Positions 1-64,000 of a stretch of DNA of 64,000 nucleotides are shown in pieces. The position numbers and the translations under genes were made by a program. Origin of the DNA: Dehalogenimonas sp. THU2. GTDB lineage: Bacteria > Chloroflexota > Dehalococcoidia > Dehalococcoidales > Dehalococcoidaceae. The notes below the pieces were generated by a model. It worked only from the letters and a program-made list of their open reading frames with translations. It was not told where the DNA came from and did no database searches. Numbering within the stretch: the first letter of the stretch is position 1; every line of letters begins with the position of its first letter. The stretch spans positions 1 to 64,000 of the forward strand of contig NZ_JBDLLU010000013.1 in the NCBI RefSeq assembly GCF_039749495.1, read 5' to 3'.

Positions 1-2592
1 GGCGTAAGCCGAGATCGGGGTGGTGGCCTTGACGGCGGTGCTGAAGTCAGCCTTGGTGTCAACCCAGACTTCGTAGGAGACGGCACCGGGGACGTCAGCC
101 CAGTCAAACGTCGGTTTGACCGGTACATTGGTGGCGCCAGCAGCCGGGGCCAGATTCATCGCCGGGGTGGGGGTACCCACCACGGTAGTGAAGGAAGAAG
201 TGCCCATGAAGCTACCAACAGTACCAGAGTCAGCAGTAGCCCAGACACTGACGAAGTAGGTGGTGTCGGCGGCCAGACCGGTCAGGTTTGCTGTGGTTGC
301 GGTGGTGGTGGTGCCAAACTTGAAGGCTGCAGCAGCATCGCTCTGCTTAGCTACTTTGGTGGTATCCACTGCCCAAACATAACCAGTAGCATTGGTCATG
401 GCATCCCAGGAGATCGTCGCGGTATTGGTGGTGGTGACGATGCCCAGGAAGACCGAGGTGGTGGACACGATGTTGGAAGTAGCGATACCGGTGACACCCT
501 TGGCCAGGGTATCGGTGTAGTTGTAGATCTTGCCACCATCGGTAGCCCAGATCATGTTGCCATCGGCAACAACAGTTACAAACAGTTGATCAACCTGAGC
601 GGGGGCATTGGTGGTGGACAGGGAGCCAGCATCAGCGGTTCCCAGTTTACCGAGGACACGCTCAACAGTAGCAGAACCACTGTCGCCAGCGTAAACAACA
701 CCGTTGCCTTCATCGGCATTGCCGGCGCCGGGAGCGGTGACTACACCGGTAGCGGCGGTGGTCAGAGTTGCGATAGCGGTAGTGCCGCGATACAGGCTGG
801 TGCCGGCGGCAATGAAGAAGTTGCTGGAGGTTGCATAGTCATTAGCCGGGGCGATGAAAGCCGCTGCCGCTGAATTGGTGATACCGGCAGTGCCAGTAAC
901 AGCAGTCCAAGTGGCGCCACCGTCAGTAGATTTGGCGGCTTTGACAAGAGTTGCGTTGACAGCAACAGCAAACAGGTCACCATTGGCGGCAGCCTGAATG
1001 TCGGTGACGGTATAACCGGCAGCAAAGATAACAGCCTCGGTCCAGAAGAAAGCACTGGTGTTGACCATGATCTTGCCGGCATTATCGCCAACAACTACGG
1101 TGGAGTTATTCAACGGCAGGAAGGAGTAAACGGGATTGGCAATTCCATCAAAGCTGCCGGGGGCGGTGGTCATGGCAGCAAATTTGTTGGCACTGTTGGT
1201 GGAAACCTGGATAGCCGCGGCAGAGCCAGCGACGGCATAGAAAACCGTTTTGTCGGTGGCATAGTTCGGGGATACTTTAAGAATAGTAGCCGTATCCATA
1301 CCAGTGGCTACACGTTCCCAAGTAGCACCGAAGTAGCGCCAAAGACTGCCACTGTTGGAGATCATGAACATATCACCATTGGCGGCGATGGCCAATTCGG
1401 GAATGTCCGTCAGGGTGTCATTGATAAGGCTCCACTGATTGAATACAGTAGCACCGTCAATGCTGACATTGAAAGCACCAGTGGCACCCACGTTCAGGAC
1501 ATATGCCACACCATTGGTAGCAAAGTCTTTGTCAAACAACACAAAGGCCGTGTTGGCGACAAATGAACGAAGGGTTACGGCAGAGAAAGAGAAGCCAGAG
1601 TTGGTGCTCTTGTTGACGGTACCCGCGGAAGTGCCGACCATAATCTTGGCAGTACCGGAGTTGAAAGCGCCGTCAACATCGATATTGTTGGAGGTAACGG
1701 TTGCGTCAATGCGCAGAGGAGTGGTACCGATTACGCGGTAAACACCACCATCAGCGGCATCGGCATCAGCAACAGCAACAAAGTAGATGGGGCTGGTGAC
1801 GACATTAAAGTCAGTGGGGAAGGCGATGTCAGCAGCAGACGGAACGGCCGCTGCAGCACCGAGTGTTACATCAGCAAGAGCCGCGCCCCAGGCGCCGCCA
1901 TTGACGTTGACACGAACCACAGTGGTTCCGCCAGAGACACCGGCAGCAACCACGGTGCGGTCAGTAGCAAAGGAAGGAGCCATGGAGAGAGTCAAAACCG
2001 GCATACCAAAGGTGGTGGTACCGACCGGGTTGAGGTTGTTGAAAACATCGTTGGCATCCCAGAAATAAACGCCAGCGGTCATAACCCCTAAACCATCAGT
2101 ACCAATTACAGCGATGTAGCGGCCACCAAACATGGCAACATCAAGCGCGGTAATGGCATCACCGACGGGGACACCCACGATAGTGGTAAAGGTAACGCCA
2201 CCATCCATGGATTTGTAGAGAGTGGAGGCGGTGGCCAGGAAGACTACATTAGCTTCGGTGGCGGAGGGCACGATAGCAACCGCAGCAGCAGTCCAAGCAG
2301 CAGTGGTAATAGACTTCCAAGTGCGGCCACCATCGGTGGACTTAAGCAAATTGTAAGTCGGTCCCGCTGTATCGGTGACGGAAGCATAGAGAGCCCCGTC
2401 AACCGGTGACTGAGCAAATGCGTTTGCATTGTCAAAAGTCGTTTCCAGTACCATACCGGTACCAGTGGCGGGTACTTTAAAGTTATCCCACGCCTGGGTT
2501 TTGGCGCTAACCGGCAGAGCAGTGCTAACCAGCATGCCGCTCAGCAGCGCCGCGGTCAGCAGCACACTAAAGAATTTATTTAACTTTTTCAT
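1..2592 (-). CDS. Large secreted surface protein with Asp-box repeats and fibronectin-III domains (3' end cut by window)
   Basis: The frame is open from an ATG at 2592 to base 1 (864 codons, no stop), so the C-terminus lies outside the window. It starts MKKLNKFF with a hydrophobic core ending LPVSA, a clear signal peptide cleaved near residue 30. Asp-box (BNR) motifs of the form S-x-D-G-G-x-T-W/F occur near residues 86, 128 and 556, which suggests a sialidase-like beta-propeller scaffold. From about residue 715 the sequence turns fibronectin-III-like (ATISWDAM, then NLTGLAADTTYFVSVWA), and a second such domain begins near 815. It is Ala/Thr/Val rich with no visible catalytic residues. An S-layer or cell-surface role is inference, supported by the neighbouring secreted proteins. 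Confidence 0.8.
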   Translation of the reverse strand, partial: MKKLNKFFSVLLTAALLSGMLVSTALPVSAKTQAWDNFKVPATGTGMVLETTFDNANAFAQSPVDGALYASVTDTAGPTYNLLKSTDGGRTWKSITTAAWTAAAVAIVPSATEANVVFLATASTLYKSMDGGVTFTTIVGVPVGDAITALDVAMFGGRYIAVIGTDGLGVMTAGVYFWDANDVFNNLNPVGTTTFGMPVLTLSMAPSFATDRTVVAAGVSGGTTVVRVNVNGGAWGAALADVTLGAAAAVPSAADIAFPTDFNVVTSPIYFVAVADADAADGGVYRVIGTTPLRIDATVTSNNIDVDGAFNSGTAKIMVGTSAGTVNKSTNSGFSFSAVTLRSFVANTAFVLFDKDFATNGVAYVLNVGATGAFNVSIDGATVFNQWSLINDTLTDIPELAIAANGDMFMISNSGSLWRYFGATWERVATGMDTATILKVSPNYATDKTVFYAVAGSAAAIQVSTNSANKFAAMTTAPGSFDGIANPVYSFLPLNNSTVVVGDNAGKIMVNTSAFFWTEAVIFAAGYTVTDIQAAANGDLFAVAVNATLVKAAKSTDGGATWTAVTGTAGITNSAAAAFIAPANDYATSSNFFIAAGTSLYRGTTAIATLTTAATGVVTAPGAGNADEGNGVVYAGDSGSATVERVLGKLGTADAGSLSTTNAPAQVDQLFVTVVADGNMIWATDGGKIYNYTDTLAKGVTGIATSNIVSTTSVFLGIVTTTNTATISWDAMTNATGYVWAVDTTKVAKQSDAAAAFKFGTTTTATTANLTGLAADTTYFVSVWATADSGTVGSFMGTSSFTTVVGTPTPAMNLAPAAGATNVPVKPTFDWADVPGAVSYEVWVDTKADFSTAVKATTPISAYA

Positions 2593-2839
2593 CGACCTTT
2601 AGATTTCCTTTTCAATTTTTTGATATTTCAATTTATTTCTATTGTCTTTTGGTTATCCCTAAAAGACTCCTGGAGATCAACATTTCATTTCTTTTCTGCC
2701 GACCTGATTTCCATATAAGCGGTTAACTTATATAAAGGAAGCCGGGTCTCAACGGCTGCTCTCGTATTCCATCACCACCTTTCTTTATGTCTTATGAATT
2801 GCGGGCAACGCAAAATATGCGCAGCCTGCTTTTTCTGCG

Positions 2840-2866
2840 TTATTAATATAATACCACGGGTGTCAA
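2840..2866 (-). promoter_or_regulatory. Possible promoter of the surface-protein gene
   Basis: On the minus strand CCTATTGACA is followed 15 bases later by TAATAA. The same CCTATTGAC box precedes four of the secreted-repeat genes. Use of this promoter would give a leader of roughly 240 nt. The spacing is short, so the -10 is uncertain. Confidence 0.4.
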
Positions 2867-3171
2867 TAGGTAAACTTCCTCTATTTTGGAGTACCCCGAC
2901 CCTGTAAAAACAATCACGCACGCGTCATACGATTGTTATAACGGTACGGAAGGGTGGAATGTTAGGATGTGAGTTTTTTATGTCGAGTTGGTAGTTGGCA
3001 GTGGAGCGAGGGGACTGAGCCGAAATCCCTCTTAGTCTCTCCTTCGACTTCGCTCAGGACAGGCTCTTTACAAAAGGGAGAAACGTAAACAAATTGCTAC
3101 GGCACCTGGGGCTTCGCAATGACGAAGGGAGGAACACGGGTGGCGACGGTGATAAACATCAATATAAAGGG

Positions 3172-3201
3172 AAGGCGCTCCGGGTGACCCCGGAGCGCCT
3201 T
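3172..3201 (-). terminator. Rho-independent terminator of the gene ending at 3229
   Basis: A perfect 13-bp stem (AAGGCGCTCCGGG with its complement) and a 4-nt loop lie 28 bp past the stop codon. The T tail is weak. Confidence 0.7.
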
Positions 3202-3228
3202 TGCCATGTAGGTGGAAAACCCCAGACG

Positions 3229-4128
3229 CTATCTGGGCCGCTCTTCCCCGGCACCGGCATCGACAACAACGTGGCTGCCGTCAACATCGACAATAGACCA
3301 AGCATCGTCGCCGCCGAAGGCGTTGGAGATGGCGAAGGAATAAATGTTGGTAGGATCCTGAATGACCAGCACGGCAAGGCCGAAGCTGGAACCGGAAACA
3401 CCGTAATCTACGAATACACCGGGGGCCAGCGAGCTTGATTCACTGCCGAGCTGAGTGGGGATAAATGATTCTGTGGACTCTCCTACGGCAATACTGGCCA
3501 CGGCATGGGCATCACTGCATTTGCCATCAGCGGTGGCCCAGGCCCAGGAGGACAGATTGCCGCTGACACCGGTGAGGATGGCGTTAGCGTCAGCCTCAGC
3601 GTAAGCACCGTTGGAAGCGAAAGCCTCGCTCTTGGCCGTGACCGCGCCGGAGGCGCCTTCCCGCAGCTTGGCAAAGGAATCAGCCTCGGCTTCACCGTTA
3701 TCGGAAGCATCAGCCAGAGCGGTAGCGTCAGCGGTGCCGTTGCTGCCTAAAATGATCCAGGCGAAGGCGGTGGCATCAGCGTAGCCAGTGTCAGCGTTAG
3801 CCTCAGCATCCGCGTTGGCAGTGCCGGAAGATTCCCAGCCGATGAAAGAACTTGTGTAGGAATGCGCCGAGCCGCTATTAGAGGTACTGGAGCTGGCAGC
3901 GTTGGCAGTACCGGAGCTGGTTTCACCCACCAGCGCGCCGGCACGAGCCCAGGCGCCGTTTTCAGAGTCAGTCTCGGTCACCCAGTCATCACTGGTGCCT
4001 GTGGAAGCGTTGGCCGAAGCGCTGCCGGGGCCGCTGGGCGCGCCTGCCAGTACGCCGAGGGTCAGCACGAAAGTTGCCGCCAGGGCAGCCATCAATGAAA
4101 GAACCAGAGACAGGCTTTTCCTTTTCAT
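3229..4128 (-). CDS. Secreted Ala-rich repeat protein, paralog 1 of 6
   Basis: The 299-aa product starts MKRKSLSLVL with a signal peptide ending near LAGA. The middle (about 40-215) is low complexity, dominated by alternating A-x-A-x-A runs with S, D, E, T and short G-N/G-S turns, a pattern expected for stacked beta-strands. The last 65 residues form a conserved module: PGVFVDY, then GLAVLVI, QDPTNIYSFAISN and VDGSHV. The same module ends five neighbouring genes. One cysteine is present. It is monocistronic, with its own promoter and terminator. I recognise no named family. Secretion is well supported; function is unknown, and a surface fibre or matrix role is a guess. Confidence 0.8.
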   Translation of the reverse strand: MKRKSLSLVLSLMAALAATFVLTLGVLAGAPSGPGSASANASTGTSDDWVTETDSENGAWARAGALVGETSSGTANAASSSTSNSGSAHSYTSSFIGWESSGTANADAEANADTGYADATAFAWIILGSNGTADATALADASDNGEAEADSFAKLREGASGAVTAKSEAFASNGAYAEADANAILTGVSGNLSSWAWATADGKCSDAHAVASIAVGESTESFIPTQLGSESSSLAPGVFVDYGVSGSSFGLAVLVIQDPTNIYSFAISNAFGGDDAWSIVDVDGSHVVVDAGAGEERPR

Positions 4129-4159
4129 ACATTTTTCCTCTCAATTTAAGGTACGTTTA

Positions 4160-4188
4160 AGCATAAAGCCCGGCCAAACGATTGTCAA
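4160..4188 (-). promoter_or_regulatory. Promoter of paralog 1
   Basis: On the minus strand TTGACA, a 17-bp spacer and TATGCT lie just upstream of the ATG at 4128. The -35 sits inside CCTATTGACAATC, which is repeated before the genes at 7920 and 8738. Confidence 0.75.
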
Positions 4189-4202
4189 TAGGTTTCAGGA
4201 AT

Positions 4203-4239
4203 AAAAAAGGCCCCCGGTCAAAACCTGGGGGCCTTTTTC
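4203..4239. terminator. Terminator after paralog 2
   Basis: A 12-bp stem (AAAAAGGCCCCC with its complement) and an 11-nt loop, with T runs on both sides, lie 23 bp past the stop at 4262. The hairpin also sits upstream of the paralog 1 promoter and so insulates it. Confidence 0.8.
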
Positions 4240-4261
4240 AAGATGGGTTTAGGTTAGTATT

Positions 4262-5176
4262 TTATTTTCGTTCGTCTATATCTACGCCAACAAATACACT
4301 CTGGCCGTAAACTTTGGCCAAAACTTCCGTATCCAAGTCAACGGAATTGGACACGGCGATAGCGTAAATATTCGTCGGGTCCAGCACCGCTACGATAGCG
4401 ATACCGTAATTGCCGCCCTGGACATCATAATCGAAATACACACCGGGAGACAGCGCATAGTTATAAACGATGCCATTGGTCATATCAAGACCGGGGTATT
4501 TTATCTCCGCGCGGCCATCCGCCCAGGCGTCCTCACCTGATGAAGTGACCCAGGTCCAGGCGGTAAGGTTACCGCTGAGTTCCGACAGCGTGATCTCAGC
4601 ATCAGTGTAGGCATAAGCTCCATTGGAAGCAAAGGAGTTGCCGATGGATGTAAGATTGCCGGAGGCCCCGTGTTCAAGATAAGCGGAATTATCTGACTGG
4701 GCGTCGGATCCGACGCCGGTGGCAACGGCATTCGATTCTACGAAAGTGGTGCCCGAACTGCCGGAGCGGATCTGAGAATTAGCATTGGCGTATGCGTGAG
4801 TGTCATCTCCGATAGCGCTCGCGTCAGCATCGGCTAAGGCGGTACCCGCGCTATTCTCCAAAACGTACGCGGAGGTGCTGGCTTGCGCTGAACCGTCGCC
4901 AGTCGTTACGGCATGGGATTTAGCAGTAGCAGTGCCGGAACTACTGTCTGGAAGAACTGTACCGGGCGGAGGATCGGTGGCACCGACTCCAACCCGGGCA
5001 CCGATCTGAGCTCCCCCATCATTGTCCCAGATGGATTCCGCATCACCGGTAGTAACAGTGGAGTCAGCCGTTATATCACCCGGGACTAAAATAACAGCCA
5101 ACACACCGGTACTCATAGCTAAAGCCGACAGCAACGCGACAACAACGGCCACGATGGTTATGATCGGTTTCTTCAT
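4262..5176 (-). CDS. Secreted Ala-rich repeat protein, paralog 2 of 6
   Basis: The 304-aa product is read from the ATG at 5176 (MKKPIITIV), which has AGAAAGG 11 bases upstream. An in-frame start at 5230 would put 18 non-signal residues in front of the hydrophobic segment. The signal peptide ends near GVLA. The body is a run of alternating Ala with T, D, S and N, containing blocks such as ATAKSHAV and AYANANSQI. The C-terminal module (LSPGVYFDYDV, GIAIVAVLDPTNIYAIAVSN) aligns closely with paralog 1, including the DPTNIY core. No cysteine is visible and no named domain is recognised. Confidence 0.8.
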   Translation of the reverse strand: MKKPIITIVAVVVALLSALAMSTGVLAVILVPGDITADSTVTTGDAESIWDNDGGAQIGARVGVGATDPPPGTVLPDSSSGTATAKSHAVTTGDGSAQASTSAYVLENSAGTALADADASAIGDDTHAYANANSQIRSGSSGTTFVESNAVATGVGSDAQSDNSAYLEHGASGNLTSIGNSFASNGAYAYTDAEITLSELSGNLTAWTWVTSSGEDAWADGRAEIKYPGLDMTNGIVYNYALSPGVYFDYDVQGGNYGIAIVAVLDPTNIYAIAVSNSVDLDTEVLAKVYGQSVFVGVDIDERK

Positions 5177-5211
5177 CAGTAACATTACCTTTCTGTGTAA
5201 TTCAGTTTCAT

Positions 5212-5240
5212 AGAATAGGCAACAAAGCAATAAAAGTCAA
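5212..5240 (-). promoter_or_regulatory. Promoter of paralog 2
   Basis: TTGACT, a 17-bp spacer and TATTCT on the minus strand; the -35 again follows CCTA (CCTATTGACT). Confidence 0.7.
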
Positions 5241-5257
5241 TAGGTCAGGATAAAATA

Positions 5258-5286
5258 AAAGCCGCCGGTGAATCACCGGCGGCTTT
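5258..5286 (-). terminator. Terminator of paralog 3
   Basis: A perfect 13-bp stem (AAAGCCGCCGGTG and its complement) with a 3-nt loop; on the minus strand it is followed by TTTTATTTTATC. It lies 19 bp past the stop codon at 5306. Confidence 0.85.
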
Positions 5287-5305
5287 GAGATACGACCAGT
5301 CAGGT

Positions 5306-6535
5306 TTAACCGATACCGAAACCAGGAACATCATATTCATCAAGGATACCCTGCCCGACCATGGCATCAACCAGAATCTCATCGCCGTTGATAACGGCGA
5401 TTGCCGCGGCGTCGCCGCCGAGACCGTAGGTAAAGGTCAGCGTGGTGGCTTTATTCAGGGATTCAACATAGACAATAGCAAAAGCGAATCCTTCGGCGCC
5501 GCCAGCTACATCAACAAATACCCCCGGTTGATAGACGGAGACAGCCGGGCTGAAACTGATGTCCCCGTAAAAAAATTCCGCCTCCGAACTGTCGGTTCCG
5601 ATGCCCGAAAGCCCGAGGGATTCCCCTCCGCCATCAGCCATGGCAAAACCGTGGGTATTGAATTCACCACTCATCCCTTCCGGCAAGATGCCGACGACGG
5701 AAATAACCCCAGCCCGGCTGTTATTATCAGCGGTGGACCAGCTGTTGGCCGAGGCGATATTGCCCGGTCCGTAATTTCCGACAAGCGCCTGGGTGATGGA
5801 GCCGGCCCAACTTCCATTATTAGCCACAGCGGAGGCTTCCGCGTAAGCGCTGCCTTCTCCTTCCATAATACCCGCCATGACCATGTTGCCGGCGCTGCTG
5901 TTATTGGTAGCGGTGGCATCAGCTACAGCGGTGGCCGTTCCGGCGGCGGTAGAATGAAAGCCGTTCACTACCTGGGGCAGCGAGTCAGGTACGAACATAT
6001 CACCAGCGCCGTTAATTATGGCGGTGGTATAGTTTCCGGCTTGACTGTTACCCGTTGCCGTGGCGGTACTGGTGGCGGTAGCGGTCCCGGTAGCGTAATT
6101 GGTGATTATCGCTTCTGTCTCATTACCGGAATAGCTGTTGTCAATGGCCACGGCGCTACTGACGGCGGTGGCTGTCCCGGTGCTGTTATAGTCAATATCA
6201 GCGTAAGCCTCGTCATCGGCGCGGCTGTTACCGATGGCCTTCGCAGTGGTGATGGCGAAGGCTTGGCCGCTGGAGGAGTCAGTCTCGCTGGTTGAGAAAG
6301 TGAAGGTGGGTGGCGGTGAAGTCTGCCAGGGATTACCGATTTTGGCTTGCGCATAGGCATCGGCACTGCCGGATTCATCATGAATAGCTACTTTAGTGTC
6401 GGGAGTGGTGACTTTTGCGGCAGCCTCCGCATACCCGTCGGTATACACGTCGGCCAGTACCGCGGTCCCCACGCTCAGTAAACCAAAAAGGATCACAACG
6501 ATGGCGGCGGACAAAACTGAATGACGTTTCATCAT
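5306..6535 (-). CDS. Secreted Ala-rich repeat protein, paralog 3 of 6
   Basis: This is the largest member at 409 aa. The ATG at 6535 has AGGAG 7 bases upstream; a second ATG follows immediately at 6532. The signal peptide ends near AVLA-DVY. The body carries many near-repeats of the form TATAxATAxxNSxAGN, about 20-25 residues each, consistent with a solenoid rung. The C-terminal module (YQPGVFVDVAGG, GFAFAIVYV) is more diverged than in the other paralogs and lacks the DPTNIY core. It continues into a short tail, DEYDVPGFGIG. The upstream region is shared divergently with paralog 4. Confidence 0.8.
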   Translation of the reverse strand: MMKRHSVLSAAIVVILFGLLSVGTAVLADVYTDGYAEAAAKVTTPDTKVAIHDESGSADAYAQAKIGNPWQTSPPPTFTFSTSETDSSSGQAFAITTAKAIGNSRADDEAYADIDYNSTGTATAVSSAVAIDNSYSGNETEAIITNYATGTATATSTATATGNSQAGNYTTAIINGAGDMFVPDSLPQVVNGFHSTAAGTATAVADATATNNSSAGNMVMAGIMEGEGSAYAEASAVANNGSWAGSITQALVGNYGPGNIASANSWSTADNNSRAGVISVVGILPEGMSGEFNTHGFAMADGGGESLGLSGIGTDSSEAEFFYGDISFSPAVSVYQPGVFVDVAGGAEGFAFAIVYVESLNKATTLTFTYGLGGDAAAIAVINGDEILVDAMVGQGILDEYDVPGFGIG

Positions 6536-6580
6536 GAATCTACTCCTAAGCATTGATGGTTCGTTTCATTACCGGACAAT

Positions 6581-6609
6581 ATTTTATGCTCATTACTGGA
6601 AGAATACAA
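6581..6609 (-). promoter_or_regulatory. Promoter of paralog 3
   Basis: TTGTAT, a 17-bp spacer and TAAAAT on the minus strand; the -35 is preceded by CTA. Confidence 0.6.
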
Positions 6610-6649
6610 TAGATTAAATGTACCGAACCCGATAACAACCGAAATTGTA

Positions 6650-6679
6650 TTGACATCCCCGCATATAGTCCACTACTAT
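6650..6679 (+). promoter_or_regulatory. Promoter of paralog 4
   Basis: TTGACA, an 18-bp spacer and TACTAT, with a GTATTGACA context close to the shared box. Confidence 0.65.
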
Positions 6680-6722
6680 TCAGTTTGAATTCAAAGAAAG
6701 TATGACAGAAAGGAGAAAACAG

Positions 6723-7784
6723 GTGAAAAACAGAGTGTTCTCAGTATGCGCCGTGACAGCGATACTGACTGCCTTGTTCAGCGCCGGAGCCACGGTTCAC
6801 GCCAATGGGATCGAGGGCGATGTGGCGGGGGCTATAGCCATAGCGAAAGAAGGTCAATCCGTGGCCAGAGCTGACGCGGAGGGCGATGTCTACGCCGAAG
6901 CTATAGCTATCATGGGCGGACTTGTGGAGGACTGCGTCAGAGGCGATCAATCTAAGGCTATAGTCAAGGCAAACGCCTACGCCGAAGCCGGCAATGGCGG
7001 CTGGGCTGAAGTATATATCGGATACTGGAATTTCGGTTATGACCCCAATAGTTATGCCATCCCGAACGGCACAATTGGAGGTTACTATTTTACCGGTAAC
7101 GGACCTTATATCGACAGTTCGTCCAGCGGTACCGTGGACATAAATGGCAATGCCTCCGCCTTCGGCGGCGACGCTTTCGCCAGGGTGGAAGTTGAGAACG
7201 CGGACATCGTGTCTGAGTCTTCCGGCTCCATTTCCATCAACGCTACCGCCGCGGCGGAAGGCGACCATGCCAAAGCCTACATCGAATTGGAAGACGCCAA
7301 TATCTCCCGGAATTCGTCCGGCAGCATTGAAATAGACGCCACCTCCACGGCCACCGGCGCTTATTCCTATGCCAATATTACCGAGGTGGAGATCTGGTTG
7401 GATGACGGCGCTTCCGGCAATATCTACGCCGATATCAGGGCCACCGCCACCAACGGCGGCCGCTCTTACAACGATATCGACGCCGGCATCTCCGGCGGTA
7501 ACGGAAACTACTATATTTACTCCATCGCCAACAGCGACGGCGCGGGTAGTTATGCTGACAGCGATATCAATCTCTATTCCTACGAAGTCCCGGTTGGGGT
7601 TTATTTCGACGTGGACGCCGACGGTAACGCGATGGCCATCGCGCTGCTGATCTCCGACGGCACTAATGTCTGGGCGATTGCCTATACCGATGCCTGGGGC
7701 GGCGGCGGAGCCGCGGCCACGATCAACGGCGGCGACCTGGGCCCGGCGGTCGATGCCGAAGTCGGGGTTGTTCCAGACGTTTAG
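6723..7784 (+). CDS. Secreted Ala-rich repeat protein, paralog 4 of 6 (GTG start)
   Basis: The 353-aa product is read from GTG at 6723. AAAGGAG lies 7 bases before it, and the resulting start (MKNRVFSV, AVTAILTALFSAG) aligns residue for residue with the signal peptides of paralogs 5 and 6 (AITAMLTAMLGAS). An ATG at 6702 has no comparable ribosome-binding site. The body mixes A-x-A runs with about 30-residue units containing SSSGT/SGSI-x-I-x-A-T, which looks like stacked strands with Ser-Gly turns. The C-terminal module is PVGVYFDVD, AMAIALLISDGTNVWAIAYTD. A single Cys pairs with none visible. Function is unknown. Confidence 0.8.
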   Translation: MKNRVFSVCAVTAILTALFSAGATVHANGIEGDVAGAIAIAKEGQSVARADAEGDVYAEAIAIMGGLVEDCVRGDQSKAIVKANAYAEAGNGGWAEVYIGYWNFGYDPNSYAIPNGTIGGYYFTGNGPYIDSSSSGTVDINGNASAFGGDAFARVEVENADIVSESSGSISINATAAAEGDHAKAYIELEDANISRNSSGSIEIDATSTATGAYSYANITEVEIWLDDGASGNIYADIRATATNGGRSYNDIDAGISGGNGNYYIYSIANSDGAGSYADSDINLYSYEVPVGVYFDVDADGNAMAIALLISDGTNVWAIAYTDAWGGGGAAATINGGDLGPAVDAEVGVVPDV

Positions 7785-7808
7785 AGTCCACGGAACGCAA
7801 ATAATCAG

Positions 7809-7845
7809 AAGCGCCGGAAGGGAATATCCCTTCCGGCGCTTTTCT
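7809..7845 (+). terminator. Terminator of paralog 4
   Basis: A perfect 14-bp stem (AAGCGCCGGAAGGG) with an AATAT loop and a T-rich tail. It directly abuts the promoter of paralog 5. Confidence 0.9.
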
Positions 7846-7856
7846 ATTCATACCTA

Positions 7857-7885
7857 TTGACAATCAGTTCCGCCGGTCTGATAAT
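7857..7885 (+). promoter_or_regulatory. Promoter of paralog 5
   Basis: TTGACA, a 17-bp spacer and GATAAT, in the context CCTATTGACAATC and CGCCGGTCT shared with the promoter of paralog 6. Confidence 0.85.
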
Positions 7886-7919
7886 AATATCTCATCAAAC
7901 CAAGCATAAGGAGATCAGG

Positions 7920-8519
7920 ATGAAACGAAAAATATTATCAGGACTGGCGATCACAGCCATGTTGACCGCGATGCTGGGCGCCAGCGGCCTGGTGTACGCC
8001 GACAGCCACGCCGACGCCACAGCCACAGCCGATTCCCAGGGGGCTGGCACATGGGTCTTCGCCTGCCACGATGCCTACGCTGAAGCTTCCGCGAAAACGG
8101 AAACCCAATCATCCGCCAACGTCGATGAAGGTTATACCTACACCGGCACCAACGCTTCCTACGCCTATGCCGAAGCCACTTCCAAGAATGGCGGCAACGC
8201 CCACGCAGATGTATCTGTTTACGTAGGCGACATGCCTTATGAGGGTGAGATCTATGGCTATGCTGTTTCCAATGCCGAAGGATCAGGCAGCCATGCAACC
8301 AGCAATGTAGATATCCATTATGTTATTCCAGCCGGCGCCTGGGTTGATATCGACGCCAATAGTGACGCCTATGCCATCGCGCTGCTTCTGTCCGATGGTT
8401 CCACTGTTTGGGGATTCGCACTCACAGACGCCAGAAACGGCGAGAGTGCCCTGGCAAATGTTCAATCAGGCAAGGGTATGCTTGTTGAGGCTATAATCGG
8501 TGCCGATCTGGAGACTTAG
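7920..8519 (+). CDS. Secreted Ala-rich repeat protein, paralog 5 of 6
   Basis: The 199-aa product is read from ATG 7920, which has AAGGAG 7 bases upstream. The open frame further upstream begins inside the -35 box and is not coding. The signal peptide is MKRKILSGLA through GLVYA-DS. The mature part has about 100 residues of alternating Ala/Tyr/Asp (HADATATA, AYAYAEAT, HADVSVYVG) and one Cys in FACHDAYAEA. The C-terminal module is IPAGAWVDID, AYAIALLLSDGSTVWGFA. It is about 80% identical to the next gene, a recent tandem duplication that includes promoter and terminator. Confidence 0.85.
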   Translation: MKRKILSGLAITAMLTAMLGASGLVYADSHADATATADSQGAGTWVFACHDAYAEASAKTETQSSANVDEGYTYTGTNASYAYAEATSKNGGNAHADVSVYVGDMPYEGEIYGYAVSNAEGSGSHATSNVDIHYVIPAGAWVDIDANSDAYAIALLLSDGSTVWGFALTDARNGESALANVQSGKGMLVEAIIGADLET

Positions 8520-8536
8520 TCTGTCAGAACCAAATC

Positions 8537-8567
8537 AAAAGGGGAGCGATTTTCGCTCCCCTTTTTT
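8537..8567 (+). terminator. Terminator of paralog 5
   Basis: A GGGGAGCGA stem with a 3-nt loop, extended by A4/T6. The stem is identical to that after paralog 6. Confidence 0.9.
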
Positions 8568-8674
8568 CTAATTACGGGGGGCTGCAATCTACGCCGTTAC
8601 ATGGGGAGGCAAGTTGTTTTAGAAGATTAGAGCCGGCATCCTTCAGAATGTCAGCAGCGCTTTGTTTTGACCTA

Positions 8675-8703
8675 TTGACAATCATTCCCGCCGGTCTAAT
8701 AAT
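8675..8703 (+). promoter_or_regulatory. Promoter of paralog 6
   Basis: TTGACA, a 17-bp spacer and AATAAT, with the CCTATTGACAATC and CGCCGGTCT context of the paralog 5 promoter. Confidence 0.8.
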
Positions 8704-8737
8704 ATCATTTTATTGAATGTGCATTAAGGAGATCAAA

Positions 8738-9337
8738 ATGAAACGAAAAGTATTATCAGGGCTGGCGATCACAGCCATGTTGACCGCGATGCTAGGCGCC
8801 AGCGGCCTGGTGTACGCCGACAGCCACGCCGACGCCACAGCCACCGCGAGTTCCGGGGGGGCTGAGACATCGACCTTCGCCTGTCACGATGCCTACGCTG
8901 AAGCTTCCGCGAAAACAGAAACCGAATCATCCGCCAGCGTCGATGATGGTTATTCCGAGACCGGCACCAACGCTTCCTACGCCTACGCCGAGGCCACTTC
9001 CAAGAATGGCGGCTACGCCCACGCAGATGTTTCCGTATATGTAGGTAACTCTCCTTATGAGGGCGAGATCTATGGCTACGCCGTAGCCAACTCCTCCGGA
9101 AGCGAAAGCCACGCTATCAGCAATATAAATATCCAATTTGTGGTACCAGCCGGCGCCTGGATTGATGTTGACTCCAACGGCAACGCTTATGCTATCGCGC
9201 TGCTTTTGTCCGATGGTTCCACCGTTTGGGGATTCGCGATCACAGACGCCAGGAACGGGGACGACGCCCTAGCAAGTATCGATGCGGTTAATGGAATTTC
9301 CGTTGACGCCTCGGTCGGTGAGGAATTAGAGGGTTAG
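8738..9337 (+). CDS. Secreted Ala-rich repeat protein, paralog 6 of 6
   Basis: The 199-aa product is read from ATG 8738 behind AAGGAG. It is nearly identical to paralog 5 in the signal peptide and in the C-terminal module (VPAGAWIDVD, AYAIALLLSDGSTVWGFA). Differences cluster in the loops, for example at residues 30-40, 60-70 and at the tail. The single Cys in ACHDAYAEA is conserved between the two copies. The copies probably act in the same structure; whether they are expressed under different conditions cannot be read from the sequence, since their promoters match. Confidence 0.85.
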   Translation: MKRKVLSGLAITAMLTAMLGASGLVYADSHADATATASSGGAETSTFACHDAYAEASAKTETESSASVDDGYSETGTNASYAYAEATSKNGGYAHADVSVYVGNSPYEGEIYGYAVANSSGSESHAISNINIQFVVPAGAWIDVDSNGNAYAIALLLSDGSTVWGFAITDARNGDDALASIDAVNGISVDASVGEELEG

Positions 9338-9354
9338 TCTATCATAACCAAACT

Positions 9355-9387
9355 AAAAGGGGAGCGAAAATCGCTCCCCTTTTTTTA
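9355..9387. terminator. Shared terminator between convergent genes
   Basis: A GGGGAGCGA stem with an AAA loop, flanked by A and T runs, serves paralog 6 on the plus strand. It overlaps the stop codon of the minus-strand gene ending at 9385. Confidence 0.85.
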
Positions 9388-9888
9388 TTCTATAAAATAC
9401 GGCGATGTATGCAGCGCCAGGATGGCGCCGTTGGTGGTATCCACAAGGTAGACCGTATCACCGGCAACAACATGCGAACCGACGTAGGTGATGTCAGGCT
9501 GAGAAACGTCCACCCAGATTGACCAGATATATCCTTGGGCCAGCGCCAGTTCCTGCAAATCCAGGTGCCGCTGGAGAGAATTTCCTTCAGGGAGTCCGGG
9601 AACCGCCACTGCCAGCCACGCCAACAATGCTTCCCGGCTGGCAAAATGCCGCGGCGGGTAGAGATCCTCCAGGTCGCTGAGTTGTGATCGAAGCTCGGTG
9701 TTCTCATTTTCCGCAGCGGTAAGGCTGGCGTTCAAAGTTGTCACATCATCCCGCAGCGCATCAATGGTACTGGTATTATTCCGCCAGGCGAAGGCCAACA
9801 GGCCGGCGCCGACCAAAGCTAATGCCAACGATACGGCTAAAATAATAGTAATGACGGGTGTTTTTGCCGGGACTGTCGTGTCTGTCAT
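9385..9888 (-). CDS. Membrane-anchored coiled-coil protein of unknown function
   Basis: The 167-aa product has one N-terminal transmembrane segment (about residues 12-35), then a short coiled coil (about 40-72; heptad-like LNASLTAAENENTELRSQL). A folded extracytoplasmic domain of about 95 residues follows, opening FASREALLAWLAV and ending with a VGSHVVAGDTVYLVDTTNG strand region. That domain looks like those of secreted transglutaminase-like proteins, but no catalytic Cys is present. I cannot name it. It is a single gene convergent with paralog 6, with TATAAT at 9909-9914 on its strand just upstream. Confidence 0.7.
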   Translation of the reverse strand: MTDTTVPAKTPVITIILAVSLALALVGAGLLAFAWRNNTSTIDALRDDVTTLNASLTAAENENTELRSQLSDLEDLYPPRHFASREALLAWLAVAVPGLPEGNSLQRHLDLQELALAQGYIWSIWVDVSQPDITYVGSHVVAGDTVYLVDTTNGAILALHTSPYFIE

Positions 9889-10052
9889 TAAATTCTTCCT
9901 TCGCGGTGATTATACCGGCGTGCTCTGACCGGGTATTTTACGGCTTTCAGTATAGAGGATGGGGCGGGGAGGGGTAAAGGTGTTGACAAGCTGCCAGCTT
10001 TACCTCAACAGATCATACATACCCCCAGTGAGCATAGGCAGTTTTACGTATT

Positions 10053-10081
10053 TTGTCCGAACCTGAAATCTGACATATAAT
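10053..10081 (+). promoter_or_regulatory. Promoter upstream of the four-helix membrane protein
   Basis: TTGTCC, a 17-bp spacer and a consensus TATAAT, about 30 bp before the ATG at 10112. Confidence 0.75.
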
Positions 10082-10111
10082 CATGATACCTAAATTATGA
10101 AAGGCGGGTAC

Positions 10112-10609
10112 ATGGAAGAGCGCCGGAACAATCTCCAGACATGGATTGCCATCGCGATTGGAGTCGCGATTATCATTGGCGCAGTCGGAAGTTACGCGAG
10201 ATGGTGGGATCTGGGATATGGTATCGGGTCCTATTCCCTGGCTCACTGGTCAGGCTGGATCAGCGCCGTTTTGATATCCGTCACGGTGCCGTTATTCGTG
10301 ATCCTCAAACGACGGTCAGGGATACCCTATCTTGTTCTGCTGACATCGCACGTTTTTATCAATCTGGTGGCTTTCGGCCTGCTGACGCTTCACTGGGCGC
10401 ACCATCTTGGCCGTGAGTTCAGTCCGGACTGGGGCACTGGTCTGACGATGTTCCTGGTAATTTCAGGGATGGTGCTGACCGGCGTGATTCAGCGTTTCCG
10501 GCTGGTACCCAAGTCACAGGGCAATATGAGGTTCATCCACCGGGGATTGAGCCTATCATTGATCATTATTTTGCCGATTCACGTGTTGCAGAATACCGGG
10601 ATGATTTAA
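10112..10609 (+). CDS. Four-helix His-rich integral membrane protein (possible cytochrome b-like)
   Basis: The 165-aa product is read from ATG 10112, with GAAAGG upstream; the ATG at 10097 sits before that site. Four hydrophobic helices lie at about 10-30, 43-65, 73-95 and 108-130, with a fifth near the C-terminus. Histidines fall in or at the ends of helices: SLAHWSG, TSHVFINL, TLHWAHHLG, FIHRGLS and LPIHVLQ. Paired helix histidines of this kind bind heme in cytochrome b561 and DUF4405-like proteins, so a small diheme membrane redox protein is possible. No CXXCH or partner gene is nearby to confirm it. Confidence 0.7.
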   Translation: MEERRNNLQTWIAIAIGVAIIIGAVGSYARWWDLGYGIGSYSLAHWSGWISAVLISVTVPLFVILKRRSGIPYLVLLTSHVFINLVAFGLLTLHWAHHLGREFSPDWGTGLTMFLVISGMVLTGVIQRFRLVPKSQGNMRFIHRGLSLSLIIILPIHVLQNTGMI

Positions 10610-10626
10610 TTCCTGAGGAGACTCAA

Positions 10627-10661
10627 AAACAGAGGGCGGGCCAGTGGCCCGCCCTCTGTTT
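10627..10661. terminator. Bidirectional terminator between convergent genes
   Basis: A perfect 16-bp stem (AAACAGAGGGCGGGCC) with an AGT loop lies between the membrane-protein gene (+) and rho (-). Confidence 0.85.
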
Positions 10662-10678
10662 GCTTGAACAGGTAGGTG

Positions 10679-12070
10679 TTAAGCCTTCTCCCTGGTCAGG
10701 TTGGTCAGGAATTCGGCGTTGTTCTTGCTGCGTTTTAGTTTGTCCAGGACGCGCTCCGTCACTTCCGCGAAATTGTTGGAATCGTCGGCGATTATGCCGA
10801 CCATGCGGCGCAGGAGCTGGACCTGCTTGAAAGAAGCCTCCGGGATGAGCAGTTCCTCGCGGCGGGTGCCGGAGCGGGGGATATCGATGGCCGGGAAGAC
10901 GCGGCGTTCGGCCAGGCGGCGGTCCAGGTGCAGCTCCATGTTGCCGGTGCCCTTGAACTCCTCATAGATGAGGTCATCCATGCGGGAGCCGGTCTCCACC
11001 AGGCAGGTGGCGATGATGGTCAATGAACCGCCTTCCGCGGTGTTGCGGGCGGCGCCGAAGAACTTCTTGGCCGGATGCAGGGCGACGGGATCCAGGCCGC
11101 CCGAAAGGGTGCGGCCGGAGGGCGGCATAGCCAGGTTGTAGGCGCGGGTGAGGCGGGTGATGCCGTCCAATAGGATGAAAACGTCCTTGCCGCTTTCCAC
11201 CATGCGCTTGGCGCGCTCAAGAGCCAGTTCCGCGACACGGGTCTGGTTCTCCACGGCCTCGTCGAAGGTGGCGGCCATGACCTCTCCCTTGACGGAGCGG
11301 CGCATGTCCGTGACCTCTTCCGGGCGCTCGCCGATGAGGACGACCATCAGGTGGATATCGTTGTAATTGACTGTGGTGGCGTTGGCGATGTTCTTGAGGA
11401 GCATCGTCTTGCCGGCCTTGGGCGGTGAGACGACCATGCCGCGCTGGCCGCGGCCGATGGGGGAAACCAGGTTTATCAGGCGGGTGGAAAGCATGTTGGT
11501 GTCGGTTTCCAGGTTTATCAGGCGGTCGGGGAAGGTGGGCGTCAGCGAGCCGAAGTACGGGCGGCGCTTGGCAGCTTCCGGATTCAGGTCGTTGATGGCT
11601 TCTACCCGCAGCAGGCTGTAATATTTCTCACCCGGCTTGGCGTGGCGCGACTGGCCGATGACCATATCGCCGGTGCGCAGGCCGAAGCGGCGGACCTGGG
11701 ACTGGGAGACATAAATATCTGAAGGCGAGGGCAGCAGCGACGCCTGGCGCAGGAAGCCGTAACCGTCTGGCATGATCTCCAGGATGCCGGAGCAGAAGAT
11801 GTTACCCTGCTGTTCCGTGGAAGCCTGCAAAAGCCGCAGTACGATCTCCTGCTTCTTGGCGCCGGTGACGCCGGTCAGCTTCATGCGCTTAGCCAGATCC
11901 AGAAGATCCTCACGGCTCATGGTTTCAAGCGTCGAAAGGCCGAGCGGAGGTGGGGGGGGTGGGGGCGGAGTTGGCGCCTGGACGAACGCGGGAGCAGGTG
12001 CGAACGCCTGGGGTTGGGCTTCGGCGATAGGCTCCGATTCAGTGGTGTTGTTGGGATCAATTTCGGTCAT
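10679..12070 (-). CDS. rho: Transcription termination factor Rho
   Basis: The 463-aa product is the RNA-dependent ATPase that ends untranslated transcripts. It has a disordered Pro/Ala-rich N-terminus with eight consecutive prolines (about 35-42). This is followed by a Rho_N segment (LSTLETMSREDLLDLAKRMK), a cold-shock-like RNA-binding domain (GYGFLR at about 104), and a RecA-type motor with Walker A PPKAGKT at about 217-223, LIGERPEEV, and the R-loop/Q-loop region around VENQTRVAEL. It is third in the minus-strand order pyrG, transaldolase, rho, starting 39 bp past the transaldolase stop. The long N-terminal insertion is common in high-GC and deep-branching bacteria. Confidence 0.97.
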   Translation of the reverse strand: MTEIDPNNTTESEPIAEAQPQAFAPAPAFVQAPTPPPPPPPPLGLSTLETMSREDLLDLAKRMKLTGVTGAKKQEIVLRLLQASTEQQGNIFCSGILEIMPDGYGFLRQASLLPSPSDIYVSQSQVRRFGLRTGDMVIGQSRHAKPGEKYYSLLRVEAINDLNPEAAKRRPYFGSLTPTFPDRLINLETDTNMLSTRLINLVSPIGRGQRGMVVSPPKAGKTMLLKNIANATTVNYNDIHLMVVLIGERPEEVTDMRRSVKGEVMAATFDEAVENQTRVAELALERAKRMVESGKDVFILLDGITRLTRAYNLAMPPSGRTLSGGLDPVALHPAKKFFGAARNTAEGGSLTIIATCLVETGSRMDDLIYEEFKGTGNMELHLDRRLAERRVFPAIDIPRSGTRREELLIPEASFKQVQLLRRMVGIIADDSNNFAEVTERVLDKLKRSKNNAEFLTNLTREKA

Positions 12071-12109
12071 TGTAAACTCCTGGGTAAATCCTGATATTGA
12101 TATTTGGTG

Positions 12110-12775
12110 TTAAGTGTTCGTAGCCCCGCTCTTGGCCCAATCCTCCGCGAACTGCTCGATGCCTTTGTCCGTCAGGGGGTGCTTCAGCATCTGTTCCAGT
12201 ATCTTGAAAGGGATAGTGGCGATGTGGGCGCCGGCTTTGGCGGCGGCGATGCAGTGCAGGGGGTGACGGATGCTGGCGGCGATGACTTCTGTCGCGAAGC
12301 CATACATATCATATATCTCGATGATGTCTTTGACAACCTGCATGCCGTCATGGCCGATATCGTCAAGGCGGCCGAGGAAAGGGCTGATGTAGGTCACGCC
12401 AGCGTGGGCAGCCAGGAGCGCCTGGTTGGCGGAAAAACACAGTGTCATATTGACCTGGATACCGTCCTTGGCCAGTTCCCGGGTAGCCTGGAGGCCCTCG
12501 GCGTTGGTGGGCAGCTTAACGATCACATTATCCGGCGCCCAGGCGTAAAAACGCTTGCCATCAGCGACCATGTCGGCCACTGTCTCGGAGACGACTTCCA
12601 CCGAGATGGGGGCGGCTTCCGGCAGGATGGCAGCGATCTCCCTGACCACGGCTTTATAATCCTTATGGCCGGCGCGAGCGACGAGGGTTGGGTTGGTGGT
12701 CACGCCGTGAACGACGCCCATGGCGGCACCTTTTTTAATCTCTTCTATTACGGCAGTATCTAAGAATATGCGCAT
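12110..12775 (-). CDS. Transaldolase / fructose-6-phosphate aldolase family (TalC type)
   Basis: The 221-aa product is of the short TalC/FSA class, moving dihydroxyacetone units in the non-oxidative pentose phosphate pathway. Diagnostic segments are MRIFLDTAVIEEI, HGVTTNPTL near residue 25, the Schiff-base lysine in VIVKLP (about residue 86), NMTLCFSANQA and SPFLGRLDDIG. The length is typical for the class. The sequence does not decide between transaldolase and fructose-6-phosphate aldolase activity. It is probably co-transcribed with pyrG and rho. Confidence 0.92.
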   Translation of the reverse strand: MRIFLDTAVIEEIKKGAAMGVVHGVTTNPTLVARAGHKDYKAVVREIAAILPEAAPISVEVVSETVADMVADGKRFYAWAPDNVIVKLPTNAEGLQATRELAKDGIQVNMTLCFSANQALLAAHAGVTYISPFLGRLDDIGHDGMQVVKDIIEIYDMYGFATEVIAASIRHPLHCIAAAKAGAHIATIPFKILEQMLKHPLTDKGIEQFAEDWAKSGATNT

Positions 12776-12782
12776 CGAGAAC

Positions 12783-12900
12783 TCCTAAAGGTTGAATTTC
12801 AAATAGATTTAAATCTAAAAGCTTCAAGATTCAAAACAATTTTTGGTTTTAACATTTTATATTTGATATTGTTTGGAACTTGAAATATCGGCGCTTGGGA
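12783..12900. repeat. AT-rich intergenic repeat
   Basis: An AT-rich stretch of words such as GATTTAAATC, TTGATATTG and CTTGAAATATC, ending GGGATTT. It belongs to the dispersed class also seen at 17983, 22086, 35745 and 43884. Confidence 0.5.
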
Positions 12901-12904
12901 TTTA

Positions 12905-14539
12905 TTACGTCGCCAACGGTAGCGCGGCTTGTGCGCCTTCCCTGAGCACCCCCATCGCGGCTCCGATAAAATCCCTGAAGAGGGGCTGCGGTTTGCCGGG
13001 GCGGGAGGTGAATTCCGGGTGGAACTGGCAGGCCACCATCCACGGGTGATCCTTGAGTTCGCAGATCTCCACCAGCTTGCGATCCGGCGACAGGCCGGAG
13101 AAGGTCATGCCCGCCGCTTCGTACTGCTCCCAGTAGTTGTTGTTGAACTCGAAGCGGTGGCGGTGGCGTTCGTAAATCAAGGCCTGCCCGTAGGCTGCCT
13201 CGGCCAGGGTGCCGGGTTTAAGCTGGCAGGGCCAGTTGCCCAATCTCATGGTGCCGCCCTTGCCGCAGATGTCTTTCTGCTCGGGCATGATATCGATGAC
13301 CGGGTGGGCGGTGCCGGCGTCGAACTCCGTGGAGTTGGCGCGGGCGGCGGCGATGACGTTCCGGCCGTACTCGATGACCATGATCTGAAGGCCCAGGCAC
13401 AGGCCGAAATATGGGATCTTGTGAATGCGGGCGTACTCCGCGGCCTTGATCATGCCTTCGATGCCGCGGTCGCCGAAGCCGCCGGGTACGATGATGCCCT
13501 GGGCGTGATCCAGCAGCCGTTCGCCGCCCGGTTTTTCCAGGTCTTCCGATTGAACCCAGTCTATCTGTACCTTACGGCCATGATGCATGGCGGCATGGGC
13601 CAGCGCCTCACGCACCGAGTAATAAGCGTCCCGTAATTCAACGTATTTGCCGACCAGGGCGATGCGCACCGGGTCGCAGGCGCCTTTGAGGCAGTCTATC
13701 ATCTCACGCCAGGCGTCGAGCTGTGCAGGTCCGGCGGGCAGGGAAAGGCGCCGCACCAGGAAATCACCCAGACCTTCGGACTCAAGCACGAGCGGTACTT
13801 CGTAGATAGTTTCCACGGTGGGAGCAAAGATGACGGCTTCACGGTCAACGTCGCAGAAGAGCGATATCTTGTCCCGGATGCCCTCGGAGATGGGCACATC
13901 GGAGCGGCAGACGATGACGTCCGGCTGGATACCGATGCGCCGGAGCTCGTTGACGCTGTGTTGCGTCGGCTTGGTCTTGAGTTCCTGGGTGGGTCCGATA
14001 TAAGGTAAAAGGGTCACATGTATATAAAGCACGTTGTCTCGGCCGACGTCCTTGCGCATCTGGCGGATGGCTTCAAGGAAGGGCTGGCCCTCGATATCGC
14101 CGACGGTGCCGCCGACCTCGATAAGCACCACGTCGGCGCCGGATTTATCCGCCAGCTTGTGGAAGCGGGCTTTGATCTCACCGGTCAGGTGGGGCACTAC
14201 CTGGATGGTGCCGCCCAGGTAATCGCCGCGGCGCTCCTTGGCGATGACGGCGGAATAAACCTGGCCGGAGGTAACGTTGGACTCAGCGGAGAGGTCGATA
14301 TCGATGAATCGTTCGTAGTTGCCCAGATCCAGATCGGTCTCGGCGCCGTCCTGGGTGACGAATACCTCACCGTGCTGGTAGGGGGACATGGTGCCGGGAT
14401 CTACGTTCAGATAGGGGTCCAGTTTCTGCACCGAGACACGAACGCCGCGGCTTTTGAGAACGGTGCCGATGCTGGCGACGGTAATACCCTTGCCTACGGA
14501 ACTTACCACGCCGCCGGTTACGAAAATATACTTAGCCAT
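12905..14539 (-). CDS. pyrG: CTP synthase
   Basis: The 544-aa product makes CTP from UTP, ATP and glutamine. The N-terminal amidoligase domain starts KYIFVTGGVVSSVGKG (the P-loop) with the conserved QKLDPYLNVDPGTMSP. The C-terminal class I glutamine amidotransferase has its nucleophile in GLCLGLQ and the catalytic His/Glu in QFHPEFTSRPGKP. The length is standard for the family. A consensus promoter lies about 90 bp upstream, and the leader shows no G-run pyrG attenuator. It heads the transcription unit that continues into transaldolase and rho. Confidence 0.97.
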   Translation of the reverse strand: MAKYIFVTGGVVSSVGKGITVASIGTVLKSRGVRVSVQKLDPYLNVDPGTMSPYQHGEVFVTQDGAETDLDLGNYERFIDIDLSAESNVTSGQVYSAVIAKERRGDYLGGTIQVVPHLTGEIKARFHKLADKSGADVVLIEVGGTVGDIEGQPFLEAIRQMRKDVGRDNVLYIHVTLLPYIGPTQELKTKPTQHSVNELRRIGIQPDVIVCRSDVPISEGIRDKISLFCDVDREAVIFAPTVETIYEVPLVLESEGLGDFLVRRLSLPAGPAQLDAWREMIDCLKGACDPVRIALVGKYVELRDAYYSVREALAHAAMHHGRKVQIDWVQSEDLEKPGGERLLDHAQGIIVPGGFGDRGIEGMIKAAEYARIHKIPYFGLCLGLQIMVIEYGRNVIAAARANSTEFDAGTAHPVIDIMPEQKDICGKGGTMRLGNWPCQLKPGTLAEAAYGQALIYERHRHRFEFNNNYWEQYEAAGMTFSGLSPDRKLVEICELKDHPWMVACQFHPEFTSRPGKPQPLFRDFIGAAMGVLREGAQAALPLAT

Positions 14540-14934
14540 TTAACTGCATATCGAACGTCCTGAAGAAGTAATTGTGATGTTCATCGGGAAACGGACTTGT
14601 TGGGGAAATTTCTTAAGCCCGTAGCTTATTATAGGTGCGGGTACGAGGGTTGTCAACAATAGAAATTGCTTTCAGTGGGCAGTTTTTAGTTATCAGTTGG
14701 GGGAGGAGGGACGAATACTATCAATATTACCAATACTGCCAAATCAAATTTCCAATGGGGGGGGTGGGGATAGGAGCGGGTTAGCATCGTGCCAGGGTTC
14801 TTATCAGATTGCCACAGTGCCTTTGGCGCTTCGCAATGACATGGGATGGCGGCGGTGGGTGGGGCACACGGACAGGTAACACCTCAATCCGGGAGATGTT
14901 ATGATAACATTGATTTCTAACAGGAGCACCCGAA
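14540..14934. other. Intergenic region without a clear gene
   Basis: This region holds the pyrG promoter (14628-14656) and then a patch resembling other intergenic repeats, with GATTGCCACAGTGCC and GCTTCGCAATGACATGGGA around 14808-14846. A 60-codon frame at 14697-14879 has no ribosome-binding site or recognisable content. Confidence 0.65.
14628..14656 (-). promoter_or_regulatory. Consensus promoter of pyrG
   Basis: A perfect TTGACA, a 17-bp spacer and a perfect TATAAT on the minus strand, about 90 bp before the pyrG ATG. Confidence 0.9.
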
Positions 14935-15063
14935 ATGACCCGTAGTAGTGAAGATGCCGAGGACCTTTCGGCGTTCGAGGAAAGGGCTGGCGAACCGCTG
15001 GTCAGCTATGAAGAGATGGTTCGGCGACTCAAGGTGGATAAAAATGAAGCAGCGGGCAGCTAA
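14935..15063 (+). CDS. Small antitoxin-like protein (42 aa), orphan
   Basis: The product runs from MTRSSEDAEDL to EAAGS, with AGGAG 8 bases before the ATG. The central segment DAEDLSAFEERAGEPLVSYEEMVRRLK matches the usual C-terminal region of RelB/prevent-host-death type antitoxins, which wraps the toxin. The N-terminal DNA-binding half seems to be missing and no toxin gene is adjacent, so this may be a decayed remnant. Its stop codon lies inside the clpB terminator hairpin. The family call rests on the motif alone. Confidence 0.5.
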   Translation: MTRSSEDAEDLSAFEERAGEPLVSYEEMVRRLKVDKNEAAGS

Positions 15064-15079
15064 TGCCACCCGCTGCTTC
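15046..15079 (-). terminator. Terminator of clpB
   Basis: An 11-bp stem GAAGCAGCGGG with a 12-nt loop; on the minus strand it is followed by ATTTTATCC. It overlaps the end of the small plus-strand gene. Confidence 0.8.
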
Positions 15080-15087
15080 GAGTATTC

Positions 15088-17589
<2,502 letters not shown>

Positions 17590-17637
17590 GTTTATATTCC
17601 TTTCAAAGGGTAGTGCGTTCAGGGCCGACCAAACCGG

Positions 17638-17958
17638 CTAGGATTTGTCCCGACTCCTTTGAAGCCGCAGAACTTCGGAGCGTAAACGTTCGTTCTCATG
17701 GGCCATCTCGGCCATCTTCTCCAGCATATTGTTGATGACTTCAACGCCGGCCATGTTAACGCCAAGATCATCCATAAGGCTCCTGACGCGCCTCAGGGTT
17801 TCAAGGTCGCTCTCCGAATAAAGCCGGATGTTACCCGGCGACCTTTGCGGCTTCACCAGGCCGGAACGTTCGTAGTAGCGCAGCGTATGGGTCTTGACGC
17901 CGATGAGTTCGGCGGCAACGTGGATCACGTAGCGGGGGCGGGTTCTGTCTTCATTCAT
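17638..17958 (-). CDS. hspR: HspR-like MerR-family heat-shock regulator
   Basis: The 106-aa product has an N-terminal MerR winged helix (YVIHVAAELIGVKTHTLRYYERSGL) followed by a helical region and a charged coiled coil (about 70-106). MerR-type HspR represses dnaK/clpB operons in Actinobacteria and others through an inverted repeat called HAIR. Position between cbpA and clpB fits this role. No clear HAIR site was found upstream of cbpA, so the operator here is unknown. Confidence 0.85.
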   Translation of the reverse strand: MNEDRTRPRYVIHVAAELIGVKTHTLRYYERSGLVKPQRSPGNIRLYSESDLETLRRVRSLMDDLGVNMAGVEVINNMLEKMAEMAHENERLRSEVLRLQRSRDKS

Positions 17959-17982
17959 AACAACCTCCTCGGAAAAATCCTA

Positions 17983-18115
17983 AGCACTAAGCACTAAATC
18001 CTAAATAAGCCCAAAACCCCAAAATATAAAGTTCAAAAGAGCTGTCGTGTTTGGAATTTAAATATTCGATCATTTGAATTTGTTTAGCTTTTAGATATTC
18101 GGATTTGGGATTTCC
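17983..18115. repeat. AT-rich intergenic repeat between cbpA and hspR
   Basis: An imperfect palindromic AT-rich stretch with CTAAGCACTAAATCCTAAAT on one side and GTTTAGCTTTTAGATATTCG on the other. The cbpA stop codon TAA (from GATATTCGGATTTGGGATT read in reverse) is supplied by this repeat. Confidence 0.6.
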
Positions 18116-19044
18116 GGCCGGCTGGTCGGCCGGAGTTTGGCCAGTTCAGCGAACAGCTCTTTTTCTTTTTCCGTCAGATTGGACGGCAGTACCACGTTCA
18201 CCCGGGCGATGAGATCCCCGTGGCCGGTTTTACCCAGGTGGGGCATGCCCTGGCCGGTGAGCTTGAAAGTGCGGCCGTTCTGCGTTTCCGGGGGGATTTT
18301 CAGCGCCAGTTTCGAACCCTTGATGGTAGGCACCGTCGCCTCGCCTCCCAGGGCGGCTACGGTCAGTGGTACATCGATGGTTATGTAAAGGTCGTCGCCC
18401 TTTCGCTCATAGCGGGCGTGAGGCAGCACCCGGACCACCAGGTATAAATCTCCCCGCGGCCCGCCGCCGCTCCCCTCCCCGCCTTTGCCTGCCAGGCGCA
18501 CACGGGAGCCAGTGGTCACCCCGGCCGGTATCTTGACCTCCAGCGTCTCCGGCTTGGCAGCCTGCATGGTCAGTTTCCGGCTGGTGCCATGGTAGGCTTC
18601 TTCCAGGCTGACCTCAGTCTCATAATCGACGTCCTGCCCCCGGTGCGACCGCCGCCGCCCGCCGCCGCGGAGGATCTGATCGAAGATGCCGCCGATATCC
18701 TCTCCGGCAAAACCACCGCCCGCCTGCTGGAAATCATAGGCGCCGCCGAAGGGGCCGCCGCCGAAACCGCCGCCATGTTGCTGGTAGGCGCCGCCCCCAG
18801 CCTTCTCGAAAGCCTCGGCGTGCTGCCAGTTCTCACCGTATTTGTCGTACTTGGCGCGCTTTTCTTTATCCGACAGGACCTCGTTAGCCTCGTTGATCTC
18901 TTTGAATTTGGCTTCAGAAGCCTTGTCGCCGGGATTGACGTCAGGGTGATATTTGCGCGCCAGCTTGCGGAAGGCCTTTTTGACCTCCTCCTGGGTGGCG
19001 CCGCGAGCGATGCCGAGTATCGCGTAGTAATCTTTAGTTGCCAT
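18091..19044 (-). CDS. cbpA: DnaJ-type co-chaperone without zinc finger (CbpA-like)
   Basis: The 317-aa product has a J domain (1-70) with the HPD motif in [10 protein letters not shown], a Gly/Phe-rich linker (about 80-120), and then two C-terminal substrate-binding domains. The four CXXCXGXG zinc motifs of canonical DnaJ are absent, so this is a type II (CbpA) J-protein. It probably stimulates DnaK ATPase. Its last residues (IPNPNI) come from an adjacent AT-rich repeat. It leads the group cbpA-hspR-clpB. Confidence 0.93.
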
Positions 19045-19488
19045 TTGAATCTCTTTTCAAATTGGAAAGATAGTTCATTATATCATCCGATCAGCTTTTC
19101 TGTCGATTCTGGCGCATGTTTCTTAACGTTTCCGTGTCATGTTTGCTGGTTTGAGCAATACTCACATTTTCATTGTAGCCAACTTAGCGGCGAGCTCCAA
19201 AAGTCGTTGGGAGACAATCGATTTAGAGAAGGTGAAGTGACCGGGATATAGATATTGTGCGATCACAATGGGTGGGTATTTTCATGGCTATACGACGTCG
19301 GCGGGTGTTCTGTAGGGGCTATAATGTCTAGGTTGCGATTTTGAACCTCTGGTATTTGGTCATTGGAATTTGTTTAGAGTTTCGATATTCGGATTTCGAA
19401 TTTGGGAGGGGTGGTGGAGTGGCTGGGACCAATTGCGCCCCTTTGTCCGAGATGTTATCATTGCGGCATCACCCGCAAGGAGAATTCC
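19045..19488. other. Intergenic region between cbpA and purM
   Basis: Divergent spacer. It holds the cbpA promoter near 19077-19106, an AT-rich repeat patch at 19345-19400, and the putative purM leader. No other gene is supported. Confidence 0.6.
19077..19106 (-). promoter_or_regulatory. Promoter of the cbpA-hspR-clpB group
   Basis: TCGACA, an 18-bp spacer and TATAAT on the minus strand. TGA before TATAAT gives an extended -10. Confidence 0.7.
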
Positions 19489-20502
19489 ATCAAACAAGAC
19501 GCTTATTCCGCCGCCGGCGTCAGCATCGATACCGCCGCTGCCGCCAAGGAACAGATCATCAAGCTGGCGAAAGCCACTTTCACTCCCGGGGTGCTGGGGG
19601 GGCCCGGCTTCTTCGGCGGCATGTTCGAGCTCCCGGGCGGGTTCGTTAAGCCGGTGCTGGTCTCCAGTTGCGACGGCGTGGGCACCAAGCTCAAGATCGC
19701 CTCGGTCCTGGGCAAGCACGATACGGTGGGTATCGACATCGTCAATCACAGTATCGACGATATTCTGACCTGCGGCGCCGCGCCGCTGTTCTTCCTGGAC
19801 TACATCGCCATGGGCAAACTGGACGCGGCGCTGGTGGCCGATATTGTCCAAGGCCTGTCCACGGCGTGTCAAGAGGTCGGCTGCGCCCTCATCGGCGGCG
19901 AGACTGCCGAGATGCCGGGGCTTTACCACGGCAAGGATTATGACCTGGCCGGGTTCATTGTCGGCATCGTCGAGAAAGACCGGATTGTCAATGGGTTGTC
20001 CATCAAGCCGGGGGACGCGGTGCTGGGGTTGCCGTCATCCGGTCTGCATACCAACGGCTATTCCCTGGCCCGCAAGGTTCTCGGCGAGACCCAGGAGGCC
20101 CTGTCCAAGGTCTATCCCGAATTCGACCGCTCCATCGGCGAGGTGCTGCTGGCGCCGCATGTCTCTTACTTCAAAACGCTGCAACCGGTGCTCCGTGATG
20201 TCAAGGGTTTGGCCCACATCACCGGGGGCGGTTTCACCGATAACATCCCCCGCACCCTGCCACCGGGCACCGCCGTCCGTATCAAAACCGGTTCCTGGAC
20301 AGTGCTGTCGGTCTTCGACCTTATCCAGGAAATGGGCAACATCGAACCGGCAGAGATGTACCGGGTTTTCAATATGGGCATCGGCATGACAGTATTCGCC
20401 GACCCCTCGAAAGTCACTGCACTACTCGAAGCCTTGCCGGACGCCAAGATCATCGGTGAAGTAATCACCGATACGGGCAAAGGCCGGGTCATCATCGATT
20501 GA
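19489..20502 (+). CDS. purM: Phosphoribosylformylglycinamidine cyclo-ligase (AIR synthetase), apparent ATC start
   Basis: PurM closes the imidazole ring in purine synthesis (FGAM to AIR). Motifs seen are GVGTKLKIA, GGETAEMPGLY, SSGLHTNGYSL and ITGGGFTDNIPR. The length from the proposed start (337 aa) is usual. The family's N-terminus (KQDAYSAAGV) begins one codon after ATC at 19489, with AAGGAG 6 bases before that ATC. No ATG, GTG or TTG lies at the expected place. The next upstream start is TTG at 19402, followed by GTG codons, and would add about 29 residues without PurM character. ATC as initiator is an inference. purH follows 48 bp downstream. Confidence 0.85.
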   Translation: MKQDAYSAAGVSIDTAAAAKEQIIKLAKATFTPGVLGGPGFFGGMFELPGGFVKPVLVSSCDGVGTKLKIASVLGKHDTVGIDIVNHSIDDILTCGAAPLFFLDYIAMGKLDAALVADIVQGLSTACQEVGCALIGGETAEMPGLYHGKDYDLAGFIVGIVEKDRIVNGLSIKPGDAVLGLPSSGLHTNGYSLARKVLGETQEALSKVYPEFDRSIGEVLLAPHVSYFKTLQPVLRDVKGLAHITGGGFTDNIPRTLPPGTAVRIKTGSWTVLSVFDLIQEMGNIEPAEMYRVFNMGIGMTVFADPSKVTALLEALPDAKIIGEVITDTGKGRVIID

Positions 20503-20550
20503 CACTATGTCGATAACTATCGACGCCTATTAACACTCGGGAGGATTACA

Positions 20551-22086
20551 ATGCGAGCCATCCTAAGCGTTTCCGACAAGACCGGGTTGACCGGTTTCGC
20601 CCACGAGATAGCCGGACTGGGCTGGGAGATATTCTCCACCGGCGGCACTAAAAAGAGCCTGGCTGAGGCCGGAGTGCCGGTGCACGGCATCTCCGACATC
20701 ACCGGGTTCCCGGAAATCCTTGACGGCCGGGTCAAGACGCTGCATCCCGCCGTTCACAGCGGCCTGCTGGCGCGGCGCGACAAGCCGGAGCACATGGAAG
20801 AACTCAAGAAGCAGGGGCTGGGCACCATCGACATGGTGGTGGTCAACCTCTACCCGTTTGTCCAGACGGTGTTTAAGGGTAACGTCACGCTGGAGGACGC
20901 CCTAGAGAACATCGACATCGGCGGCCCGACCATGATCCGGGCTTCCGCCAAGAATTTCCCGGGCGTCATCATCGTCACCGACCCAGCGGATTACGCCATG
21001 GTCGTCGAAAAACTCAAAAGCGGCGGCTTATCGCTCGACGACCGCAAGATGCTGGCCCAGAAGGCCTTTCAGCATACTGCCATGTACGATACCGCCATTT
21101 CGCAGTACCTGTGGCAAGGCAATGACGGCTTCCCGGAGAACATGACCATCGCCCTCAAAAAACGTTTCGACCTGCGCTACGGAGAGAATCCCCACCAGCC
21201 CGCCGCCTTCTACTCCGAGCAGCGCGTCGGCGCCGGCGCCAATACCGGCATCACATGGGCGGAACAGATCTGGGGCAAGGAGCTTTCCTACAACAACATC
21301 CTGGATGCCGACGCCGCCTGGAGCGCCGCCACCGACTACGCCGCGCCGACGGTGTCCATAGTCAAGCACACCAACCCCTGCGGCCTGGCCAGTTTCGATG
21401 ACGTGGCGGAAGCTTACCGCCGCGCCTTTGCCGGCGACCCGGTATCGGCCTACGGCGGCATCGTGGCCGTCAACAGGACGCTGACGGCAGAGATGGCCGA
21501 GGCCATGCGCGGCACCTTTTACGAGATTTCCATCGCCCCCGATTACGAAGAAGCAGCCCTGGAGATACTTAAAAAGCGCAAGGATCTGCGCATCCTCAAG
21601 GCCAAACTCCCGGTACCTGAGGCGCAGGCGCCGCTGGTGTACCGGCGTGTCAAGGGTGGACTCTTGGTGCAGGTTGCCGACGCCCTGCCCGAGGATGCTG
21701 TCACCCTGAAAACGGTCACCCATCGCGCCCCGACCGACGACGAAGTGGCCGATCTGCTCTTCGCTTGGCGGTCGATTAAACACATCAAGTCCAACGCCAT
21801 CGTCTTGGTGAAAGACCGGATGATACTGGGCATGGGCGCCGGGCAACCCAACCGGGTGACCAGCGTGGACATAGCCGTCAAACGGGCGGGCGAAAAATCG
21901 AAGGGCAGCGTCATGGCCTCCGACGCCATGTTCCCGTTCAACGACAGCGTGATGCAGGCCGCGGCGGCAGGCGTCACCGCCATTATCCAGCCGGGCGGAT
22001 CCATCCGGGACGATGATTCCGTCAAGGCCGCCGATGAGGCCGGGATCGCCATGGTATTTACGGGGACGAGACACTTCCTGCATTAA
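20551..22086 (+). CDS. purH: Bifunctional AICAR transformylase / IMP cyclohydrolase
   Basis: The 511-aa product catalyses the last two steps of IMP synthesis. The N-terminal cyclohydrolase has ILSVSDKTGL, STGGTKKSL and VDGRVKTLHP-type motifs (here LDGRVKTLHP). The C-terminal transformylase has the catalytic KHTNPCG (about residue 273) and LRYGENPHQ (about 210). The length is normal. GGAGG lies just before the ATG. It is co-directional with purM. Confidence 0.97.
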   Translation: MRAILSVSDKTGLTGFAHEIAGLGWEIFSTGGTKKSLAEAGVPVHGISDITGFPEILDGRVKTLHPAVHSGLLARRDKPEHMEELKKQGLGTIDMVVVNLYPFVQTVFKGNVTLEDALENIDIGGPTMIRASAKNFPGVIIVTDPADYAMVVEKLKSGGLSLDDRKMLAQKAFQHTAMYDTAISQYLWQGNDGFPENMTIALKKRFDLRYGENPHQPAAFYSEQRVGAGANTGITWAEQIWGKELSYNNILDADAAWSAATDYAAPTVSIVKHTNPCGLASFDDVAEAYRRAFAGDPVSAYGGIVAVNRTLTAEMAEAMRGTFYEISIAPDYEEAALEILKKRKDLRILKAKLPVPEAQAPLVYRRVKGGLLVQVADALPEDAVTLKTVTHRAPTDDEVADLLFAWRSIKHIKSNAIVLVKDRMILGMGAGQPNRVTSVDIAVKRAGEKSKGSVMASDAMFPFNDSVMQAAAAGVTAIIQPGGSIRDDDSVKAADEAGIAMVFTGTRHFLH

Positions 22087-22139
22087 AAATACGAAATCCG
22101 AATATCGAAATACGAAATAAATTCGAATGAACGAATACC
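22086..22139. repeat. AT-rich intergenic repeat overlapping the start of the next gene
   Basis: Words such as AAATACGAAATCCGAATATCG and ACGAATACCAAAACG match the dispersed repeat class. The proposed ATG of the following gene (22127) lies inside the repeat. Confidence 0.6.
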
Positions 22140-23155
22140 AAAACGATGGTCGAGTCGAACGCAGGGGCAAGTTTGCTCCGTCCGAGGCTGTGCTGCGCGG
22201 GGATTCGGCGGACGTCTATTTTCATCGCACCATCGAGATACTGGAAAAAGAGGGCCTCGATCCCATAGCGGTGATGGAGGTCTTTCCCAACGGTTCCGGA
22301 GTTCTCTGTGGCATCGATGAAGCCCTTGCTCTGCTCGACAAGGTGCTACCCCTGGACAACCGCGAGGTTTGGGCGCTGAACGAGGGCGACGCCGTGACAT
22401 CCAAAGAGGTTGTCCTGCGCATTAAAGCCCCCTATCGGAGTTACGGCCTGTACGAGACCGCCCTCTGCGGCATTATGGCTTCCGCCACCGGCTGGGCTAC
22501 CGCCGCGCGGGAATGCGCCGGGGCGGCGGGTGACATCCCCTGCGTCAGCTTTGGGGCGCGGCATGTCCACCCCTTTGTTTCCGGCCGGATGGATTACGCC
22601 GCGGTGAGCGGCGGCTGTAAAGGATGTTCCAGCGTCGAGGGCGCGAAATTGGCCGGCATCGAGCCATCCGGCACCATGCCTCACGCCCTCATCATCGTCA
22701 TGGGCGATACGGTCAAGGCCACGCTGGCTTTCAACAGGCACATCGACTCGGGTGTGGCCAGGGTATCTCTCGTCGATACCTTCAAAGACGAGGCGGAAGA
22801 GAGCCTGCGGGTGGCCGCAGCCCTGGGTGAAACGCTTAAAGCCGTGCGGCTGGACACCCCGGTCGAACGCGGCCGCGTGACCGCGGAACTGGTGAAAGAG
22901 GTCCGCGCCCGGCTTGACCAGGCTGGACACGGTCACGTGGGCGTCTTTGTCAGCGGCGGCCTGACCCCGGAACGCATCAGGTATTTCATCGACAAAGGGG
23001 CGCCGGTGGCCGGCTTCGGCATCGGCAGCTATATCTCCGGGGCAAGGCCTATCGACTACACCGCCGATATCCATGAGGTGAACGGGGTGGCGGTGGCGAA
23101 GCGGGGACGGATACCGGGGATCACCGAAAACCCGCGACTAAAACGAGTGATGTAG
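22127..23155 (+). CDS. pncB: Nicotinate phosphoribosyltransferase (short form)
   Basis: At about 342 aa this is the short archaeal-like NAPRTase that makes nicotinate mononucleotide for NAD salvage. Features are GDSADVYFHRT near residue 26 (substrate loop), VSFGARHVHP near 141, SGGCKGCSSVEGAKL, GTMPHALI, and the phosphate-binding GVFVSGGLTPERI and GFGIGSYI. No alternative ATG, GTG or TTG lies between 22127 and the conserved region, and no Shine-Dalgarno is evident, so the N-terminal few residues are uncertain. They overlap an AT-rich repeat. Confidence 0.88.
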   Translation: MNEYQNDGRVERRGKFAPSEAVLRGDSADVYFHRTIEILEKEGLDPIAVMEVFPNGSGVLCGIDEALALLDKVLPLDNREVWALNEGDAVTSKEVVLRIKAPYRSYGLYETALCGIMASATGWATAARECAGAAGDIPCVSFGARHVHPFVSGRMDYAAVSGGCKGCSSVEGAKLAGIEPSGTMPHALIIVMGDTVKATLAFNRHIDSGVARVSLVDTFKDEAEESLRVAAALGETLKAVRLDTPVERGRVTAELVKEVRARLDQAGHGHVGVFVSGGLTPERIRYFIDKGAPVAGFGIGSYISGARPIDYTADIHEVNGVAVAKRGRIPGITENPRLKRVM

Positions 23156-23156
23156 C

Positions 23157-23588
23157 CTAGCCAAGGCTTTCTTCCAGTATCTCCACCGACCCTTTTACGA
23201 ATCCGGGGCATATCTGTTTAAAATATCCTTCGGCTCTGGCGCGCGCCAGTCCCACCGGGGTGCTGATGTCACAGCCTAACAGGGCGTTGCATTCGGTCGA
23301 ATTGAATCGTTCGACGAATCTCCGATTGAACTCCCCGATCCGGACATAGACCGCCTCGATACCCTCTCTGCCTTCCAGCGGTTCCGCCAAACCCAGGACG
23401 ATACACGCACCGCTCACAGCGCCGCAGGTTTTGCCGCCCCGCCCCATGCCCCCGCCAAAACCCCGCGCCAGCCGCATAGCTGAAGCGACATCCAGACCAA
23501 GATCCTCGCAAAACGCGGTTACGACCGCCTGGGCACAATTCATTTTAGATTCCGCCATGACGGAATAAGCTGTTTCGGCGCGGTTCAT
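23157..23588 (-). CDS. C_GCAxxG_C_C family redox protein
   Basis: The 143-aa product is read from ATG 23588, directly behind AGGAGG. Cysteines are placed as in the C_GCAxxG_C_C family: MNCAQAVV, KTCGAVSGAC, STECNALLGCD and QICPGFV. These small proteins are common in anaerobes and are thought to bind a metal or take part in redox; the exact role is not established. It is convergent with pncB, one base apart, with no terminator visible between them. Confidence 0.85.
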   Translation of the reverse strand: MNRAETAYSVMAESKMNCAQAVVTAFCEDLGLDVASAMRLARGFGGGMGRGGKTCGAVSGACIVLGLAEPLEGREGIEAVYVRIGEFNRRFVERFNSTECNALLGCDISTPVGLARARAEGYFKQICPGFVKGSVEILEESLG

Positions 23589-23660
23589 TTCTCCTCCTGT
23601 ATCAATTGCCATAATTTATGCTGCCCCCGTTCGTAGGCTTCCCGCAACCACCCCTTGACA

Positions 23661-24278
23661 TCATCGTCGAATCGGACGCCGCCTCGATGACGAGATTCCA
23701 GATGCAATATCCCCTAGCTTAACATTACGTTCAGCTCTGGTAACAACTCCTTTAATTCTTGCCTGCCGGGTAGTGTCCGTTTTTGCCCCCTCAATCCAGC
23801 GGATATACATATTACGCGCACTGACCGGGAACCTGGCGAAGTTTTCCAAAGCGATCTTCTCGGTTTCCAACGCCTTTCGAAGATCTTCCGGGGTGCTCAA
23901 GGTCTCCAAGTTGGTGTAAGCCTGGGACCAATTCCCATCTTTTTTAGCGGCGTCGACCGCAGCCAGTCCAGAGGGAGCCATTTTACCGGCTTTGATCAGC
24001 TCCTCAGCTATGAGCCTGTTTCGTTTTGACCAGATGCTGTTGGTTTTCCGGGGGGAGTACCGAAGCATGAAACGATCATCATCGATAGTCTCAAGTTTAC
24101 CATCGATCCACCCATAGGCGATGGCCTCAGGCAATGCCTCTCTGTATCGGAGACCTTTTTGTAAACTGGCCACTTTATAGTGAACTACCCACGCTTCTTT
24201 TTCAGTACCGTTGTGAGTAGAAAACCAGTTTCGCCATTCATCAGCGTTTTTAAATTCCAGCGGTTCTCTTTCCGGCAC
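23661..24278 (-). CDS. YdeI/OmdA-domain protein
   Basis: The 205-aa product opens LEFKNADEWRNWFSTHNGTEKEAWVVHYK and contains ALPEAIAYGWIDGKLETIDDDRF and SIWSKRN, the characteristic blocks of the YdeI/OmpD-associated (bacteriocin-protection) family. The C-terminal part (LENFARFPVSARNMYIRWIEGAK) is also typical. Molecular function is unknown. The mobile element at 24319 inserted 40 bp upstream of its start codon, so its promoter may be displaced. Confidence 0.88.
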   Translation of the reverse strand: MPEREPLEFKNADEWRNWFSTHNGTEKEAWVVHYKVASLQKGLRYREALPEAIAYGWIDGKLETIDDDRFMLRYSPRKTNSIWSKRNRLIAEELIKAGKMAPSGLAAVDAAKKDGNWSQAYTNLETLSTPEDLRKALETEKIALENFARFPVSARNMYIRWIEGAKTDTTRQARIKGVVTRAERNVKLGDIASGISSSRRRPIRR

Positions 24279-24309
24279 GGGTCTATTATATCGGATTTGT
24301 CGAGAGTAA

Positions 24310-24318
24310 TGGCAGATG
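24310..24318. repeat. Left target-site duplication of the mobile element
   Basis: TGGCAGATG, repeated directly at 26507-26515 on the other side of the element. Confidence 0.85.
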
Positions 24319-24373
24319 GGTACTGTTCGGTTGTGGTGGAGACTTTATTTTGGGCGGTGGCTAAAAGACTTAG

Positions 24374-24658
24374 TTACGAAAATATCATACCGCAATCTTT
24401 ACACTGATAACGCTTTCCATTGAATATTTTTTCGATGTTCTTACTTTTGCATTGCGGGCATTTTTCTAACGCTTCGTATTTTGCCCGTTGAATCCTTTCC
24501 CAATCCGATGGCGAGCCTTGTATCATTTCCCAATCAGAACAACTTATAGAAGTCGTATCGCAACCATAAACACAGTTAGTATTGTATCTCAAGCAACTCA
24601 AGCATACATTAACCTTTGCTTTTTCGGGCTTCTTTTTACCAAACCATAAAAATCCCAT
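24374..24658 (-). CDS. Zinc-ribbon protein of the mobile element
   Basis: The 94-aa product has two cysteine clusters. The N-terminal NVCLSCLRYNTNCVYGCD (about 17-33) looks irregular. The C-terminal CPQCKSKNIEKIFNGKRYQCKDCG (about 67-90) is a regular two-knuckle zinc ribbon. Between them lies an acidic, Trp-containing linker. It is transcribed away from the transposase toward the left end. Such ribbons bind nucleic acid or serve as protein scaffolds; its role in transposition is unknown. Confidence 0.7.
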   Translation of the reverse strand: MGFLWFGKKKPEKAKVNVCLSCLRYNTNCVYGCDTTSISCSDWEMIQGSPSDWERIQRAKYEALEKCPQCKSKNIEKIFNGKRYQCKDCGMIFS

Positions 24659-24751
24659 GCGTGAATTATACCCGCTAAAATAATTATTGACAACGTAGCC
24701 ACCTTCGTTTTAGTATATAGACTTAACAAGGGTAATAAAGGACGGTCAATT

Positions 24752-24889
24752 ATGGCTATACCTAGAAAGAAACCCATAATCAAACGTTGCAAACGATGCG
24801 GACACGTTTGGATGGCAAGAGTTACACAACCCGTTGTTTGCCCCGCTTGCTCTAGCCCTTATTGGAATAAGCCAAGGCAAAAGAAGTAA
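24752..24889 (+). CDS. Small basic zinc-ribbon protein (45 aa), transposase leader gene
   Basis: The product MAIPRKKPIIKRCKRCGHVW...VVCPACSSPYW...RQKK has two CxxC knuckles and is strongly basic, as expected for a DNA- or RNA-binding ribbon. AAAGGA precedes the ATG at 24752. Its stop overlaps an ATG (TAATG, 24887-24891) that opens the upstream extension of the transposase frame, a typical translational coupling arrangement. Confidence 0.7.
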   Translation: MAIPRKKPIIKRCKRCGHVWMARVTQPVVCPACSSPYWNKPRQKK

Positions 24890-24915
24890 TGACGGACAAA
24901 GTAATCTATCAGGTG

Positions 24916-24918
24916 TAA
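24916..24918 (+). promoter_or_regulatory. In-frame UAA in the upstream transposase frame (possible recoding site)
   Basis: The frame ATG 24889 (MTDKVIYQV), TAA, GYGHRRKVSKYV continues without another stop into the transposase. The context is GTG-TAA-GGC. Readthrough by the element-borne tRNA is a hypothesis. Confidence 0.45.
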
Positions 24919-24939
24919 GGCTACGGCCACCGCCGGAAA

Positions 24940-25950
24940 GTGAGCAAGTACGTGTTAACCGATTTCGGGTGTAAGTACTGCGAGTCAACGAACGTCGTTA
25001 AATATGGGACGGTCAACGACGTTCAATATTGGTGGTGTAAAAAGTGCGAGCGGAAGTTTGCGGATAACAATGCCTTGCCCAATATGCGAAAACCGCAAAC
25101 CGAAATAGCATCGGCTTTAAGTGCTTTTTATTCCGGCATGAGCATCGACGAAGCGAGAATCCACCTAAGACAAGAATACGGGGATACACCTAGTGATTCT
25201 ACGGTCTATGAGTGGATTCAACGCTTTAGTGACGAAGCCAGTACCAAACTACGGGGATTAAAACCTAAAGTCGGGGATGTTTGGGTAGCCGATGAAACGG
25301 TTCTGGATTTAGACGGGCATAAGATATGGTTCTGGGACTTGATAGACGCCAAAACTAGGTTCCTACTCGCATCACACCTATCATACAGGCGGTCAACGGG
25401 TGATGCTCAATCACTGGTGATGAAAGCTATTAAGCGAGCCGGTAAATCGCCAAAGGTGATTCTAACCGATAAATTAGCCGCCTATTTAGACGGGATACCC
25501 AAAGCGGCGGGGCATTACGGGACGGGCGATATTGAACACTTACAAACTCATGGTTTCGGAAGCGAAACTAACACGAATCTTATCGAGCGTTTCCATTCCA
25601 CTTTGAAGGGACGAACGAAAGTCTTTAAGGGTTTAAAGTCGGTTGAATCAGCTATGACCATTCTTGACGGCTGGCTGGTTCATTACAACTTCTTTAAACC
25701 GCATGAGTCTTTAGAATGGCAAACGCCCGCCGAATATGCGGGGATCGAAAGCCCTTATTCAAACTGGCGGGATGTTGTAGCCGATAGCCGTTTGGATTCC
25801 CCGAATGTAATAACTGTTAGTTCAAAGCGATATGAAGCGGCAACAGTCGGGAAACCTTCACGCTTTGCCCAAAAGCGGCGGGTTAGACAATCTAAACCAC
25901 GAAAGGGGGTGACGCCTATGGCTGTAATTAGTAGCCCTAAAAAGCGTTAA
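24940..25950 (+). CDS. IS6-like DDE transposase with N-terminal zinc ribbon
   Basis: The 336-aa product is read from GTG 24940. An N-terminal zinc ribbon (CKYCESTNVV... WWCKKCERKF, about 11-41) and a helix-turn-helix-like region precede the catalytic core: D in VADETVLDLDG (about 118), D in VILTDKLAAY (about 166) and E in NLIERFHSTLKGR (about 206), the IS6/IS240 pattern. GTG 24940 has no Shine-Dalgarno. The same frame opens at ATG 24889, coupled to the preceding gene, but is broken by a single TAA at 24916-24918 (codon 10). If the element's UUA-anticodon tRNA reads that codon, the product gains 17 residues. Confidence 0.9.
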   Translation: MSKYVLTDFGCKYCESTNVVKYGTVNDVQYWWCKKCERKFADNNALPNMRKPQTEIASALSAFYSGMSIDEARIHLRQEYGDTPSDSTVYEWIQRFSDEASTKLRGLKPKVGDVWVADETVLDLDGHKIWFWDLIDAKTRFLLASHLSYRRSTGDAQSLVMKAIKRAGKSPKVILTDKLAAYLDGIPKAAGHYGTGDIEHLQTHGFGSETNTNLIERFHSTLKGRTKVFKGLKSVESAMTILDGWLVHYNFFKPHESLEWQTPAEYAGIESPYSNWRDVVADSRLDSPNVITVSSKRYEAATVGKPSRFAQKRRVRQSKPRKGVTPMAVISSPKKR

Positions 25951-25976
25951 CGGCTAAGTACTAGTTAGCCGTTAAC
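25946..25976 (+). terminator. Hairpin at the transposase stop codon
   Basis: A perfect 12-bp stem (GTTAACGGCTAA) with a 7-nt loop overlaps the stop codon and lies 17 bp before the tRNA. There is no clear U tract, so it may be a processing or weak termination site. Confidence 0.5.
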
Positions 25977-25992
25977 AAAGGTTTCCGCATCG

Positions 25993-26064
25993 GGGGGCTT
26001 CGTCTAATGGTCAGGACGACGGTCTTTAAAACCGATAGAGCCAGTTCAATTCTGGTAGCCCCCA
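25993..26064 (+). tRNA. Suppressor tRNA, anticodon UUA (reads UAA)
   Basis: The cloverleaf is complete: a 7-bp acceptor stem without mismatch (GGGGGCT with AGCCCCC), U8, a D arm GTC...GAC with GG in the loop, an anticodon stem ACGGT/ACCGA with one A-A mismatch at the first pair, and anticodon loop CTTTAAA. The T arm GCCAG/CTGGT has loop TTCAATT. Loop positions 34-36 are TTA, which decodes UAA and possibly UAG by wobble. The D arm (GTCTAATGGTCAGGAC) is tRNA-Glu-like and the anticodon arm is Gln-like, so one base change at position 36 could derive it from either. CCA is not encoded, unlike the five other tRNAs here. The amino acid is unknown. Confidence 0.85.
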
Positions 26065-26144
26065 CTTGTCTTTAATAGTACACCTAAACACGTTCAAAGT
26101 CAATAGTTTTACGAATAAAATACGATTGAAAGGTAGGTCTTAAT

Positions 26145-26345
26145 ATGGGTTCATTTTTCGGGCGTTTACTGCTTTTTATTCTGGGTGGGGCTTTGCTATT
26201 GGGTGGTATTTTTCTGATATTCTCCGCTATCGTTTCTATGCCCTTTGTCGCCGATTATACCGATTCATTTTGGTTAGTCGGACTACTAGGTGTAGTCGCC
26301 ATGTTAGCGGGGTCGTTTATCAGCCGCTTTGCCATTCACGGCTAA
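26145..26345 (+). CDS. Small two-helix membrane protein of the mobile element
   Basis: The 66-aa product has helices at about 6-30 and 41-60 separated by a short loop (ADYTDSF). AAAGGTAGG lies before the ATG. Its sequence is not recognised. A hairpin with a T-rich tail (26378-26414) lies 33 bp past the stop and could terminate the tRNA/membrane-protein transcript. Confidence 0.6.
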   Translation: MGSFFGRLLLFILGGALLLGGIFLIFSAIVSMPFVADYTDSFWLVGLLGVVAMLAGSFISRFAIHG

Positions 26346-26492
26346 GACAATAACCAAACCGCCTTGTATTATCATACCTAGCCCTACTAAAAATAGGGCT
26401 AGGTATTTTGTCGGCTCAAAGAACGTTAAGACAAAACCTACCCCGACATATACCAGAGACATTCTAAATAGGTGCTTTTTTAAATCAACCAT
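26304..26492 (-). CDS. Possible small membrane protein at the right end of the element
   Basis: The 62-aa frame has two hydrophobic stretches (about 11-27 and 32-53) and a charged C-terminus. It overlaps the end of the plus-strand gene at 26145-26345 and contains a terminator-like hairpin. No ribosome-binding site is visible. Coding is possible but unproven. Confidence 0.4.
   Translation of the reverse strand: MVDLKKHLFRMSLVYVGVGFVLTFFEPTKYLALFLVGLGMIIQGGLVIVLAVNGKAADKRPR
26378..26414 (+). terminator. Hairpin near the right end of the mobile element
   Basis: An 11-bp stem ACCTAGCCCTA with a 7-nt loop, followed by ATTTTG on the plus strand. Confidence 0.6.
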
Positions 26493-26506
26493 AACCGAAC
26501 AGTACC

Positions 26507-26515
26507 TGGCAGATG
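26507..26515. repeat. Right target-site duplication of the mobile element
   Basis: TGGCAGATG, identical to 24310-24318. Confidence 0.85.
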
Positions 26516-26533
26516 TATATCAGATATATTCAT

Positions 26534-26563
26534 TTGACAACTGCTGATTTTTCTGATTATACT
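26534..26563 (+). promoter_or_regulatory. Promoter of the AbrB-arsM pair
   Basis: TTGACA, an 18-bp spacer and TATACT, 19 bp outside the mobile element, so the insertion left the core promoter intact. Confidence 0.75.
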
Positions 26564-26590
26564 GATTTGTATCTATTTGCAGGGGCACTT

Positions 26591-26857
26591 ATGAACAAAG
26601 AAAAAACAACGGCTGATTCCTGCTGCGACACCGGCGAGTGCTGCCGTGTCGAAGCTGTGGTAAGCGTGGATGCCCGTGGGCAGTTGGTGCTGCCCAAGGA
26701 AGTGCGCGAAAGCATGGGTATAGCCGCGGGGGAAAAACTGGCGCTGGTGACCCTCAACCGCGGCGGGAAACCGTGCTGCCTGGTGATGATGAAAGCTGAA
26801 AAACTGGCCAAAGGCGCCAGTGAATTCCTCGGTCCGATTCTGAATGAAATTCCATAA
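26591..26857 (+). CDS. Cys-rich AbrB-family protein (HgcAB-associated type)
   Basis: The 88-aa product is read from ATG 26591 ([12 protein letters not shown]). A Cys-rich N-terminus (CCDTGECC, about 11-18) precedes a SpoVT/AbrB swapped-hairpin DNA-binding domain ([22 protein letters not shown]). A further CC pair sits at [10 protein letters not shown]. Similar proteins accompany arsM or hgcAB in anaerobes. The Cys pairs could bind As(III) or Hg(II), making it a candidate metalloid-responsive regulator. It is co-transcribed with arsM, 10 bp apart. Binding and regulation are inference. Confidence 0.8.
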
Positions 26858-26867
26858 GGAGACTGCG

Positions 26868-27692
26868 ATGAAAGACAACGATATCAAGAGTTATGTCAAG
26901 GAACGCTACGGCGGCATCGCCCGTTCGGGCGGGGGTTGCGGCTGCGGCTCCGGGTGCTGCGGTCCGGCGCCGGACACCATCGCCAAAGTCATCGGTTATT
27001 CCGAGGACGAACTGGCCGCGGTGCCGGAAGGCGCCAACCTCGGCCTGGGCTGCGGCAACCCTACCGCCATCGCCGCGCTGAAACCCGGTGAGACAGTTCT
27101 CGACCTGGGTTCCGGCGCAGGGTTCGACGCGTTTTTGGCGGCGCGGCAGGTCGGACCCGCCGGAAAAGTCATCGGGGTGGACATGACGCCGGACATGCTG
27201 TCCAAGGCCAGGGCGAACGCGGTCAAAGGCAGTATAACTAACGTCGAGTTCCGCCAGGGTGAGATAGAAGACCTGCCGGTCGAATCAGGCACTATCGACA
27301 CCATCATTTCCAACTGCGTCATTAACCTGTCGCCGGACAAACCGAAGGTATTCGCCGAGGCCTTCCGGGTGCTCAAGCCAGGCGGCCGCATCGCCGTTTC
27401 TGACATCGTGCTGACCGAACCCCTGCCCGACTATATCCGGGATTCTGTGGCGGCCTATACTGCCTGTGTGGCGGGGGCGATCCTGAAGGAAGAATATCTC
27501 GATGCTATAAAACAAGCGGGGTTCGAGGACATCGAGATCGCCGGGGAGAATGTCTTCGACCTGGATTTTCTGGATATGGCGCCGGAGTTGCTGAAAGAAG
27601 CGGCAGCGCTGGGACTGACCTTAGAGAAGATTGCGCACATCTCTGAGACGATCGTCAGTGTGAAGGTGTCGGCGTCGAAGCCGGCTGGCTAA
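26868..27692 (+). CDS. arsM: Arsenite methyltransferase
   Basis: The 274-aa product is read from ATG 26868 behind AAGGAG. It is a SAM-dependent class I methyltransferase: motif [12 protein letters not shown] (about 80), GVDMTPDML, and [11 protein letters not shown], where ArsM places a conserved arsenic-binding Cys. It has a Cys-rich N-terminal segment ([12 protein letters not shown], about 22-33) and a later Cys in AYTACVAG. It probably methylates As(III). It ends 4 bp inside tilS, which is convergent. Confidence 0.92.
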
Positions 27693-29134
27693 CAAGTATT
27701 TTTCGAAGATCCAGGAAAAAATCCAATATTCAAAACGCGCCGGGTCGCCGTTGTAACCCTGACACGTTCATCCAGCCGGTAACCTGCCACCCAGACGATC
27801 TGTCGAGGGTTGACGACGATGGGGACGCGGTCACGCCAGGGGCGCGGCACTTTGGAGTCGATGAAGAAGTCTTTCAATTTCTTGGGGCAATCCATACCCA
27901 TCGGCTGGAAGGCGTCGCCGGGGCGGCGGGTGCGGACGGTGAGATCATCGCCAGCCATGTCCAGGTCGATGCCTGCCATTGCGAACTGATCCCCATGACA
28001 TTCCGGTAAATCGTCCAGGCTATCGACGATTGAAGCGGTGATTTTCCAGCCGGGAATCTCAGTTACCCCCAGGATATTTAGCTTATACTCACCATCGAGC
28101 GGCGGAAACGGGATCAGCCCAGACAGATCCCGCCCCAGGTACAACTCACGGTAACCCGAGGCGAAAACCAGGCCGCCGGGTAGATCGATAGCACGGCCAG
28201 CCTCACCCGAAGCCAGGTCAAGCATATCTTCGATGTGCACCGCCTCGATGTCTTTTGGACCACCGAGGGCTTTTAACAGCATGAGCCGCAGCGCGCCGCG
28301 TTGAAGGGCCGGGTGGGTCCCTGAAAAAGCGGTCTTATCGATGATATCGACGTCGCATTCGACGCGGGCCAATTCCGACACCACCCGCCGAGCCTCGACC
28401 TCGATGAAATCCAAGTCGTCGGCGGCCAGCCGCGAAAGACGGACAAGCGCATCTTCGATACGGGGGTTGAAGTCCTCCCGGATATCCGGCAGCAGCTTGC
28501 GGCGGATGCGGTTGCGGGTGGGGGTCAGGGATTCGTTGGTGGCGTCGGTGCGAAAGTCGATCCCCGCCTCCCGGCAATAAGCCTCCACCTCAGCCCGTGT
28601 AACGCCAATTAAAGGCCGAATGATGCGTAACGGCCCAACTCGCTTGTATCGGAGAATGGAAGCCTCTTTCAGCCCCACAAGGCCGGACAGGCCGCTACCC
28701 CGGAGCAGGTGGAGCAGCACCGTTTCTACATGATCGCTGCGGGTGTGAGCGACAGCGCCGGAAACGGCTCCGATGTTTCCGGCGACCTCGGCCAGAAAAG
28801 CGTAGCGCACTTCACGGGCAGCTTCTTCCAGTGTCAGGCGGTGCTCTTGTCGATAGCCCTGGACATCGCGTTTTTCGATTGTCGAGGGTAATCCCAGCCT
28901 TCCGGCCAGATCACGGACGAATTCAGCGTCGGCGTCAGATTCAATGCCCCGTAATCCGTGGTCGAGGTGGGCGACATGGAGATTGATATCGAGTTCTGTG
29001 CTGTTGTTATGTAATGTGTGAAGCAGACTCACCGAATCCGCTCCACCGGACACCGCCACCACCACTCTGTCACCCCTTGACAGAAGTTCCCGGCGGAGGA
29101 TAAGGTCGATGATTTTTTTTTCGAATCGATGCAT
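27689..29134 (-). CDS. tilS: tRNA(Ile)-lysidine synthase
   Basis: The 481-aa product converts the wobble C of tRNA-Ile(CAU) to lysidine so that AUA is read as Ile; it is essential in bacteria. The PP-loop ATP motif [14 protein letters not shown] lies at about 25-38, with HLDHGLRG and [20 protein letters not shown] downstream. The C-terminal TilS domains (about 280-481) include [13 protein letters not shown] and [12 protein letters not shown]. The start is ATG 29134. Confidence 0.95.
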
Positions 29135-29159
29135 CGGCTAGATTATAACAGGTAAAGCC

Positions 29160-29250
29160 AAAACGGAAATAATCCCGAAGTACGAAATCCCTGTCGCCTC
29201 CCGGTTCGGTCATTTGAATTTGGTTATTGTTTGGTCATTGTAACTTGTAT
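29160..29250. repeat. AT-rich intergenic repeat
   Basis: Contains AAGTACGAAATCCC, TCATTTGAATTTGGTTATTG and TTGTATCCTGGAATTT, related to patches at 52765 and 57413. Confidence 0.5.
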
Positions 29251-29260
29251 CCTGGAATTT

Positions 29261-29884
29261 TTACCAGGGTTTACTGTCCACCTGAAAACAGGATTCGTTG
29301 TAGACGATCAGTCTGGTACCGGCGGCATCGACTTCGATGACAGAGAGGCTGCCGGTGTTCATCCTGAACCTGCGGATGGCCTCCGGCGGCAGTCCCAGCA
29401 CCCGGCAGACCAGGGATAGAACGACAAAATAATGACTGACGATGAGCACTTCACCATCAGGGAACCGCTCCACCAGTTTTTCTATCACTCGCCAAGCGCG
29501 GTCGCGGACATCGTTCAGTGATTCGCCGCCGGGCAGCCGCGGTAACCCATCCTCAGTCGCGGCGGTCAGCAACACTCCCAGGCTGCCGCCGATCTGGTTC
29601 ACGGACATCCCTTCCATTTCACCGGCGTCGATCTCCCTCAGATCGGGTTCAAATTCGATAGCCACCTGCCCATGCTCCCGGGCGATGGCTTCCGCCGTAA
29701 CCCGGGCGCGGCCGAGCGGACTGGAGACGATAGCTTCCAGTTTCTCTGTAGCCAGGCGCCCGGCCAGGCATTTAACCTGCCGTAAACCGGTCTCATTGAG
29801 GGGCGTGTCGGAGCCACCGCCCTGGATACGCTTGTAGCGGTTCCAGTCGGTCTCGGCGTGGCGGGCGATAAATATCTTGGTCAT
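29261..29884 (-). CDS. Histidine phosphatase superfamily protein
   Basis: The 207-aa product has the phosphohistidine motif FIARHAETDWN near the N-terminus and the second catalytic His in LIVSHYFVV (about 150). GEMEGMSVNQI and PGGESLNDVRDR complete the family pattern. Such proteins include phosphoglycerate mutases and alpha-ribazole phosphatases (CobC). The sequence alone does not choose, although a cobamide role would suit an organohalide-respiring organism. Confidence 0.88.
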   Translation of the reverse strand: MTKIFIARHAETDWNRYKRIQGGGSDTPLNETGLRQVKCLAGRLATEKLEAIVSSPLGRARVTAEAIAREHGQVAIEFEPDLREIDAGEMEGMSVNQIGGSLGVLLTAATEDGLPRLPGGESLNDVRDRAWRVIEKLVERFPDGEVLIVSHYFVVLSLVCRVLGLPPEAIRRFRMNTGSLSVIEVDAAGTRLIVYNESCFQVDSKPW

Positions 29885-29896
29885 GCTGATTTTCCT

Positions 29897-31027
29897 TTAA
29901 GTATCGATTCGGCGCATCTGCGATCTGAACTCCTCCGCCATCTTCACCCGGTCATTGTAGCTGGGATGCCCCTGGCCCAGCCGCTCGAAAAAACTGGACG
30001 AGCGGGCTTCTGACAGATTCTGATCGGTGAGTTTGGTCATGGCGGAGATGAACACTTCCGGATTGCCGGTAAGGTCCAGGGCATAGGCGTCTGCCGCTGC
30101 CTCCAGCCTGCGGGAGAACCAGCCGGATAGGGGCATGGCCGGCACGCCGGCGGCGAAGAGCGCCACCAACAGCATTAGCAACGCGGCGGGATCGGTTAGG
30201 TTGACATAATCCATGGCTGTCACCAGGTAATCGAACACCCAGGCACCCAATCCGAACATGAACATGAAAGTCACCGCCTGAAAACCGTAAAGCCGCCAGA
30301 CATCAGCGTGGCGCTGGTGGGCCAGTTCATGGGCCATGACCAATTCGATTTCATCCGGCGAGTATTGCTCAATGAGAGTATCGGATATGGCAACACGTTT
30401 CGTGTATCCCAGCCCCATGACCGCGGCGTTGGCCAGCGTGGTCTTCTCTGAGAACTCGATGACGTAGATGCCGCCCACCTTGACCCCGGTGCGCGCCGCC
30501 AACGCTTCCAGCCGGTCCTTGAGTTCGCCCTCTTTCATCGGCTTCATCTTGAAGAACATCGGGATGATAACCACCGGAGCCAGCACCGTCAGCAAAAGAC
30601 TGACTGCCATCAAAGCCGCCCAGGCGAAAAGCCACCACCAGTCCGGCGACCGCTGCAACATGAAATAGAGCGCCGCCACGGCGATGGCGCCGAAGGCGAT
30701 ACCCATGGACAGGGACTTGACATGGTCGGCGAGCCAGCTTTGGTTATCCTGCCGCGACAGGCCGTAGCGCCGGGGTAATACCAGCCCGCCGTAATAGTCC
30801 AGCGGCAGCGTGATGAGGGCGTACACGAACATGAGAAGAGCAAAATAAAGCGCGGCGGCCAACACCGGTGAATCCGGCAGCGCGGCGGTCAGGTTTCCGG
30901 AGAGGGGGGTGAATATAAGCGTCGCAACGAGAGCGACGGTCAGAACCAATGTGATGATGCCTATGCGCCGCCGCTTCCGGGCATACTCCGCGGCCTGTCG
31001 CTGGCGTCCGGCGTCCAGTGCAGCCAT
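29897..31027 (-). CDS. M48-family zinc metalloprotease (Ste24/HtpX-like)
   Basis: The 376-aa integral membrane protease has hydrophobic helices at about 22-45, 55-75, 100-125 and 130-155 and later in the C-terminal half. The zinc motif is HELAHQRHAD (about residue 234) and the third ligand is the Glu of RRLEAAADAYALD. This is the CAAX-protease/Ste24 arrangement, implicated in membrane protein quality control in bacteria. It starts 11 bp past the DUF2344 gene. Confidence 0.92.
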   Translation of the reverse strand: MAALDAGRQRQAAEYARKRRRIGIITLVLTVALVATLIFTPLSGNLTAALPDSPVLAAALYFALLMFVYALITLPLDYYGGLVLPRRYGLSRQDNQSWLADHVKSLSMGIAFGAIAVAALYFMLQRSPDWWWLFAWAALMAVSLLLTVLAPVVIIPMFFKMKPMKEGELKDRLEALAARTGVKVGGIYVIEFSEKTTLANAAVMGLGYTKRVAISDTLIEQYSPDEIELVMAHELAHQRHADVWRLYGFQAVTFMFMFGLGAWVFDYLVTAMDYVNLTDPAALLMLLVALFAAGVPAMPLSGWFSRRLEAAADAYALDLTGNPEVFISAMTKLTDQNLSEARSSSFFERLGQGHPSYNDRVKMAEEFRSQMRRIDT

Positions 31028-31038
31028 CGCCGGAACCC

Positions 31039-31686
31039 CTAGGCCAGCACCAGCCGGGTGCGGTGGATGGAGAGGGGGTAATCGGCAAAACCGAGGGCGA
31101 GCGCCATCTGCTCCGGCCGGCCGGAGCCGGATGGATCGTTCTTAAGGCGCATGAATAGTGTCACCCCGTCGGCGCTGGTATCGATTACCGACATGTCGCC
31201 GATCTGGGCGCGCAGGTCATAGTGGCGGGTCTCAGCATCCCGCCGGTGGCTCCAGTCCAGGGTGGACAGCTTCATCAAATTTTCCACCGCTTGAGAGATC
31301 TCGGGGGCGGGGCGGTCGAGGGGCAGTTTAACTCGGTATTCGGCGAAACGTACCAGTGACTGCAGGGATGGCGCTTCCGGCGGCATGATCAACGCCTGTT
31401 CCACGCCCAGGTCTTCCGGCATCTGCGCCGCAATCAAGCCGAGTACAGTCGACACCAACGGCGGGTTTTCCAGCCAGACTTCCATCAGTTCCGCCTCCGA
31501 CGTCCAGCCTACCGCCAGGGGGGCGGCCACCGCCAGTCGGGGGTGGGCGTTAAAGCCCTCTGAATAAGCCATATCCAGCCCGGCGCGGCGGAAGACCCGC
31601 GGCCAAAGGCGCATCATATCCAGATGGGAGATGAATTTCAGTTTATCACCACGGGTATATCTGAAGCGTATGCGTTTCAATATCAT
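31039..31686 (-). CDS. TIGR03936/DUF2344 radical-SAM-associated protein
   Basis: The 215-aa product opens RIRFRYTRGDKLKFISHLDMMRLWPRVFRRAGL and continues YSEGFNAHPRLAVAAPLAVG, the hallmark blocks of the family usually fused or adjacent to a radical-SAM enzyme. No radical-SAM gene is adjacent in this window. In this family the protein is thought to help a tRNA- or methylthio-type reaction, but the function is not established. Confidence 0.88.
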   Translation of the reverse strand: MILKRIRFRYTRGDKLKFISHLDMMRLWPRVFRRAGLDMAYSEGFNAHPRLAVAAPLAVGWTSEAELMEVWLENPPLVSTVLGLIAAQMPEDLGVEQALIMPPEAPSLQSLVRFAEYRVKLPLDRPAPEISQAVENLMKLSTLDWSHRRDAETRHYDLRAQIGDMSVIDTSADGVTLFMRLKNDPSGSGRPEQMALALGFADYPLSIHRTRLVLA

Positions 31687-31764
31687 TCCTAAAATCTAAA
31701 ATTTTGGTATCGAACTGGATTTCGGGATCGAGGCCTTGCTGGCAGGAAGTAACGGAGACCGGGT

Positions 31765-33120
31765 TCAGGATTTGGTGCCGGAGGTCTGCCCGCCGCCGGT
31801 CGTTTCCGGCTTGATTGCCGGCTTGGAGTCGGTACCCTGGCCGGTCGGCTCAACCGGACGTTTTTCTTTGGTAATCAACACTTCTTCGATCTTCTTGCCA
31901 CGCATCCGGGTGATCACCAGCTTGAGTCCGTTATAACGAATGACCTGGCCTTGTCTCGGGATCAGTCCAAGGGTTTTCAGTATGAAACCAGCCAGGGTTT
32001 CATAATCATCGTCTTCCGGCAATTCGATGCCCATCTGCTCATTAGCTTCGTCGATGCGCATACCGCCGTCGACCTGAAAGGTGTTCGCGTTAATCGATTC
32101 GAAATCCTTTTCAGCACTGGCCAGCTCATCGCCCACCGGACCGACAATCTCTTCCATGAGTCGCGACAACGATACCACCCCAGCAGTCCCGCCGTATTCG
32201 TCCACCAGCACCGACATCCTGAAGTTCTTATCCCGCATCTCATTGAAAAGTTCACCGATGGGTTTGGTCTCCGGAGCAAAATAAGCCGGGCGAACCAGTT
32301 CATCGATCTTGTCGTCCAAACCGACTTCGCCCTTAGCCTGAGCCATCAGCACATCCTTGATGGACAAGATTCCAAGCACATTATCCATATTTTCCTCGTA
32401 AACAGGAAAACGGGACATGGGAAACTTTTCATAAAGCTCGAAAAATTCCTTCAATAGGGTGCCTTTTTCCAGTGCCACAACCTCTGGCCGTGGCACCAGT
32501 ACTTCAAAAACCGGCCGTTCGCGGAAGTCCAAGACGGCATGCAGCATCTCAGCTTCGTCCTTTTCCACGGTACCTTCCTTGTGGCCCACATCGATCATGC
32601 ATCGTATTTCTTCTTCATTGAAAAGCGAGGAATGATAGGTACGGCCACCGCCGAAAAGTCGCATGAAAAACGACGCGATCCACGAAAGAGCGGTGACGAA
32701 TGGAGTGAACAACCATGCCAGAAATGTAAGCGGGCGAACATAGAGAAGAGTCATTTTATCGGCGTGCCGGGTGGCGATGGTCTTGGGTGTAACTTCGCTG
32801 AAAATGAGTAGAATAATCGTCAGACCGATAGTGGCGACAATTACGCCGTTCTGCTCGCCAAAAGCGGATATTGCCAGGACGGTGGCCAAGGCCGAAGCTG
32901 CGATGTTGACGAAATTGTTACCCAGAAGAACTGTGGACAGCAACCGTTCCGGCTTCTCGGCCAATTTGGCCACCTTGTCGGCATTCTTGACCTTGTTATC
33001 CAGCATACTCTGCAGGCGGTATTTGGAAAGTGAAATAAAAGCCGTTTCAGAACTGGAGAAGAACGCTGACAATAAAAGGCAAAGAATAAGAAGGGCAAGG
33101 TAAATGTTTTCTATTGACAT
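31765..33120 (-). CDS. CNNM/CorC-type transporter with CBS domains
   Basis: The 451-aa product has a DUF21 membrane domain (about 1-180; FFSSSETAFISLSKYRL, LLGNNFVNIAASA), a paired CBS module (about 205-320; DFRERPVFEVLVPRPEVV) and a C-terminal transporter-associated domain (about 345-420). The tail is Pro/Thr/Gly rich. The family is linked to Mg2+ or Na+ export. A hemolysin label is often applied but is not supported here. Confidence 0.93.
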   Translation of the reverse strand: MSIENIYLALLILCLLLSAFFSSSETAFISLSKYRLQSMLDNKVKNADKVAKLAEKPERLLSTVLLGNNFVNIAASALATVLAISAFGEQNGVIVATIGLTIILLIFSEVTPKTIATRHADKMTLLYVRPLTFLAWLFTPFVTALSWIASFFMRLFGGGRTYHSSLFNEEEIRCMIDVGHKEGTVEKDEAEMLHAVLDFRERPVFEVLVPRPEVVALEKGTLLKEFFELYEKFPMSRFPVYEENMDNVLGILSIKDVLMAQAKGEVGLDDKIDELVRPAYFAPETKPIGELFNEMRDKNFRMSVLVDEYGGTAGVVSLSRLMEEIVGPVGDELASAEKDFESINANTFQVDGGMRIDEANEQMGIELPEDDDYETLAGFILKTLGLIPRQGQVIRYNGLKLVITRMRGKKIEEVLITKEKRPVEPTGQGTDSKPAIKPETTGGGQTSGTKS

Positions 33121-33259
33121 AATGTTAGTTAAAAGCCCGCCGAAATGTTATAACAGTATTGATAATAACACGTCCGATAAATAGATGCCATAATCGGCGC
33201 GGACTTCCGGTTGTTCGGCTATCGATCCCCGGCTGATGTTCGACGGCAGTGAAGCCGGG

Positions 33260-34273
33260 TCAACAGATGCGTGGTAAGAGTTCTCCTGACAGCATATCCA
33301 AGATACGCCGCGCGCCAAGCGCTGTGGTCAGAACCACTTTGCCCGGCCGTTCCGCGGTGACCTCACCAATAATTGCGGCATCGGCGCCGTAGCGATTGGC
33401 TCGCATGGCTTCGAGGACCTTCCCGGCCTCTTCCCTGGCGACGATGGCGATCATCTTGCCTTCGTTGGCCACGTACAGAGGGTCGAAACCGAGCAGTTCG
33501 CAGGCTGTCCTGACGGCATCCTTGACCGGAATCTTAGATTCATCAATGTTTATGCCGACTTTCGATTGGGCTGCGATCTCGTTCAAAGTGGTCGCCAGCC
33601 CGCCGCGGGTGGGATCGCGCAGGACATGAATATTCTTTGAAACATCGAGCATCGAAGCGATCATGCCATTGAGCGGGGCGCAATCGCTTTCCACCGGCAC
33701 CTTGAAGGAAAATCCCTCCCGTTGAGCCATGATGGCCATGCCGTGGTCGCCGATGCTGCCACTTAACATAATAACATCACCGGATTTGGCGTTGCAGCCG
33801 GAGATGTCCAGGCCTGCCGGGATGACGCCGATGCCGGCTGTGTTGACGAACAGCTTGTCCGCCTTGCCCCGGTTGACCACCTTGGTGTCGCCGGTGACGA
33901 TGCAAACCCCCGCTTCGGCGGCAGCTGACTTGATGCTGTGGACAACCCTGGACAGTTCGTCAAAGGGCAGACCTTCCTCGATAATCATCGCCAGGCTGAG
34001 GTATTTTGGCGTGGCACCGGAGGTTGCCAGGTCGTTCACCGTGCCGCAGACTGCCAGCTTGCCGATATCGCCGCCAGGAAAGAAGATCGGGCTGACCACA
34101 TAGCTGTCAGTGGTGAAAGCCAGTCGGCCTTCTCCGAGGCTGAGACAGGCAGCGTCATCCATGCGGGACAGCGTTTCATTCACCAGCTCACCGACGAACA
34201 TCTGCCGGACCAGTTCCTGGCTGAGTTTGCCACCGGAGCCATGGGCTAGAAGAACGGTTTTACTTTTTTCCAA
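33260..34273 (-). CDS. hypE: Hydrogenase maturation protein HypE
   Basis: The 337-aa product dehydrates the thiocarboxamide it receives from HypF to form the cyanide ligand of [NiFe] hydrogenase. ATP-binding blocks are LLAHGSGGKLSQELV and LSRMDDAACL. The C-terminus is PRIC, whose terminal cysteine carries the group. It is last in the hypA-B-F-C-D-E order, separated from hypD by 136 bp that contain a dispersed repeat. Confidence 0.97.
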   Translation of the reverse strand: MEKSKTVLLAHGSGGKLSQELVRQMFVGELVNETLSRMDDAACLSLGEGRLAFTTDSYVVSPIFFPGGDIGKLAVCGTVNDLATSGATPKYLSLAMIIEEGLPFDELSRVVHSIKSAAAEAGVCIVTGDTKVVNRGKADKLFVNTAGIGVIPAGLDISGCNAKSGDVIMLSGSIGDHGMAIMAQREGFSFKVPVESDCAPLNGMIASMLDVSKNIHVLRDPTRGGLATTLNEIAAQSKVGINIDESKIPVKDAVRTACELLGFDPLYVANEGKMIAIVAREEAGKVLEAMRANRYGADAAIIGEVTAERPGKVVLTTALGARRILDMLSGELLPRIC

Positions 34274-34312
34274 CTAATTCCTCACACAGTTGATCCCCGG
34301 AATACTCCCAAA

Positions 34313-34375
34313 CGAACAAGAGATTGCTTTCCTTCGACGTTGCTCAGGACAGGCGTCGCTTCGCTTCTCGCAACG
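34313..34375 (+). repeat. 63-bp dispersed repeat, copy 1
   Basis: Read from CGAACAAGAGATTGC to TCTCGCAACG; its reverse complement lies at 57301-57363 with a single difference. Confidence 0.85.
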
Positions 34376-34409
34376 ATGTGCGGGAGAGTTCGGATTTCGA
34401 GTCTTTGTC

Positions 34410-35504
34410 TTACTCAATCGCTTCCGCGAAGTGATAATAGGCCGCGCACGATCCCTCGCTCGACACCATGCACGGTCCCACCGGGTTCTCCGGGGTGCAG
34501 ACCTTACGGAATAGTTTGCATTCTTCCGGCGTCTTCACGGCGCGGATGACCTCGCCGCAGAGACAGCCGGCCGGTTCACGGGATGGCCGTTCAAGCTTTA
34601 TGTCAAACACCTTATCAGCGTCGTGGGCGGCGAATTCGTCGCGGATTTTGAGCCCGCTGCCGGGAATGTCGCCGACGCCTCGCCAGTTGGCGGTGGCCGG
34701 TTCGAATACCCGGTCAAGCATCCTGAGCGCCACCGGATTGCCTTCACCTTTCACCACCCGGCTGTAGGCCGTTTCCACCCTGGGTGTCCCGGTCTCTATC
34801 TGTTCGACGATCATATTGACGCAGTGCAGCACGTCCAGGGGTTCAAAGCCGGAAACGGCGCAGGCAATGCCGTACCGCTCCGGTATGAAGTTCCAGGCGT
34901 CGGCCCCGACGATGGCGGAAACATGGCCGGGGCAGATGATGCCCTGGAGTTTGACTTCACCGGCGTCGAGAAGGACCTTAGTTACCGGCGGTGTCACCTT
35001 GTGCAGGGATAGGACGAAGAAATTGTCGAGTTTTTCGGCGGCCGCCTGCAGGATGGCGGCGGCGATGGTCGGGGCTGTCGTCTCGAAACCGATGCCGACG
35101 AAGACCACCTTCTTATCCGGATTCTTGCGGGCGATGTCCAGGGCGTCAAGAGTGGAATAGACGGTGCGTACATCCGCCCCGGCGGCCCGCGCCCGGTCCA
35201 GGCTGCTGTAACTGGCCGGTACCTTGATCAGGTCGCCGAAAGTGGTGATGACAACGTCCGGCATGGCAGCCAGGGCCATCACCTTGTCCAGGTCGGCGCT
35301 GGATGTGACGCACACCGGGCAGCCGGGACCGGACAACAGCTTCAGATGCGGCGGCAGCAGATCACGCAGGCCGTAGCGGAAGATAGCCACGGTATGGCCG
35401 CCGCAGAACTCCATGATATTGGCCGATTTGGTCGATCTGCGCCGGATGTTATCAAGAAGCTTTTTAGCCAGGCCGGAGTCCCGGAATTCAGTGGCAAATT
35501 TCAT
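34410..35504 (-). CDS. hypD: Hydrogenase maturation protein HypD
   Basis: The 364-aa product is the [4Fe-4S] scaffold on which the Fe(CN)2CO unit is assembled with HypC. Conserved motifs are EFCGGHTVAIFRYG (about 33), SGPGCPVCVTS (about 58) and the Cys-rich end AGCLCGEVIRA, KVCTPENPVGPCMVSSEGSC. Its start overlaps the hypC stop by 4 bp. Confidence 0.97.
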   Translation of the reverse strand: MKFATEFRDSGLAKKLLDNIRRRSTKSANIMEFCGGHTVAIFRYGLRDLLPPHLKLLSGPGCPVCVTSSADLDKVMALAAMPDVVITTFGDLIKVPASYSSLDRARAAGADVRTVYSTLDALDIARKNPDKKVVFVGIGFETTAPTIAAAILQAAAEKLDNFFVLSLHKVTPPVTKVLLDAGEVKLQGIICPGHVSAIVGADAWNFIPERYGIACAVSGFEPLDVLHCVNMIVEQIETGTPRVETAYSRVVKGEGNPVALRMLDRVFEPATANWRGVGDIPGSGLKIRDEFAAHDADKVFDIKLERPSREPAGCLCGEVIRAVKTPEECKLFRKVCTPENPVGPCMVSSEGSCAAYYHFAEAIE

Positions 35505-35728
35505 GTTGTCTCCGGTATCATCTCCATCTCTTTGAACAGCTTCAGCGTTTCCAGCGCGTCTTCCTCATCAATGATCTGAATGGCGAAGCCGGTATGGAGC
35601 AACACATAGTCACCTATCTTGGCGTCAGGCACCATGATCAGGCTGGCGCGCACGGTGGTGCCCGCCATATCCACCTCGGCGACGATGCCATCGATCTTAC
35701 AGATCTGGGCCGGTACTGCTAAACACAT
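35501..35728 (-). CDS. hypC: Hydrogenase maturation chaperone HypC
   Basis: The 75-aa product starts MCLAVPAQ, the signature in which Cys2 binds the iron ligand complex and the hydrogenase large subunit precursor. The length is typical. It overlaps hypD (ATGA-type). Confidence 0.95.
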   Translation of the reverse strand: MCLAVPAQICKIDGIVAEVDMAGTTVRASLIMVPDAKIGDYVLLHTGFAIQIIDEEDALETLKLFKEMEMIPETT

Positions 35729-35744
35729 CCTTCAACCTCCGTGT

Positions 35745-35885
35745 TAATTTCTAAATCCCAATATCTAAATTCTAAATAATTCCGAAATCCAAAGTTCAAA
35801 GTTTCAAAACGTTTTGGATTTTGGATTTTGATCCTTTTAATTTGTTTAGTGCTTAGATATTAGTGCTTAGTGCTTCGTGTTTAGT
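35745..35885. repeat. AT-rich palindromic repeat between hypF and hypC
   Basis: The left arm has TTCTAAATCCCAATATCTAA and the right arm GTTTAGTGCTTAGATATTAG, forming a long imperfect hairpin. It encodes the last residues of HypF (HEALSTNI) and its TAA stop. Confidence 0.7.
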
Positions 35886-38177
35886 ACTTGTCGCCGCAGC
35901 GACGGCCACTTGTCCCAGTGAGATTCCGCCATCGTTGGTCGGTACTTCCCGATGGGCATAGACCTTGAAACCGGAGTTCGACAAACGTTCGATGGTCTGC
36001 CGTAGCAGCCGCCGGTTCATGAAGCAACCCCCGGAAAGTGCGACGGAGTTCAACCCCTTGTCATCCTTTAAACTGTGGCACACCTGGTCGATTATGTCAA
36101 CAACCGCGTTGTGGAACCGGGCGGCGATTTCGGCCGTCGCGACTCCATTCTCGATATCATCGAAAATGCTTTCGAACAATCTTTTAAGCCGGATGATCCT
36201 GACGGCATTCTCGACGATTATGTCAAAGGGGTATGTGTCCAGGGTGTCGACTCCCTCCGCTGCCATCTCCAGTTCGACCGCCGCCTGGGCGTCGTACTGA
36301 ATCTCCGTCCGGATACCGAGTATCGCGGCTACTGCGTCGAATAATCTGCCAGCGCTTGAGGTCTCCGGCGTATTGAGCCCACGGTCAACCTGTTGTTTGA
36401 TAAGATCGATCTCCGACCCTTCGACACCCCTTAGACAGGCCGTCGCCTTTGTCAATCCATTTTGACCGAAAAGGCGGTATAAGTAACCGATTGCGGTGCG
36501 GTAAGGTTTCCTGACCGCCGCCTCGCCGCCGGGCAGCGGCAGATACTCCAGATGAGCGGCACGCTGATACCCCGCCAGATCGGCAATCAGGAATTCACCG
36601 CCCCATATCTTACCGTCGTCGCCGTAACCCGTGCCGTCAAACGCCACCCCGATGACCTTGCCATCAGCAGCGTTTTCCGCAAGACAAGAAGCGATGTGGG
36701 CATGATGATGCTGGACCTTTATCAACGGCAACTCACGCCTCGACGCCTCAACTTCGGCCCACTTGCTGGCGGCATAATCCGGGTGCAGATCGCAAGCGAT
36801 AGCCTCTGGGGTGATGCGGAACATCTTTTCGTACAGCCGCAGCGTGTTCTCGAAATGCTCGACCGTTTCCAGGTTCTCCATGTCACCAATGTGTTGGGAA
36901 ATGAAGGCATTGTCATCCCGGGTCAGGCAGAAGGTGTTCTTCTCCTGGGCTCCGACGCCAAGCAGTTGCGGTATATCGGATGGCAGTCGAATCGGATACG
37001 GAGCAAAGCCTCGCGCTCGGCGAAGCATTCTCTTGGATCCAGCCTCGTGTATGACCACTGAATCATCGTACCGAGAGAATATCTCACGGTTATGTAGAAT
37101 GAAATAATCAGCGATGCCGTCCAGCCTGGACAGCGCCTCCGCATTACCGGCTGCAATAGGTTCTTCGGCCAGATTGCCGGAGGTCATTATCAGGGGACGA
37201 TCGATCCCCGCCATCATCAGGTGGTGTAACGGGGTGTAAGGCAACATGACGCCGAGATATTTCAGGCCGGGAGCGACGGAGACTGCGATATCGGTGTTTT
37301 CCTTGAATCTTATCAAGACAATGGGCGCCGCAGCTGAGGTTAACAAGGTCTTTTCTTCGTCGGTGACCGAGCATCTGGCTTCAACAGCGGCCATATCCGG
37401 GAGCATCACGGCGAAGGGCTTGGCGGGCCGCTGTTTGCGCCGCCGCAGTTCTTCGACGGTCGATTGGTTCTTGGCGTCACAGGCCAGAAGAAAGCCTCCG
37501 AGACCGCGGATGGCGAGGATCTTTCCGTCCTTTATCAATCGGGTAGCATCAGCGACAACATCGGCCGATTCGATATTCTGACCGGATGCATCGGTCAGGC
37601 GAAGTTTCGGGCCGCAGACCGGGCAGGCGTTGGGTTGGGCGTGGAAGCGCCGGTCGAGCGGGTTTTCATACTCTTTCCGGCAGGCGGCACACATCGGGAA
37701 GACCTTCATGGTGGTCAGCGGCCGGTCATAGGGGATATCTTCGATGATGGTGAAGCGGGGGCCGCAATTGGTGCAGTTGGTGAAAGGGTAACGGTAACGC
37801 CTATTCGCGGGGTCGAAGATCTCAACGCGGCAATCGGCGCAGGTGGCCAGATCGGGGGATATCATCTGGTATTTTCCGGCCTCGGCGACGCTCTCCCTGA
37901 TCTCGAAGTCATGATAGCCGGCCGGTGGCAATGCACTTGACATAACTCCGGTGATATGGGACTGGGGCGGCGCTTCGCTTTCCAGTTCGGTGAGGAAAGC
38001 TTTCAGTTCTTCCGCCACGCCCTCTACTTCGATGCGCACTTCACCGGAGGTATTGGTCACCCAGCCGGTAAGCCTGTGTTTATGAGCCAGTTGATAGACG
38101 AAAGGCCGGAAACCGACCCCTTGGACAATGCCTTTGACAGAGACGGCCAGCCGTTCCGCCGCCCGCACCCCGCTCAT
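35853..38177 (-). CDS. hypF: Carbamoyltransferase HypF
   Basis: The 774-aa product makes the thiocarboxamide on HypE from carbamoyl phosphate. In order: an acylphosphatase domain (VKGIVQGVGFRPFVYQLA), two zinc-finger pairs (CADC, CTNC, CAAC, CPVC), a YrdC-like domain, and a Kae1-like domain with VAFDGTGYGDDGKIWGGEF and LSGGCFMNRRL. I use ATG 38177 (MSGVRAAER), just past the hypB stop; a GTG at 38195 would extend it by six residues. The C-terminus is extended by an AT-rich repeat. Confidence 0.96.
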   Translation of the reverse strand: MSGVRAAERLAVSVKGIVQGVGFRPFVYQLAHKHRLTGWVTNTSGEVRIEVEGVAEELKAFLTELESEAPPQSHITGVMSSALPPAGYHDFEIRESVAEAGKYQMISPDLATCADCRVEIFDPANRRYRYPFTNCTNCGPRFTIIEDIPYDRPLTTMKVFPMCAACRKEYENPLDRRFHAQPNACPVCGPKLRLTDASGQNIESADVVADATRLIKDGKILAIRGLGGFLLACDAKNQSTVEELRRRKQRPAKPFAVMLPDMAAVEARCSVTDEEKTLLTSAAAPIVLIRFKENTDIAVSVAPGLKYLGVMLPYTPLHHLMMAGIDRPLIMTSGNLAEEPIAAGNAEALSRLDGIADYFILHNREIFSRYDDSVVIHEAGSKRMLRRARGFAPYPIRLPSDIPQLLGVGAQEKNTFCLTRDDNAFISQHIGDMENLETVEHFENTLRLYEKMFRITPEAIACDLHPDYAASKWAEVEASRRELPLIKVQHHHAHIASCLAENAADGKVIGVAFDGTGYGDDGKIWGGEFLIADLAGYQRAAHLEYLPLPGGEAAVRKPYRTAIGYLYRLFGQNGLTKATACLRGVEGSEIDLIKQQVDRGLNTPETSSAGRLFDAVAAILGIRTEIQYDAQAAVELEMAAEGVDTLDTYPFDIIVENAVRIIRLKRLFESIFDDIENGVATAEIAARFHNAVVDIIDQVCHSLKDDKGLNSVALSGGCFMNRRLLRQTIERLSNSGFKVYAHREVPTNDGGISLGQVAVAAATSTKHEALSTNI

Positions 38178-38179
38178 GC

Positions 38180-38836
38180 CTACTTCCCCTGCCACGGCAC
38201 CTGGGCCCGGAGCCAGTCCGCCCAGCCGGAGAACCCTTCGCCGGTTTTAGCGGACAGGGGCAGGAACAGCACGCCGGGGTTCAAACCGGTCACCGCTCTT
38301 TTGAAATTTTCAAGGTTGAAATCAAAATAGGGCAAAATATCTATCTTGCTGATAATGATGACATCGGCGCTGGCAAACATGCCGGGGTATTTGTAGGGTT
38401 TGTCGTCGCCCTCCGGCACGCTCAGGATGACCACCCGTTTATGCTCTCCCAGTTTGAACTCCGAGGGGCAGACCAGGTTGCCGACATTTTCGATGAGCAC
38501 GATGTCCAGGGCGTCGAGCGGCAGGTTGTCCAGCCCGGCGCTGATCTGATTGGCGTCCAGGTGGCAGCCGCCGCCGGTGTTGATCTGCACCACCGGGGTG
38601 TTCTTCTGCGCGACCTTCTCGGCATCCACTGAAGAGGCCAGGTCGCCTTCGATCACACCGATCCGGGCATCATGTCCAAGGCTGTCAATGGTGCTGAGGA
38701 TAAAAGTCGTCTTGCCGGATCCGGGGGAGGCCATGATATTGATCCCGATTATCCCGTGAGCATCCAAACGCGCCTGATTAGCCTCGGCGGTGGCGGTGTT
38801 GGCCGCCATGATGTCTTTAAGAACCTTTATCTGCAT
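38180..38836 (-). CDS. hypB: Hydrogenase nickel incorporation GTPase HypB
   Basis: The 218-aa product is the GTPase that drives nickel insertion. The P-loop MASPGSGKTTFIL lies at about 35-47; GVIEGDLASSVDAEK and the metal-binding NTGGGCHLDA follow, and the base-recognition region contains SKID. The His-rich nickel-storage N-terminus of some HypBs is absent. It overlaps hypA by 20 bp. Confidence 0.96.
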   Translation of the reverse strand: MQIKVLKDIMAANTATAEANQARLDAHGIIGINIMASPGSGKTTFILSTIDSLGHDARIGVIEGDLASSVDAEKVAQKNTPVVQINTGGGCHLDANQISAGLDNLPLDALDIVLIENVGNLVCPSEFKLGEHKRVVILSVPEGDDKPYKYPGMFASADVIIISKIDILPYFDFNLENFKRAVTGLNPGVLFLPLSAKTGEGFSGWADWLRAQVPWQGK

Positions 38837-39176
38837 CGTCCACCTCGATAGAGTCGATGTAAAACTCCTTACCGGTCATCACCTCAGCCTGCCACTCATC
38901 GCACTTGGGGCAGACCCACTCTTCCGGGGCGGGACTGAACTCTTCTGCGCAGGCACGGCACTTCATTTTGACCGGAACCCGTTTGAAAACAAGGGTCGCT
39001 CCCTCAGCGGCGGTGTCCTTGGTCAGGAAATCGAAATAAAACTGGATGCTGTCATCCACCAGACCGGAGAGATCGCCGATTACCAGATTGACGGCATTGA
39101 TCTTTTTAGCACCCGCCTCTGCAGCCTCTTTCAGTACGATATCCAGGAGGCTTTGAGTCACAGCCATTTCATGCAT
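38817..39176 (-). CDS. hypA: Hydrogenase/urease nickel metallochaperone HypA
   Basis: The 119-aa product begins MHE, the nickel-binding N-terminal motif, and has two zinc knuckles (CRACAEEF and CPKCDEW). The length is normal. It is first gene of the hyp group; no hydrogenase structural genes lie in the window, so the client enzymes are encoded elsewhere. Confidence 0.95.
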   Translation of the reverse strand: MHEMAVTQSLLDIVLKEAAEAGAKKINAVNLVIGDLSGLVDDSIQFYFDFLTKDTAAEGATLVFKRVPVKMKCRACAEEFSPAPEEWVCPKCDEWQAEVMTGKEFYIDSIEVDDADKGS

Positions 39177-39293
39177 AAAGTGGAGTCCTAATACTTAAGT
39201 ACAATGAATCAATTATACCCCGAAAGTCACGTTTGGGCAATCGCCCGAACGTGATCCGGTCTGTCACCGGGTGCCAGCCTGATCGACTGGAAA

Positions 39294-39325
39294 GAAGAGA
39301 GCCGCCTTTTCAGGCGGCTCTCTTC
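39294..39325 (-). terminator. Terminator of groES-groEL
   Basis: A 13-bp stem (GAAGAGAGCCGCC) with a 6-nt loop, about 28 bp past the groEL stop. The downstream T content is modest. Confidence 0.75.
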
Positions 39326-39352
39326 CGAAAGGGATCAGAATGTCAGGTTGTC

Positions 39353-40963
<1,611 letters not shown>

Positions 40964-40987
40964 TTAACTCCTTTTTCCGTTTTGTTT

Positions 40988-41281
40988 TTAGTAGATTTTC
41001 TTGGCTAGGATCTGGTTCTCCGGCATGATGACCATGTCGATGCCGTCGACTTTGATCTCAGTGCCGCCGAACTTGGGGTAGATGACGAAATCGCCGACCT
41101 TGACGTCCATGGTTTCGCGGGCGTTGTCCTTGCCCATGCGGCCGGGACCGACGGCGACCACTTCACCCTCTTGCCCTTTTTCCTGAGCGGTGTCGGGGAT
41201 GATGATGCCGCTGCGCATCTCTTCTTTTTTCCCCGGCTTGACGATGACGAAGTTCTGCAGGGGTTGTACGTTTACTGCCAT
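40988..41281 (-). CDS. groES: Co-chaperonin GroES
   Basis: The 97-aa product begins VQPLQNFVIVKPGKKEEMRSGIIIPDTA, the GroES mobile loop region, and ends with DMVIMPENQILA. Its length is standard. It is preceded by a CIRCE-like operator and starts the groES-groEL unit. Confidence 0.97.
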   Translation of the reverse strand: MAVNVQPLQNFVIVKPGKKEEMRSGIIIPDTAQEKGQEGEVVAVGPGRMGKDNARETMDVKVGDFVIYPKFGGTEIKVDGIDMVIMPENQILAKKIY

Positions 41282-41318
41282 GAATACCTCCTTGACCTAT
41301 TCCAATTTTTTCAATATT

Positions 41319-41345
41319 TTAGCAGTCTCGGCAGGAGACTGCTAA
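41319..41345 (-). promoter_or_regulatory. CIRCE-like HrcA operator upstream of groES
   Basis: TTAGCAGTC, 9 bases, GACTGCTAA. The canonical CIRCE is TTAGCACTC-N9-GAGTGCTAA, so each arm differs at one base while symmetry is kept. The arms extend to 11 bp. HrcA is not encoded in the window. Confidence 0.8.
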
Positions 41346-41549
41346 CCTTGCTAATAATAACCCAGCACACCGGCTTACCGCAAATTAATCCTCATCCATT
41401 CTCACCCATAGATAACCGATCTCCAAATCGATTTTCGACTTATGTCGAAACATTTTCGCCCTGTTTTCTCTTCTATAGTAATCATTTCTAAGTATTTTAA
41501 CATATTTGTTACCAGTTACGCCTGAATGAAGCCGCGGCTGCATCTCTGT

Positions 41550-41555
41550 TATAAT
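41550..41555 (+). promoter_or_regulatory. Extended -10 promoter of tsaD, near-leaderless
   Basis: TGT-TATAAT ends 6 bases before the tsaD ATG, so transcription would start at or next to the start codon. Confidence 0.6.
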
Positions 41556-41561
41556 CACTCC

Positions 41562-42548
41562 ATGCTTGTGCTCGGTATAGAAAGCTCCTGCGATGAGACC
41601 GCTGCCGCCGTCGTGCGCGACGGTGTCAAGATACTTTCGAACCAGATCGCCTCCCAGGTGGACATCCACGCTCGTTACGGGGGAGTGGTGCCGGAGGTGG
41701 CTTCGCGGCAGCATCTGCTGTCCTCCGTGCCGGTACTGGAAAAGTGCCTCGCCGATGCCTCGCTCGAACTTGACGATATCGATGCCATAGCGGTAACCTC
41801 CGGGCCGGGCCTGGCCGGGTCTCTCCTGGTTGGCGTCAATTTCGCCAAGGCGCTGGCCATGGCCACGGGAAAGCCCCTGATCGGCGTCAACCACCTGGAG
41901 GGTCATATCTACGCCAACTGGCTCGCCGGGGAGCTGCCGCAATTCCCGGTCATGGCCCTCATCGTCTCCGGCGGGCACACCGACCTGGTATATATGAAAG
42001 GCCATGCGGATTACCAGATCATCGGCCGTACCCGCGACGACGCCGCCGGAGAAGCCTTCGATAAGGCGGCACGCCTGCTGAACCTCGGCTACCCCGGCGG
42101 TCCGGCGGTGGACAAAGCCGCCCGGTTGGGCAAACCGGGATTGAAACTGCCCCGCGCCGTCATCCGCGGCAGCCACGATTTCAGCTTCAGCGGCTTGAAA
42201 ACAGCCCTGTACCGTCTTGTCGAGACTGGACAGGTCACCTCCCCCAACGACGCCGCCGCCAGTTTCCAGGAGGCAGTGGTGAAGGTGTTGGTAAGTAAGA
42301 CCATCGCCGCCGCGGACGAATACGGCGTCAACCAGATACTTCTGGCCGGAGGTGTGGCCGCCAACTCCCGCCTGCGTGAACGCATGCGCGAGGAATCACC
42401 GATACCGGTACTCATTCCCCCTTTACCCCTCTGTACCGACAACGCCGCCGTCATCGCCAGCTGCGGCTATTTCCACCTGATCCGCGGCGAGCGTTCCGGT
42501 TTAGACCTGAACGTCTATCCCAGCATGCCTTTCGTCTCCACCGCCTGA
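41562..42548 (+). CDS. tsaD: tRNA threonylcarbamoyladenosine biosynthesis protein TsaD
   Basis: The 328-aa product (read from [16 protein letters not shown] 41562) transfers threonylcarbamoyl to A37 of ANN-decoding tRNAs. The ASKHA fold motifs are GIESSCDET, the Fe-binding HxxxH in [10 protein letters not shown] (about 108) and [19 protein letters not shown] near 270 is also diagnostic. It is divergent from groES and probably leaderless. Confidence 0.96.
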
Positions 42549-42617
42549 TTGTTCACCCCCAATCGTAATTTTGTCCACCGCCCTAAACACGGTACAATCA
42601 TGCCGAGAGGATTATTA

Positions 42618-43904
42618 ATGTACCGTAAAACCACACTGCCCAACGGGCTCAGGCTGCTCAGCCAGGAAATGCCCCACACCCATTCGGTTTCCATCTGCAT
42701 CTTTGTCGGCACCGGGTCGCGCTATGAACCGGAGCGCATTGGGGGCGTTTCCCACTTCATCGAGCACCTGCTTTTCCGCGGGACCGAACGCCGCCCCACC
42801 TCGCGTGATATATCCGAGTCCATCGAGGGCATCGGCGGCATCCTGAACGGCGGCACCGACCGGGAGACCACCGTTTATTGGGCCAAGGCCGCCAGCTATC
42901 ACTTCCTGTCCACACTGGACACGCTGTGCGACATGCTGCTGAACTCCAAATTCGATCCGGCCGACATCGAGAAGGAACGGCAGGTTATCGTGGAGGAGAT
43001 CCATATGACCGAGGATCAGCCGGACCAGAAGGCCTGCCAGCTTATCGACACCGTGCTGTGGCCGGGGCATCCGCTAGGGCGAGATATCGCCGGCACCGAG
43101 GCCACGGTCAACGCCACCACCCGGGAAGACCTGCTCACCTACATGGCCGAACACTACCGGCCGGACAATACCGTGGTGGCCATCGCCGGCGGCCTGAGTC
43201 ATGAATCGATACTGGAAGCGGTCACCGGCCAACTGGGCGGCTGGAAACCAAGCGCCGTAACGGGCAAGGCTTACAACCCATTCCTGTCGGCCAACGAACA
43301 TCGTATCATCGTCGAACGGCGGGAGATAGAGCAGGACCATTTCCTGCTGGCGCTGCCGGCGCTGTCGGTCAACGATCCCCGCCGTTACGTGGAAAGCCTG
43401 CTGAACGTCATCCTGGGCGAGGGTATGAGTTCCCGGCTCTTCGCCGAGATCCGGGACCGGCTCGGGCTGGCCTACGCCATCCACTCCTACGCCGATTTCC
43501 TTCTGGACACCGGCGCCCTCACCGTGGCCGCCAGCGTGGATCCGGATAACCTGACCCAGGCGGTCGGCGCCGTCTTAAAAGAACTCGAACTGTTGAAATC
43601 CACCCTCAGCCAGCATGAACTGTCCAAGGCCAAGGAATTGTCCAAGGGTCGCATGGCGCTGCGGCTGGAGGATTCCCGCCACGTAGCCAGCTGGCTGGGC
43701 GGGCAGGAGATACTGACCGGGGAGGTGTTGACACCGGATGAGGTTATCCGCCGCATCGACGCCGTCACCCTGGACGACTTGAAGACGATGGCTGAGGAGA
43801 TCGTTCGGACCGACCAACTGCGGATGTCCATAGTCGGCCCCGTCGCCGACGATACGCCCTTCCGGGAGATGCTTCAAACGGAAATACTAAATACTAATAT
43901 CTAA
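42618..43904 (+). CDS. M16-family zinc peptidase
   Basis: The 428-aa product is read from ATG 42618 (MYRKTTLPNGL), which has AGAGG 8 bases upstream. The inverted zinc motif is HFIEHLLFRGT with the third ligand in VIVEEIHMTEDQP; the length fits the single-chain bacterial processing-protease type. The C-terminal RLEDSRHVASWLG region is also usual. The last residues (TEILNTNI) come from an adjoining AT-rich repeat. Confidence 0.93.
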   Translation: MYRKTTLPNGLRLLSQEMPHTHSVSICIFVGTGSRYEPERIGGVSHFIEHLLFRGTERRPTSRDISESIEGIGGILNGGTDRETTVYWAKAASYHFLSTLDTLCDMLLNSKFDPADIEKERQVIVEEIHMTEDQPDQKACQLIDTVLWPGHPLGRDIAGTEATVNATTREDLLTYMAEHYRPDNTVVAIAGGLSHESILEAVTGQLGGWKPSAVTGKAYNPFLSANEHRIIVERREIEQDHFLLALPALSVNDPRRYVESLLNVILGEGMSSRLFAEIRDRLGLAYAIHSYADFLLDTGALTVAASVDPDNLTQAVGAVLKELELLKSTLSQHELSKAKELSKGRMALRLEDSRHVASWLGGQEILTGEVLTPDEVIRRIDAVTLDDLKTMAEEIVRTDQLRMSIVGPVADDTPFREMLQTEILNTNI

Positions 43905-44004
43905 TGTCTAAATAAATTCAAATTACCAAGTCTCAAAACGTTTGGGATCTTTGGTATTTGAATTTTGGTATTATTTAGGATTTGGTGCTTAGATATTAGG
44001 ATTT
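43884..44004. repeat. AT-rich palindromic repeat
   Basis: The left arm has ACTAAATACTAATATCTAATG and the right arm GGTGCTTAGATATTAGGATTT. It supplies the stop codon of the M16 gene and is close in sequence to 35745-35885. Confidence 0.7.
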
Positions 44005-44008
44005 CCCC

Positions 44009-44413
44009 TTAGACAAGTCCCCAATCCCGGTACCCCTGTTGCAGCAGCGACAGGTATTCCGGAGCGGGTTTGCCCTCGTCCGCCTGGTGCGCGGGGACGT
44101 AGGTGAAACACGATAGTGACTCGCCGGACTCGGTGTTCACCATGACGTTCTGCTTGACGTACTGCGCCGGGAAACCCTCGGCGATGTCCAGTCTCTTCAG
44201 AGCGGTGTCGGGAACGTCGTAGACGCCGCCTCTAACATGGGCGCCGCGCATCGGCTTCAGCGACGCCGTGGCGCCGCGAAAGACCCGGGACCAGCCGGTG
44301 AAGACCAGTTGATAATGGGCCAGCGTGGCGGAGACTTTCGGCCGGCACTGTGGACAGCGCTCGGCCATGAGCTTGCGGTTCAGAGAGGCGCCGTAGGCGA
44401 AATATAAAGGCAT
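44009..44413 (-). CDS. Gamma-glutamylcyclotransferase-like protein
   Basis: The 134-aa product opens MPLYFAYGASLNRKLMAERCP (the YGSNL-type substrate loop, here YGASL) and contains VYDVPDTALKRLDIAEGFP with the catalytic-type Glu. This is the GGCT/AIG2-like fold that acts on gamma-glutamyl amines or peptides; the exact substrate is not predictable. It is a single gene. Confidence 0.82.
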   Translation of the reverse strand: MPLYFAYGASLNRKLMAERCPQCRPKVSATLAHYQLVFTGWSRVFRGATASLKPMRGAHVRGGVYDVPDTALKRLDIAEGFPAQYVKQNVMVNTESGESLSCFTYVPAHQADEGKPAPEYLSLLQQGYRDWGLV

Positions 44414-44550
44414 GGCGGTATTATAGCATAATCGGCCGCGGCGGATGGATGTCCAGGCTGTCCATGGTCTGTCTAAGCCTTGACGGACCCGTCCGGCGTT
44501 TGACTTTTAGCTTTGGGCAGATTATATTGGCTTAAATTCCGGGGATAGGG

Positions 44551-45549
44551 GTGGAACGCCGCATGCAGGCGACCGATGAGCCCATAATTATCGACAGCCT
44601 GGGAAGGCTGAACGAATACGGCGCCGACGACCTTTTCATTTGCTGCGCTTCTTTTGAAGACCGCTGCGTCTCCGCGGCGGAGCGGCTGTCCGGCAATTTC
44701 CGCGTGCGTTTTTCCATCATCTTCGTCATCGAGGAACCCAATTACCAGCAGCAGATAGACACCAACCTTTTCAAGCTGCAGGCGATGCTGGCGCGCAAGA
44801 CCTCGGAGGGCGTCTTCGTCATCCGCTGCCAGCGCGACGATCCCCAGGAAGGCATCTCCCAGCTCAAAGGCGTCTGGAAACGATGCCGTCCCAAGGACGA
44901 GGATGAGGCCCATATCACCCTGGACATCAGCGGCTTCTCCAAGGTCTATCTGCTGGGGCTGATGCATTACCTGGTGGCGGAGATCAACATCGGGCTGCCG
45001 CGCATCCTGCACACCACTCAGACCTATGCCCCCAGCCGCCTCACCCAGGGTGTGCACCAGATCACCACCGTGCCCCATTTTTTCGGCTCTATGTCGATGG
45101 ACAAAGAGACTGTGCTGGTCCTGTTCCTGGGCTTCGAGGCGGAGCGCTCGCTCTCGGTCTGGAAGCAGTTCAACCCCACCCGCACCATCTGCCTCATCAC
45201 CGTCCCCCGCGACGGCAACGAGGAATACCTGCGCTACGCCGAAAAGAACAATGATTTCCTGTTGTCCCAACCCAATGTCGAGGTGCGACAGGTGGCCGCC
45301 GATTCCCCGTACCACATCCGGAACACCCTGGAAACCATCTACGAGGAGTTCAAGGGCACCGCCAACCTGATCATCGGCCCCTTCGGCACCAAGCCGCAGA
45401 CCGTGGGCATCTTCGTCTTCTGGCTGGAGCACCCGCGCGTCCAGGTGGTCTACTCTTTCCCGCAGGAATACACCAAGAGCTACCTGAACCGCAAGGCCGG
45501 CCGGACCATCATGCTGCCTTTGACCAACGTTACCCGCGGTTCCGTCTAA
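44551..45549 (+). CDS. Conserved-looking protein of unknown function (332 aa)
   Basis: I do not recognise this family. The start is GTG 44551 (GGGATAGGG just before), with an ATG at 44563 as alternative. The N-terminal half has FICCASFEDRCVSAAERL, FSIIFVIEEPNY and a block LDISGFSKVYLLGLMHYLVAE. The C-terminal half repeats a similar plan: VLVLFLGFEAERSL, TICLITVPRDGNEEYL and LIIGPFGTKPQTVGIFVFWLEHP. Two Rossmann-like halves of alternating strands and helices are suggested, in the general style of ligand-sensing CARF-like domains, but this is speculative. It has no neighbour that gives a role. Confidence 0.75.
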   Translation: MERRMQATDEPIIIDSLGRLNEYGADDLFICCASFEDRCVSAAERLSGNFRVRFSIIFVIEEPNYQQQIDTNLFKLQAMLARKTSEGVFVIRCQRDDPQEGISQLKGVWKRCRPKDEDEAHITLDISGFSKVYLLGLMHYLVAEINIGLPRILHTTQTYAPSRLTQGVHQITTVPHFFGSMSMDKETVLVLFLGFEAERSLSVWKQFNPTRTICLITVPRDGNEEYLRYAEKNNDFLLSQPNVEVRQVAADSPYHIRNTLETIYEEFKGTANLIIGPFGTKPQTVGIFVFWLEHPRVQVVYSFPQEYTKSYLNRKAGRTIMLPLTNVTRGSV

Positions 45550-45594
45550 GGGGTTGAGGGGCGGCGAATGAGGATTCGCAGCTTCGTCCGCGGA

Positions 45595-46080
45595 TCAACG
45601 CGACATTTGAGTGGCGACTAAGGGTTGCTTCAACCATTCGGAGAGTACTTCGTAACCGTGAGCCATGGTCCGGTCGTGGCTGCGGATCAGGAGCGGTTTG
45701 AGCAGCAGTCCCAATATGTTCATGAACCACTCGGTGGTGGCCACATTCCAACTGAACTCGCTCAGCGTCGCGCCGTCACGCTCCTCGACCATCCAGTGAC
45801 CTTCGCCCTGCAGGTCTCCACTGCAAACCAGCGCCAGGCGGCGGCCAGGCTCCACTTCCGTGACTTCCAGCATGAAATCAAGGTCGCCCGGCAAGCTCTT
45901 TACCCTGACAGCTATGCGGCAGCCCGCCTTGAGACCTTCTTCGATGTTCAGGATGTGAAAGCGCCTGATTCCCGGCCAGTGACCGGCGAGTGCCTCGGCG
46001 TTGTAAATGAGCGACCACACCCGGTCCGCCGGGGCGTCGAAACGCCAGCGGGTCAGCAGGTTGTAGGTTAGCTTTTTCAA
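45595..46080 (-). CDS. SRPBCC/START-like lipid-binding domain protein
   Basis: The 161-aa product has the helix-grip plan: RWRFDAPADRVWSLIYNAEALAGHWPG at the start, FMLEVTEVEPGRRLALVCSGDLQGEGHWMVEE in the middle strands, and a long C-terminal helix. It probably binds a hydrophobic ligand. It is a single gene, divergent from marC. Confidence 0.82.
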   Translation of the reverse strand: MKKLTYNLLTRWRFDAPADRVWSLIYNAEALAGHWPGIRRFHILNIEEGLKAGCRIAVRVKSLPGDLDFMLEVTEVEPGRRLALVCSGDLQGEGHWMVEERDGATLSEFSWNVATTEWFMNILGLLLKPLLIRSHDRTMAHGYEVLSEWLKQPLVATQMSR

Positions 46081-46138
46081 GTCTTCACGCCTATAATGAC
46101 TATAGCTTCACACACCGGGAGACGGCGCGCAACTCTTT

Positions 46139-46744
46139 ATGACCGATTATTGGCAGATTTTTCTTCTTTCATTCGTACCTTTGTTTGTCGTCATCGACGC
46201 CATCGGTAACCTGCCCTTCGTTATCGCGCTGACCCAGGATTCCGACCCTGTTGAGCGGCGGCGCATCGTCAAGGTGTCCATGTTCACCGCCGTGATGGTC
46301 GGCCTGATATTCCTGTTTTTAGGCCGGTTCATTCTTGAAGCCATGGATATCTCTGTCGGTGCCTTCGCCATCGCCGGCGGCATCGTACTGCTGGTGCTGG
46401 CCATCCGTTTCATGACCCTCGGCCACATGGTAGAAGTCATCAAGGAAGAAATGATTGCCGTGGTGCCCATCGGTACTCCCCTGGTGGTCGGCCCGGCCAC
46501 CATCACCACGCTGCTGCTGCTGTCCATCCAATTCCCGCTTTATATGGTCCTGATCTCCTTTTTACTCAATATCGCCCTCACCTGGGCCATTTTCCTCTCC
46601 TCTCACTGGTTCATCCGCTACATGGGTCGCGGCGGTTTGCGCGCCGTTTCCAGGGTCTTCAGCCTGCTCCTGGCCGCCATCGCAGTGAACATGATGATCC
46701 GCGGTCTGGAGATCATCGGAGTCATCTCGACACCCCCTGCCTAG
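46139..46744 (+). CDS. MarC-family integral membrane protein
   Basis: The 201-aa product has six transmembrane helices and the family signatures FVVIDAIGNLPF, AFAIAGGIVLLVLA and VPIGTPLVVGPATITTLL. MarC/UPF0056 proteins have no settled substrate. Confidence 0.9.
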   Translation: MTDYWQIFLLSFVPLFVVIDAIGNLPFVIALTQDSDPVERRRIVKVSMFTAVMVGLIFLFLGRFILEAMDISVGAFAIAGGIVLLVLAIRFMTLGHMVEVIKEEMIAVVPIGTPLVVGPATITTLLLLSIQFPLYMVLISFLLNIALTWAIFLSSHWFIRYMGRGGLRAVSRVFSLLLAAIAVNMMIRGLEIIGVISTPPA

Positions 46745-46796
46745 CCCCTTTTGGCGCCACTCGCCGGCCGGATATAAAATAAACCTGCCAAAGCTC

Positions 46797-46825
46797 TTGA
46801 CAATCGCGCCAGCTTGGGCTATCGT
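46797..46825 (+). promoter_or_regulatory. Promoter of the small zinc-ribbon gene
   Basis: TTGACA, a 17-bp spacer and TATCGT, about 30 bp before the ATG at 46856. Confidence 0.7.
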
Positions 46826-46855
46826 ATATTTCAAATTTACGAAGGAGGATTCCTG

Positions 46856-46996
46856 ATGCAGGGTTACTGTATGAAATGCCGCACCAAGAGGGACATGAAG
46901 GACGCCAAGGCCATCACCATGAAGAACGGCCGCCCCGCCACCCAGGGCACCTGCCCGGTTTGCGGTACCAAGATGTTCAAAATCGGCAAAGCCTAA
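46856..46996 (+). CDS. DUF5679-type small zinc-ribbon protein
   Basis: The 46-aa product has CMKC and CPVCGTKMFKIGKA knuckles 25-30 residues apart, with AAGGAGG before the ATG. The segment GYCMKCRTKRDMKDAK is typical of the family. It has its own promoter and terminator; function is unknown. Confidence 0.85.
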   Translation: MQGYCMKCRTKRDMKDAKAITMKNGRPATQGTCPVCGTKMFKIGKA

Positions 46997-47020
46997 ACTC
47001 CTGATTTAAAATCGGCTTAG

Positions 47021-47052
47021 AAAGACCGGGCGCAGTTACGCCCGGTCTTTGC
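47021..47052 (+). terminator. Terminator of the small zinc-ribbon gene
   Basis: A 12-bp stem AAAGACCGGGCG with a 6-nt loop; the downstream T run is short. Confidence 0.8.
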
Positions 47053-47087
47053 ATTTTCCCGAAATTCCTTCTCTCGCGATTAAACTC

Positions 47088-47116
47088 TTGACACTGTATT
47101 CAACCCCGAATATAAT
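47088..47116 (+). promoter_or_regulatory. Consensus promoter of the first TetR gene
   Basis: A perfect TTGACA, a 17-bp spacer and a perfect TATAAT; the predicted transcription start lies about 3 bases before the ATG at 47126. Confidence 0.9.
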
Positions 47117-47125
47117 CCCAGCTAG

Positions 47126-47752
47126 ATGATTGAACATTCAGTGAATTCCCCGCGGCCCCGCCGCTCCACATGGCGGGATGAAAAGGCCGAAGAGCGCCGT
47201 TCTCAACTTATCGATACCGCCCTCCAGGTTTTCGCCAAGAAGGGCTTCGATAAGACCAGCGTGCGGGAACTGGCCGCTGCCGCCGGTGTAGCCCAGGGCC
47301 TCATGTACCATTACTTCCAGAGCAAGGACAAACTCCTTGAGGCGGTAGTGGAGCGGCATAGTTTTTTACCGCAGCTCAAAGCGCTCCTGGCCACTCTGCA
47401 CGACGAAGCCCCCGCTAAAGTGCTCAAGGTAGTCGGTAAACAGTTTTTCGACCTGCTGGGCCAAAAAGAAAGCCTGATGAACATCTTTTTCCATGAGACC
47501 CAGAGCCACCCCGTGGTGCCGCGGATCTGGCGGGGTATCATGAACGAAGGCACCAGTCTTTTCCAGACCTATCTCGACGAACGGGTCAAGGCGGGGGATC
47601 TCAAAGTTCACAACACCGATGTCACCGCCCGCACCCTGGCTTACACCATCGTCCTGTTACGGGGCACCAGCGTCGCCTTCCTTCACAGGACGCGCCCCGA
47701 TGAATTCATCAACCAGATGGTGGATAACCTGCTCAACGGCATCGCCGCCTGA
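47126..47752 (+). CDS. TetR-family regulator 1
   Basis: The 208-aa product has the N-terminal TetR helix-turn-helix (RRSQLIDTALQVFAKKGFDKTSVRELAAAAGVAQGLMYHYFQSKDKLLEAVV). Its start ATG lies almost at the predicted transcription start, so the mRNA is probably leaderless; a GTG at 47141 is an alternative. The shared operator ATTGAACATTCA (47129-47140) overlaps the start codon, suggesting self-repression. It is a paralog of the next gene. Confidence 0.9.
   Translation: MIEHSVNSPRPRRSTWRDEKAEERRSQLIDTALQVFAKKGFDKTSVRELAAAAGVAQGLMYHYFQSKDKLLEAVVERHSFLPQLKALLATLHDEAPAKVLKVVGKQFFDLLGQKESLMNIFFHETQSHPVVPRIWRGIMNEGTSLFQTYLDERVKAGDLKVHNTDVTARTLAYTIVLLRGTSVAFLHRTRPDEFINQMVDNLLNGIAA
47129..47140. promoter_or_regulatory. 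Putative TetR operator, copy 1
   Basis: ATTGAACATTCA just downstream of the promoter; the same 12 bases occur at 47856-47867. Confidence 0.6.
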
Positions 47753-47825
47753 GCGTCTGATTACGTTACGGCCAGGCCGGACCAGCCACGGGTAACCCTT
47801 TCGGAAATCATACTCCTGTCCACCC

Positions 47826-47854
47826 TTGACACAGACCTGTTTTCGCAATATATT
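47826..47854 (+). promoter_or_regulatory. Promoter of the second TetR gene and RND exporter
   Basis: TTGACA, a 17-bp spacer and TATATT. Confidence 0.85.
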
Positions 47855-47855
47855 T

Positions 47856-47869
47856 ATTGAACATTCAAT
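47856..47869. promoter_or_regulatory. Putative TetR operator, copy 2
   Basis: The perfect palindrome ATTGAA-CA-TTCAAT directly downstream of the -10 element. Confidence 0.7.
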
Positions 47870-47882
47870 TAGTTTTTGTGAA

Positions 47883-48551
47883 ATGATGAAAACGACGGAC
47901 GGCAGATTGCAAAAAGGCGAGGCGCGGCGGGCGCAGGTCGTCGAAGCGGCGCTCAGGGTGTTCGCCGAACGCGGCTTCGCGTGCGCCACCATAAAGGACA
48001 TCGGCGCGGCCGCCGGGATGTCGCCCGCGCTTCTTTACCATTACTTCGCTGGCAAAGAGGAATTGCTCCAGGCGGTGGTCGAGCGTTACAGCCTGGTCGG
48101 GGACATGGGGCGGTTCATCATCGATAATCAGCAACTGCCGGCAGGCGAATTCCTCAAGACGCTGGCGCGGCACTTTTATGACCTCCTCGGCGACAGGCTG
48201 GACCTGGTGCGGCTGTTTCTCAGGGAAGGCGCCTCCAACGACACCGTGGCCGCAGCGTGGCGCGGCATGCTGCAAACAGGGTTTCCCCTGGTCAAGGGCT
48301 ATTTCGACCGCCAGATCGCCCTGGGCCGCCTGAGGCCGCACCATTCGGAGGTCACCGTCCGCACCCTGGGCACCGCCATCGTCATGCTGCGTTTTACCGA
48401 ACCGATCTTCGCCCCCCGGACCGTCTCGGGACACGCCTATATCGATGAACTGATCGATAATCTCTTCCTCGGCATAGCGCCCGATGAATGTTGCGAAACC
48501 ACAAATTCCCCGGAAAACGAACAAATATCGGAGGGCACCCCAGATGGATAG
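47883..48551 (+). CDS. TetR-family regulator 2
   Basis: The 222-aa product is read from ATG 47883; a frame further upstream begins in the promoter. The HTH region (RRAQVVEAALRVFAERGFACATIKDIGAAAGMSPALLYHYFAGKEELLQAVVERYS) aligns with regulator 1. Its end overlaps the RND gene start by 8 bp, so the two are co-transcribed. It probably controls the exporter, with the palindrome at 47856 as operator. Confidence 0.92.
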   Translation: MMKTTDGRLQKGEARRAQVVEAALRVFAERGFACATIKDIGAAAGMSPALLYHYFAGKEELLQAVVERYSLVGDMGRFIIDNQQLPAGEFLKTLARHFYDLLGDRLDLVRLFLREGASNDTVAAAWRGMLQTGFPLVKGYFDRQIALGRLRPHHSEVTVRTLGTAIVMLRFTEPIFAPRTVSGHAYIDELIDNLFLGIAPDECCETTNSPENEQISEGTPDG

Positions 48552-50739
48552 GATCGCCAGCTTCGTGACCCGGCGCCCGAAAGTCATCATCGCCATCGTC
48601 GTTCTGACCAACCTGGCGGCGCTGCTTTCCTTCTTCCGTTTCAGCCTGGACACGGAATTCCTCAATTTCTTCGACGCCGGAAATCCGGAGGTCGCCGCAT
48701 TCCACGAGCTCAACGCCAAATATGACACCGGAGAAGCGGTGACCATGCTGGTGGAGGACGATCGGAGCTTGCTCCAGGCGGATAATCTACTGGCTGTTTT
48801 CAATCTGCAATCGGAGATCAGCCCGGTGGCCGGCGTCGGGCAGATCCAGAGCTACATCCCGCCCCAAATATCGCTCGGCGGGAACGTGGTTCCGGTTTCC
48901 GCCGCATTCATCGGACAGAACGCGGATCTGCTGGCGGGTTTTATCGATCAGCAATACTTCCTGACCGGCCAGTTCCTGTCGGAAGACCGGATGAGCGCCA
49001 TCGTTATCGTCGGGCTGGAAGTGGATACCGACTCCGGCCCGGTGGTCGATGCCCTCCGTGAGATCATCGCCGGCCACCCGGAACTGGAACTATCGCTGGC
49101 GGGCAATCCCATCATCAAGGATACCGTCGTCAGCTACCTGGTGACCATCCTTTTCTTCCTGCTGCCTTTCGCCGTCGCTCTGATCATGCTGGTCTTTTAC
49201 TTTATCCTGCGCCACAAGCGCCTGACGCCGCTGGCCATGCTGCCAGCCGCCTTCGGTTCGCTCTGGACCTTCGGCACCATCTTTTACAGCGGCAATGAAC
49301 TCAGCCTGGTGACCGTGATCACTCCCATCTTCATCATCGTCATCGGTTCGGCCTACGGCCTGCACTATGTCAGCCACTTTCAGGAAAACCTGGCAAAACA
49401 CGGCGACACCGAAAAAGCCACCCGGGAAACACTGCGGATGGTGGGCATACCCATCGTGCTGGCCACCCTGACCACAATGGCCGGTTTCGCCTCCCTGATG
49501 TGGGGCGACGCCGTGCCCATGCGCCAGATGGGCCTTTTCGTGACCCTGGGCATCGGTTATGCCGGCCTGCTGGCCATCTTCTTCCTGCCGGCGGTTTTAA
49601 GTCACTTGAAACTGAAGGTCAGCCCGCCGCCGGCCGGGTCCCGCCGCCTCGGTCAGCTGGTCAGTCGCGCTTCCACCCACTGGCTGCCGATCATCATGGC
49701 TTTCACCGCCATCGTCATCGCCGCCGTTATTTACATCCCCAGGCTGGAAGTGGTCTCGGACCAGCTCATGTTCTTCAAGGAAGGCTCGGAGATCCGCCGG
49801 GCTTCCGCCCTGATCGAGGAACACTTCGGCAGCGCTCAGCCGCTGGTCGGGGAAATGGTCTCCACCCGCGGTGGCAACGCTATCTTCGACGCCGCCGAGG
49901 CCGGGCGGCTGCTGGCTGTCGAGCGAGAACTCGAAGCCCGCGACGGCATCAAGAGCGTAACCTCCATCTTCGACCTGATCGCCGGATTCAGCCGCATGAC
50001 CACCGGAGTTGATGGCTATCCGCAAAACCCGGCGGTGATCCAGGCTTTCCTCGGCCAACTCGGTGAGGACGGGGTTAAAAGCTGGATGGCCGAAGACGGC
50101 TTCCGGATGATGATCCGCCCGGCCGGGTTGGACGCTGGAGATATCGAACCGCTGCTGGACTGGACGGCTGCCGAACCTTCGGTCAGGGTGATCACCGGCA
50201 TGCCCATCCTTTTCGACGAATTCAACAAGATCGTCGTCGACAGCCAGACCCGCAGCCTGGGCCTGGCGCTGATACTGGTTTTCATCATGCTGCTGATCAC
50301 GCTGAGGAGTCTGAAAGCCGCCTTTGTCGGTCTGCTGCCCATCTCCCTGACCATCGGCGCGGTCATGACCTTCCTGGTCATCAGCGATTTCAACCTCAAC
50401 ATCCTGACGGCCAACCTGTCGGCTATAGTCATCGGCGTCGGCGTTGATTACTCCATCCACCTGATCTCCGGTATCTACTACTTCCGCCGCGAGGGAATGA
50501 GCGGCAACCGGGCGGTGGACGCCGCCATCGGATCGGTTTCCCGTCCAGTGCTGGCCAACGCCTTCGGCCTGAGCATCGGCCTGTCGGTGTTGTTCTTCTC
50601 GCCGCTACTCATCCATATCCAGGCGGCGGCGGTGATGTGGGTGGCCATGGTCATTTCCTCCATGGCGGCGCTGCTCATCATCCCGCAGTTCTATCGCCGC
50701 GGAGAGCGCGGTCAGAATGGGCAACCGCTCGATGCCTGA
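48544..50739 (+). CDS. RND/MMPL-family exporter
   Basis: The 731-aa product is read from ATG 48544 behind GGAGG. It has two repeats of the MMPL plan: one N-terminal helix, a long extracytoplasmic domain (about 35-195; another about 395-560), then five or six helices each. GSAYGLHYVSHFQENL and GVGVDYSIHLISGIYYF are the paired D/H-containing helix-4-type motifs expected for proton relay. Its substrate is unknown; lipid or hydrophobic compounds are usual. It has TetR-controlled expression. Confidence 0.93.
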   Translation: MDRIASFVTRRPKVIIAIVVLTNLAALLSFFRFSLDTEFLNFFDAGNPEVAAFHELNAKYDTGEAVTMLVEDDRSLLQADNLLAVFNLQSEISPVAGVGQIQSYIPPQISLGGNVVPVSAAFIGQNADLLAGFIDQQYFLTGQFLSEDRMSAIVIVGLEVDTDSGPVVDALREIIAGHPELELSLAGNPIIKDTVVSYLVTILFFLLPFAVALIMLVFYFILRHKRLTPLAMLPAAFGSLWTFGTIFYSGNELSLVTVITPIFIIVIGSAYGLHYVSHFQENLAKHGDTEKATRETLRMVGIPIVLATLTTMAGFASLMWGDAVPMRQMGLFVTLGIGYAGLLAIFFLPAVLSHLKLKVSPPPAGSRRLGQLVSRASTHWLPIIMAFTAIVIAAVIYIPRLEVVSDQLMFFKEGSEIRRASALIEEHFGSAQPLVGEMVSTRGGNAIFDAAEAGRLLAVERELEARDGIKSVTSIFDLIAGFSRMTTGVDGYPQNPAVIQAFLGQLGEDGVKSWMAEDGFRMMIRPAGLDAGDIEPLLDWTAAEPSVRVITGMPILFDEFNKIVVDSQTRSLGLALILVFIMLLITLRSLKAAFVGLLPISLTIGAVMTFLVISDFNLNILTANLSAIVIGVGVDYSIHLISGIYYFRREGMSGNRAVDAAIGSVSRPVLANAFGLSIGLSVLFFSPLLIHIQAAAVMWVAMVISSMAALLIIPQFYRRGERGQNGQPLDA

Positions 50740-50763
50740 GACCGGAACGGCACCTGACGGGCG

Positions 50764-50793
50764 TTGACAATGCCGGATGCCTTAGGGTATGCT
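50764..50793 (+). promoter_or_regulatory. Promoter of the tRNA cluster
   Basis: TTGACA, an 18-bp spacer and TATGCT, about 22 bp before tRNA-Trp. Confidence 0.75.
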
Positions 50794-50814
50794 ATTTATC
50801 CGCGCCTACACCGT

Positions 50815-50890
50815 AGGAGTGTAGCTCAGTTGGTAGAGCAGTGGTCTCCAAAACCACCGGTCGAGGGTTCGAATCCTTCCACTCCTGCCA
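50815..50890 (+). tRNA. tRNA-Trp (CCA)
   Basis: Acceptor AGGAGTG/CACTCCT, anticodon loop CTCCAAA (anticodon CCA), standard T arm GGTTCGAATCC, encoded CCA end. Confidence 0.95.
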
Positions 50891-50893
50891 GCG

Positions 50894-50980
50894 GCCGAGA
50901 TGGTGGAATGGTAGACACGCTAGCTTGAGGGGCTAGTGAGTGATGAGCTCGTGGGAGTTCAAATCTCCCTCTCGGCACCA
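50894..50980 (+). tRNA. tRNA-Leu (GAG)
   Basis: Acceptor GCCGAGA/TCTCGGC, anticodon loop TTGAGGG (GAG), long class II variable arm, encoded CCA. Confidence 0.95.
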
Positions 50981-51008
50981 CTTTTGTGGTTTAACAGGTT
51001 GATATCGG

Positions 51009-51083
51009 GCGGAAGTAGTTCAGTGGTAGAACGCCTCCTTGCCAAGGAGGAGGTCGCGAGTTCGAGCCTCGTCTTCCGCTCCA
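51009..51083 (+). tRNA. tRNA-Gly (GCC)
   Basis: Acceptor GCGGAAG/CTTCCGC, anticodon stem CCTCC/GGAGG with loop TTGCCAA (GCC), encoded CCA. Confidence 0.95.
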
Positions 51084-51132
51084 TTTTTAGAATTTCAAGC
51101 GGACGAACCCCGAAAGTCCGAATCGATCACGC

Positions 51133-51207
51133 GGCGACGTAGCCAAGTGGCAAGGCGGGGGTCTGCAAAACCCCTATTCACCGGTTCGAATCCGGTCGTC
51201 GCCTCCA
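51133..51207 (+). tRNA. tRNA-Cys (GCA)
   Basis: Acceptor GGCGACG/CGTCGCC, loop CTGCAAA (GCA), encoded CCA. Confidence 0.95.
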
Positions 51208-51253
51208 GCTTCTTACCGAATCCCCTGACCTGTCTCCGATTCAGCCTTACCCT

Positions 51254-51664
51254 TTATCCAGCCGGCCGCTTTTTGGCATGGAAACCCCAGGTCGCCAGGA
51301 GCGCGGTAAAGATAAAATAACTGCCAAGCATCACATCGGAATTGACGTTCAGGTTCAGCGGCTCGGCCAGTCCGAATACCAGCACGATACCGCCCACCGC
51401 CCCCAGCAGGCCCAGCCAGATCGACCCGGGGTACCGGAACACCCGGCTGTAGACCCAGATCCCCAGTACCACCCCCAGAGGATAACCCAACACCATCCCC
51501 ATAATGGCGCCCACCAGGTCCTCGAATCCCCCCACGCTGTTTTCAGACAACGCCTGAGCGCCGATGAGGATGGCCGGTATCGCCACTAAAAAGCCGCCGA
51601 AAGCCCCCGCAAGCACCATGCCGAAGAAACTTCCGAAGCTGCGTTTTTCAATCGGTTTGACCAT
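51254..51664 (-). CDS. Small membrane protein of unknown function (136 aa)
   Basis: Read from ATG 51664, which has AGGAG 6 bases upstream, the product has four hydrophobic helices (about 12-35, 45-65, 74-95 and 100-125) and a basic C-terminus. The glycine-rich second helix region (GAIMGMVLGYPLGVVLG) resembles no family I can name. A single gene. Confidence 0.7.
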   Translation of the reverse strand: MVKPIEKRSFGSFFGMVLAGAFGGFLVAIPAILIGAQALSENSVGGFEDLVGAIMGMVLGYPLGVVLGIWVYSRVFRYPGSIWLGLLGAVGGIVLVFGLAEPLNLNVNSDVMLGSYFIFTALLATWGFHAKKRPAG

Positions 51665-51726
51665 TGACATCTCCTTTGAGGCATTATAACATGACATCAT
51701 TAAATCTTTATGAAATGGAGACCAAC

Positions 51727-51897
51727 ATGAAAAACGCTAAATTGTGGACCATGATCACCGCGGTGCTGGCGATACTGGCGGCTGTCGGCGGCTTCCTGGC
51801 CGCCGGTGAAGAAGGCGAAGCTCAAATTCATGTCTTTATGGGGGTCGTGCTTCTAATCTCCGCGCTGATCTCAGCATTCGTCGCCTCCCGCCAGTAA
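51727..51897 (+). CDS. Two-helix small membrane protein (56 aa)
   Basis: Read from ATG 51727 (MKNAKLWTM), with GGAG upstream. Two helices (about 6-25 and 35-52) are separated by an acidic loop (GEEGEAQ). Not recognised. A strong terminator follows at 51920. Confidence 0.65.
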   Translation: MKNAKLWTMITAVLAILAAVGGFLAAGEEGEAQIHVFMGVVLLISALISAFVASRQ

Positions 51898-51919
51898 AAG
51901 AACCACCATTATCAAATCT

Positions 51920-51952
51920 AGCCCCCCGTTGGTGATTCCCAGCGGGGGGCTT
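51920..51952 (+). terminator. Terminator of the 56-aa membrane-protein gene
   Basis: AGCCCCCCG pairs with CGGGGGGCT around a loop that includes short mismatches. Confidence 0.7.
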
Positions 51953-51991
51953 AGGTAGTATTCCCCCGGCACAGCCGGTGGCCAAGACCCC

Positions 51992-52019
51992 TTGACACCC
52001 CCTGGTCATGATGTATAAA
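51992..52019 (+). promoter_or_regulatory. Promoter of the MerR-like gene
   Basis: TTGACA, a 16-bp spacer and TATAAA. Confidence 0.8.
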
Positions 52020-52030
52020 CTAGAGCCGCC

Positions 52031-52486
52031 ATGTCAACACAAAGCATAACCATCAATCAGGCCGCCGAGAAACTTGGCGTTTCCACCCGCACCATCCGGC
52101 GCTATATCAAGGCCGGTAAGATCCAGGCTTATCTGGTCAACGGTCCCTTCGGAGAAGAGTACCGCATCCAGGAACTGCCGGACGACCTGAAAAAACTGGA
52201 AGGTGTTGACAGCACCGGACAAACAGGCCTTGACAACCATGACCCCCTGGCCGCCGCCTCCGGTGACATGATGGCCGTCTTCCGGGAACTCCAGGAGAAG
52301 AACCTGGCGCTGGCAGCCCAGCTCGGCGCCGCCACGGAGCACATCCGTAACCTGGAAGGCCAGATGAGACTCCTGACCGACGGCCGCCCGCCGCAAACCT
52401 CCTGGTGGCAGAAATGGTACGCAGGGCTGAAATCCCGTTTCAATAAGAAAGCGGCAGAGGATTCAACCTCCGAATCAGCATTATAG
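52031..52486 (+). CDS. MerR-like helix-turn-helix protein
   Basis: The 151-aa product has an N-terminal excisionase/MerR-type HTH (ITINQAAEKLGVSTRTIRRYIKAGKI) with a wing, an acidic linker, a coiled coil (about 80-118; FRELQEKNLALAAQLGAATEHIRNLEGQMRLL) and a Trp-rich basic tail (SWWQKWYAGLKSRFNKK) that may meet the membrane or DNA. It has its own promoter and terminator. Target genes are unknown. Confidence 0.8.
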   Translation: MSTQSITINQAAEKLGVSTRTIRRYIKAGKIQAYLVNGPFGEEYRIQELPDDLKKLEGVDSTGQTGLDNHDPLAAASGDMMAVFRELQEKNLALAAQLGAATEHIRNLEGQMRLLTDGRPPQTSWWQKWYAGLKSRFNKKAAEDSTSESAL

Positions 52487-52504
52487 GTCTTCAATTACCT
52501 GCGG

Positions 52505-52535
52505 CTTAATCTCCCTTTCGTAAAGGGAGATTAAG
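52505..52535 (+). terminator. Hairpin after the MerR-like gene
   Basis: A 14-bp perfect stem CTTAATCTCCCTTT with a CGT loop. No U tract, so it may also be a mobile hairpin of the CCCTTT type seen at 54937. Confidence 0.6.
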
Positions 52536-52655
52536 AGGGATTTAGCGATGATCCCATACAACCTTGGACTCTTAGACATCTCACGAACCCTCAGGAAAAA
52601 ACATGACCGATGCGGAAATGCGGCTCTGACTGGCAAATCCCTGCCGCTCTTATGC

Positions 52656-52661
52656 TATAAT
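52656..52661 (+). promoter_or_regulatory. Extended -10 promoter of tRNA-Leu(UAA)
   Basis: TGC-TATAAT ends 9 bases before the tRNA. Confidence 0.6.
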
Positions 52662-52670
52662 CTTGACGGC

Positions 52671-52755
52671 GCCGGGATGGCGGAACAGGCAGACGCAGCG
52701 GACTTAAAATCCGCCGACTTCGGTCGTGTGGGTTCGATCCCCTCTCCCGGCACCA
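52671..52755 (+). tRNA. tRNA-Leu (UAA)
   Basis: Acceptor GCCGGGA/TCCCGGC, anticodon stem GCGGA/TCCGC with loop CTTAAAA (anticodon TAA, reading UUA), class II variable arm, encoded CCA. Differs clearly from the UUA-anticodon suppressor tRNA at 25993. Confidence 0.95.
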
Positions 52756-52764
52756 CCCTTGAAT

Positions 52765-52828
52765 AATCAATAACCAAAGGTTTGGTTATTGGTGCTTGTT
52801 TGGTTATTGTATCTTGTATCTTGTTTTT
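52765..52828. repeat. AT-rich intergenic repeat
   Basis: Contains CAATAACCAAAGGTTTGGTTATTG and TTGTATCTTGTATCTTG; also seen in part at 29210 and 57413. Confidence 0.6.
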
Positions 52829-52846
52829 TAACGCCACCCATCGAGA

Positions 52847-53563
52847 CTAAACCACCGCACCCACCACCACGGCAAAATGAATGGCCGCGCCGATGAGTAT
52901 CCAGACATGGAATATCTCATGGAAACCGAAAACACCGGGAACCGGATTGGGCCGTTTCAACGCGTAGATGACGGCGCCGATGCTGTAAGCCACGCCCCCC
53001 GCCACCACCCCCCAGAAGGCCAGTCGGGGCATCGCCAGCCACAATTCCCGCAGGGGTATCAGCGCCAGCCAGCCCATGCCCAGGTACAAGATCGGCGACA
53101 GCACCCGGGGAGCCTGCAGCCAGAACAGCTTTAAAAAGACACCCCCCAGCACGATCGCCCACGGACCGATGATCATGCCCCAGCGCCAGGCGCCTTCAAG
53201 ATAAAAATAAACCAGCGGCGTGTAACTACCGGCGATCATGACGAAGATGGCGATATGATCCAGTTTCCGCCAGACGGTTATCTCATTGTCCCGTCTTTTC
53301 AAAGCGTGATAAACAGCGCTGAAGGAAAAAAGGGTGGTTACCGCCAGCCCGTAAACCAGCGTCACCGCCATGTAATCCCACCGTCCCCAGGTCAGCCCCA
53401 GCAGCGCCAGCAACCCGAGGATCGCCGCGACGGCGCCGCCCAGGTGGGAATAATGAGAAAATCGCTCGGTCTTGTTGATTACGATAACATCGCCTCCACC
53501 GGCATACCTGCCGCGATAAATTATATCAGTTAGTCGTAGTGTGGGTATAGCGACGATTGTCAT
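52847..53563 (-). CDS. Hemolysin III / PAQR-family membrane protein
   Basis: The 238-aa product, from ATG 53563 (AAAGGA upstream), has seven helices with the family's metal-site residues: SFSAVYHALK (first His), KLDHIAIFVMIAGSY and the C-terminal HEIFHVWILIGAAIHF. Hydrolase activity on lipids is proposed for the superfamily; haemolysis is not implied. Confidence 0.9.
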   Translation of the reverse strand: MTIVAIPTLRLTDIIYRGRYAGGGDVIVINKTERFSHYSHLGGAVAAILGLLALLGLTWGRWDYMAVTLVYGLAVTTLFSFSAVYHALKRRDNEITVWRKLDHIAIFVMIAGSYTPLVYFYLEGAWRWGMIIGPWAIVLGGVFLKLFWLQAPRVLSPILYLGMGWLALIPLRELWLAMPRLAFWGVVAGGVAYSIGAVIYALKRPNPVPGVFGFHEIFHVWILIGAAIHFAVVVGAVV

Positions 53564-53758
53564 TTGTAATCCTTTCAACCTCCCGCTACCTCGAAACCTG
53601 CCCCAAGCTTGTCGAAGGGGGAGAGGGATAAGAGGGCGAGGGCATAGTTTTTGCTCCCTCCAGCTTCGAGTGTTAGAATTGAACGTAAGCTGGAGTACTT
53701 CCAGCTTTGGTTTTCGTGACAGCGAGAGGCTGGGAGACAGGAAGGAACGGACCGGGTA

Positions 53759-54148
53759 ATGCTTTTAACTTTGATATTCGTGGTCATTCCCCTCATGGAA
53801 CTGGCCCTGCTCATCTATATCGGAAATTTCATCGGTGTTTTCAATACCGTTCTCATCGTCATAATAACCGGGCTGCTAGGCGCTGTGCTGGCCAGGAGCC
53901 AGGGGTTCGCCGCCCTTTCAAAGATCCGCAGCCATATCGAACGGGGCACCCCGCCCGGCGATGACATCCTCCAGGGGGCCTTGATCCTGATCGGGGGTTT
54001 GTTACTGCTGACACCCGGAGTCATCACCGACCTGGCCGGTTTTTCCCTCATGATCCCGCAAACCAGGGCGCTGGCTTCACGCGCATTTAAAGCTTTCATC
54101 ATGAGTAAGATCCGCCAGGGAGAGATCCGCCATTACCGCATTCGCTAG
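53759..54148 (+). CDS. FxsA-family membrane protein
   Basis: The 129-aa product opens with IPLMELALLIYIGNFIGVFNTVLIVIITGLLGAVLARSQG and contains GALILIGGLLLLTPGVITDLAGF, the two hydrophobic blocks of the FxsA family (linked in E. coli to F-plasmid exclusion of phage T7). Function in this organism is unknown. Confidence 0.9.
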   Translation: MLLTLIFVVIPLMELALLIYIGNFIGVFNTVLIVIITGLLGAVLARSQGFAALSKIRSHIERGTPPGDDILQGALILIGGLLLLTPGVITDLAGFSLMIPQTRALASRAFKAFIMSKIRQGEIRHYRIR

Positions 54149-54290
54149 AACCCGTAGAACCTCGAACCTGGTGACTATCAACTATCAACTAATAACTAGT
54201 GCTTCACATAACACTTATCCCCATTGACGAACGGTCCCCATCTCTGCTTTAATTATCATTTGTTGAATTAAATGGAGGATCAAAGGTCAA

Positions 54291-54917
54291 ATGGATAAAA
54301 TCGAAATTACCCTTACTGAGCGCACCGTCACCGGCAACAAGAACCGCTTCCTGCGTCGCGCCGGGGTTACCCCGTGCCACATTTTCGGCCACAACATCCC
54401 GTCGGAAACTCTCCAGGCCGATACCGCCGCCCTTCAGCATGTCATCTCCGTCGCTGGCAAAACCCGCCTGGTTTCAATGGATACCGGCGCCAAAGAGCCG
54501 CGGATGGCCTTTATCAGGGAAGTGCAGCGCACCCCCGTCGGAGCTAACCTGCTCCATGTCGATTTCTACCAGGTCAAGATGACTGAAAAGATCACCGCCA
54601 AAATCCCCCTGCACTTAATTGGTGAGGCCCCGGCACTCAAAACCAAGGGCCGCATCCTGGCTCACCCGATCGCTTTCGTTGAAGTCGAGAGCCTTCCGGC
54701 TAAACTGCCGGCTTCCATCAACATCGATATTTCCGTACTCGCCACCCTGGAAGACGCCATCCACGTCCGCGATCTGAAACTTGATTCCGCCGTGACCGTG
54801 CTCACCGACCCGGACGCCCTGATCGCCAAGGTCGGCGAGATAAGCGTCAAGGCCGAGGCTGAAGAGGTTGCGGCTGCGGCCGTAGCCGCGCCCGCCGAAG
54901 GCGCCGCCGCCGAGTAA
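54291..54917 (+). CDS. rplY: Ribosomal protein bL25 (CTC-type)
   Basis: The 208-aa product binds 5S rRNA. The N-terminal L25 domain (about 1-95) contains RFLRRAGVTPCHIFGHN-like and VGANLLHVDFYQV; a C-terminal TL5/CTC beta domain (about 96-185) and an Ala/Glu-rich tail follow. GGAGG precedes the ATG. Single gene with a strong terminator. Confidence 0.94.
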   Translation: MDKIEITLTERTVTGNKNRFLRRAGVTPCHIFGHNIPSETLQADTAALQHVISVAGKTRLVSMDTGAKEPRMAFIREVQRTPVGANLLHVDFYQVKMTEKITAKIPLHLIGEAPALKTKGRILAHPIAFVEVESLPAKLPASINIDISVLATLEDAIHVRDLKLDSAVTVLTDPDALIAKVGEISVKAEAEEVAAAAVAAPAEGAAAE

Positions 54918-54936
54918 ACCGGTTCCCGTTTGTTTC

Positions 54937-54955
54937 CCCCTTTGTAAAGGGGGAT
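54937..54955. repeat. CCCCCTTT hairpin
   Basis: CCCCCTTTGTAAAGGGGG, an 8-bp stem with a 2-nt loop, a common small intergenic hairpin also related to 52505. Confidence 0.5.
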
Positions 54956-55006
54956 TTGGTCCCTTGAATGGCGCTCTTAAAAAGAATACTGCCCGAAAGA
55001 CCAGTA

Positions 55007-55048
55007 ACAATTCCCAATCCGTCCATTGCAGCGGATTGGGAATTGTTT
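55007..55048 (+). terminator. Terminator of rplY
   Basis: A perfect 15-bp stem ACAATTCCCAATCCG with a 10-nt loop, followed by TTTTATTATT. Confidence 0.9.
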
Positions 55049-55085
55049 TATTATTGACATCTGTATATGAATAAGTTCACACTTT

Positions 55086-55120
55086 CCTCTCCCTTGATGG
55101 GAGAGGAATTGAAGGAGAGG
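55086..55120. repeat. CCTCTCCC hairpin element before the ABC transporter
   Basis: CCTCTCCC-TTGAT-GGGAGAGG followed by GAAGGAGAGGGTGAG; the latter provides the ribosome-binding site for the GTG at 55129. A related element is at 61685. Confidence 0.6.
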
Positions 55121-55128
55121 GTGAGTCG

Positions 55129-56022
55129 GTGCACGCCGTAACTCTCTCCAACGTCAATAAAACCTACGGCGCCAAACGCGTTGTCGACGGTGTCTCCTTC
55201 GAGGTCGCCAGCGGCGAGATATTCGCGCTCATCGGTCCCAACGGCGCCGGTAAATCAACCACCATCCGCATGATGATGGACATCATCAAGCCGGACAGCG
55301 GCGATATCAGGATCATGGGCGAGCATTTGGGTGAGCGTTCCAAGAACCGTATTGGATACCTGCCCGAGGAACGCGGCCTCTACCGCAAGCTCAAGATCAT
55401 GGACACTATCGCCTACCTGGCCTCCCTCAAGGGTGCCGGCAGGGACGCGGCTATCGAGCGGGCGGAGGTCCTTCTGAAGCGTTTCGACCTGTTCGAGCAC
55501 CGCTACAAGAAGATCGAAGAACTGTCCAAAGGTATGGGGCAGCTCATCCAGTTCGTGGTCACAGTCGCCCATAACCCCGACCTTATCATCCTCGACGAAC
55601 CATTTGCCGGGCTGGATCCGGTCAATTCCCGTCTTCTCAAAAACACCATCAAGGACTTCCGGGCCGAAGGCAAGGCCATCATCCTGTCCACCCACCGCAT
55701 GAACGAGGTGGAAGAGATGTGCGACCGGCTGTTCATGATCAACAAAGGCCGCCGCATCCTTCACGGCAAACTCGATGAGATCCGGCGGCAATACCGCAGC
55801 CACGCCGCCATCGTCGAGAGCGAATCCCCGCTGCCGGCCTTGCTCAAAGGCGTCACCGGCAGAAAAACCACGGGCAACTCCACCGAACTGATGCTCAACG
55901 GCGATACTTCGCCGCAGGCATTACTCGAAGAACTGGTAGCCGCTGGGGTGCCCATCGACCGTTTCGAAATATCCATTCCCAGCCTGGATGAGATCTTCGT
56001 TCAGGTAGTGAAACAGCCATGA
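55129..56022 (+). CDS. ABC exporter ATP-binding protein
   Basis: The 297-aa product (GTG start, AAGGAGAGG 8 bases before) has Walker A GPNGAGKST (about 44), signature ELSKGMGQLI and Walker B LIILDEPFAGLDP; a C-terminal domain (about 220-297) is seen in the NatA/YhaQ type. It overlaps the permease by 4 bp. Substrate is unknown; Na+ or organic compounds are possible. Confidence 0.93.
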   Translation: MHAVTLSNVNKTYGAKRVVDGVSFEVASGEIFALIGPNGAGKSTTIRMMMDIIKPDSGDIRIMGEHLGERSKNRIGYLPEERGLYRKLKIMDTIAYLASLKGAGRDAAIERAEVLLKRFDLFEHRYKKIEELSKGMGQLIQFVVTVAHNPDLIILDEPFAGLDPVNSRLLKNTIKDFRAEGKAIILSTHRMNEVEEMCDRLFMINKGRRILHGKLDEIRRQYRSHAAIVESESPLPALLKGVTGRKTTGNSTELMLNGDTSPQALLEELVAAGVPIDRFEISIPSLDEIFVQVVKQP

Positions 56023-57248
56023 ACAAGACCTACCTGATTTTCACCCATGAGTTCCGGACGCTGATCCGCCGCGTCGGTTTCATCGTCATGACCGTCGCCT
56101 TCCCGCTGATTGGACTGCTGGCCATCCTGGGCGGGCAGATAATCTCCGGCATCACCGATGGCGGCGACCCCGGACCTGTCGACACCATCGAGATCGGGTA
56201 TGTGGATGCAGCGTCGCTCATCACCGGACATGAAGAACAGGGTTTCATCCAGTTCATCCGTTTCGACACGATCGAGGCGGCCAATCAAACCCTCGTCGCC
56301 GGGGACATCGCGGAATACATCATCATCAGCCCTGATTACCTGGACAACGCCTCTATCGTCCGCTTCACTCCCTCCCGTTCCCTGGACACGCCCGGCGACC
56401 GCTTCAACGCCATCCGGAATCTGCTGCTGGACAACCTGCTCACCCCGGAGATTTCACCGGAACTTATCGACCGCGTCAAGATACCGGTGAACCTATCCAA
56501 CGTGGTCATCGATCCCGCCACCGGCCTCCCTGCCGATTCCCAAGGCGGTTTTTCCGAATTTGTCCTGCCGTACATCTTCAGCATCCTGCTGGTGATGTCC
56601 ATCTTCACCTCTTCCGGCTACCTGCTTCAGGGTCTGGCGGAAGAGAAAGAAAACCGGATCATGGAGGTGCTGCTCTCCAGCGTCTCCAGCCGCCAGCTTA
56701 TCACCGGCAAGGTCCTGGGGCTGGGCGCAGCAGGTCTGGCGCAGATGGCGATCTGGCTGGTATCGGCGCGGCTGCTGGCAGGTCTGGCCTCGGACAATTT
56801 CTCAGAGATCCTCGGCGCCATTCAGGTTTCTGCCACCTTCATTTTCCTGGGGCTGGCCTACTTCATCCTGGGTTACCTGTTGTACGCCATCATCATGGCC
56901 GCCGTCGGCAGCATCGGCTCAACCGCCCGGGAGAGCCAGCAGATGGCCACCATCTTCAGCCTGCTGGCTGTTTCTCCTCTCTGGGGCATGGTCTTCATCA
57001 TCGAAAACCCCCACGCGCCCCTATCTGTCTTTTTAACCTTGTTCCCCTTCACCGCGCCCATCACCACCATCATCCGCATCGGTATCGCCGATGTACCCCT
57101 GTGGCAGATCGCCGCCAGCATGACCATCATGGCGCTCACCACTGTCGGTTTGCTCCTGCTTTCCGCCAAGATCTTCCGCACCTTCCTGCTGATGTACGGT
57201 AAAACCCCAAAGTTCGGCGAGATCATCCGCCTCCTGCGACAGGCGTGA
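56019..57248 (+). CDS. ABC exporter permease
   Basis: The 409-aa product has one N-terminal helix (about 15-40), an extracytoplasmic domain (about 45-185), then five or six helices (from about 185 to 390), the ABC2 type-3 (NatB/YhaP) layout. EKENRIMEVLLSSVSSRQLITGKVLG is the diagnostic cytoplasmic loop. Confidence 0.93.
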   Translation: MNKTYLIFTHEFRTLIRRVGFIVMTVAFPLIGLLAILGGQIISGITDGGDPGPVDTIEIGYVDAASLITGHEEQGFIQFIRFDTIEAANQTLVAGDIAEYIIISPDYLDNASIVRFTPSRSLDTPGDRFNAIRNLLLDNLLTPEISPELIDRVKIPVNLSNVVIDPATGLPADSQGGFSEFVLPYIFSILLVMSIFTSSGYLLQGLAEEKENRIMEVLLSSVSSRQLITGKVLGLGAAGLAQMAIWLVSARLLAGLASDNFSEILGAIQVSATFIFLGLAYFILGYLLYAIIMAAVGSIGSTARESQQMATIFSLLAVSPLWGMVFIIENPHAPLSVFLTLFPFTAPITTIIRIGIADVPLWQIAASMTIMALTTVGLLLLSAKIFRTFLLMYGKTPKFGEIIRLLRQA

Positions 57249-57298
57249 TACCGAATAACCAATAACCAAGAGACAAGCACCAAACAAGCTCCAAATCC
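57243..57298. repeat. AT-rich intergenic repeat
   Basis: GAATAACCAATAACCAAG and AAGCACCAAACAAGC mirror words at 52765-52828. Confidence 0.5.
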
Positions 57299-57300
57299 CA

Positions 57301-57363
57301 CGTTGCGAGGAGCGAAGCGACGCCTGTCCTGAGCAACGTCGAAGGAAAGCAATCTCTTGTTCG
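57301..57363 (-). repeat. 63-bp dispersed repeat, copy 2
   Basis: Reverse complement of 34313-34375 with one mismatch. Confidence 0.85.
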
Positions 57364-57412
57364 CCCCCCCGTCCCCTTCTGATAGCTGACAGCTGACGGC
57401 TGAAAGCTCGTA

Positions 57413-57462
57413 ACTTGATTATCGGTCATCGTTTGGTTATTGTATCTTGGAATTTGCACGCC
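57413..57462. repeat. AT-rich intergenic repeat directly before the DUF1905 gene
   Basis: GATTATCGGTCATCGTTTGGTTATTGTATCTTGGAATTTG, matching 29210-29260 and 52785-52825 in part. Confidence 0.55.
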
Positions 57463-57930
57463 ATGCCTGAATTCGACGCCATCATCCAGAGCCCGCCCGA
57501 CGCCCCCCGCGCCGCCTTTATCTGCGTGCCCTTCGATGTAAAAGAAACCTTCGGCACACGCGCCCGCGTCGCCGTTAAAGGGACTTTCGACGGGGTGGAA
57601 TACCGCGGCACCATCAAGCCCATGACCGGCGGCCATGTCATCGGAGTCAACGCGGAAATACGCAAAGCCCTGGGCAAACATACTGGCGACACCATCCACG
57701 TGATAATGGAAAAGGACACCGAACAACGCACCGTCGAAATTCCCGCCGACCTCTTGACAGCCCTGGACAATAACCCCGCCGCCCATGACTACTTCAACAA
57801 ACTGCCCTACAGTCACCGCAATGAATATGTGGAAAACATCATCGAGGCCAAGAAACCGGAGACCCGGACGCGGCGGGTGGAGAAGATGGTCAACGACTTG
57901 AAGGGAAGAGTAGAAACTCGCTCACAATAG
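57463..57930 (+). CDS. DUF1905 / YdeI-associated protein
   Basis: The 155-aa product is read from ATG 57463 (MPEFDAII). It has the DUF1905 barrel (FDVKETFGTRARVAVKGTFDGVEYRGTIKPMTGGHVIGV) and a C-terminal helical tail of the YdeI/OmdA type (PYSHRNEYVENIIEAKKPETRTRRVEKMV). The region before the start is repeat sequence and no Shine-Dalgarno is visible. Role unknown. Confidence 0.85.
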   Translation: MPEFDAIIQSPPDAPRAAFICVPFDVKETFGTRARVAVKGTFDGVEYRGTIKPMTGGHVIGVNAEIRKALGKHTGDTIHVIMEKDTEQRTVEIPADLLTALDNNPAAHDYFNKLPYSHRNEYVENIIEAKKPETRTRRVEKMVNDLKGRVETRSQ

Positions 57931-57977
57931 AAACTCTCAGCCACAGGACTCCCAGTTAATCCACTTACCAGAGACCC

Positions 57978-58865
57978 TCAAGCAAGCGTCTTCGAACTCG
58001 TAACCCCCAACGCCTTATATATCTGCAAGGTTGCATCTGATTTGTTCAGCGTGTAGAAGTGAATGCCATCCACACCCCGGTCCACCAAATCCCGCACCTG
58101 CTCCGCCGCCCAGTGAACGCCTACTTCCCTGACGCACTCGTCGTTCTCCGCCCGGTTGATGGCGCGCAGTAGCGGTGCCGGGAAGTGGGTCCCTGCCGCC
58201 AGATCGGCCATTCTTTTCATCATCTTCACCGAGGTGATGGGGGAGATACCCGCCACGATGGGCACGTCGATGCCAGCCAGGGCGCAGCGCTCGCGGAAGT
58301 CGTAGAAGTCCCGGTTGTCGAAGAAGAGCTGGGTGCAGATGTAATCCGCCCCGGCGTCCACCTTGGCTTTCAGGTACTCGATCTCGGTGAGGCGGTTTGG
58401 GGTCTGGGGGTGCCCTTCGGGATAGCCGGCCACCCCAACACCCATCTCCGGAAAATTCTCCTTGATGAATTTCACCAGTTCGATAGCGTAGCTGAAGCCC
58501 CCCACCTCCGGGACAAAAGTGGTCTGCCCCTTGGGCGGGTCGCCGCGGAGGGCCAGTATGTTCTCGATACCGCTTTGCCGGTATTTTTCCAGTATCTGGC
58601 GGATCTCTTCCCGCGTCGAGCCGACGCAGGTCAGGTGGGAGATGACGGTCAGGTCGGTCTCCTTCTGGATTCGCACCAGCAGATCGTGGGTAAGTTCCCG
58701 CGTCGATCCGCCGGCGCCGTAGGTCACCGATACGCAGGGAAGTTCCAGCGGCTTGAGCTCTTTAATGGTGTCGAACAGTTCCGACGCGGCTTCTTCCGTC
58801 TTGGGCGGAAAAAGTTCAAAGCTGAAGACGATGCCTTTTCGGTTGTAGATATCCCTGACGTTCAT
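57978..58865 (-). CDS. metF: 5,10-methylenetetrahydrofolate reductase
   Basis: The 295-aa product is the FAD-dependent barrel that forms methyl-THF. FSFELFPPKTEEA near the N-terminus, SVTYGAGGSTRE, LRGDPPKG and ADYICTQLFFDN mark the family. It lacks the C-terminal zinc-finger partner (no Rnf-type gene adjacent). The gene is convergent with the DUF1905 gene. Confidence 0.95.
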   Translation of the reverse strand: MNVRDIYNRKGIVFSFELFPPKTEEAASELFDTIKELKPLELPCVSVTYGAGGSTRELTHDLLVRIQKETDLTVISHLTCVGSTREEIRQILEKYRQSGIENILALRGDPPKGQTTFVPEVGGFSYAIELVKFIKENFPEMGVGVAGYPEGHPQTPNRLTEIEYLKAKVDAGADYICTQLFFDNRDFYDFRERCALAGIDVPIVAGISPITSVKMMKRMADLAAGTHFPAPLLRAINRAENDECVREVGVHWAAEQVRDLVDRGVDGIHFYTLNKSDATLQIYKALGVTSSKTLA

Positions 58866-58932
58866 TTCTGACCTCCCGGCGGCTCCTGCCTGCCTTCATA
58901 GTAAACCAGCCGGCTGTTGACGGCAAGCCTGC

Positions 58933-59544
58933 CTATGCGATCGCCTGGAACCCCGACACCATGAACCACCCCCCAAAGCCCACCAGCAGTAAAGAACAGG
59001 CGGTGAACACCGCCACCTGGAACGCCGGCGCCCACAGCCGGTGGGTTTTATACACCAGCGCCGAGACTATCGAAAGCCAGATTAAATCGACCGACCAGTG
59101 CGTCAGGACCAGCGCCCACAGCCCGCCTGTGCCGAATTCAGCCGCCCTCAGCACCAAGAGCGCCCCAACCGTTGCCCACCACAAAATGAAGAACGGATTG
59201 CCCGCCGAGAGCATGATGCCGGCGGTGAAAGCGTTGTAAGGAGTGTCCTTCTGCCCGGTGGCCAAAACCTTACGGGCGCGGAACATACCGATGCCCATCC
59301 ACACCACCATGCCCCCACCCGCCACCCCAAGGATGAACTGCACCGCCGTCTGCTCGAAGAACGTGGCGGCGCCGAAGTAGATGAGCATTATAAGCGGTAC
59401 CTCGACGACTGCATGTCCCAGCGACGCCTGCGCCCCGGCCCACGGCGATTTATAGCTCTTAGCCAGCACCGTGGCAAACATCGGCCCGGGCATCAACGCG
59501 CCGGAGAGGGAGATGATGAAGACTGAAGCAAGTAAAGCCAGCAT
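58933..59544 (-). CDS. LysE-family amino acid exporter
   Basis: The 203-aa product has about six helices and the N-terminal motif SGALMPGPMFATVLAKSYKSPWAG, LGHAVVEVPLI and NPFFILWWATVG, typical of LysE/RhtB exporters. Confidence 0.9.
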   Translation of the reverse strand: MLALLASVFIISLSGALMPGPMFATVLAKSYKSPWAGAQASLGHAVVEVPLIMLIYFGAATFFEQTAVQFILGVAGGGMVVWMGIGMFRARKVLATGQKDTPYNAFTAGIMLSAGNPFFILWWATVGALLVLRAAEFGTGGLWALVLTHWSVDLIWLSIVSALVYKTHRLWAPAFQVAVFTACSLLLVGFGGWFMVSGFQAIA

Positions 59545-59768
59545 AGCCCGTCATTATAGCAAATATTATGTCTTCGCCCACGAAAACAACCGCCCACCCA
59601 CATTGTCTTTCTGAGCGAAGCGAAAAATCTCGATGCCCGTCTCACACGGTGGCACGTTTTAATCGCCAAGGTACAAACAACCGCCTGACGTAAACGTCCC
59701 CGACTGCCTGGCTGGGGGCTCCCCATTTTTTTGTCCGTTTACTAAAGCTGATAGCTGAAAGCTGACAG

Positions 59769-60260
59769 CTACCGTTTCATATTCACAAACTGCAACGGCA
59801 CATCGAAATCCTGATCCTTGAGCTGCGTCATGATCGCCTGCAGGTCATCGATCTGCTTGCCGGTGATCCGCAATTGCTCGCCCTGGATGGCCGGCTCCAC
59901 CTTAAGTTTGAGCGACTTGATGAATTTGACGATCTTCTGCGCCGTCTCCTTGGGGATGCCCTCTTTGATCTTGACCTCGATCTCCGCCCCGCCCTGCGCC
60001 GTGGCGTCCATCTTGCCGAAGTCCAGGCATTTCGAATCCAGCCCGAAACGTATCACCTGGCCGATGAGGATCTCGGTCATGGCCTTGACCTTGACGTCGT
60101 CGCCGCTTTCCATGTGGATGGTCTTTTCCTTGCGGTCGAGAGTAATCTCGCTCTTAATATTCCTGAAATCGTAACGCGTGGTGATCTCGCGTTTGACGTT
60201 ATTGATAGCGTTATCCAGCGCCTGCATATCGACATCGCTGACTACATCTAAAGATGGCAT
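59769..60260 (-). CDS. yajQ: YajQ-family nucleotide-binding protein
   Basis: The 163-aa product is read from ATG 60260 (MPSLDVVSDVD), with AGGAG 9 bases upstream; the frame upstream is not coding. NNVKREITTRYDFRN and LDFGKMDATAQGGAEIEVKIKEG are hallmarks. In Xanthomonas the family binds cyclic di-GMP; its role here is unknown. Confidence 0.93.
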   Translation of the reverse strand: MPSLDVVSDVDMQALDNAINNVKREITTRYDFRNIKSEITLDRKEKTIHMESGDDVKVKAMTEILIGQVIRFGLDSKCLDFGKMDATAQGGAEIEVKIKEGIPKETAQKIVKFIKSLKLKVEPAIQGEQLRITGKQIDDLQAIMTQLKDQDFDVPLQFVNMKR

Positions 60261-60459
60261 ATTCGTTTCTCCTGTATCGAATCGGATTGCCGTCATTCTA
60301 TCACTTCGTACGGAGCGATTTGTAGTATTGGGAATATCCAACGAAGGGATTAAGTTATTAGATATGAGGATTTCCCCCAGCCCGGACTTGTGTTCACAAA
60401 ATCCTTGTGACTGTCACCCCCATAAACTATACTTAGCCCATAAACAAGGGAGTTAACGC

Positions 60460-61665
60460 TTGTCTCTCGACATCACCAAGGTAGCGGGGCAGATCGGCTC
60501 CATGGCTGAGAAACTGAAGCAAAGCGGCGCCGAACGCAGTGCTGCCCTGACCGCTGCTGCGACCCGCCTTTCCAGCGGCATCGATACCGCCACCCTCCGC
60601 GACAAGGTGCGCCTTAGCAAAACCGGCTTCCTGCTGGCTGCCCCATCGGGTGAGATCGATGAAAGGCACCAGCCCTCCTCCCCGCCCCCCTCCTACTCCG
60701 TCATCGCCACCGACGGCTCCCATATCGATTTCGACCGCCACCACTCCGCCCCCTGCTGTCTCATCAACATCGGCACGGTGCGGCTGGACTACGGCGATGA
60801 TTTCGGCGCCGCCCTGGACAGCCTGCCGCGCCTCCTGTCGGAAGATGACGAACTGGTCATCCGCGACCCTGATGGTAACCGGGAAACGCCCCTCCAAGGG
60901 GCGCTGCTTGGCATCAAACGTGACGTCGAGGAATTTTCCGCCCTGGCGGAACTGGCGGCAGCGCTGCCGCCGGACCACCCCGCCCTCGCCCTGTCCGACG
61001 GCACACTCATCCGCTGGAGCCTGACCACTCAGAATTATGACGCCTATGTCCTCCGCGAACTGCTGGATAACGGCTACCTGAAATGCCTCGGCGATTTCAG
61101 AAAGCTCTGCACCGGTCGGCCGCTGGGGCTGGCCAGTTACATCTCTCAGCCGGGCGGCGAGGAGGTGGTCAACACCCTCCGCCTGACGCTCTGCCCCTGG
61201 GAACCCGCCAACTGCGATAAGCATTGCGGCGACTTGAAGCCCGGCACCCGCCCCTGCGACCCGCTCTCAGGCGTCTCCGATTCCAAGCTCTTCGATCGCT
61301 TTCTCGATGTTGGGGAACGCTCCGCCGTCTTCGAGAGCACCTCCAAGGTACTGGGACAGTACTACGGCGAGCACCGCATCTGCTTCTTCTACCTTAAACT
61401 GGAAGACGAAATAGCCCGCGTCGAGCTGCCCTGCTGGCTGGCTGAGGCCCCTGGCCGGATCGCTTTCATCCATTCACTCATCCTGGAACAGGTCAAAAAA
61501 GGCAACGGCTACCCCGTCGCCCTGGCTGAAGCCCACGAGCAGGCAGTGGTCACCGGCGCCGACCGGGCGGTCTTCTACGAGGTGGTGGACGTCTATCTGG
61601 CAGAGCAGGGCTTGCCCACCAACATCTCAGCCAAGAGCTTCATCAAACAAGCGAGATGGGTCTAA
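60460..61665 (+). CDS. nurA: NurA-domain nuclease
   Basis: The 401-aa product starts at TTG 60460 with AAGGGAG upstream. The NurA nuclease core is marked by the first metal Asp in SVIATDGSHIDFDRH (about 88), LALSDGTLIRWSL (second acidic site) and the C-terminal DRAVFYEVVDVYLA. NurA is a 5'-3' nuclease that works with the HerA ATPase in DNA end resection. It heads a four-gene group with HerA. Confidence 0.9.
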   Translation: MSLDITKVAGQIGSMAEKLKQSGAERSAALTAAATRLSSGIDTATLRDKVRLSKTGFLLAAPSGEIDERHQPSSPPPSYSVIATDGSHIDFDRHHSAPCCLINIGTVRLDYGDDFGAALDSLPRLLSEDDELVIRDPDGNRETPLQGALLGIKRDVEEFSALAELAAALPPDHPALALSDGTLIRWSLTTQNYDAYVLRELLDNGYLKCLGDFRKLCTGRPLGLASYISQPGGEEVVNTLRLTLCPWEPANCDKHCGDLKPGTRPCDPLSGVSDSKLFDRFLDVGERSAVFESTSKVLGQYYGEHRICFFYLKLEDEIARVELPCWLAEAPGRIAFIHSLILEQVKKGNGYPVALAEAHEQAVVTGADRAVFYEVVDVYLAEQGLPTNISAKSFIKQARWV

Positions 61666-61684
61666 CTAAAATCCATTCCAATCT

Positions 61685-61720
61685 CCTCTCCCCCGCGGGG
61701 AGAGGACTAAGGTGAGGGGG
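61685..61720. repeat. CCTCTCCC hairpin element in the nurA-herA group
   Basis: CCTCTCCCC-CGC-GGGGAGAGG followed by ACTAAGGTGAGGGGG, 23 bp before the next start codon; related to the element at 55086. Confidence 0.6.
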
Positions 61721-61742
61721 CGGTCCCCAAAGGAGCCAAACT

Positions 61743-62048
61743 ATGTATGAACTGGACAAAGCAAAAATCCTGAGCGTCGCCCGCGACGCGGCTGCCAAAC
61801 GCGGTTACGTCACCTATTCCGACTTCAACGACTACCTGCGGGAACTGATCATCAAGAAAAAGCTCCAGCCCATCGAGGGCGGTCGTGTGCAGTGGACGAT
61901 TAAAAAGATGCTGGAAGACCAAAGTAACCCCATTGAGAACCGGTTCGTCCACTCCCGCACCGGCACCAGAACCCTCTTTTATCCGGCAATTCTGATGGAT
62001 AATAACCCTTTCTTAAAACCAGCGTCCAAACAGGCTGAATTAAAATAA
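61743..62048 (+). CDS. Small wHTH-like protein in the nurA-herA group
   Basis: The 101-aa product shows no named domain. The segment AKRGYVTYSDFNDYLRELIIKKKLQPIEGGRVQWTIKKMLEDQS has the helix spacing of a winged helix. AGGAG precedes the ATG. Its position between the NurA and HerA genes suggests a role in the same DNA-processing function. Confidence 0.6.
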   Translation: MYELDKAKILSVARDAAAKRGYVTYSDFNDYLRELIIKKKLQPIEGGRVQWTIKKMLEDQSNPIENRFVHSRTGTRTLFYPAILMDNNPFLKPASKQAELK

Positions 62049-62085
62049 AACAGGTGTTGGTGCAACCCGCACCAAGGAGGCATAA

Positions 62086-62688
62086 TTGCCCGTTAACGAA
62101 TCAAAACTCGCCGAGGTCATAGAAACCTCCAGCACCGGCTTCACCGCCCAGTGCTATGACCTGAACGCCGCGCCACCCCTCGGCTCACTCGTCAAAACGT
62201 CGATCGACGGCTCCACCATATACGCCGTCGTCGCCTATGTCGCCACGTCGTCCCTGGAGCCCGGCCGCAAACCCGTCGCCCGCGGCAGGGATGAAGAAAC
62301 CGAGGATGCCATCTTCAAAGCCAATCCCCAGCTCGAAAAACTGCTGCGGTGCGAGATCGAAGCGGTCATCGTCGGGCACGGCATCGACGGCGACATCCGC
62401 TACTATCTCCCCCCCCGCCCCGCCCGCCTCCACGGCTTCATCTACGGCTGCGGTGACGAAGAAGTCAGATCGTTTTCGCGGAAGACGGGCTTCGTCACTC
62501 TGCTGCTGGCCACTCAGGGCGCGGTCTGCGCCGAGGAGATCACCGCCGCCGCCGTGCGCCGCATGAGCGCCTCTTACGAGGGCGAAGACCGGCGGCTGTT
62601 CCTGGTCACGGCGGGCAGGGCGCTGGCGCAGCTCCTGTCCGCGGACTACAATCGCTTGAAAACTATCCTGGAAAGGCTTGCCGTATGA
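62086..62688 (+). CDS. HAS-barrel-type accessory protein of the NurA-HerA system
   Basis: The 200-aa product starts at TTG 62086 behind AAGGAGG. The N-terminal part (GFTAQCYDLNAAPPLGSLVKTSIDGSTIYAVVAYV) is strand-rich and like the HAS barrel that binds NurA in HerA proteins; the rest is helical. It overlaps herA by 3 bp, so it is probably coupled to it. Confidence 0.75.
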   Translation: MPVNESKLAEVIETSSTGFTAQCYDLNAAPPLGSLVKTSIDGSTIYAVVAYVATSSLEPGRKPVARGRDEETEDAIFKANPQLEKLLRCEIEAVIVGHGIDGDIRYYLPPRPARLHGFIYGCGDEEVRSFSRKTGFVTLLLATQGAVCAEEITAAAVRRMSASYEGEDRRLFLVTAGRALAQLLSADYNRLKTILERLAV

Positions 62689-64000
62689 GCATCGAACATA
62701 AACTGGGCATCGTCACCGCCGGTTCGCTCAACAAGGGCATCGAGGTCAAACTCGATGGCGCGTCTTCGATCGAGGACATGGCCGTCGGCCGCTACGTCAC
62801 CATCGAGGGGCGCAAGCGCAAATTCTTCGGCATGATCACCGATGTTTCGCTGGGAGTCACTGACCTCAACCTGACCGTGTCGCCCCCGTCCGGCGACGAT
62901 TTCATCAGCGAAGTGCTTTCCGGCACCTCGGCCTACGGTTCACTGCACGTCGCCCCGTACCTGACCATCGGCGGCGGGGAAGCTGTCACCGAGGGCCCCC
63001 AGCCGGTGAAGACCATCCCCAGCCATTTTTCGACGGTCAAGGAAGCTTCGGACGCCGACATCGAAACGGTCTTCGGCAAAGAAGACAAGGACAAATTCTG
63101 GATCGGCAACCCTCTGGACATGGAGGTCAAGCTGTGCCTCAACCTGCCGGAGTTCGCCAAGCGCAGTAACGGCATCTTCGGCAAGAGCGGCACCGGCAAG
63201 ACGTTCCTCACCCGAATGCTGCTCATTGGCCTGCTGCAGAAGAGCGCCGCGGTCAACCTGGTCTTCGACATGCATTCCGAATACGGCTGGGCCGGAACTT
63301 CCGAGAAGAAGCGCCAGGTGAAGGCCTTGAAACAGCTATTCCCGTCGCAGGTGGCGGTGTTCACCCTGGACGAGGAGAATTCCAAAAGCCGAGGCGTCAG
63401 CACTGACTACGTGGTCAGGATCGGCTTCGAGGAGATCGAACCGGAAGACCTGTCGCTCCTGCGCCAGACACTCAACCTCACCGACGCCGCGGTGGAGGCC
63501 GTCTACCAGTTGCGTCGGCATTTCGGCAAGGGCTGGATCGTCGCCGCTCAAAAGATCGAAGACTCCGAAACACTGGAAGAGCTTAAGATCCACGAGAGCA
63601 CATTCCAGAATCTGAGGCGTGGGCTGAACACCATCCAGCGCCTACCTTTCATCTCTTCGAGCGCCCCCGGCGATGTCGTCGATCGCATCCTGGCTTACCT
63701 TGAGGCCGGCAAGCACGTGGTGCTGGAGTTCGGCCGCTATACGGACATCACCGCTTACATCCTGGTGGCCAACATGCTCACCCGCCGCATCTACGCCCGC
63801 TACCGCGACCGCATGGAAAAAGCTATAGCCGCCGATACCGGCTATCCCAAACCCCTGGTCATCACCATCGAGGAGGCGCACAAGTTCCTGAATCCCGGCG
63901 TGGCCGCCCAGACCATCTTCGGCACCATCGCCCGGGAGATGCGCAAGTACTCTGTCACCCTGCTTATCATCGACCAGCGCCCCTCCGGCATCGACGAGGA
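62685..64000 (+). CDS. herA: HerA-type hexameric ATPase (3' end cut by window)
   Basis: 438 codons are visible with no stop. An N-terminal HAS-barrel region is followed by Walker A FGKSGTGKT (about 168-176) and Walker B VITIEEAHKFL (about 393), then LLIIDQRPSGIDEE as the sensor region. HerA translocates DNA during end resection with NurA. The C-terminus lies outside the window. Confidence 0.93.
   Translation, partial: MSIEHKLGIVTAGSLNKGIEVKLDGASSIEDMAVGRYVTIEGRKRKFFGMITDVSLGVTDLNLTVSPPSGDDFISEVLSGTSAYGSLHVAPYLTIGGGEAVTEGPQPVKTIPSHFSTVKEASDADIETVFGKEDKDKFWIGNPLDMEVKLCLNLPEFAKRSNGIFGKSGTGKTFLTRMLLIGLLQKSAAVNLVFDMHSEYGWAGTSEKKRQVKALKQLFPSQVAVFTLDEENSKSRGVSTDYVVRIGFEEIEPEDLSLLRQTLNLTDAAVEAVYQLRRHFGKGWIVAAQKIEDSETLEELKIHESTFQNLRRGLNTIQRLPFISSSAPGDVVDRILAYLEAGKHVVLEFGRYTDITAYILVANMLTRRIYARYRDRMEKAIAADTGYPKPLVITIEEAHKFLNPGVAAQTIFGTIAREMRKYSVTLLIIDQRPSGIDE

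Follow-up and report, generated by a model that had tools for sequence, protein, structure and literature searches.

The gene array at positions 3229-9337 of a 64-kb stretch of Dehalogenimonas sp. THU2 DNA (the first 64 kb of contig 13, in the following termed the window) probably encodes an orphan family of six secreted β-solenoid proteins with an alanine core, which would serve as surface or matrix components of the wall-less cell, a reading to which we assign a probability of roughly 0.55. All six ORFs of the array, three on each strand, were confirmed, and their starts were adjusted by eye to the K/R-rich start of the signal peptide:

3229..4128, minus strand: member A, 299 residues, with a signal peptide, a body of about five coils and the C-terminal module at about residues 236-299
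4262..5185, minus strand: member B, 307 residues, nearest to A (39% identity)
5306..6535, minus strand: member C, 409 residues, with the longest body and the most divergent C-terminal module
6702..7784, plus strand: member D, 360 residues
7920..8519, plus strand: member E, 199 residues, a tandem duplicate of F (77% amino acid and 84% nucleotide identity)
8738..9337, plus strand: member F, 199 residues

All six proteins carry a hydrophobic signal peptide of the Sec type at the N-terminus. The mean hydropathy over 17 residues is 1.9-2.9 at the N-terminus and 1.45-1.8 elsewhere, and by this measure none of the six contains a second hydrophobic segment that matches the N-terminal one in strength. 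LPxTG-like motifs were looked for in all six proteins and not found, nor does any of them carry a cysteine at the signal-peptide cleavage region as part of a lipobox. As they lack an anchor, the proteins would sit outside the membrane, either attached to the S-layer or its surroundings by non-covalent contacts or released as matrix. Their net charge is negative throughout (-17 to -33). Compared with shuffled sequences of the same composition, pairs of alanines at distance 2 are in excess in all six proteins (z 3.2-6.7), directly adjacent alanines are depleted, and the string A-x-A-x-A occurs 4-16 times per protein where 0.7-1.8 are expected (p 0.0005-0.0095). The initial annotation, which had described six signal-peptide genes with A-x-A-x-A bodies, was thus confirmed for every member.

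The constant part of the proteins is the C-terminal module, which is encoded at the following positions:

3235..3435, minus strand: C-terminal module of A
4265..4459, minus strand: C-terminal module of B
5348..5539, minus strand: C-terminal module of C
7581..7778, plus strand: C-terminal module of D
8319..8513, plus strand: C-terminal module of E
9137..9331, plus strand: C-terminal module of F

The C-terminal modules of all six members form one homologous family: profiles built from the other five members recover the missing module with E values of 1e-10 to 2e-22 in five of the six cases and with 4.7e-4 for the most divergent one (member C, starting at 5306), and all of these values are better than those of every non-member frame in the window. 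The homology is not confined to the module and continues upstream into the final repeat of the body. A common module of about 65 residues built on P-x-G-x-F/W-x-D had been proposed at the outset. The module itself was recovered in all six members and a related motif is present in general (Gly, then [VA]-[FYW]-[VIF]-D), but the literal string P-x-G-x-[FW]-x-D is restricted to the genes at 7920 and 8738. Body length would change through added coils, with the module staying constant at about 65 residues, in agreement with the modular architecture of variable body and fixed end first suggested.

A structure of member A was predicted by AlphaFold2 from an alignment whose depth was limited to the six paralogues, and the model had a pTM of 0.79 and, over the greater part of residues 70-210, a pLDDT of about 86-96. 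The predicted strands (72-83/87-96, 101-112/116-125, 130-141/146-155, and 160-171/176-185) form coils of a 12-residue and a 10-residue strand with a period of 29-32 residues, and one face of the clearest coils reads G-A-A-A-A-A along the 12-residue strand and A-A-A-A-I along the 10-residue one. With a repeat profile derived from the coils of A, incomplete coils were detected in four other members (B, C, E, and F) and, only weakly, in D. When the model was compared with 51 chains by VIA-align, the best neighbour was SufD (Z 10.4, 201 residues, rmsd 5.0, 8% identity), where a Z of about 10 may, for a repeat protein, mean only a shared arrangement; further neighbours were the UspA1 head (Z 7.6), NeuO (6.1), the HK620 tailspike (4.9), and Awp1 (4.0), and Awp14 was also found at a Z of at least 3.4. 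We take all of these to be β-solenoid or β-roll proteins. The core β-helix of SufD/SufB belongs to cytosolic Fe-S assembly and has a different function, and the likeness is one of arrangement only. Foldseek returned nothing significant for the A model in PDB or BFVD. Member F was modelled as an all-β protein; its five models were uneven (55-77 pLDDT), its C-terminal 90 residues mostly had a pLDDT of 87-95, and structure searches with it (Foldseek and the solenoid comparison) gave no useful neighbours. The last three strands of the C-terminal module lie at equivalent, aligned positions in the two models (262-271/275-283/287-291 in A; 162-172/176-183/188-193 in F, with pLDDT >90), in line with the common fold that the initial annotation had expected.

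Judged from these models, it is quite probable that the body is a β-solenoid, and the alternation in the sequence makes it likely that the alanine faces point inward. It should be noted that highly regular repeats can give over-confident solenoid models. A coil of about 29-32 residues would consist of a 12-residue strand (S-G-T-A-x-A-x-A-x-A in the clearest coils), a turn of 3-4 residues, a 10-residue strand of alternating alanines with a larger apolar residue at its end, and a short turn. The inward alanine faces would produce a narrow, alanine-packed core, leaving an acidic and polar outer face. The C-terminal module would most likely seal the last coil at its open edge, either as a cap or as an assembly surface, and for the end-cap function in particular the chances appear to be about even.

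Coils of this type could also belong to functional-amyloid-like fibre subunits, in which they would stack head-to-tail between molecules as in curli, the C-terminal module being a nucleator or tip. Like curlin CsgA/CsgB, the six are small secreted proteins of strand-turn-strand repeats with a predicted two-sheet β-solenoid and several paralogues; the two-strand coils, the differing lengths of the paralogues and the missing anchor suit such fibres, uncapped, open-ended solenoids polymerise (PMC10192328), and a weak BFVD neighbour of the A model is named 'Curlin associated' (E 2.7). However, the coils comprise 29-32 residues compared with about 23 in curlin, the predicted core is rich in alanine instead of hydrophobic residues with Gln/Asn ladders, and the constant C-terminal module argues for a closed end. 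The Pfam model of the curlin repeat did not match any of the six proteins at E values up to 1, and a QX10Q-type ladder was not found, the proteins having 1-8 Gln each and zero N.A...Q and Q.G..N strings. The exporter CsgG (PF03783) is absent from the 99.8% complete genome, with positive control genomes, an absence which is to be expected anyway for a cell without an outer membrane. Identity with curlin is ruled out by the missing Gln ladder, the longer coils, and the missing CsgG. Because three tested curlin features fail, the capped solenoid is preferred, and amyloid-like polymerisation is kept as a rival, though a rather unlikely one.

Relatives of the family were searched at several levels. 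THU2 is a dechlorinating, wall-less groundwater bacterium with a genome assembly of 1,843,851 bases in 35 contigs; the congeneric genomes used for comparison are closed and have sizes of 1.69-2.09 Mb. None of the six proteins had a significant match in Pfam, NCBIfam, PHROGs, PADLOC, or the PDB sequences; a sub-threshold score for lactococcin 972 (E 0.036) was attributed to chance. In its own genome, the module profile gave exactly six matches, all within the array; there were none in 10 other Dehalococcoidaceae genomes and none in 392 other Dehalococcoidia, and nothing credible was found in 399 other Chloroflexota. The one weak match in this last set (genome G317, E 3e-4, 34 of 67 module positions) was judged by eye to be due to chance, as the ORFs at that locus are unlike the family. 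Full-length profiles applied to the genus and the class led to the same outcome, a single-protein search of 60 relatives returned no relatives, and no similar sequence was detected by tblastn among phages and plasmids with one member each. Pattern-based scans of GTDB r220 and of viral contigs, which reach fairly close relatives only, also gave nothing. By the criterion of sequence similarity, the six-member family is an orphan within the sets searched. The module profile search of Chloroflexota genomes, which had been proposed as a check, thus yielded no credible copy outside the array, the module matched no known domain, and the statement that the family is an unnamed one agrees with the curated libraries and the PDB sequences.

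Alternatively, the proteins might be adhesins or ligand-binding proteins, soluble or bound to the S-layer, with the solenoid as a stalk and the C-terminal module as the binding domain. Conservation is highest in the module, which has aromatic and Asp positions, and the length variation of the bodies is stalk-like. A CBM_6 score in member D (E 0.012) points in the same direction, but it is below the Pfam cut-off and located in the body, not in the module, and was regarded as a chance hit; this explanation is considered unlikely.

Promoter-like sites and hairpins flank most of the genes:

4160..4188, minus strand: promoter-like site of A, TTGACA-17-TATGCT
5212..5240, minus strand: promoter-like site of B, TTGACT-17-TATTCT, 9/12 matches
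6650..6679, plus strand: promoter-like site of D, TTGACA-18-TACTAT
7857..7885, plus strand: promoter-like site of E, TTGACA-17-GATAAT
8675..8703, plus strand: promoter-like site of F, TTGACA-17-AATAAT
3172..3201, minus strand: terminator-like hairpin after A, 13 pairs
5258..5286, minus strand: terminator-like hairpin after C, 13 pairs
7809..7841, plus strand: hairpin after D, 15 pairs, immediately downstream of the stop codon of D, with TTCTATT behind it on the plus strand (this hairpin was scored by the scan on the minus strand only)
8537..8565, plus strand: terminator-like hairpin after E, 13 pairs
9355..9383, plus strand: terminator-like hairpin after F, 13 pairs

Across the scanned 8.2 kb, ten or more of the 12 consensus positions were matched only at the sites of A, D, E, and F and at one near 10053, and no convincing promoter-like site was found for member C. 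The consensus matches and hairpins would fit separate transcription of the genes better than an operon, and the six proteins would be made from separate promoters. The tandem duplication of E and F extends over 607 bases with 84% nucleotide identity; dN is 0.15 and dS 0.41, and the resulting dN/dS of 0.37 is as expected under purifying selection. The dS values are uneven (0.16-0.19 in the first 100 codons versus 0.87 in codons 101-150); gene conversion at the 5' end may account for this.

The array is located between rho and a gene for a repeat protein of the cell surface:

1..2592, minus strand: neighbouring gene for a secreted repeat protein of the BNR/Asp-box type, truncated at the end of the contig and homologous to the putative S-layer protein of Dehalococcoidaceae
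2869..10685, no strand assigned: insertion, a segment that shows no resemblance at the DNA level to the rho/S-layer region in the nearest relative

Similarity to the nearest relative ends at about 2868 and restarts at about 10686, so that about 7.8 kb are lineage-specific at this site. Besides the six array genes, the insertion contains two others, one for a 167-residue protein with a hydrophobic segment at the N-terminus and one for a membrane protein of 165 residues that, in the nearest relative, finds its best match at a different place in the genome. The array interrupts a neighbourhood of rho and the BNR gene that is otherwise close across Dehalogenimonas and Dehalococcoides: five of the Dehalogenimonas relatives and one Dehalococcoides have the two genes about 0.2-1.5 kb apart, and in two other Dehalogenimonas the gap is occupied by unrelated genes and the BNR gene is duplicated. 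The site thus appears to be an insertion hotspot adjoining the S-layer gene. In the relatives, the BNR/Asp-box protein has about 1000-1200 amino acids, a C-terminal membrane segment, and a tail of the RTRRVV/RTRRVA type, and it has been treated as an S-layer protein in Dehalococcoides proteomics (PMC6646388). By homology and position, the THU2 gene is the putative counterpart of this S-layer gene. Both it and the array encode secreted repeat proteins, probably with the cell surface as common destination, but the BNR/Asp-box protein is conserved across the family and, in the relatives, carries a C-terminal transmembrane segment. A search of the THU2 genome with the BNR protein returned paralogues, none of them an array gene, and Pfam assigned no BNR domain to any of the six proteins. 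Since the insertion is unique to one genome, adjacency of array and S-layer gene need not mean shared function.

The occurrence of the array in a single genome and the unrelated insertions at the same site in two relatives would also fit secreted proteins, e.g. phage- or competition-related ones, that are carried by a mobile or hypervariable island and have no structural role. However, no integrase or transposase was recognised by eye among the ORFs of the insertion, GC and GC3 of the array are close to those of the neighbouring BNR gene, and no phage, plasmid, or viral contig matched the members tried, which makes island cargo improbable. Flat β-solenoid antifreeze proteins such as Rhagium AFP have a tightly packed core of small residues and an alternating pattern, both of which the six proteins would share, and a Thr/Ala-alternating strand of member C resembles them in style. 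A function as ice-binding or other cold-stress solenoids, based on such TATATSTATAT-like strands, is nevertheless hardly credible, because the Thr alternation is absent from the other members, there is neither a PDB sequence match nor a common ice-binding face, the six proteins are bacterial and carry a C-terminal module, and the relatives are mesophilic groundwater bacteria (PMC4918011).

For the preferred reading, secreted alanine-core solenoids of the cell surface or matrix, we infer the surface location and a structural or adhesive function from the combination of acidic, anchorless, secreted proteins with variable coils and a constant end, their own putative promoters, and the putative S-layer gene as neighbour. 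Dehalogenimonas genomes do not contain peptidoglycan synthesis genes (PMC13390414), in line with the absence of a peptidoglycan wall that had initially been stated for Chloroflexota of this type. A more far-reaching and only tentative proposal is that capped, silk-like alanine-core solenoids assemble with the S-layer into a structural coat of the peptidoglycan-free cell, a new class of surface material which would have arisen in one Dehalogenimonas lineage and is now present in six copies.

Secreted β-solenoid surface proteins are a known kind, to which the array would add a six-member family for which no sequence relatives were found. The family is a possible source of simple, alanine-packed solenoid scaffolds and, since no relatives of these repeat proteins could be detected in the sets searched, a useful case for studying how such folds arise. 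Apart from one S-layer candidate, little is known of how organohalide-respiring Dehalococcoidia build their peptidoglycan-free envelope, and the array provides specific targets for surface proteomics.

The gene for the secreted BNR/Asp-box-type repeat protein, a homologue of a putative S-layer protein of the Dehalococcoidaceae, lies at the contig end, and its final 44 residues recur terminally on contigs C8 and C28 of the same assembly:

1-2592, minus strand: BNR 'S-layer' gene, truncated at the contig end
C8:2-133 and C28:2-133, contig ends: copies of the final 44 residues, 100% identical

One of these two contigs also carries a BNR paralogue (54-63% identity), and the assembly break at the BNR gene is probably due to S-layer paralogue repeats. 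Two congeners share 80-83% identity with positions 2530-2866, which comprise the gene start and roughly 270 bases upstream of it, whereas the bodies of the BNR proteins are strongly diverged; this segment is a putative leader or promoter of the S-layer gene that has been conserved.

Insertions other than the array of secreted A-x-A repeat genes occupy the rho-BNR interval in two relatives, 'Ca. D. loeffleri' W and a 1,686,510-base Dehalogenimonas genome. In both, this interval contains an NYN-like protein of 241-258 residues, in the latter genome additionally a transposase-like ORF, and each genome has two consecutive BNR genes, separated in strain W by two GIY-YIG-like ORFs (all three names assigned by eye). 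The insertion harbouring the array includes a further gene:

9385-9888, minus strand: 167-residue protein, hydrophobic segment at the N-terminus

This protein, which likely forms a coiled coil, has weak, diverged matches at other loci in most Dehalococcoidaceae genomes. Within the array, the tandem duplicates at 7920-8519 and 8738-9337 show a synonymous divergence of 0.16-0.19 in the first 100 codons and a far higher one of 0.87 in codons 101-150, an uneven pattern that may reflect gene conversion.

Follow-up and report, generated by a model that had tools for sequence, protein, structure and literature searches.

The locus raises the question of how a transposon could express a transposase whose reading frame is interrupted by a stop codon. 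The window analysed here is a stretch of 64,000 nucleotides from Dehalogenimonas sp. THU2 (contig NZ_JBDLLU010000013.1), in which an insertion-sequence-like element carries both an in-frame TAA in its transposase gene and a tRNA gene whose anticodon would read that codon. The reading favoured here, with a probability of roughly 0.8 and drawn from sequence comparison, is that IS6-related transposons of a subgroup marked by 9-bp duplications carry the gene for a tRNA-Glu-derived suppressor tRNA with which their own transposase would be translated. The suppressor tRNA and the in-frame TAA were absent from the original prediction, which was concerned with the borders of the element, and they are the real novelty of the locus.

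The predicted borders at positions 24319 and 26506 proved exact, with the inverted ends in place and the 9-mer TGGCAGATG abutting the element on either side. The ends had been described as 19-bp inverted repeats; they do match, and 14 of 14 terminal positions are identical, but one mismatch falls within the 19 bp (18/19; 91% identity over 22 bp). The proposed 9-bp duplication holds for this element and likewise for a sister element in genome G609 described below. By itself the 9-mer is not rare, occurring twice in the window against 0.61 times expected, and 13 of 100 shuffles also reached two; none of 257 chimeric control loci had matching ends directly flanked by a duplication of 7 bp or more. 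The length of the focal duplication is sharply 9 bp, because an 8-bp repeat would need another register or unequal ends. The element is present in one copy in its own genome (1.84 Mb, 35 contigs). The joined flanks (300 bp each) were compared with the seven other genomes of the genus as a query for the empty site. Two genomes aligned over the junction at 64-65% with the element absent, divergence masking the exact target, while the remaining five aligned best at one or both flanks only. Immediately to the right of the insertion, at positions 26507-26600 of the window, lies a stretch TTGACA...TTTTCTGATTATACTGATT that aligns in six of the seven other genus genomes. The insertion thus sits directly upstream of this stretch, which itself precedes two ORFs that we take to encode an AbrB-like protein and a methyltransferase resembling arsenite methylases; the stretch may be an operator or promoter.

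Table 1. Features of the focal transposon and its flanking duplications (positions of the window).
Feature	Position	Strand	Basis or remark
Target duplication, left 9-bp copy, TGGCAGATG	24310..24318	.	
Whole transposon, 2,188 bp	24319..26506	.	Inverted ends and abutting direct repeats
Inverted repeat, left, GGTACTGTTCGGTT...	24319..24340	+	
Cargo ORF, 94 aa, C-terminus zinc-ribbon-like	24374..24658	-	Family matches weak, below cutoff only
Candidate promoter TTGACA-18-TAGTAT for the small ORF-transposase unit	24687..24716	+	Consensus scan only
Zinc-ribbon ORF, 45 aa	24752..24889	+	Conserved in sister element; stop overlaps transposase ATG
Transposase gene, 353 codons and stop, one TAA inside	24889..25950	+	Zinc ribbon and DDE, IS6/IS240 type
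In-frame TAA, transposase codon 10	24916..24918	+	Conserved in sister element
Shorter transposase frame, GTG start, 336 aa	24940..25950	+	
Hairpin on transposase stop, just before tRNA	25946..25976	+	
Suppressor tRNA gene, anticodon UUA at 26026-26028, CCA not encoded	25993..26065	+	ARAGORN, Rfam RF00005, sister conservation
Cargo ORF, 66 aa, apparently hydrophobic	26145..26345	+	
Cargo ORF, 62 aa, apparently hydrophobic	26304..26492	-	
Inverted repeat, right	26485..26506	-	
Target duplication, right 9-bp copy, TGGCAGATG	26507..26515	.	

The frame that begins at the GTG combines a zinc ribbon of the IS1/IS1595 type with an IS6/IS240 DDE domain. The transposase scored 68.2 bits with Pfam DDE_Tnp_IS240 (cutoff 27) and 124.4 bits with the NCBIfam IS6 model, just below its cutoff of 125 (E 4.8e-36). 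An AlphaFold model of the longer frame, built on a shallow alignment of five sequences, reached a mean pLDDT of 68, with very low confidence for residues 1-25, so that a structural role of the readthrough segment would be conjectural. Foldseek comparison of the predicted model showed resemblance to retroviral integrases, TnsB and the ISCth4 transposase, at low overall TM-scores. Relatives with 35-60% identity are spread over the class and were found in 33 of 393 genomes at E 1e-30, the own genome included; a search with the sister protein found relatives in 32 of 156 genomes from the order at E 1e-60. These searches were thresholded at E 1e-30, 1e-60, 1e-70 and 1e-80, and the relatives inspected are those that passed the respective threshold. 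Scans of viral contigs and a sequence search of solved structures yielded no relative or match, and the transposase found only distant matches of the IS26 type in plasmids and phages. Profile searches with the 66-aa and 62-aa cargo ORFs found no family above its cutoff, and the promoter scan gave four consensus matches where 2.3 were expected.

The element shares with IS6 the GG tips, the cTGTt motif and short, near-perfect inverted repeats (GGTACTGTTCGGTT, 14/14). Two IS6 traits are absent: the target duplication of 8 bp, here 9 bp in both the focal and the G609 element, and the single ORF spanning nearly all of an element that is mostly ~0.8 kb long, here replaced by 2,188 bp with further ORFs, a tRNA and a transposase split by TAA. 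The element is termed IS6-related and not a member of IS6 because its duplication departs from 8 bp. Zinc-finger IS6 elements 1.2-1.8 kb long have already been described in a review of the family, which distinguishes a zinc-finger clade h and a longer clade i (PMC7986276). As those clades are described there, the focal element resembles them in its IS6/IS240-type DDE domain, its N-terminal zinc ribbon of similar length, its GG tips with TGTT and its 14-bp inverted repeat, and differs in the 9-bp duplication, the length of 2.2 kb, the TAA within the transposase, the suppressor tRNA and the extra ORFs (PMC7986276). The same review lists the Dehalococcoides element ISDsp3, which belongs to IS6 and has a single hypothetical passenger gene; it is similar in coming from a related host class and in being an IS6-type element with cargo, and is set apart by its description there, which mentions no tRNA (PMC7986276).

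Ends could be found for 37 of 87 places in the group; the 87 count several places more than once and also take in the sister gene's 3' part. The duplication was 8 bp in 34 of these 37 and 9 bp in three, namely the G609 sister, L180 and L006, the last with a weak inverted repeat. L180 (G752:C95) is a 1,536-bp element with the 9-bp duplication GTCATCAAG, in which a tRNA was sought and none was found. L006 derives from a record titled Euryarchaeota archaeon; its transposase is 37% identical and has no start codon before the zinc ribbon. In the tRNA-bearing lineage the duplication is 9 bp in both elements, and the 9-bp remark of the original prediction therefore marks a real subgroup. Its suggestion of a new IS6-related group stands in so far as a 9-bp subgroup with cargo exists, two sisters having 9 bp and most relatives 8 bp, but a length above 0.8 kb is not distinctive; element length was dropped as a distinguishing mark, the relatives being about 1.4-3.8 kb long.

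The closest transposase was found in G609, a genome of the same order and another family, with 60% identity over the search alignment; over the whole gene, 192 of 348 aligned residues are identical, and estimates lie at about 55-61%. The two elements form a clade with a support of 0.997 in a tree of 84 sequences. They have a module in common that consists of the small ORF, a TAA at the homologous codon, a hairpin at the transposase stop and a UUA tRNA. The G609 element is 5,979 bp long, ends in GGTTCTGTTCGG and GGCTCTGTTCGG and is flanked on either side by the exact 9-bp repeat AGAGAAAAA. This length includes a nested, 2,129-bp IS6-type element that has split the transposase gene and is flanked by the 8-bp duplication CTTGAAGG. 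Read across the nested element, the frame comprises 371 codons including the final stop, with the TAA at codon 9 corresponding to codon 10 of the focal gene. The small zinc-ribbon ORF upstream of the transposase is homologous in both elements, and no similar motif was detected ahead of any of 87 other group places. Among the cargo of the sister element is a 440-aa N6/N4 DNA methylase (L095:1236-2558, minus strand) whose C-terminus bears an Mrr-type nuclease-like domain; the transposon appears to carry it as a fusion of restriction-modification-like character.

Upstream of the GTG, the transposase frame continues through the single TAA as far as an ATG at 24889; this ATG and the stop of the 45-aa ORF overlap. 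The N-termini read MTDKVIYQV*GYGHRRKVSKYVLTDFGCKYC in the focal element and MEKIVFKV*ANYRKHRKVYKYTLTEFGCKHC in the sister, with one 3-nt indel on each side of the TAA and the frame kept. Over the 27 aligned codons from the ATG to the first Cys, differences at codon positions 1, 2 and 3 number 9, 5 and 19, and random placement reached 19 at position 3 in 15 of 100,000 trials. The bias appears both in the eight codons before the TAA (3, 1 and 5) and in the 17 codons after it (6, 4 and 14). For the whole gene, pN is 0.33 and pS 0.75, the latter saturated. Judged from these comparisons, coding constraint is visible on either side of the TAA, synonymous sites being saturated. In G249, a relative without the tRNA, the homologous stretch is open through the position of the TAA and reads MEITDVYCITRRGKRRMVSRYVLAEDFKCKYC.

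The explanation that survives best beside suppression, although an unlikely one, is that the TAA merely closes a nine-residue leader peptide, that the transposase starts downstream at the GTG and that the tRNA is an unrelated passenger. The focal copy does retain this GTG, the first standard start past the TAA, which could serve as a start; about 10 residues separate it from the first Cys, and in many relatives the distance is similar. In the sister element, however, the position is GTC, and a search for ATG, GTG or TTG between the TAA and the zinc-ribbon Cys found none. The leader and the segment between TAA and GTG moreover show the codon-position bias and aligned homology just described, and the paired conservation of the TAA and the UUA tRNA would be left as coincidence. 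A usable CxxC was present in 76 of the 87 group places, and in L006 and L141 no start codon lies between the last stop and the Cys. The search tables also contain group transposases with an in-frame TGA, TAG or TAA (L141, L108, L115, L186 and L189), which may reflect either decay or recoding, and enrichment of in-frame stops among mobilome genes has been described (PMC7918605).

ARAGORN identified a single tRNA in the element, tRNA-Stop(tta), whose UUA anticodon makes it an ochre suppressor. Its Rfam RF00005 score of 61.4 bits falls within the span of scores given by the 47 tRNAs of its genome. The tRNA of the G609 element was likewise called tRNA-Stop(tta) and is identical at 60 of 73 positions (82%); the two are closer to each other than either is to the host tRNAs compared, which reach at most 70% identity. 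Of 42 pair cells in the two-tRNA comparison, 40 are formed, with all pairs present in three of four helices and one mismatch in the anticodon stem of each tRNA. Two T-stem pairs have changed on both sides, compensatory changes whose covariation was also reached by 140 of 500 pair shuffles and is uninformative with two sequences. A false-positive tRNA call was ruled out because a second element has preserved the gene with compensatory changes; mere flanking DNA was ruled out too, since the inverted ends enclose the gene in both elements. Rfam matches to HepC_CRE, tsr25 and PK1-TEV were dismissed, being far below their gathering scores.

Among the host tRNAs compared, the D-stem GTCT/GGAC occurs only in tRNA-Gln(CUG) and two tRNA-Glu. 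The anticodon loop of the sister tRNA, CUUUAAC, differs from that of host tRNA-Glu(UUC), CUUUCAC, at position 36 alone. A covariance model built from the pair gave both tRNAs 99.7 bits, and no other tRNA tested exceeded 59.2; over 393 genomes of the class it retrieved only the tRNAs of the two elements (99.7 bits), followed by ten matches at 61.5-63.3 bits. Six of these ten were checked and all six were tRNA-Glu(UUC). Because the nearest checked matches are tRNA-Glu(UUC) and the sister loop differs solely at position 36, the suppressor likely descends from tRNA-Glu(UUC) by a change of C36 to A. The suppressor was absent from the about 90 other group elements examined; scans for tRNA-Stop in four locus sets, which share some places, gave 0/14, 1/50 (the sister), 0/31 and 0/10. 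Phage and plasmid records contained no match to the element tRNA.

The window places limits on such a tRNA, as TAA ends 21 of its 49 long ORFs. An efficient suppressor would be costly because TAA is a common stop of host genes, and with TAA as an ordinary stop in the window the suppressor must therefore have low activity or low expression. Any UAA in the cell would be a target of a UUA tRNA, and TAA is common here; this could also suit a tRNA that serves mainly to alter termination elsewhere, for instance in the host or in rival elements, with readthrough of the transposase TAA a by-product or the work of native tRNAs, an explanation we regard as quite improbable; no other TAA-dependent gene came up in this analysis. 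Still less credible is the descent of both copies from a dead ancestor, in which case the TAA would be an ancient nonsense mutation and the tRNA a leftover: the focal element is a single copy and the sister is interrupted, but pN lies well below the saturated pS, both frames are otherwise open, each element retains intact ends and duplications, and the tRNA cloverleaf has been kept with its compensatory changes.

Under translation by the element's own suppressor, the order on one strand of the small zinc-ribbon protein, the ATG-started transposase with its TAA, the hairpin and the ochre suppressor tRNA would be read as a single transcript carrying small ORF, transposase and tRNA. The hairpin may be a processing or pausing site at which the tRNA is released. 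In each element the tRNA is preceded, at a distance of 11 to 16 nt, by a hairpin located at the transposase stop; the two hairpin sequences are unrelated, with z values of -3.7 and -4.6. The focal hairpin is terminator-like on the minus strand (positions 25945-25977 of the window, then CTTTTT) and could stop transcription entering from the right, a terminator role being the alternative to processing or pausing. The released tRNA would be charged, most likely with Glu and possibly with Gln, which would then be the residue inserted. Charging may be poor, because GluRS normally reads the anticodon of its tRNA. The charged tRNA would compete with release factors at the TAA and so permit full-length transposase including the zinc ribbon. 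A weak suppressor would fit a rate-limiting gate on the transposase that keeps transposition low and tied to an intact element. We consider it fairly probable, from the arrangement of the genes, that this amounts to a private code gate: the transposase could be translated only in cells that transcribe and charge the element's own ochre suppressor tRNA, transposition would be tied to the whole element, and output would be set by tRNA dose and competition with release factors. Two copies of the suppressor lineage are known, one of them broken by the nested insertion.

Transposase output in the IS1 and IS3 families is set by programmed frameshifting; the present element would be similar in that a recoding event sets the output, and different in using an element-encoded tRNA at a stop codon instead of ribosome slippage. 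Phages with suppressor tRNAs recode many genes, mostly at UAG or UGA, whereas here one UAA would gate one transposase in an insertion-sequence-like element. Such phages, which carry their own suppressor tRNA and recode a stop codon, are described in PMC10879173, and the likeness lies in a mobile element that encodes a suppressor tRNA for its own genes. No report of an insertion sequence with a suppressor tRNA was found in the open-licence PMC literature, judged mostly by titles and abstracts. If the reading is correct, a minimal transposon depending on a suppressor tRNA would represent a novel mode of transposition control, and a natural ochre suppressor would have persisted in a host in which TAA commonly serves as a stop. 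The system makes testable both the tolerance of cells for an ochre suppressor and the charging of a tRNA-Glu with a changed anticodon.

Follow-up and report, generated by a model that had tools for sequence, protein, structure and literature searches.

Insertion sequences are known to restrain their transposases by frameshifting, antisense RNA and poor initiation. In IS1- and IS3-type transposases, programmed -1 frameshifting is used, and the inefficient decoding limits the amount of transposase that is made. Natural suppressor tRNAs are known from bacteria as well; Aeromonas salmonicida A449 has an amber suppressor tRNA-Trp that 21 genes apparently use (PMC2556355). In a partial coverage of the literature, no published report was found of an insertion sequence that carries a suppressor tRNA for its own transposase.

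Within the IS6/IS26 family, the zinc-finger clade (clade h) includes ISDsp3 of Dehalococcoides, to which alone among the IS6 members there the searched passages of PMC7986276 ascribe a passenger gene; the same passages make no mention of readthrough in the IS6 family. We describe here a transposon in a 64,000-nucleotide stretch of DNA from Dehalogenimonas sp. THU2 (the whole stretch analysed, referred to as the window), together with a sister element from another genome. The transposon resembles clade h and ISDsp3, the latter from related bacteria, in its DDE_Tnp_IS240 domain, its N-terminal zinc ribbon and a transposase length of ~340 aa. IS6/IS26 elements, however, make an 8-bp target duplication and are ~0.8 kb long with a single transposase ORF, whereas the two complete elements reported here both have a 9-bp duplication, measure 2.2-6 kb and contain several passengers, an internal UAA and a tRNA. 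Because the duplication is 9 bp and the size and content differ, we call the element IS6-like and do not file it as IS6.

Results

A transposon with an internal UAA in its transposase frame

A complete transposon of ~2.19 kb (2,188 bp) occupies positions 24319-26506 of the window, between terminal inverted repeats and target duplications. Its features are as follows.

24310-24318, no strand: left target-site duplication TGGCAGATG, 9 bp; the same 9-mer abuts both terminal repeats
24319-24340, plus strand: left terminal inverted repeat GGTACTGTTCGGTTGTGGTGGA, 22 nt, 91% complementary to 26485-26506
24374-24658, minus strand: passenger ORF, 94-aa zinc-ribbon protein; weak zinc-ribbon matches, under the Pfam cut-off
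24752-24889, plus strand: 45-aa zinc-ribbon ORF ending TAA-TGA; its TAATG would couple it translationally to the transposase ATG
24889-25950, plus strand: transposase frame, 353 aa with readthrough; zinc ribbon, HTH and DDE (DDE_Tnp_IS240)
25946-25976, plus strand: hairpin over the transposase stop, 5' of the tRNA, z -4.1
25993-26064, plus strand: putative suppressor tRNA, anticodon UUA, CCA not encoded
26145-26345, plus strand: 66-aa small membrane-protein ORF (passenger)
26301-26492, minus strand: 63-aa small hydrophobic ORF, starting within the right terminal repeat (tentative passenger)
26485-26506, minus strand: right terminal inverted repeat
26507-26515, no strand: right target-site duplication TGGCAGATG

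The terminal repeat has only two matches in the window, against 0.04 expected by chance, and the element's ends are of the GG-NN-CTGTT type, which we take to be that of IS6 ends. The element is present once in its genome and has a G+C content of 44%, compared with 57% for the window and 59% for the flanks. Its insertion site lies directly 5' of an ORF for an AbrB-like regulator and of an arsenite-methyltransferase-like gene (26513-27692; named by eye), and the target duplication on the right overlaps the earliest start that the regulator ORF could use. On the minus strand, the hairpin at 25946-25976 is terminator-like as well. None of the promoter candidates was considered reliable.

The transposase matched PF13610 (E 1e-18; 68.2 bits against a cut-off of 27), and IS26 was 27.6% identical to it over 80% of the query. 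From the ATG at 24889-24891 the frame reads MTDKVIYQV*GYGHRRKVSKYVLTDFGCKYC... and has exactly one internal stop, a TAA at codon 10 (24916-24918), beyond which it is open to the TAA at 25948-25950. An earlier note on this DNA had described this single in-frame UAA and an ATG overlapping the preceding stop codon; its coordinates were right, and the ATG does overlap the TAA (24887-24889) of the 45-aa zinc-ribbon ORF. The other ORFs of the element showed no further internal UAA. In the host, UAA is an ordinary stop that terminates 19 of the 44 long ORFs in the window, and there is therefore no code change.

The reading frame does not change across the UAA, and there is no pair of overlapping frames joined by a slippery site. 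Because the frame is identical on both sides, a frameshift before the UAA cannot substitute for suppression, and ribosomes that enter the frame anywhere 5' of codon 10, also by slipping from the zinc-ribbon ORF, still encounter this stop. Only two canonical starts lie between it and the first CxxC, namely GTG 24940 (codon 18), ~22 nt 3' of the UAA, and GTG 24952 (codon 22). On direct reading, the GTG at 24940-24942 was without a properly spaced Shine-Dalgarno sequence, in agreement with the earlier note. RNA structure 3' of the UAA was neither unusually stable nor shared by the two elements (z -0.01, -0.82), which favours a tRNA over a cis-acting signal.

Downstream of the transposase and between the terminal repeats, ARAGORN and Rfam both call a tRNA with a UUA anticodon at 25993-26065 (61.4 bits). 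The tRNA to which the earlier note had pointed as UAA-reading is present, and it is internal to the same element. No ribozyme family of Rfam was matched.

A diverged sister element with an aligned UAA and its own tRNA-UUA

A sister element was found at G609 C20:17020-22998, in a genome from another family of the same order. It has ends with a 19/21 match, is flanked by the 9-bp target duplication AGAGAAAAA and is 5,979 bp long, a nested insertion included. Both elements have the same gene order of zinc-ribbon ORF, transposase with an early UAA, hairpin and tRNA-UUA, the sister's own tRNA-UUA being 33 nt downstream of its transposase. A stop-reading tRNA, by its UUA anticodon, is thereby encoded in each of them, with decoding predicted. 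The sister's zinc-ribbon ORF (L102:1184-1315) is directly upstream of the transposase, and 32 of 43 aligned codons are identical, the stop included. The junction of the two frames differs, the overlapping TAATG being specific to the window and the sister having TAG-AT-ATG. A hairpin (L102:4554-4588; z -4.6) lies over the sister's transposase stop, shortly 5' of the tRNA, in the same position with another sequence; processing or insulation are guesses at its role.

After the equivalent ATG, the sister frame reads MEKIVFKV*ANYRKHRKVYKYTLTEFGCKHC, its stop again being UAA. The UAA is codon 10 in the window and codon 9 in the sister, and the N-termini (MTDKVIYQV*...RRKVSKYVLTDFGCKYC in the window, MEKIVFKV*...HRKVYKYTLTEFGCKHC in the sister) align through DKVIYQV*/EKIVFKV*. 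Without gaps the stops are one codon apart, and two compensating one-residue gaps align both the stops and the flanking similarities. The sister transposase is split by a nested insertion (L102:1446-3574), a different IS6-like element with ends GGTTCTCATGCA and an 8-bp duplication CTTGAAGG, so that only its past state informs. An initial reading of this transposase as 5'-truncated was dropped, as the larger region shows the 5' part upstream of the nested insertion. The sister also carries, on the minus strand, a passenger resembling a DNA methyltransferase (CGDCLKKLKEIPDESIDLIYIDPPF; G609 C20:17238-18585) that is absent from the window's element and, near its right end, two tandem paralogues of ~61 aa (L102:5068-5253 and 5265-5450).

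The two transposases are ~57% identical and ~1.3 changes per site apart, and the UAA and the tRNA have therefore outlasted a long divergence. In a tree of 40 transposases they formed a two-member clade (support 100/98). Shuffles of the codons on both sides of the UAA put the similarity of the two elements at the protein level at p = 5e-5; taken separately, the part before the UAA had p = 3e-4 and the part from there to the GTG position 0.01. This conservation is apparent in DKVIYQV*/EKIVFKV* and in (H)RKVxKYxLT(D/E)FGCK, and the differences were mostly at third codon positions (18/11/30 for the N-terminal piece, 110/86/177 for the remainder). The sister has no ATG, GTG or TTG from the UAA to the zinc-ribbon CxxC, and its codon at the position of GTG 24940 is GTC; the window GTG is therefore not a conserved alternative start.

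The tRNAs of the two elements are 83% identical, compared with ~65% for the genes, and keep the UUA anticodon. Two compensatory changes separate their T-stems; a comparison of two sequences makes for a weak shuffle control of these changes (140 of 500). Each tRNA has one mismatch in the anticodon stem. The tRNA body is Glu/Gln-like. Assigning the amino acid by similarity was abandoned, since Gln and Glu tRNAs matched best at ~70%, yet G1-C72 and A73 fit either poorly. A covariance-model search of 393 genomes of the class (threshold E 1e-9) gave 99.7 bits for the tRNA in the genomes of both elements, and the next best match, at 63 bits, was a tRNA-Glu. The next matches that were checked (61-63 bits) were ordinary tRNA-Glu. 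No further tRNA of this kind was found besides those of the two elements, either by pattern in 156 genomes of the order or by the covariance model in the 393. The small zinc-ribbon ORF recurs widely in the class (46 of 393 genomes), and neither this transposase nor a stop-reading tRNA stood beside it at the other loci fetched.

The earlier note had asked whether relatives conserve the N-terminus with its UAA or start at the GTG position. The sister, the only close relative found, conserves the extension and the UAA, keeps the UUA tRNA and has GTC at the GTG position, whereas many transposases of the wider family lack the extension and begin 2-12 residues ahead of the CxxC. Of 45 other homologues, 44 have an uninterrupted frame with a canonical start ahead of the CxxC. 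Some 44 other transposases of the family have no UAA, no tRNA and ordinary starts, and no UUA, CUA or UCA tRNA was present in any other locus fetched. Because those relatives have neither the UAA nor the tRNA, their short starts have no bearing on the clade of window and sister. One relative without the tRNA (L009) encodes Thr where the UAA stands and has an ATG one codon ahead of the GTG position; when the UAA of the query was read as Gln, its match extended further into the N-terminal region by ~10 bits (325.4 against 315.3 bits).

An archaeal relative of the transposase (L006:480-640) lacks a canonical start from an upstream TAG to the CxxC, with several more stops beyond that TAG. Some relatives appeared to have internal stops, and the two inspected were terminal stops. 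When the tRNA and the transposase were sought in phage and plasmid collections and in IMG/VR, the searches returned distant IS26 relatives at most. Two loose pattern matches in viral contigs, with neither tRNA nor transposase, were put down to chance.

Discussion

The best explanation of these data is that the element's tRNA suppresses the UAA of its transposase and thereby limits or licenses transposition, a reading that we regard, from sequence, as probable. The pair of UAA and tRNA is known from two elements with a single origin, and because the distant sister keeps both, the pair is probably a selected control rather than damage. Translation of the transposase would be coupled to the small zinc-ribbon gene and begin at ATG 24889, with the conserved UAA nine codons on. 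The tRNA would very probably be processed from the transposase transcript, or be made from a promoter close by, 3' of the transposase. We infer that it is charged, that it competes with release factors at the UAA and that it inserts an amino acid there. A small share of ribosomes would then make full-length transposase with its DNA-binding zinc ribbon, while the rest would release a 9-residue peptide. Transposase output would follow the accumulation of the suppressor, and the regulatory benefit may lie in a coherent feed-forward gate with low output. The earlier note's proposal, in which full-length transposase requires activity of the element's own tRNA, is reasonable as a model on this evidence.

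The start of the protein is where the main rival enters. Under coupled re-initiation, the UAA would end a 9-aa leader, translation would resume at GTG 24940 and the tRNA would be unrelated. The GTG lies ~22 nt past the UAA, many distant relatives begin 2-12 residues ahead of the CxxC, and L009 could start at its ATG one codon before the GTG position. Re-initiation is nevertheless unlikely, given that the GTG is without a spaced Shine-Dalgarno sequence, that the sister has GTC in its place and no start codon before the CxxC, that the codons before the UAA and from the UAA to the GTG are conserved as protein, and that the co-conserved UUA tRNA would be left without explanation. In the window, the GTG at codon 18 could still give some unsuppressed, minor product. 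Readthrough by a cis-acting signal or a near-cognate host tRNA, which would need no tRNA of the element, has been suggested for numerous prokaryotic genes that contain internal stops (PMC7918605). The lack of an unusually stable or shared structure 3' of the UAA, and the presence of a matching tRNA in the same element in both cases, make it improbable here.

Suppression by the element's own tRNA could also be directed mainly at other genes. The tRNA might act on genes of the host or of competitors that end in UAA, of which the 19 in the window suggest many, or tie the element to hosts competent to charge it; the transposase UAA would then be an internal addiction that makes the tRNA indispensable to the element. 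We consider this decidedly unlikely as the main role, since the element's other ORFs showed no further internal UAA and broad suppression would probably be costly to the host. It concerns purpose more than mechanism, because readthrough of the transposase is still required, and internal addiction is compatible with the gating proposed here as a second reading. Decay, with the UAA as a nonsense mutation of a dying copy and the tRNA as a captured passenger, is barely credible. The element is single copy in its genome and a later insertion breaks the sister; against this, two diverged elements have the UAA at an aligned place, their long frames are otherwise intact and under purifying selection, the terminal repeats and target duplications are intact, and the tRNA has compensatory changes. 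It is also very unlikely that two unrelated assemblies would share an error of sequencing or assembly at one place.

If suppression is confirmed, control through a suppressor tRNA that the element itself encodes would be a new principle among the known restraints on insertion sequences, and stop-codon suppression would be seen to gate one gene outside phages. What a mobile element gains from a suppressor tRNA would become a directly testable question, and some transposases annotated as broken or late-starting may prove to be suppressed genes. The tRNA itself is a putative natural ochre suppressor from a little-studied bacterial class.

Set beside known systems, the element would share with IS1- and IS3-type frameshifting the limiting of transposase by inefficient decoding, here through suppression of a stop by a self-encoded tRNA. 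In crAss-like and other phages, a tRNA of the mobile genome likewise reads the stop of the phage's own gene in a standard-code host (PMC9523058, PMC10879173), but there the code is switched over many genes, whereas here one UAA in one gene of a transposon is concerned. The A449 tRNA-Trp is also a natural bacterial suppressor with target genes, but it reads UAG and serves many host genes rather than an element's own control. The proposed gate has a parallel in design in the engineered 'leak dampener' of E. coli, in which a stop just after the start and a co-regulated suppressor tRNA form a coherent feed-forward gate (PMC7969014); that circuit is synthetic and uses amber or opal stops, whereas the present one is natural, ochre and contained within one element. 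To us such a circuit is known only in engineered form, and on balance we lean towards regarding this element as its natural and heritable counterpart, a self-licensing transposon in which one stop and a suppressor tRNA in cis would form a dose-dependent feed-forward gate in a standard-code host.

Follow-up and report, generated by a model that had tools for sequence, protein, structure and literature searches.

Why should a bacterial transposon carry a tRNA that reads the stop codon UAA? The question is raised by an IS6-like transposon of 2.19 kb (24319-26506) in a 64,000-nucleotide stretch of the genome of Dehalogenimonas sp. THU2, the whole of which we refer to as the window. The comparison of this element with a diverged relative makes us fairly confident that the answer lies in its own transposase gene, which contains one in-frame TAA, and that the full-length transposase would be made only when the co-encoded tRNA reads this codon.

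The tRNA gene and its transposon

The window element is bounded by terminal inverted repeats of 22 nt that are 91% complementary, flanked by a perfect 9-bp target-site duplication (Table 1), which bears out an earlier note on this DNA in placing the tRNA between the inverted repeats of a transposon. Its transposase contains a DDE_Tnp_IS240 domain (PF13610, 68.2 bits against a cut-off of 27), and the best plasmid and phage matches to it are IS26 transposases. The beginning of the inverted repeat, GGTWCTGTT, resembles the ends of IS26/IS257. With the curated IS6 family model NF033587 the transposase scores 124.4 bits, just below the cut-off of 125 (E 4.8e-36), whereas a tRNA-less relative, L014, scores 142.1, above 125. 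An 8-bp target duplication is a feature of the IS6 family. Because the duplication is 9 bp rather than 8 bp both here and in the related element described below (TGGCAGATG and AGAGAAAAA, respectively), we call the element IS6-like only; it further differs from the family in its N-terminal zinc ribbon, extra genes, tRNA and in-frame TAA.

Table 1. Features of the window element and its target-site duplications
Feature	Position	Strand	Basis or remark
Target-site duplication, left copy, 9 bp, TGGCAGATG	24310..24318	.	sequence
Left terminal inverted repeat, GGTACTGTTCGGTTGTGGTGGA	24319..24340	+	equivalent in G049 element: GGTTCTGTTCGGTATTCGTGGA
Small zinc-ribbon ORF, 94 aa	24374..24658	-	ORF and domain search
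Promoter-like TTGACA-18-TAGTAT, 5' of the zinc-ribbon/transposase/tRNA array	24687..24716	+	consensus match only
Zinc-ribbon protein, 45 aa	24752..24889	+	69% identical to G049 counterpart
Full transposase frame from ATG, one internal TAA	24889..25950	+	IS6-like DDE domain, N-terminal zinc ribbon
In-frame TAA at codon 10, conserved; putative target for the tRNA of the element	24916..24918	+	codon 9 in G049
Transposase ORF without suppression, GTG start (fallback)	24940..25950	+	GTG is GTC in G049
Hairpin between transposase and tRNA that overlaps the transposase's terminal TAA	25946..25976	+	same fold and place in G049
tRNA, anticodon UUA (ochre suppressor), A73, CCA not encoded	25993..26065	+	ARAGORN, Rfam
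Small membrane-protein ORF, 66 aa, cargo	26145..26345	+	sequence
Right terminal inverted repeat	26485..26506	-	paired with 24319-24340
Target-site duplication, right copy, 9 bp	26507..26515	.	sequence

The complete fold with anticodon UUA that the earlier note had read from the letters was called by ARAGORN as tRNA-Stop(tta) and accepted by the Rfam tRNA covariance model at 61.4 bits (E 7.4e-11), against a gathering score of 29. This lies within the span of tRNA scores in its two carrier genomes, G000 and G049 (47.7-77.2 bits), by comparison with which the tRNA is of ordinary quality. Among 61 related genomes one further copy was found, in G049, which belongs to another family of the same order. 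The earlier note allowed that related copies might carry a normal anticodon; this one, 82% identical to the window copy, carries UUA too. It scores 62.2 bits, likewise above the cut-off, and two T-stem pairs are changed on both sides between the two copies, compensatory differences which indicate that the fold has been maintained. Each copy also has a single anticodon-stem mismatch, at differing positions. The host tRNAs of G000 and G049 nearest to the UUA tRNAs are only about 60-70% identical to them, which rules out a one-step mutant of any host tRNA compared.

That CCA is encoded by the other five tRNAs in the window, and not by this one, was correctly seen in the earlier note. However, the host tRNA-Val(UAC) (G000:C10:645-718, L063) is also without encoded CCA, and since this holds for at least one host tRNA, the absence is no strict sign of foreign origin. 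The D arm (GTCT...GGAC) and the 4-nt variable loop are common to the UUA tRNA, host tRNA-Glu and tRNA-Gln(CUG), and A73 with G1:C72 matches Glu better than Gln; the amino acid carried is thus probably glutamate as a first guess, with glutamine as the second. No credible ribozyme was found at the tRNA end with Rfam at permissive thresholds.

Both elements have the gene order zinc ribbon, transposase, hairpin, tRNA, with the window tRNA about 43 nt 3' of the transposase gene. The zinc-ribbon gene and the transposase frame overlap as TAATG, the last base of the zinc-ribbon TAA being the A of the transposase ATG. By inspection, the promoter-like site of the window element has a counterpart in the G049 element, TTGACA-17-TACTAT, at the corresponding place. 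A promoter-like site was also sought on the + strand immediately before the tRNA and none was found, so that co-transcription of the tRNA with the zinc ribbon and transposase is likely from the layout. The hairpins at the terminal TAA of the transposase (L003:4054-4088 in G049) differ in sequence and agree in position and fold; no comparable hairpin was evident 3' of the relatives that we examined by eye. It may serve in RNA processing, tRNA release or the blocking of ribosomes.

A conserved in-frame TAA in the transposase gene

The G049 element (L090:8021-13999) has 22-nt inverted repeats (GGTTCTGTTCGGTA...), its own 9-bp target duplication, and a transposase about 60% identical to that of the window. 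Another IS6-like insertion sequence (L003:945-3075) splits this transposase gene, the two parts of which form a single reading frame once joined; hence only the window copy is intact. The inner element, a different one from its carrier, has inverted repeats GGTTCTCATGCA.. and, by inspection, an 8-bp duplication CTTGAAGG; it is an IS nested in an IS.

From its ATG the window frame reads MTDKVIYQV*GYGHRRKVSKYVLTDFGCKYC, and the G049 frame reads MEKIVFKV*ANYRKHRKVYKYTLTEFGCKHC, the TAA being at the homologous place between similar flanking residues. The length differences around it are whole codons, so the frame has been kept across the TAA. When the first 60 codons of the two frames were compared, the 58 codons compared around the TAA showed 16, 13 and 39 differences at the first, second and third codon positions, respectively (permutation p<5e-5). 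Moreover, fourfold third bases were the same at only 25/60, that is, synonymous sites are strongly diverged. The concentration of differences at third positions, together with this divergence, indicates that this frame is maintained for its protein product on both sides of the TAA. Thus both elements have an in-frame stop that matches the tRNA of its carrier and lies within a gene under protein-coding constraint. A frameshift at the TAA was ruled out, since in both elements the frame conserved 3' of it is frame 0. Each transposase frame has exactly one internal TAA; the reassignment of stops in many genes that marks recoded phages was not seen.

Translation could in principle begin downstream of the TAA. 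The window frame keeps GTG at codons 18 and 22, where G049 has GTC and ACG. The G049 frame has no ATG, GTG or TTG from the TAA up to the zinc-ribbon cysteines, its first being codon 63, beyond the cysteines, and its full-length transposase would therefore need either readthrough or a very unusual start. We surveyed 50 non-redundant relatives for start codons from the nearest upstream in-frame stop to the CxxC motif, and a start was absent only in the G049 element and in a contig-edge fragment (L038). The tRNA-less relatives that share the N-terminal stretch have a sense codon at the place of the TAA: ACG (Thr) in L014 and a Leu codon in L135.

Within all loci fetched, suppressor-type tRNAs were confined to the window and G049 elements, and no suppressor tRNA lay near the in-frame stops reported for other relatives. 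One such stop, at G049:C20:19749 (open ORF L003:1561-2559), proved to be the terminal stop at the alignment end. Within the order, 156 genomes were searched and yielded the two carriers and one weak 20-base match, and a pattern search of 392 genomes of the class centred on G049 returned G049 only; the window organism and G049 are the only carriers in the class samples of about 390 genomes. Searched with the tRNA pattern, a species collection of 84,980 genomes gave one match, in Pseudomonas, that was not a tRNA, and viral contigs, phages and plasmids gave none. Transposase relatives in a 400-genome sample of the phylum and in 84 genomes of the order of G167 were likewise without a UUA-type tRNA. 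These counts come from collections that may omit records close to the window, and the zinc-ribbon protein was too widespread to serve as a search probe.

A possible lock-and-key control of transposition

That two diverged elements share both the tRNA and the in-frame UAA suggests that their jumping may be under lock-and-key control. With somewhat more reserve than for readthrough itself, we think that these are self-suppressing transposons, in which the nonsense codon and the co-transcribed UAA-reading tRNA would form a switch and transposition would depend on both. Judging from the layout, the putative promoter 5' of the zinc-ribbon gene would give a single transcript of zinc ribbon, transposase and tRNA, and the TAATG overlap would allow the transposase frame to be started by coupling from the zinc-ribbon stop. 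Most ribosomes would terminate at codon 9/10. The tRNA would be excised from the transposase transcript, receive CCA from the host and be charged, probably with Glu or Gln given its Glx-type body, after which a fraction of ribosomes could read the UAA and produce the complete transposase, zinc ribbon included. How much transposase is made would then depend on the product of two element-encoded RNAs, resulting in a delay or threshold and in a low level that is coupled to the maturation and charging of the tRNA and to its competition with release factors. Such a switch would tie transposition to tRNA maturation and the release-factor state in the host.

Several points count against this proposal. 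There are only two independent copies, one of them interrupted; no more than 8-9 codons precede the TAA; each tRNA has an anticodon-stem mismatch; and the GTG codons of the window frame permit a start without readthrough. This last point is the basis of an alternative in which the TAA simply ends a short leader peptide, the transposase starts at GTG 24940 and the tRNA is unrelated cargo, as would agree with the many relatives whose transposase begins immediately ahead of the CxxC motif. However, G049, with GTC and ACG at these positions, offers none of the usual start codons ahead of its cysteines; the codons that precede the TAA are conserved in frame and are part of the N-terminus of tRNA-less relatives; and it would be left unexplained why an internal UAA and a tRNA that reads it coincide twice. 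We therefore regard the leader peptide as unlikely. That the tRNA is a relic without any translational role, either decayed or structural and captured, for example, from a host chromosome, is the least probable of the explanations that we have weighed: the mismatches and the absence of encoded CCA would fit decay, but the tRNA scores within the host range, its fold and anticodon persist, with compensatory changes, in a copy of 82% identity, and the best host tRNA compared is about 70% identical, none being close.

It would be tempting to see the tRNA instead as the code-perturbing passenger of the earlier note, an accessory or selfish trait whose main targets would be genes of the host, or neighbouring ones, that terminate with UAA. 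With 24/54 long ORFs of the window ending in it, UAA is a frequent stop there, so effects of this kind could occur; by the same count a UAA reader should tax host genes, which is a further point against self-suppression. Yet the passenger reading leaves the conserved in-frame UAA of the element's own transposase unexplained, and the element is rare, the sampled genomes of order and class yielding only the window's own and that of G049. While the observation of a UAA-reading tRNA on a transposon was correct, and the tRNA is conserved, its action on host genes is probably not the main point, because the transposase itself offers a conserved UAA that the tRNA could read, a codon that the note had overlooked. 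As the principal role of the tRNA we consider it very improbable, though host genes that terminate with UAA may be affected incidentally.

Self-suppression of the kind proposed here would have partial parallels. In recoded phages (crAss-like, code 15), too, a tRNA of a mobile genome reads stops in that genome's own genes (PMC10879173, PMC9523058). Phage suppressor tRNAs mostly read UAG (PMC10879173, PMC9523058); among ribozyme-linked ones 99.7% do so, in phages whose genes are recoded with UAG as glutamine, and most ribozyme-linked phage tRNAs are also without encoded CCA (PMC10879173). Here, by contrast, the codon is UAA, a single one in a single gene, and the tRNA is transposon-borne with no credible ribozyme. 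Another natural suppressor tRNA in a bacterial genome is the amber suppressor tRNA-Trp of Aeromonas salmonicida A449, on which genes are said to depend (PMC2556355); it differs in being chromosomal, in reading TAG, in differing by two bases from the host tRNA-Trp and in not being reported as a transposon component. Genes of mobile elements are enriched in in-frame stops, and it has been suggested that these may for the most part be pseudogenes (PMC7918605).

Limitation of the transposase by translational recoding would itself be shared with other insertion sequences. In programmed frameshifting of the IS1/IS3 type, a recoding event limits transposase output at translation. Such frameshifting has been reviewed (PMC5009743), and it differs from the present case in that here the frame does not change and the recoding agent would be an element-encoded tRNA. 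In the open-access literature searched we found neither a transposon with a suppressor tRNA nor one whose tRNA corresponds to a stop conserved in the element's transposase gene, in agreement with the earlier note, which held a UAA-reading tRNA on a transposon to be undescribed. If true, the proposal would add to transposase control a stop codon with a private tRNA in place of a frameshift, antisense RNA or repressor. It would also provide a minimal two-part example of a genetic-code change at its start, with one codon, one gene and one tRNA, as a pair that moves between hosts.

Cargo and surroundings

The cargo of the G049 element comprises a DUF7508 protein and an N6/N4 DNA methyltransferase fused to a C-terminal Mrr-like endonuclease domain (L090:8236-9558), the latter possibly a one-protein restriction-modification system. 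In the host chromosome, the window transposon is adjoined by a methyltransferase gene (26844-27692) that, by eye, resembles ArsM-type arsenite methyltransferases.
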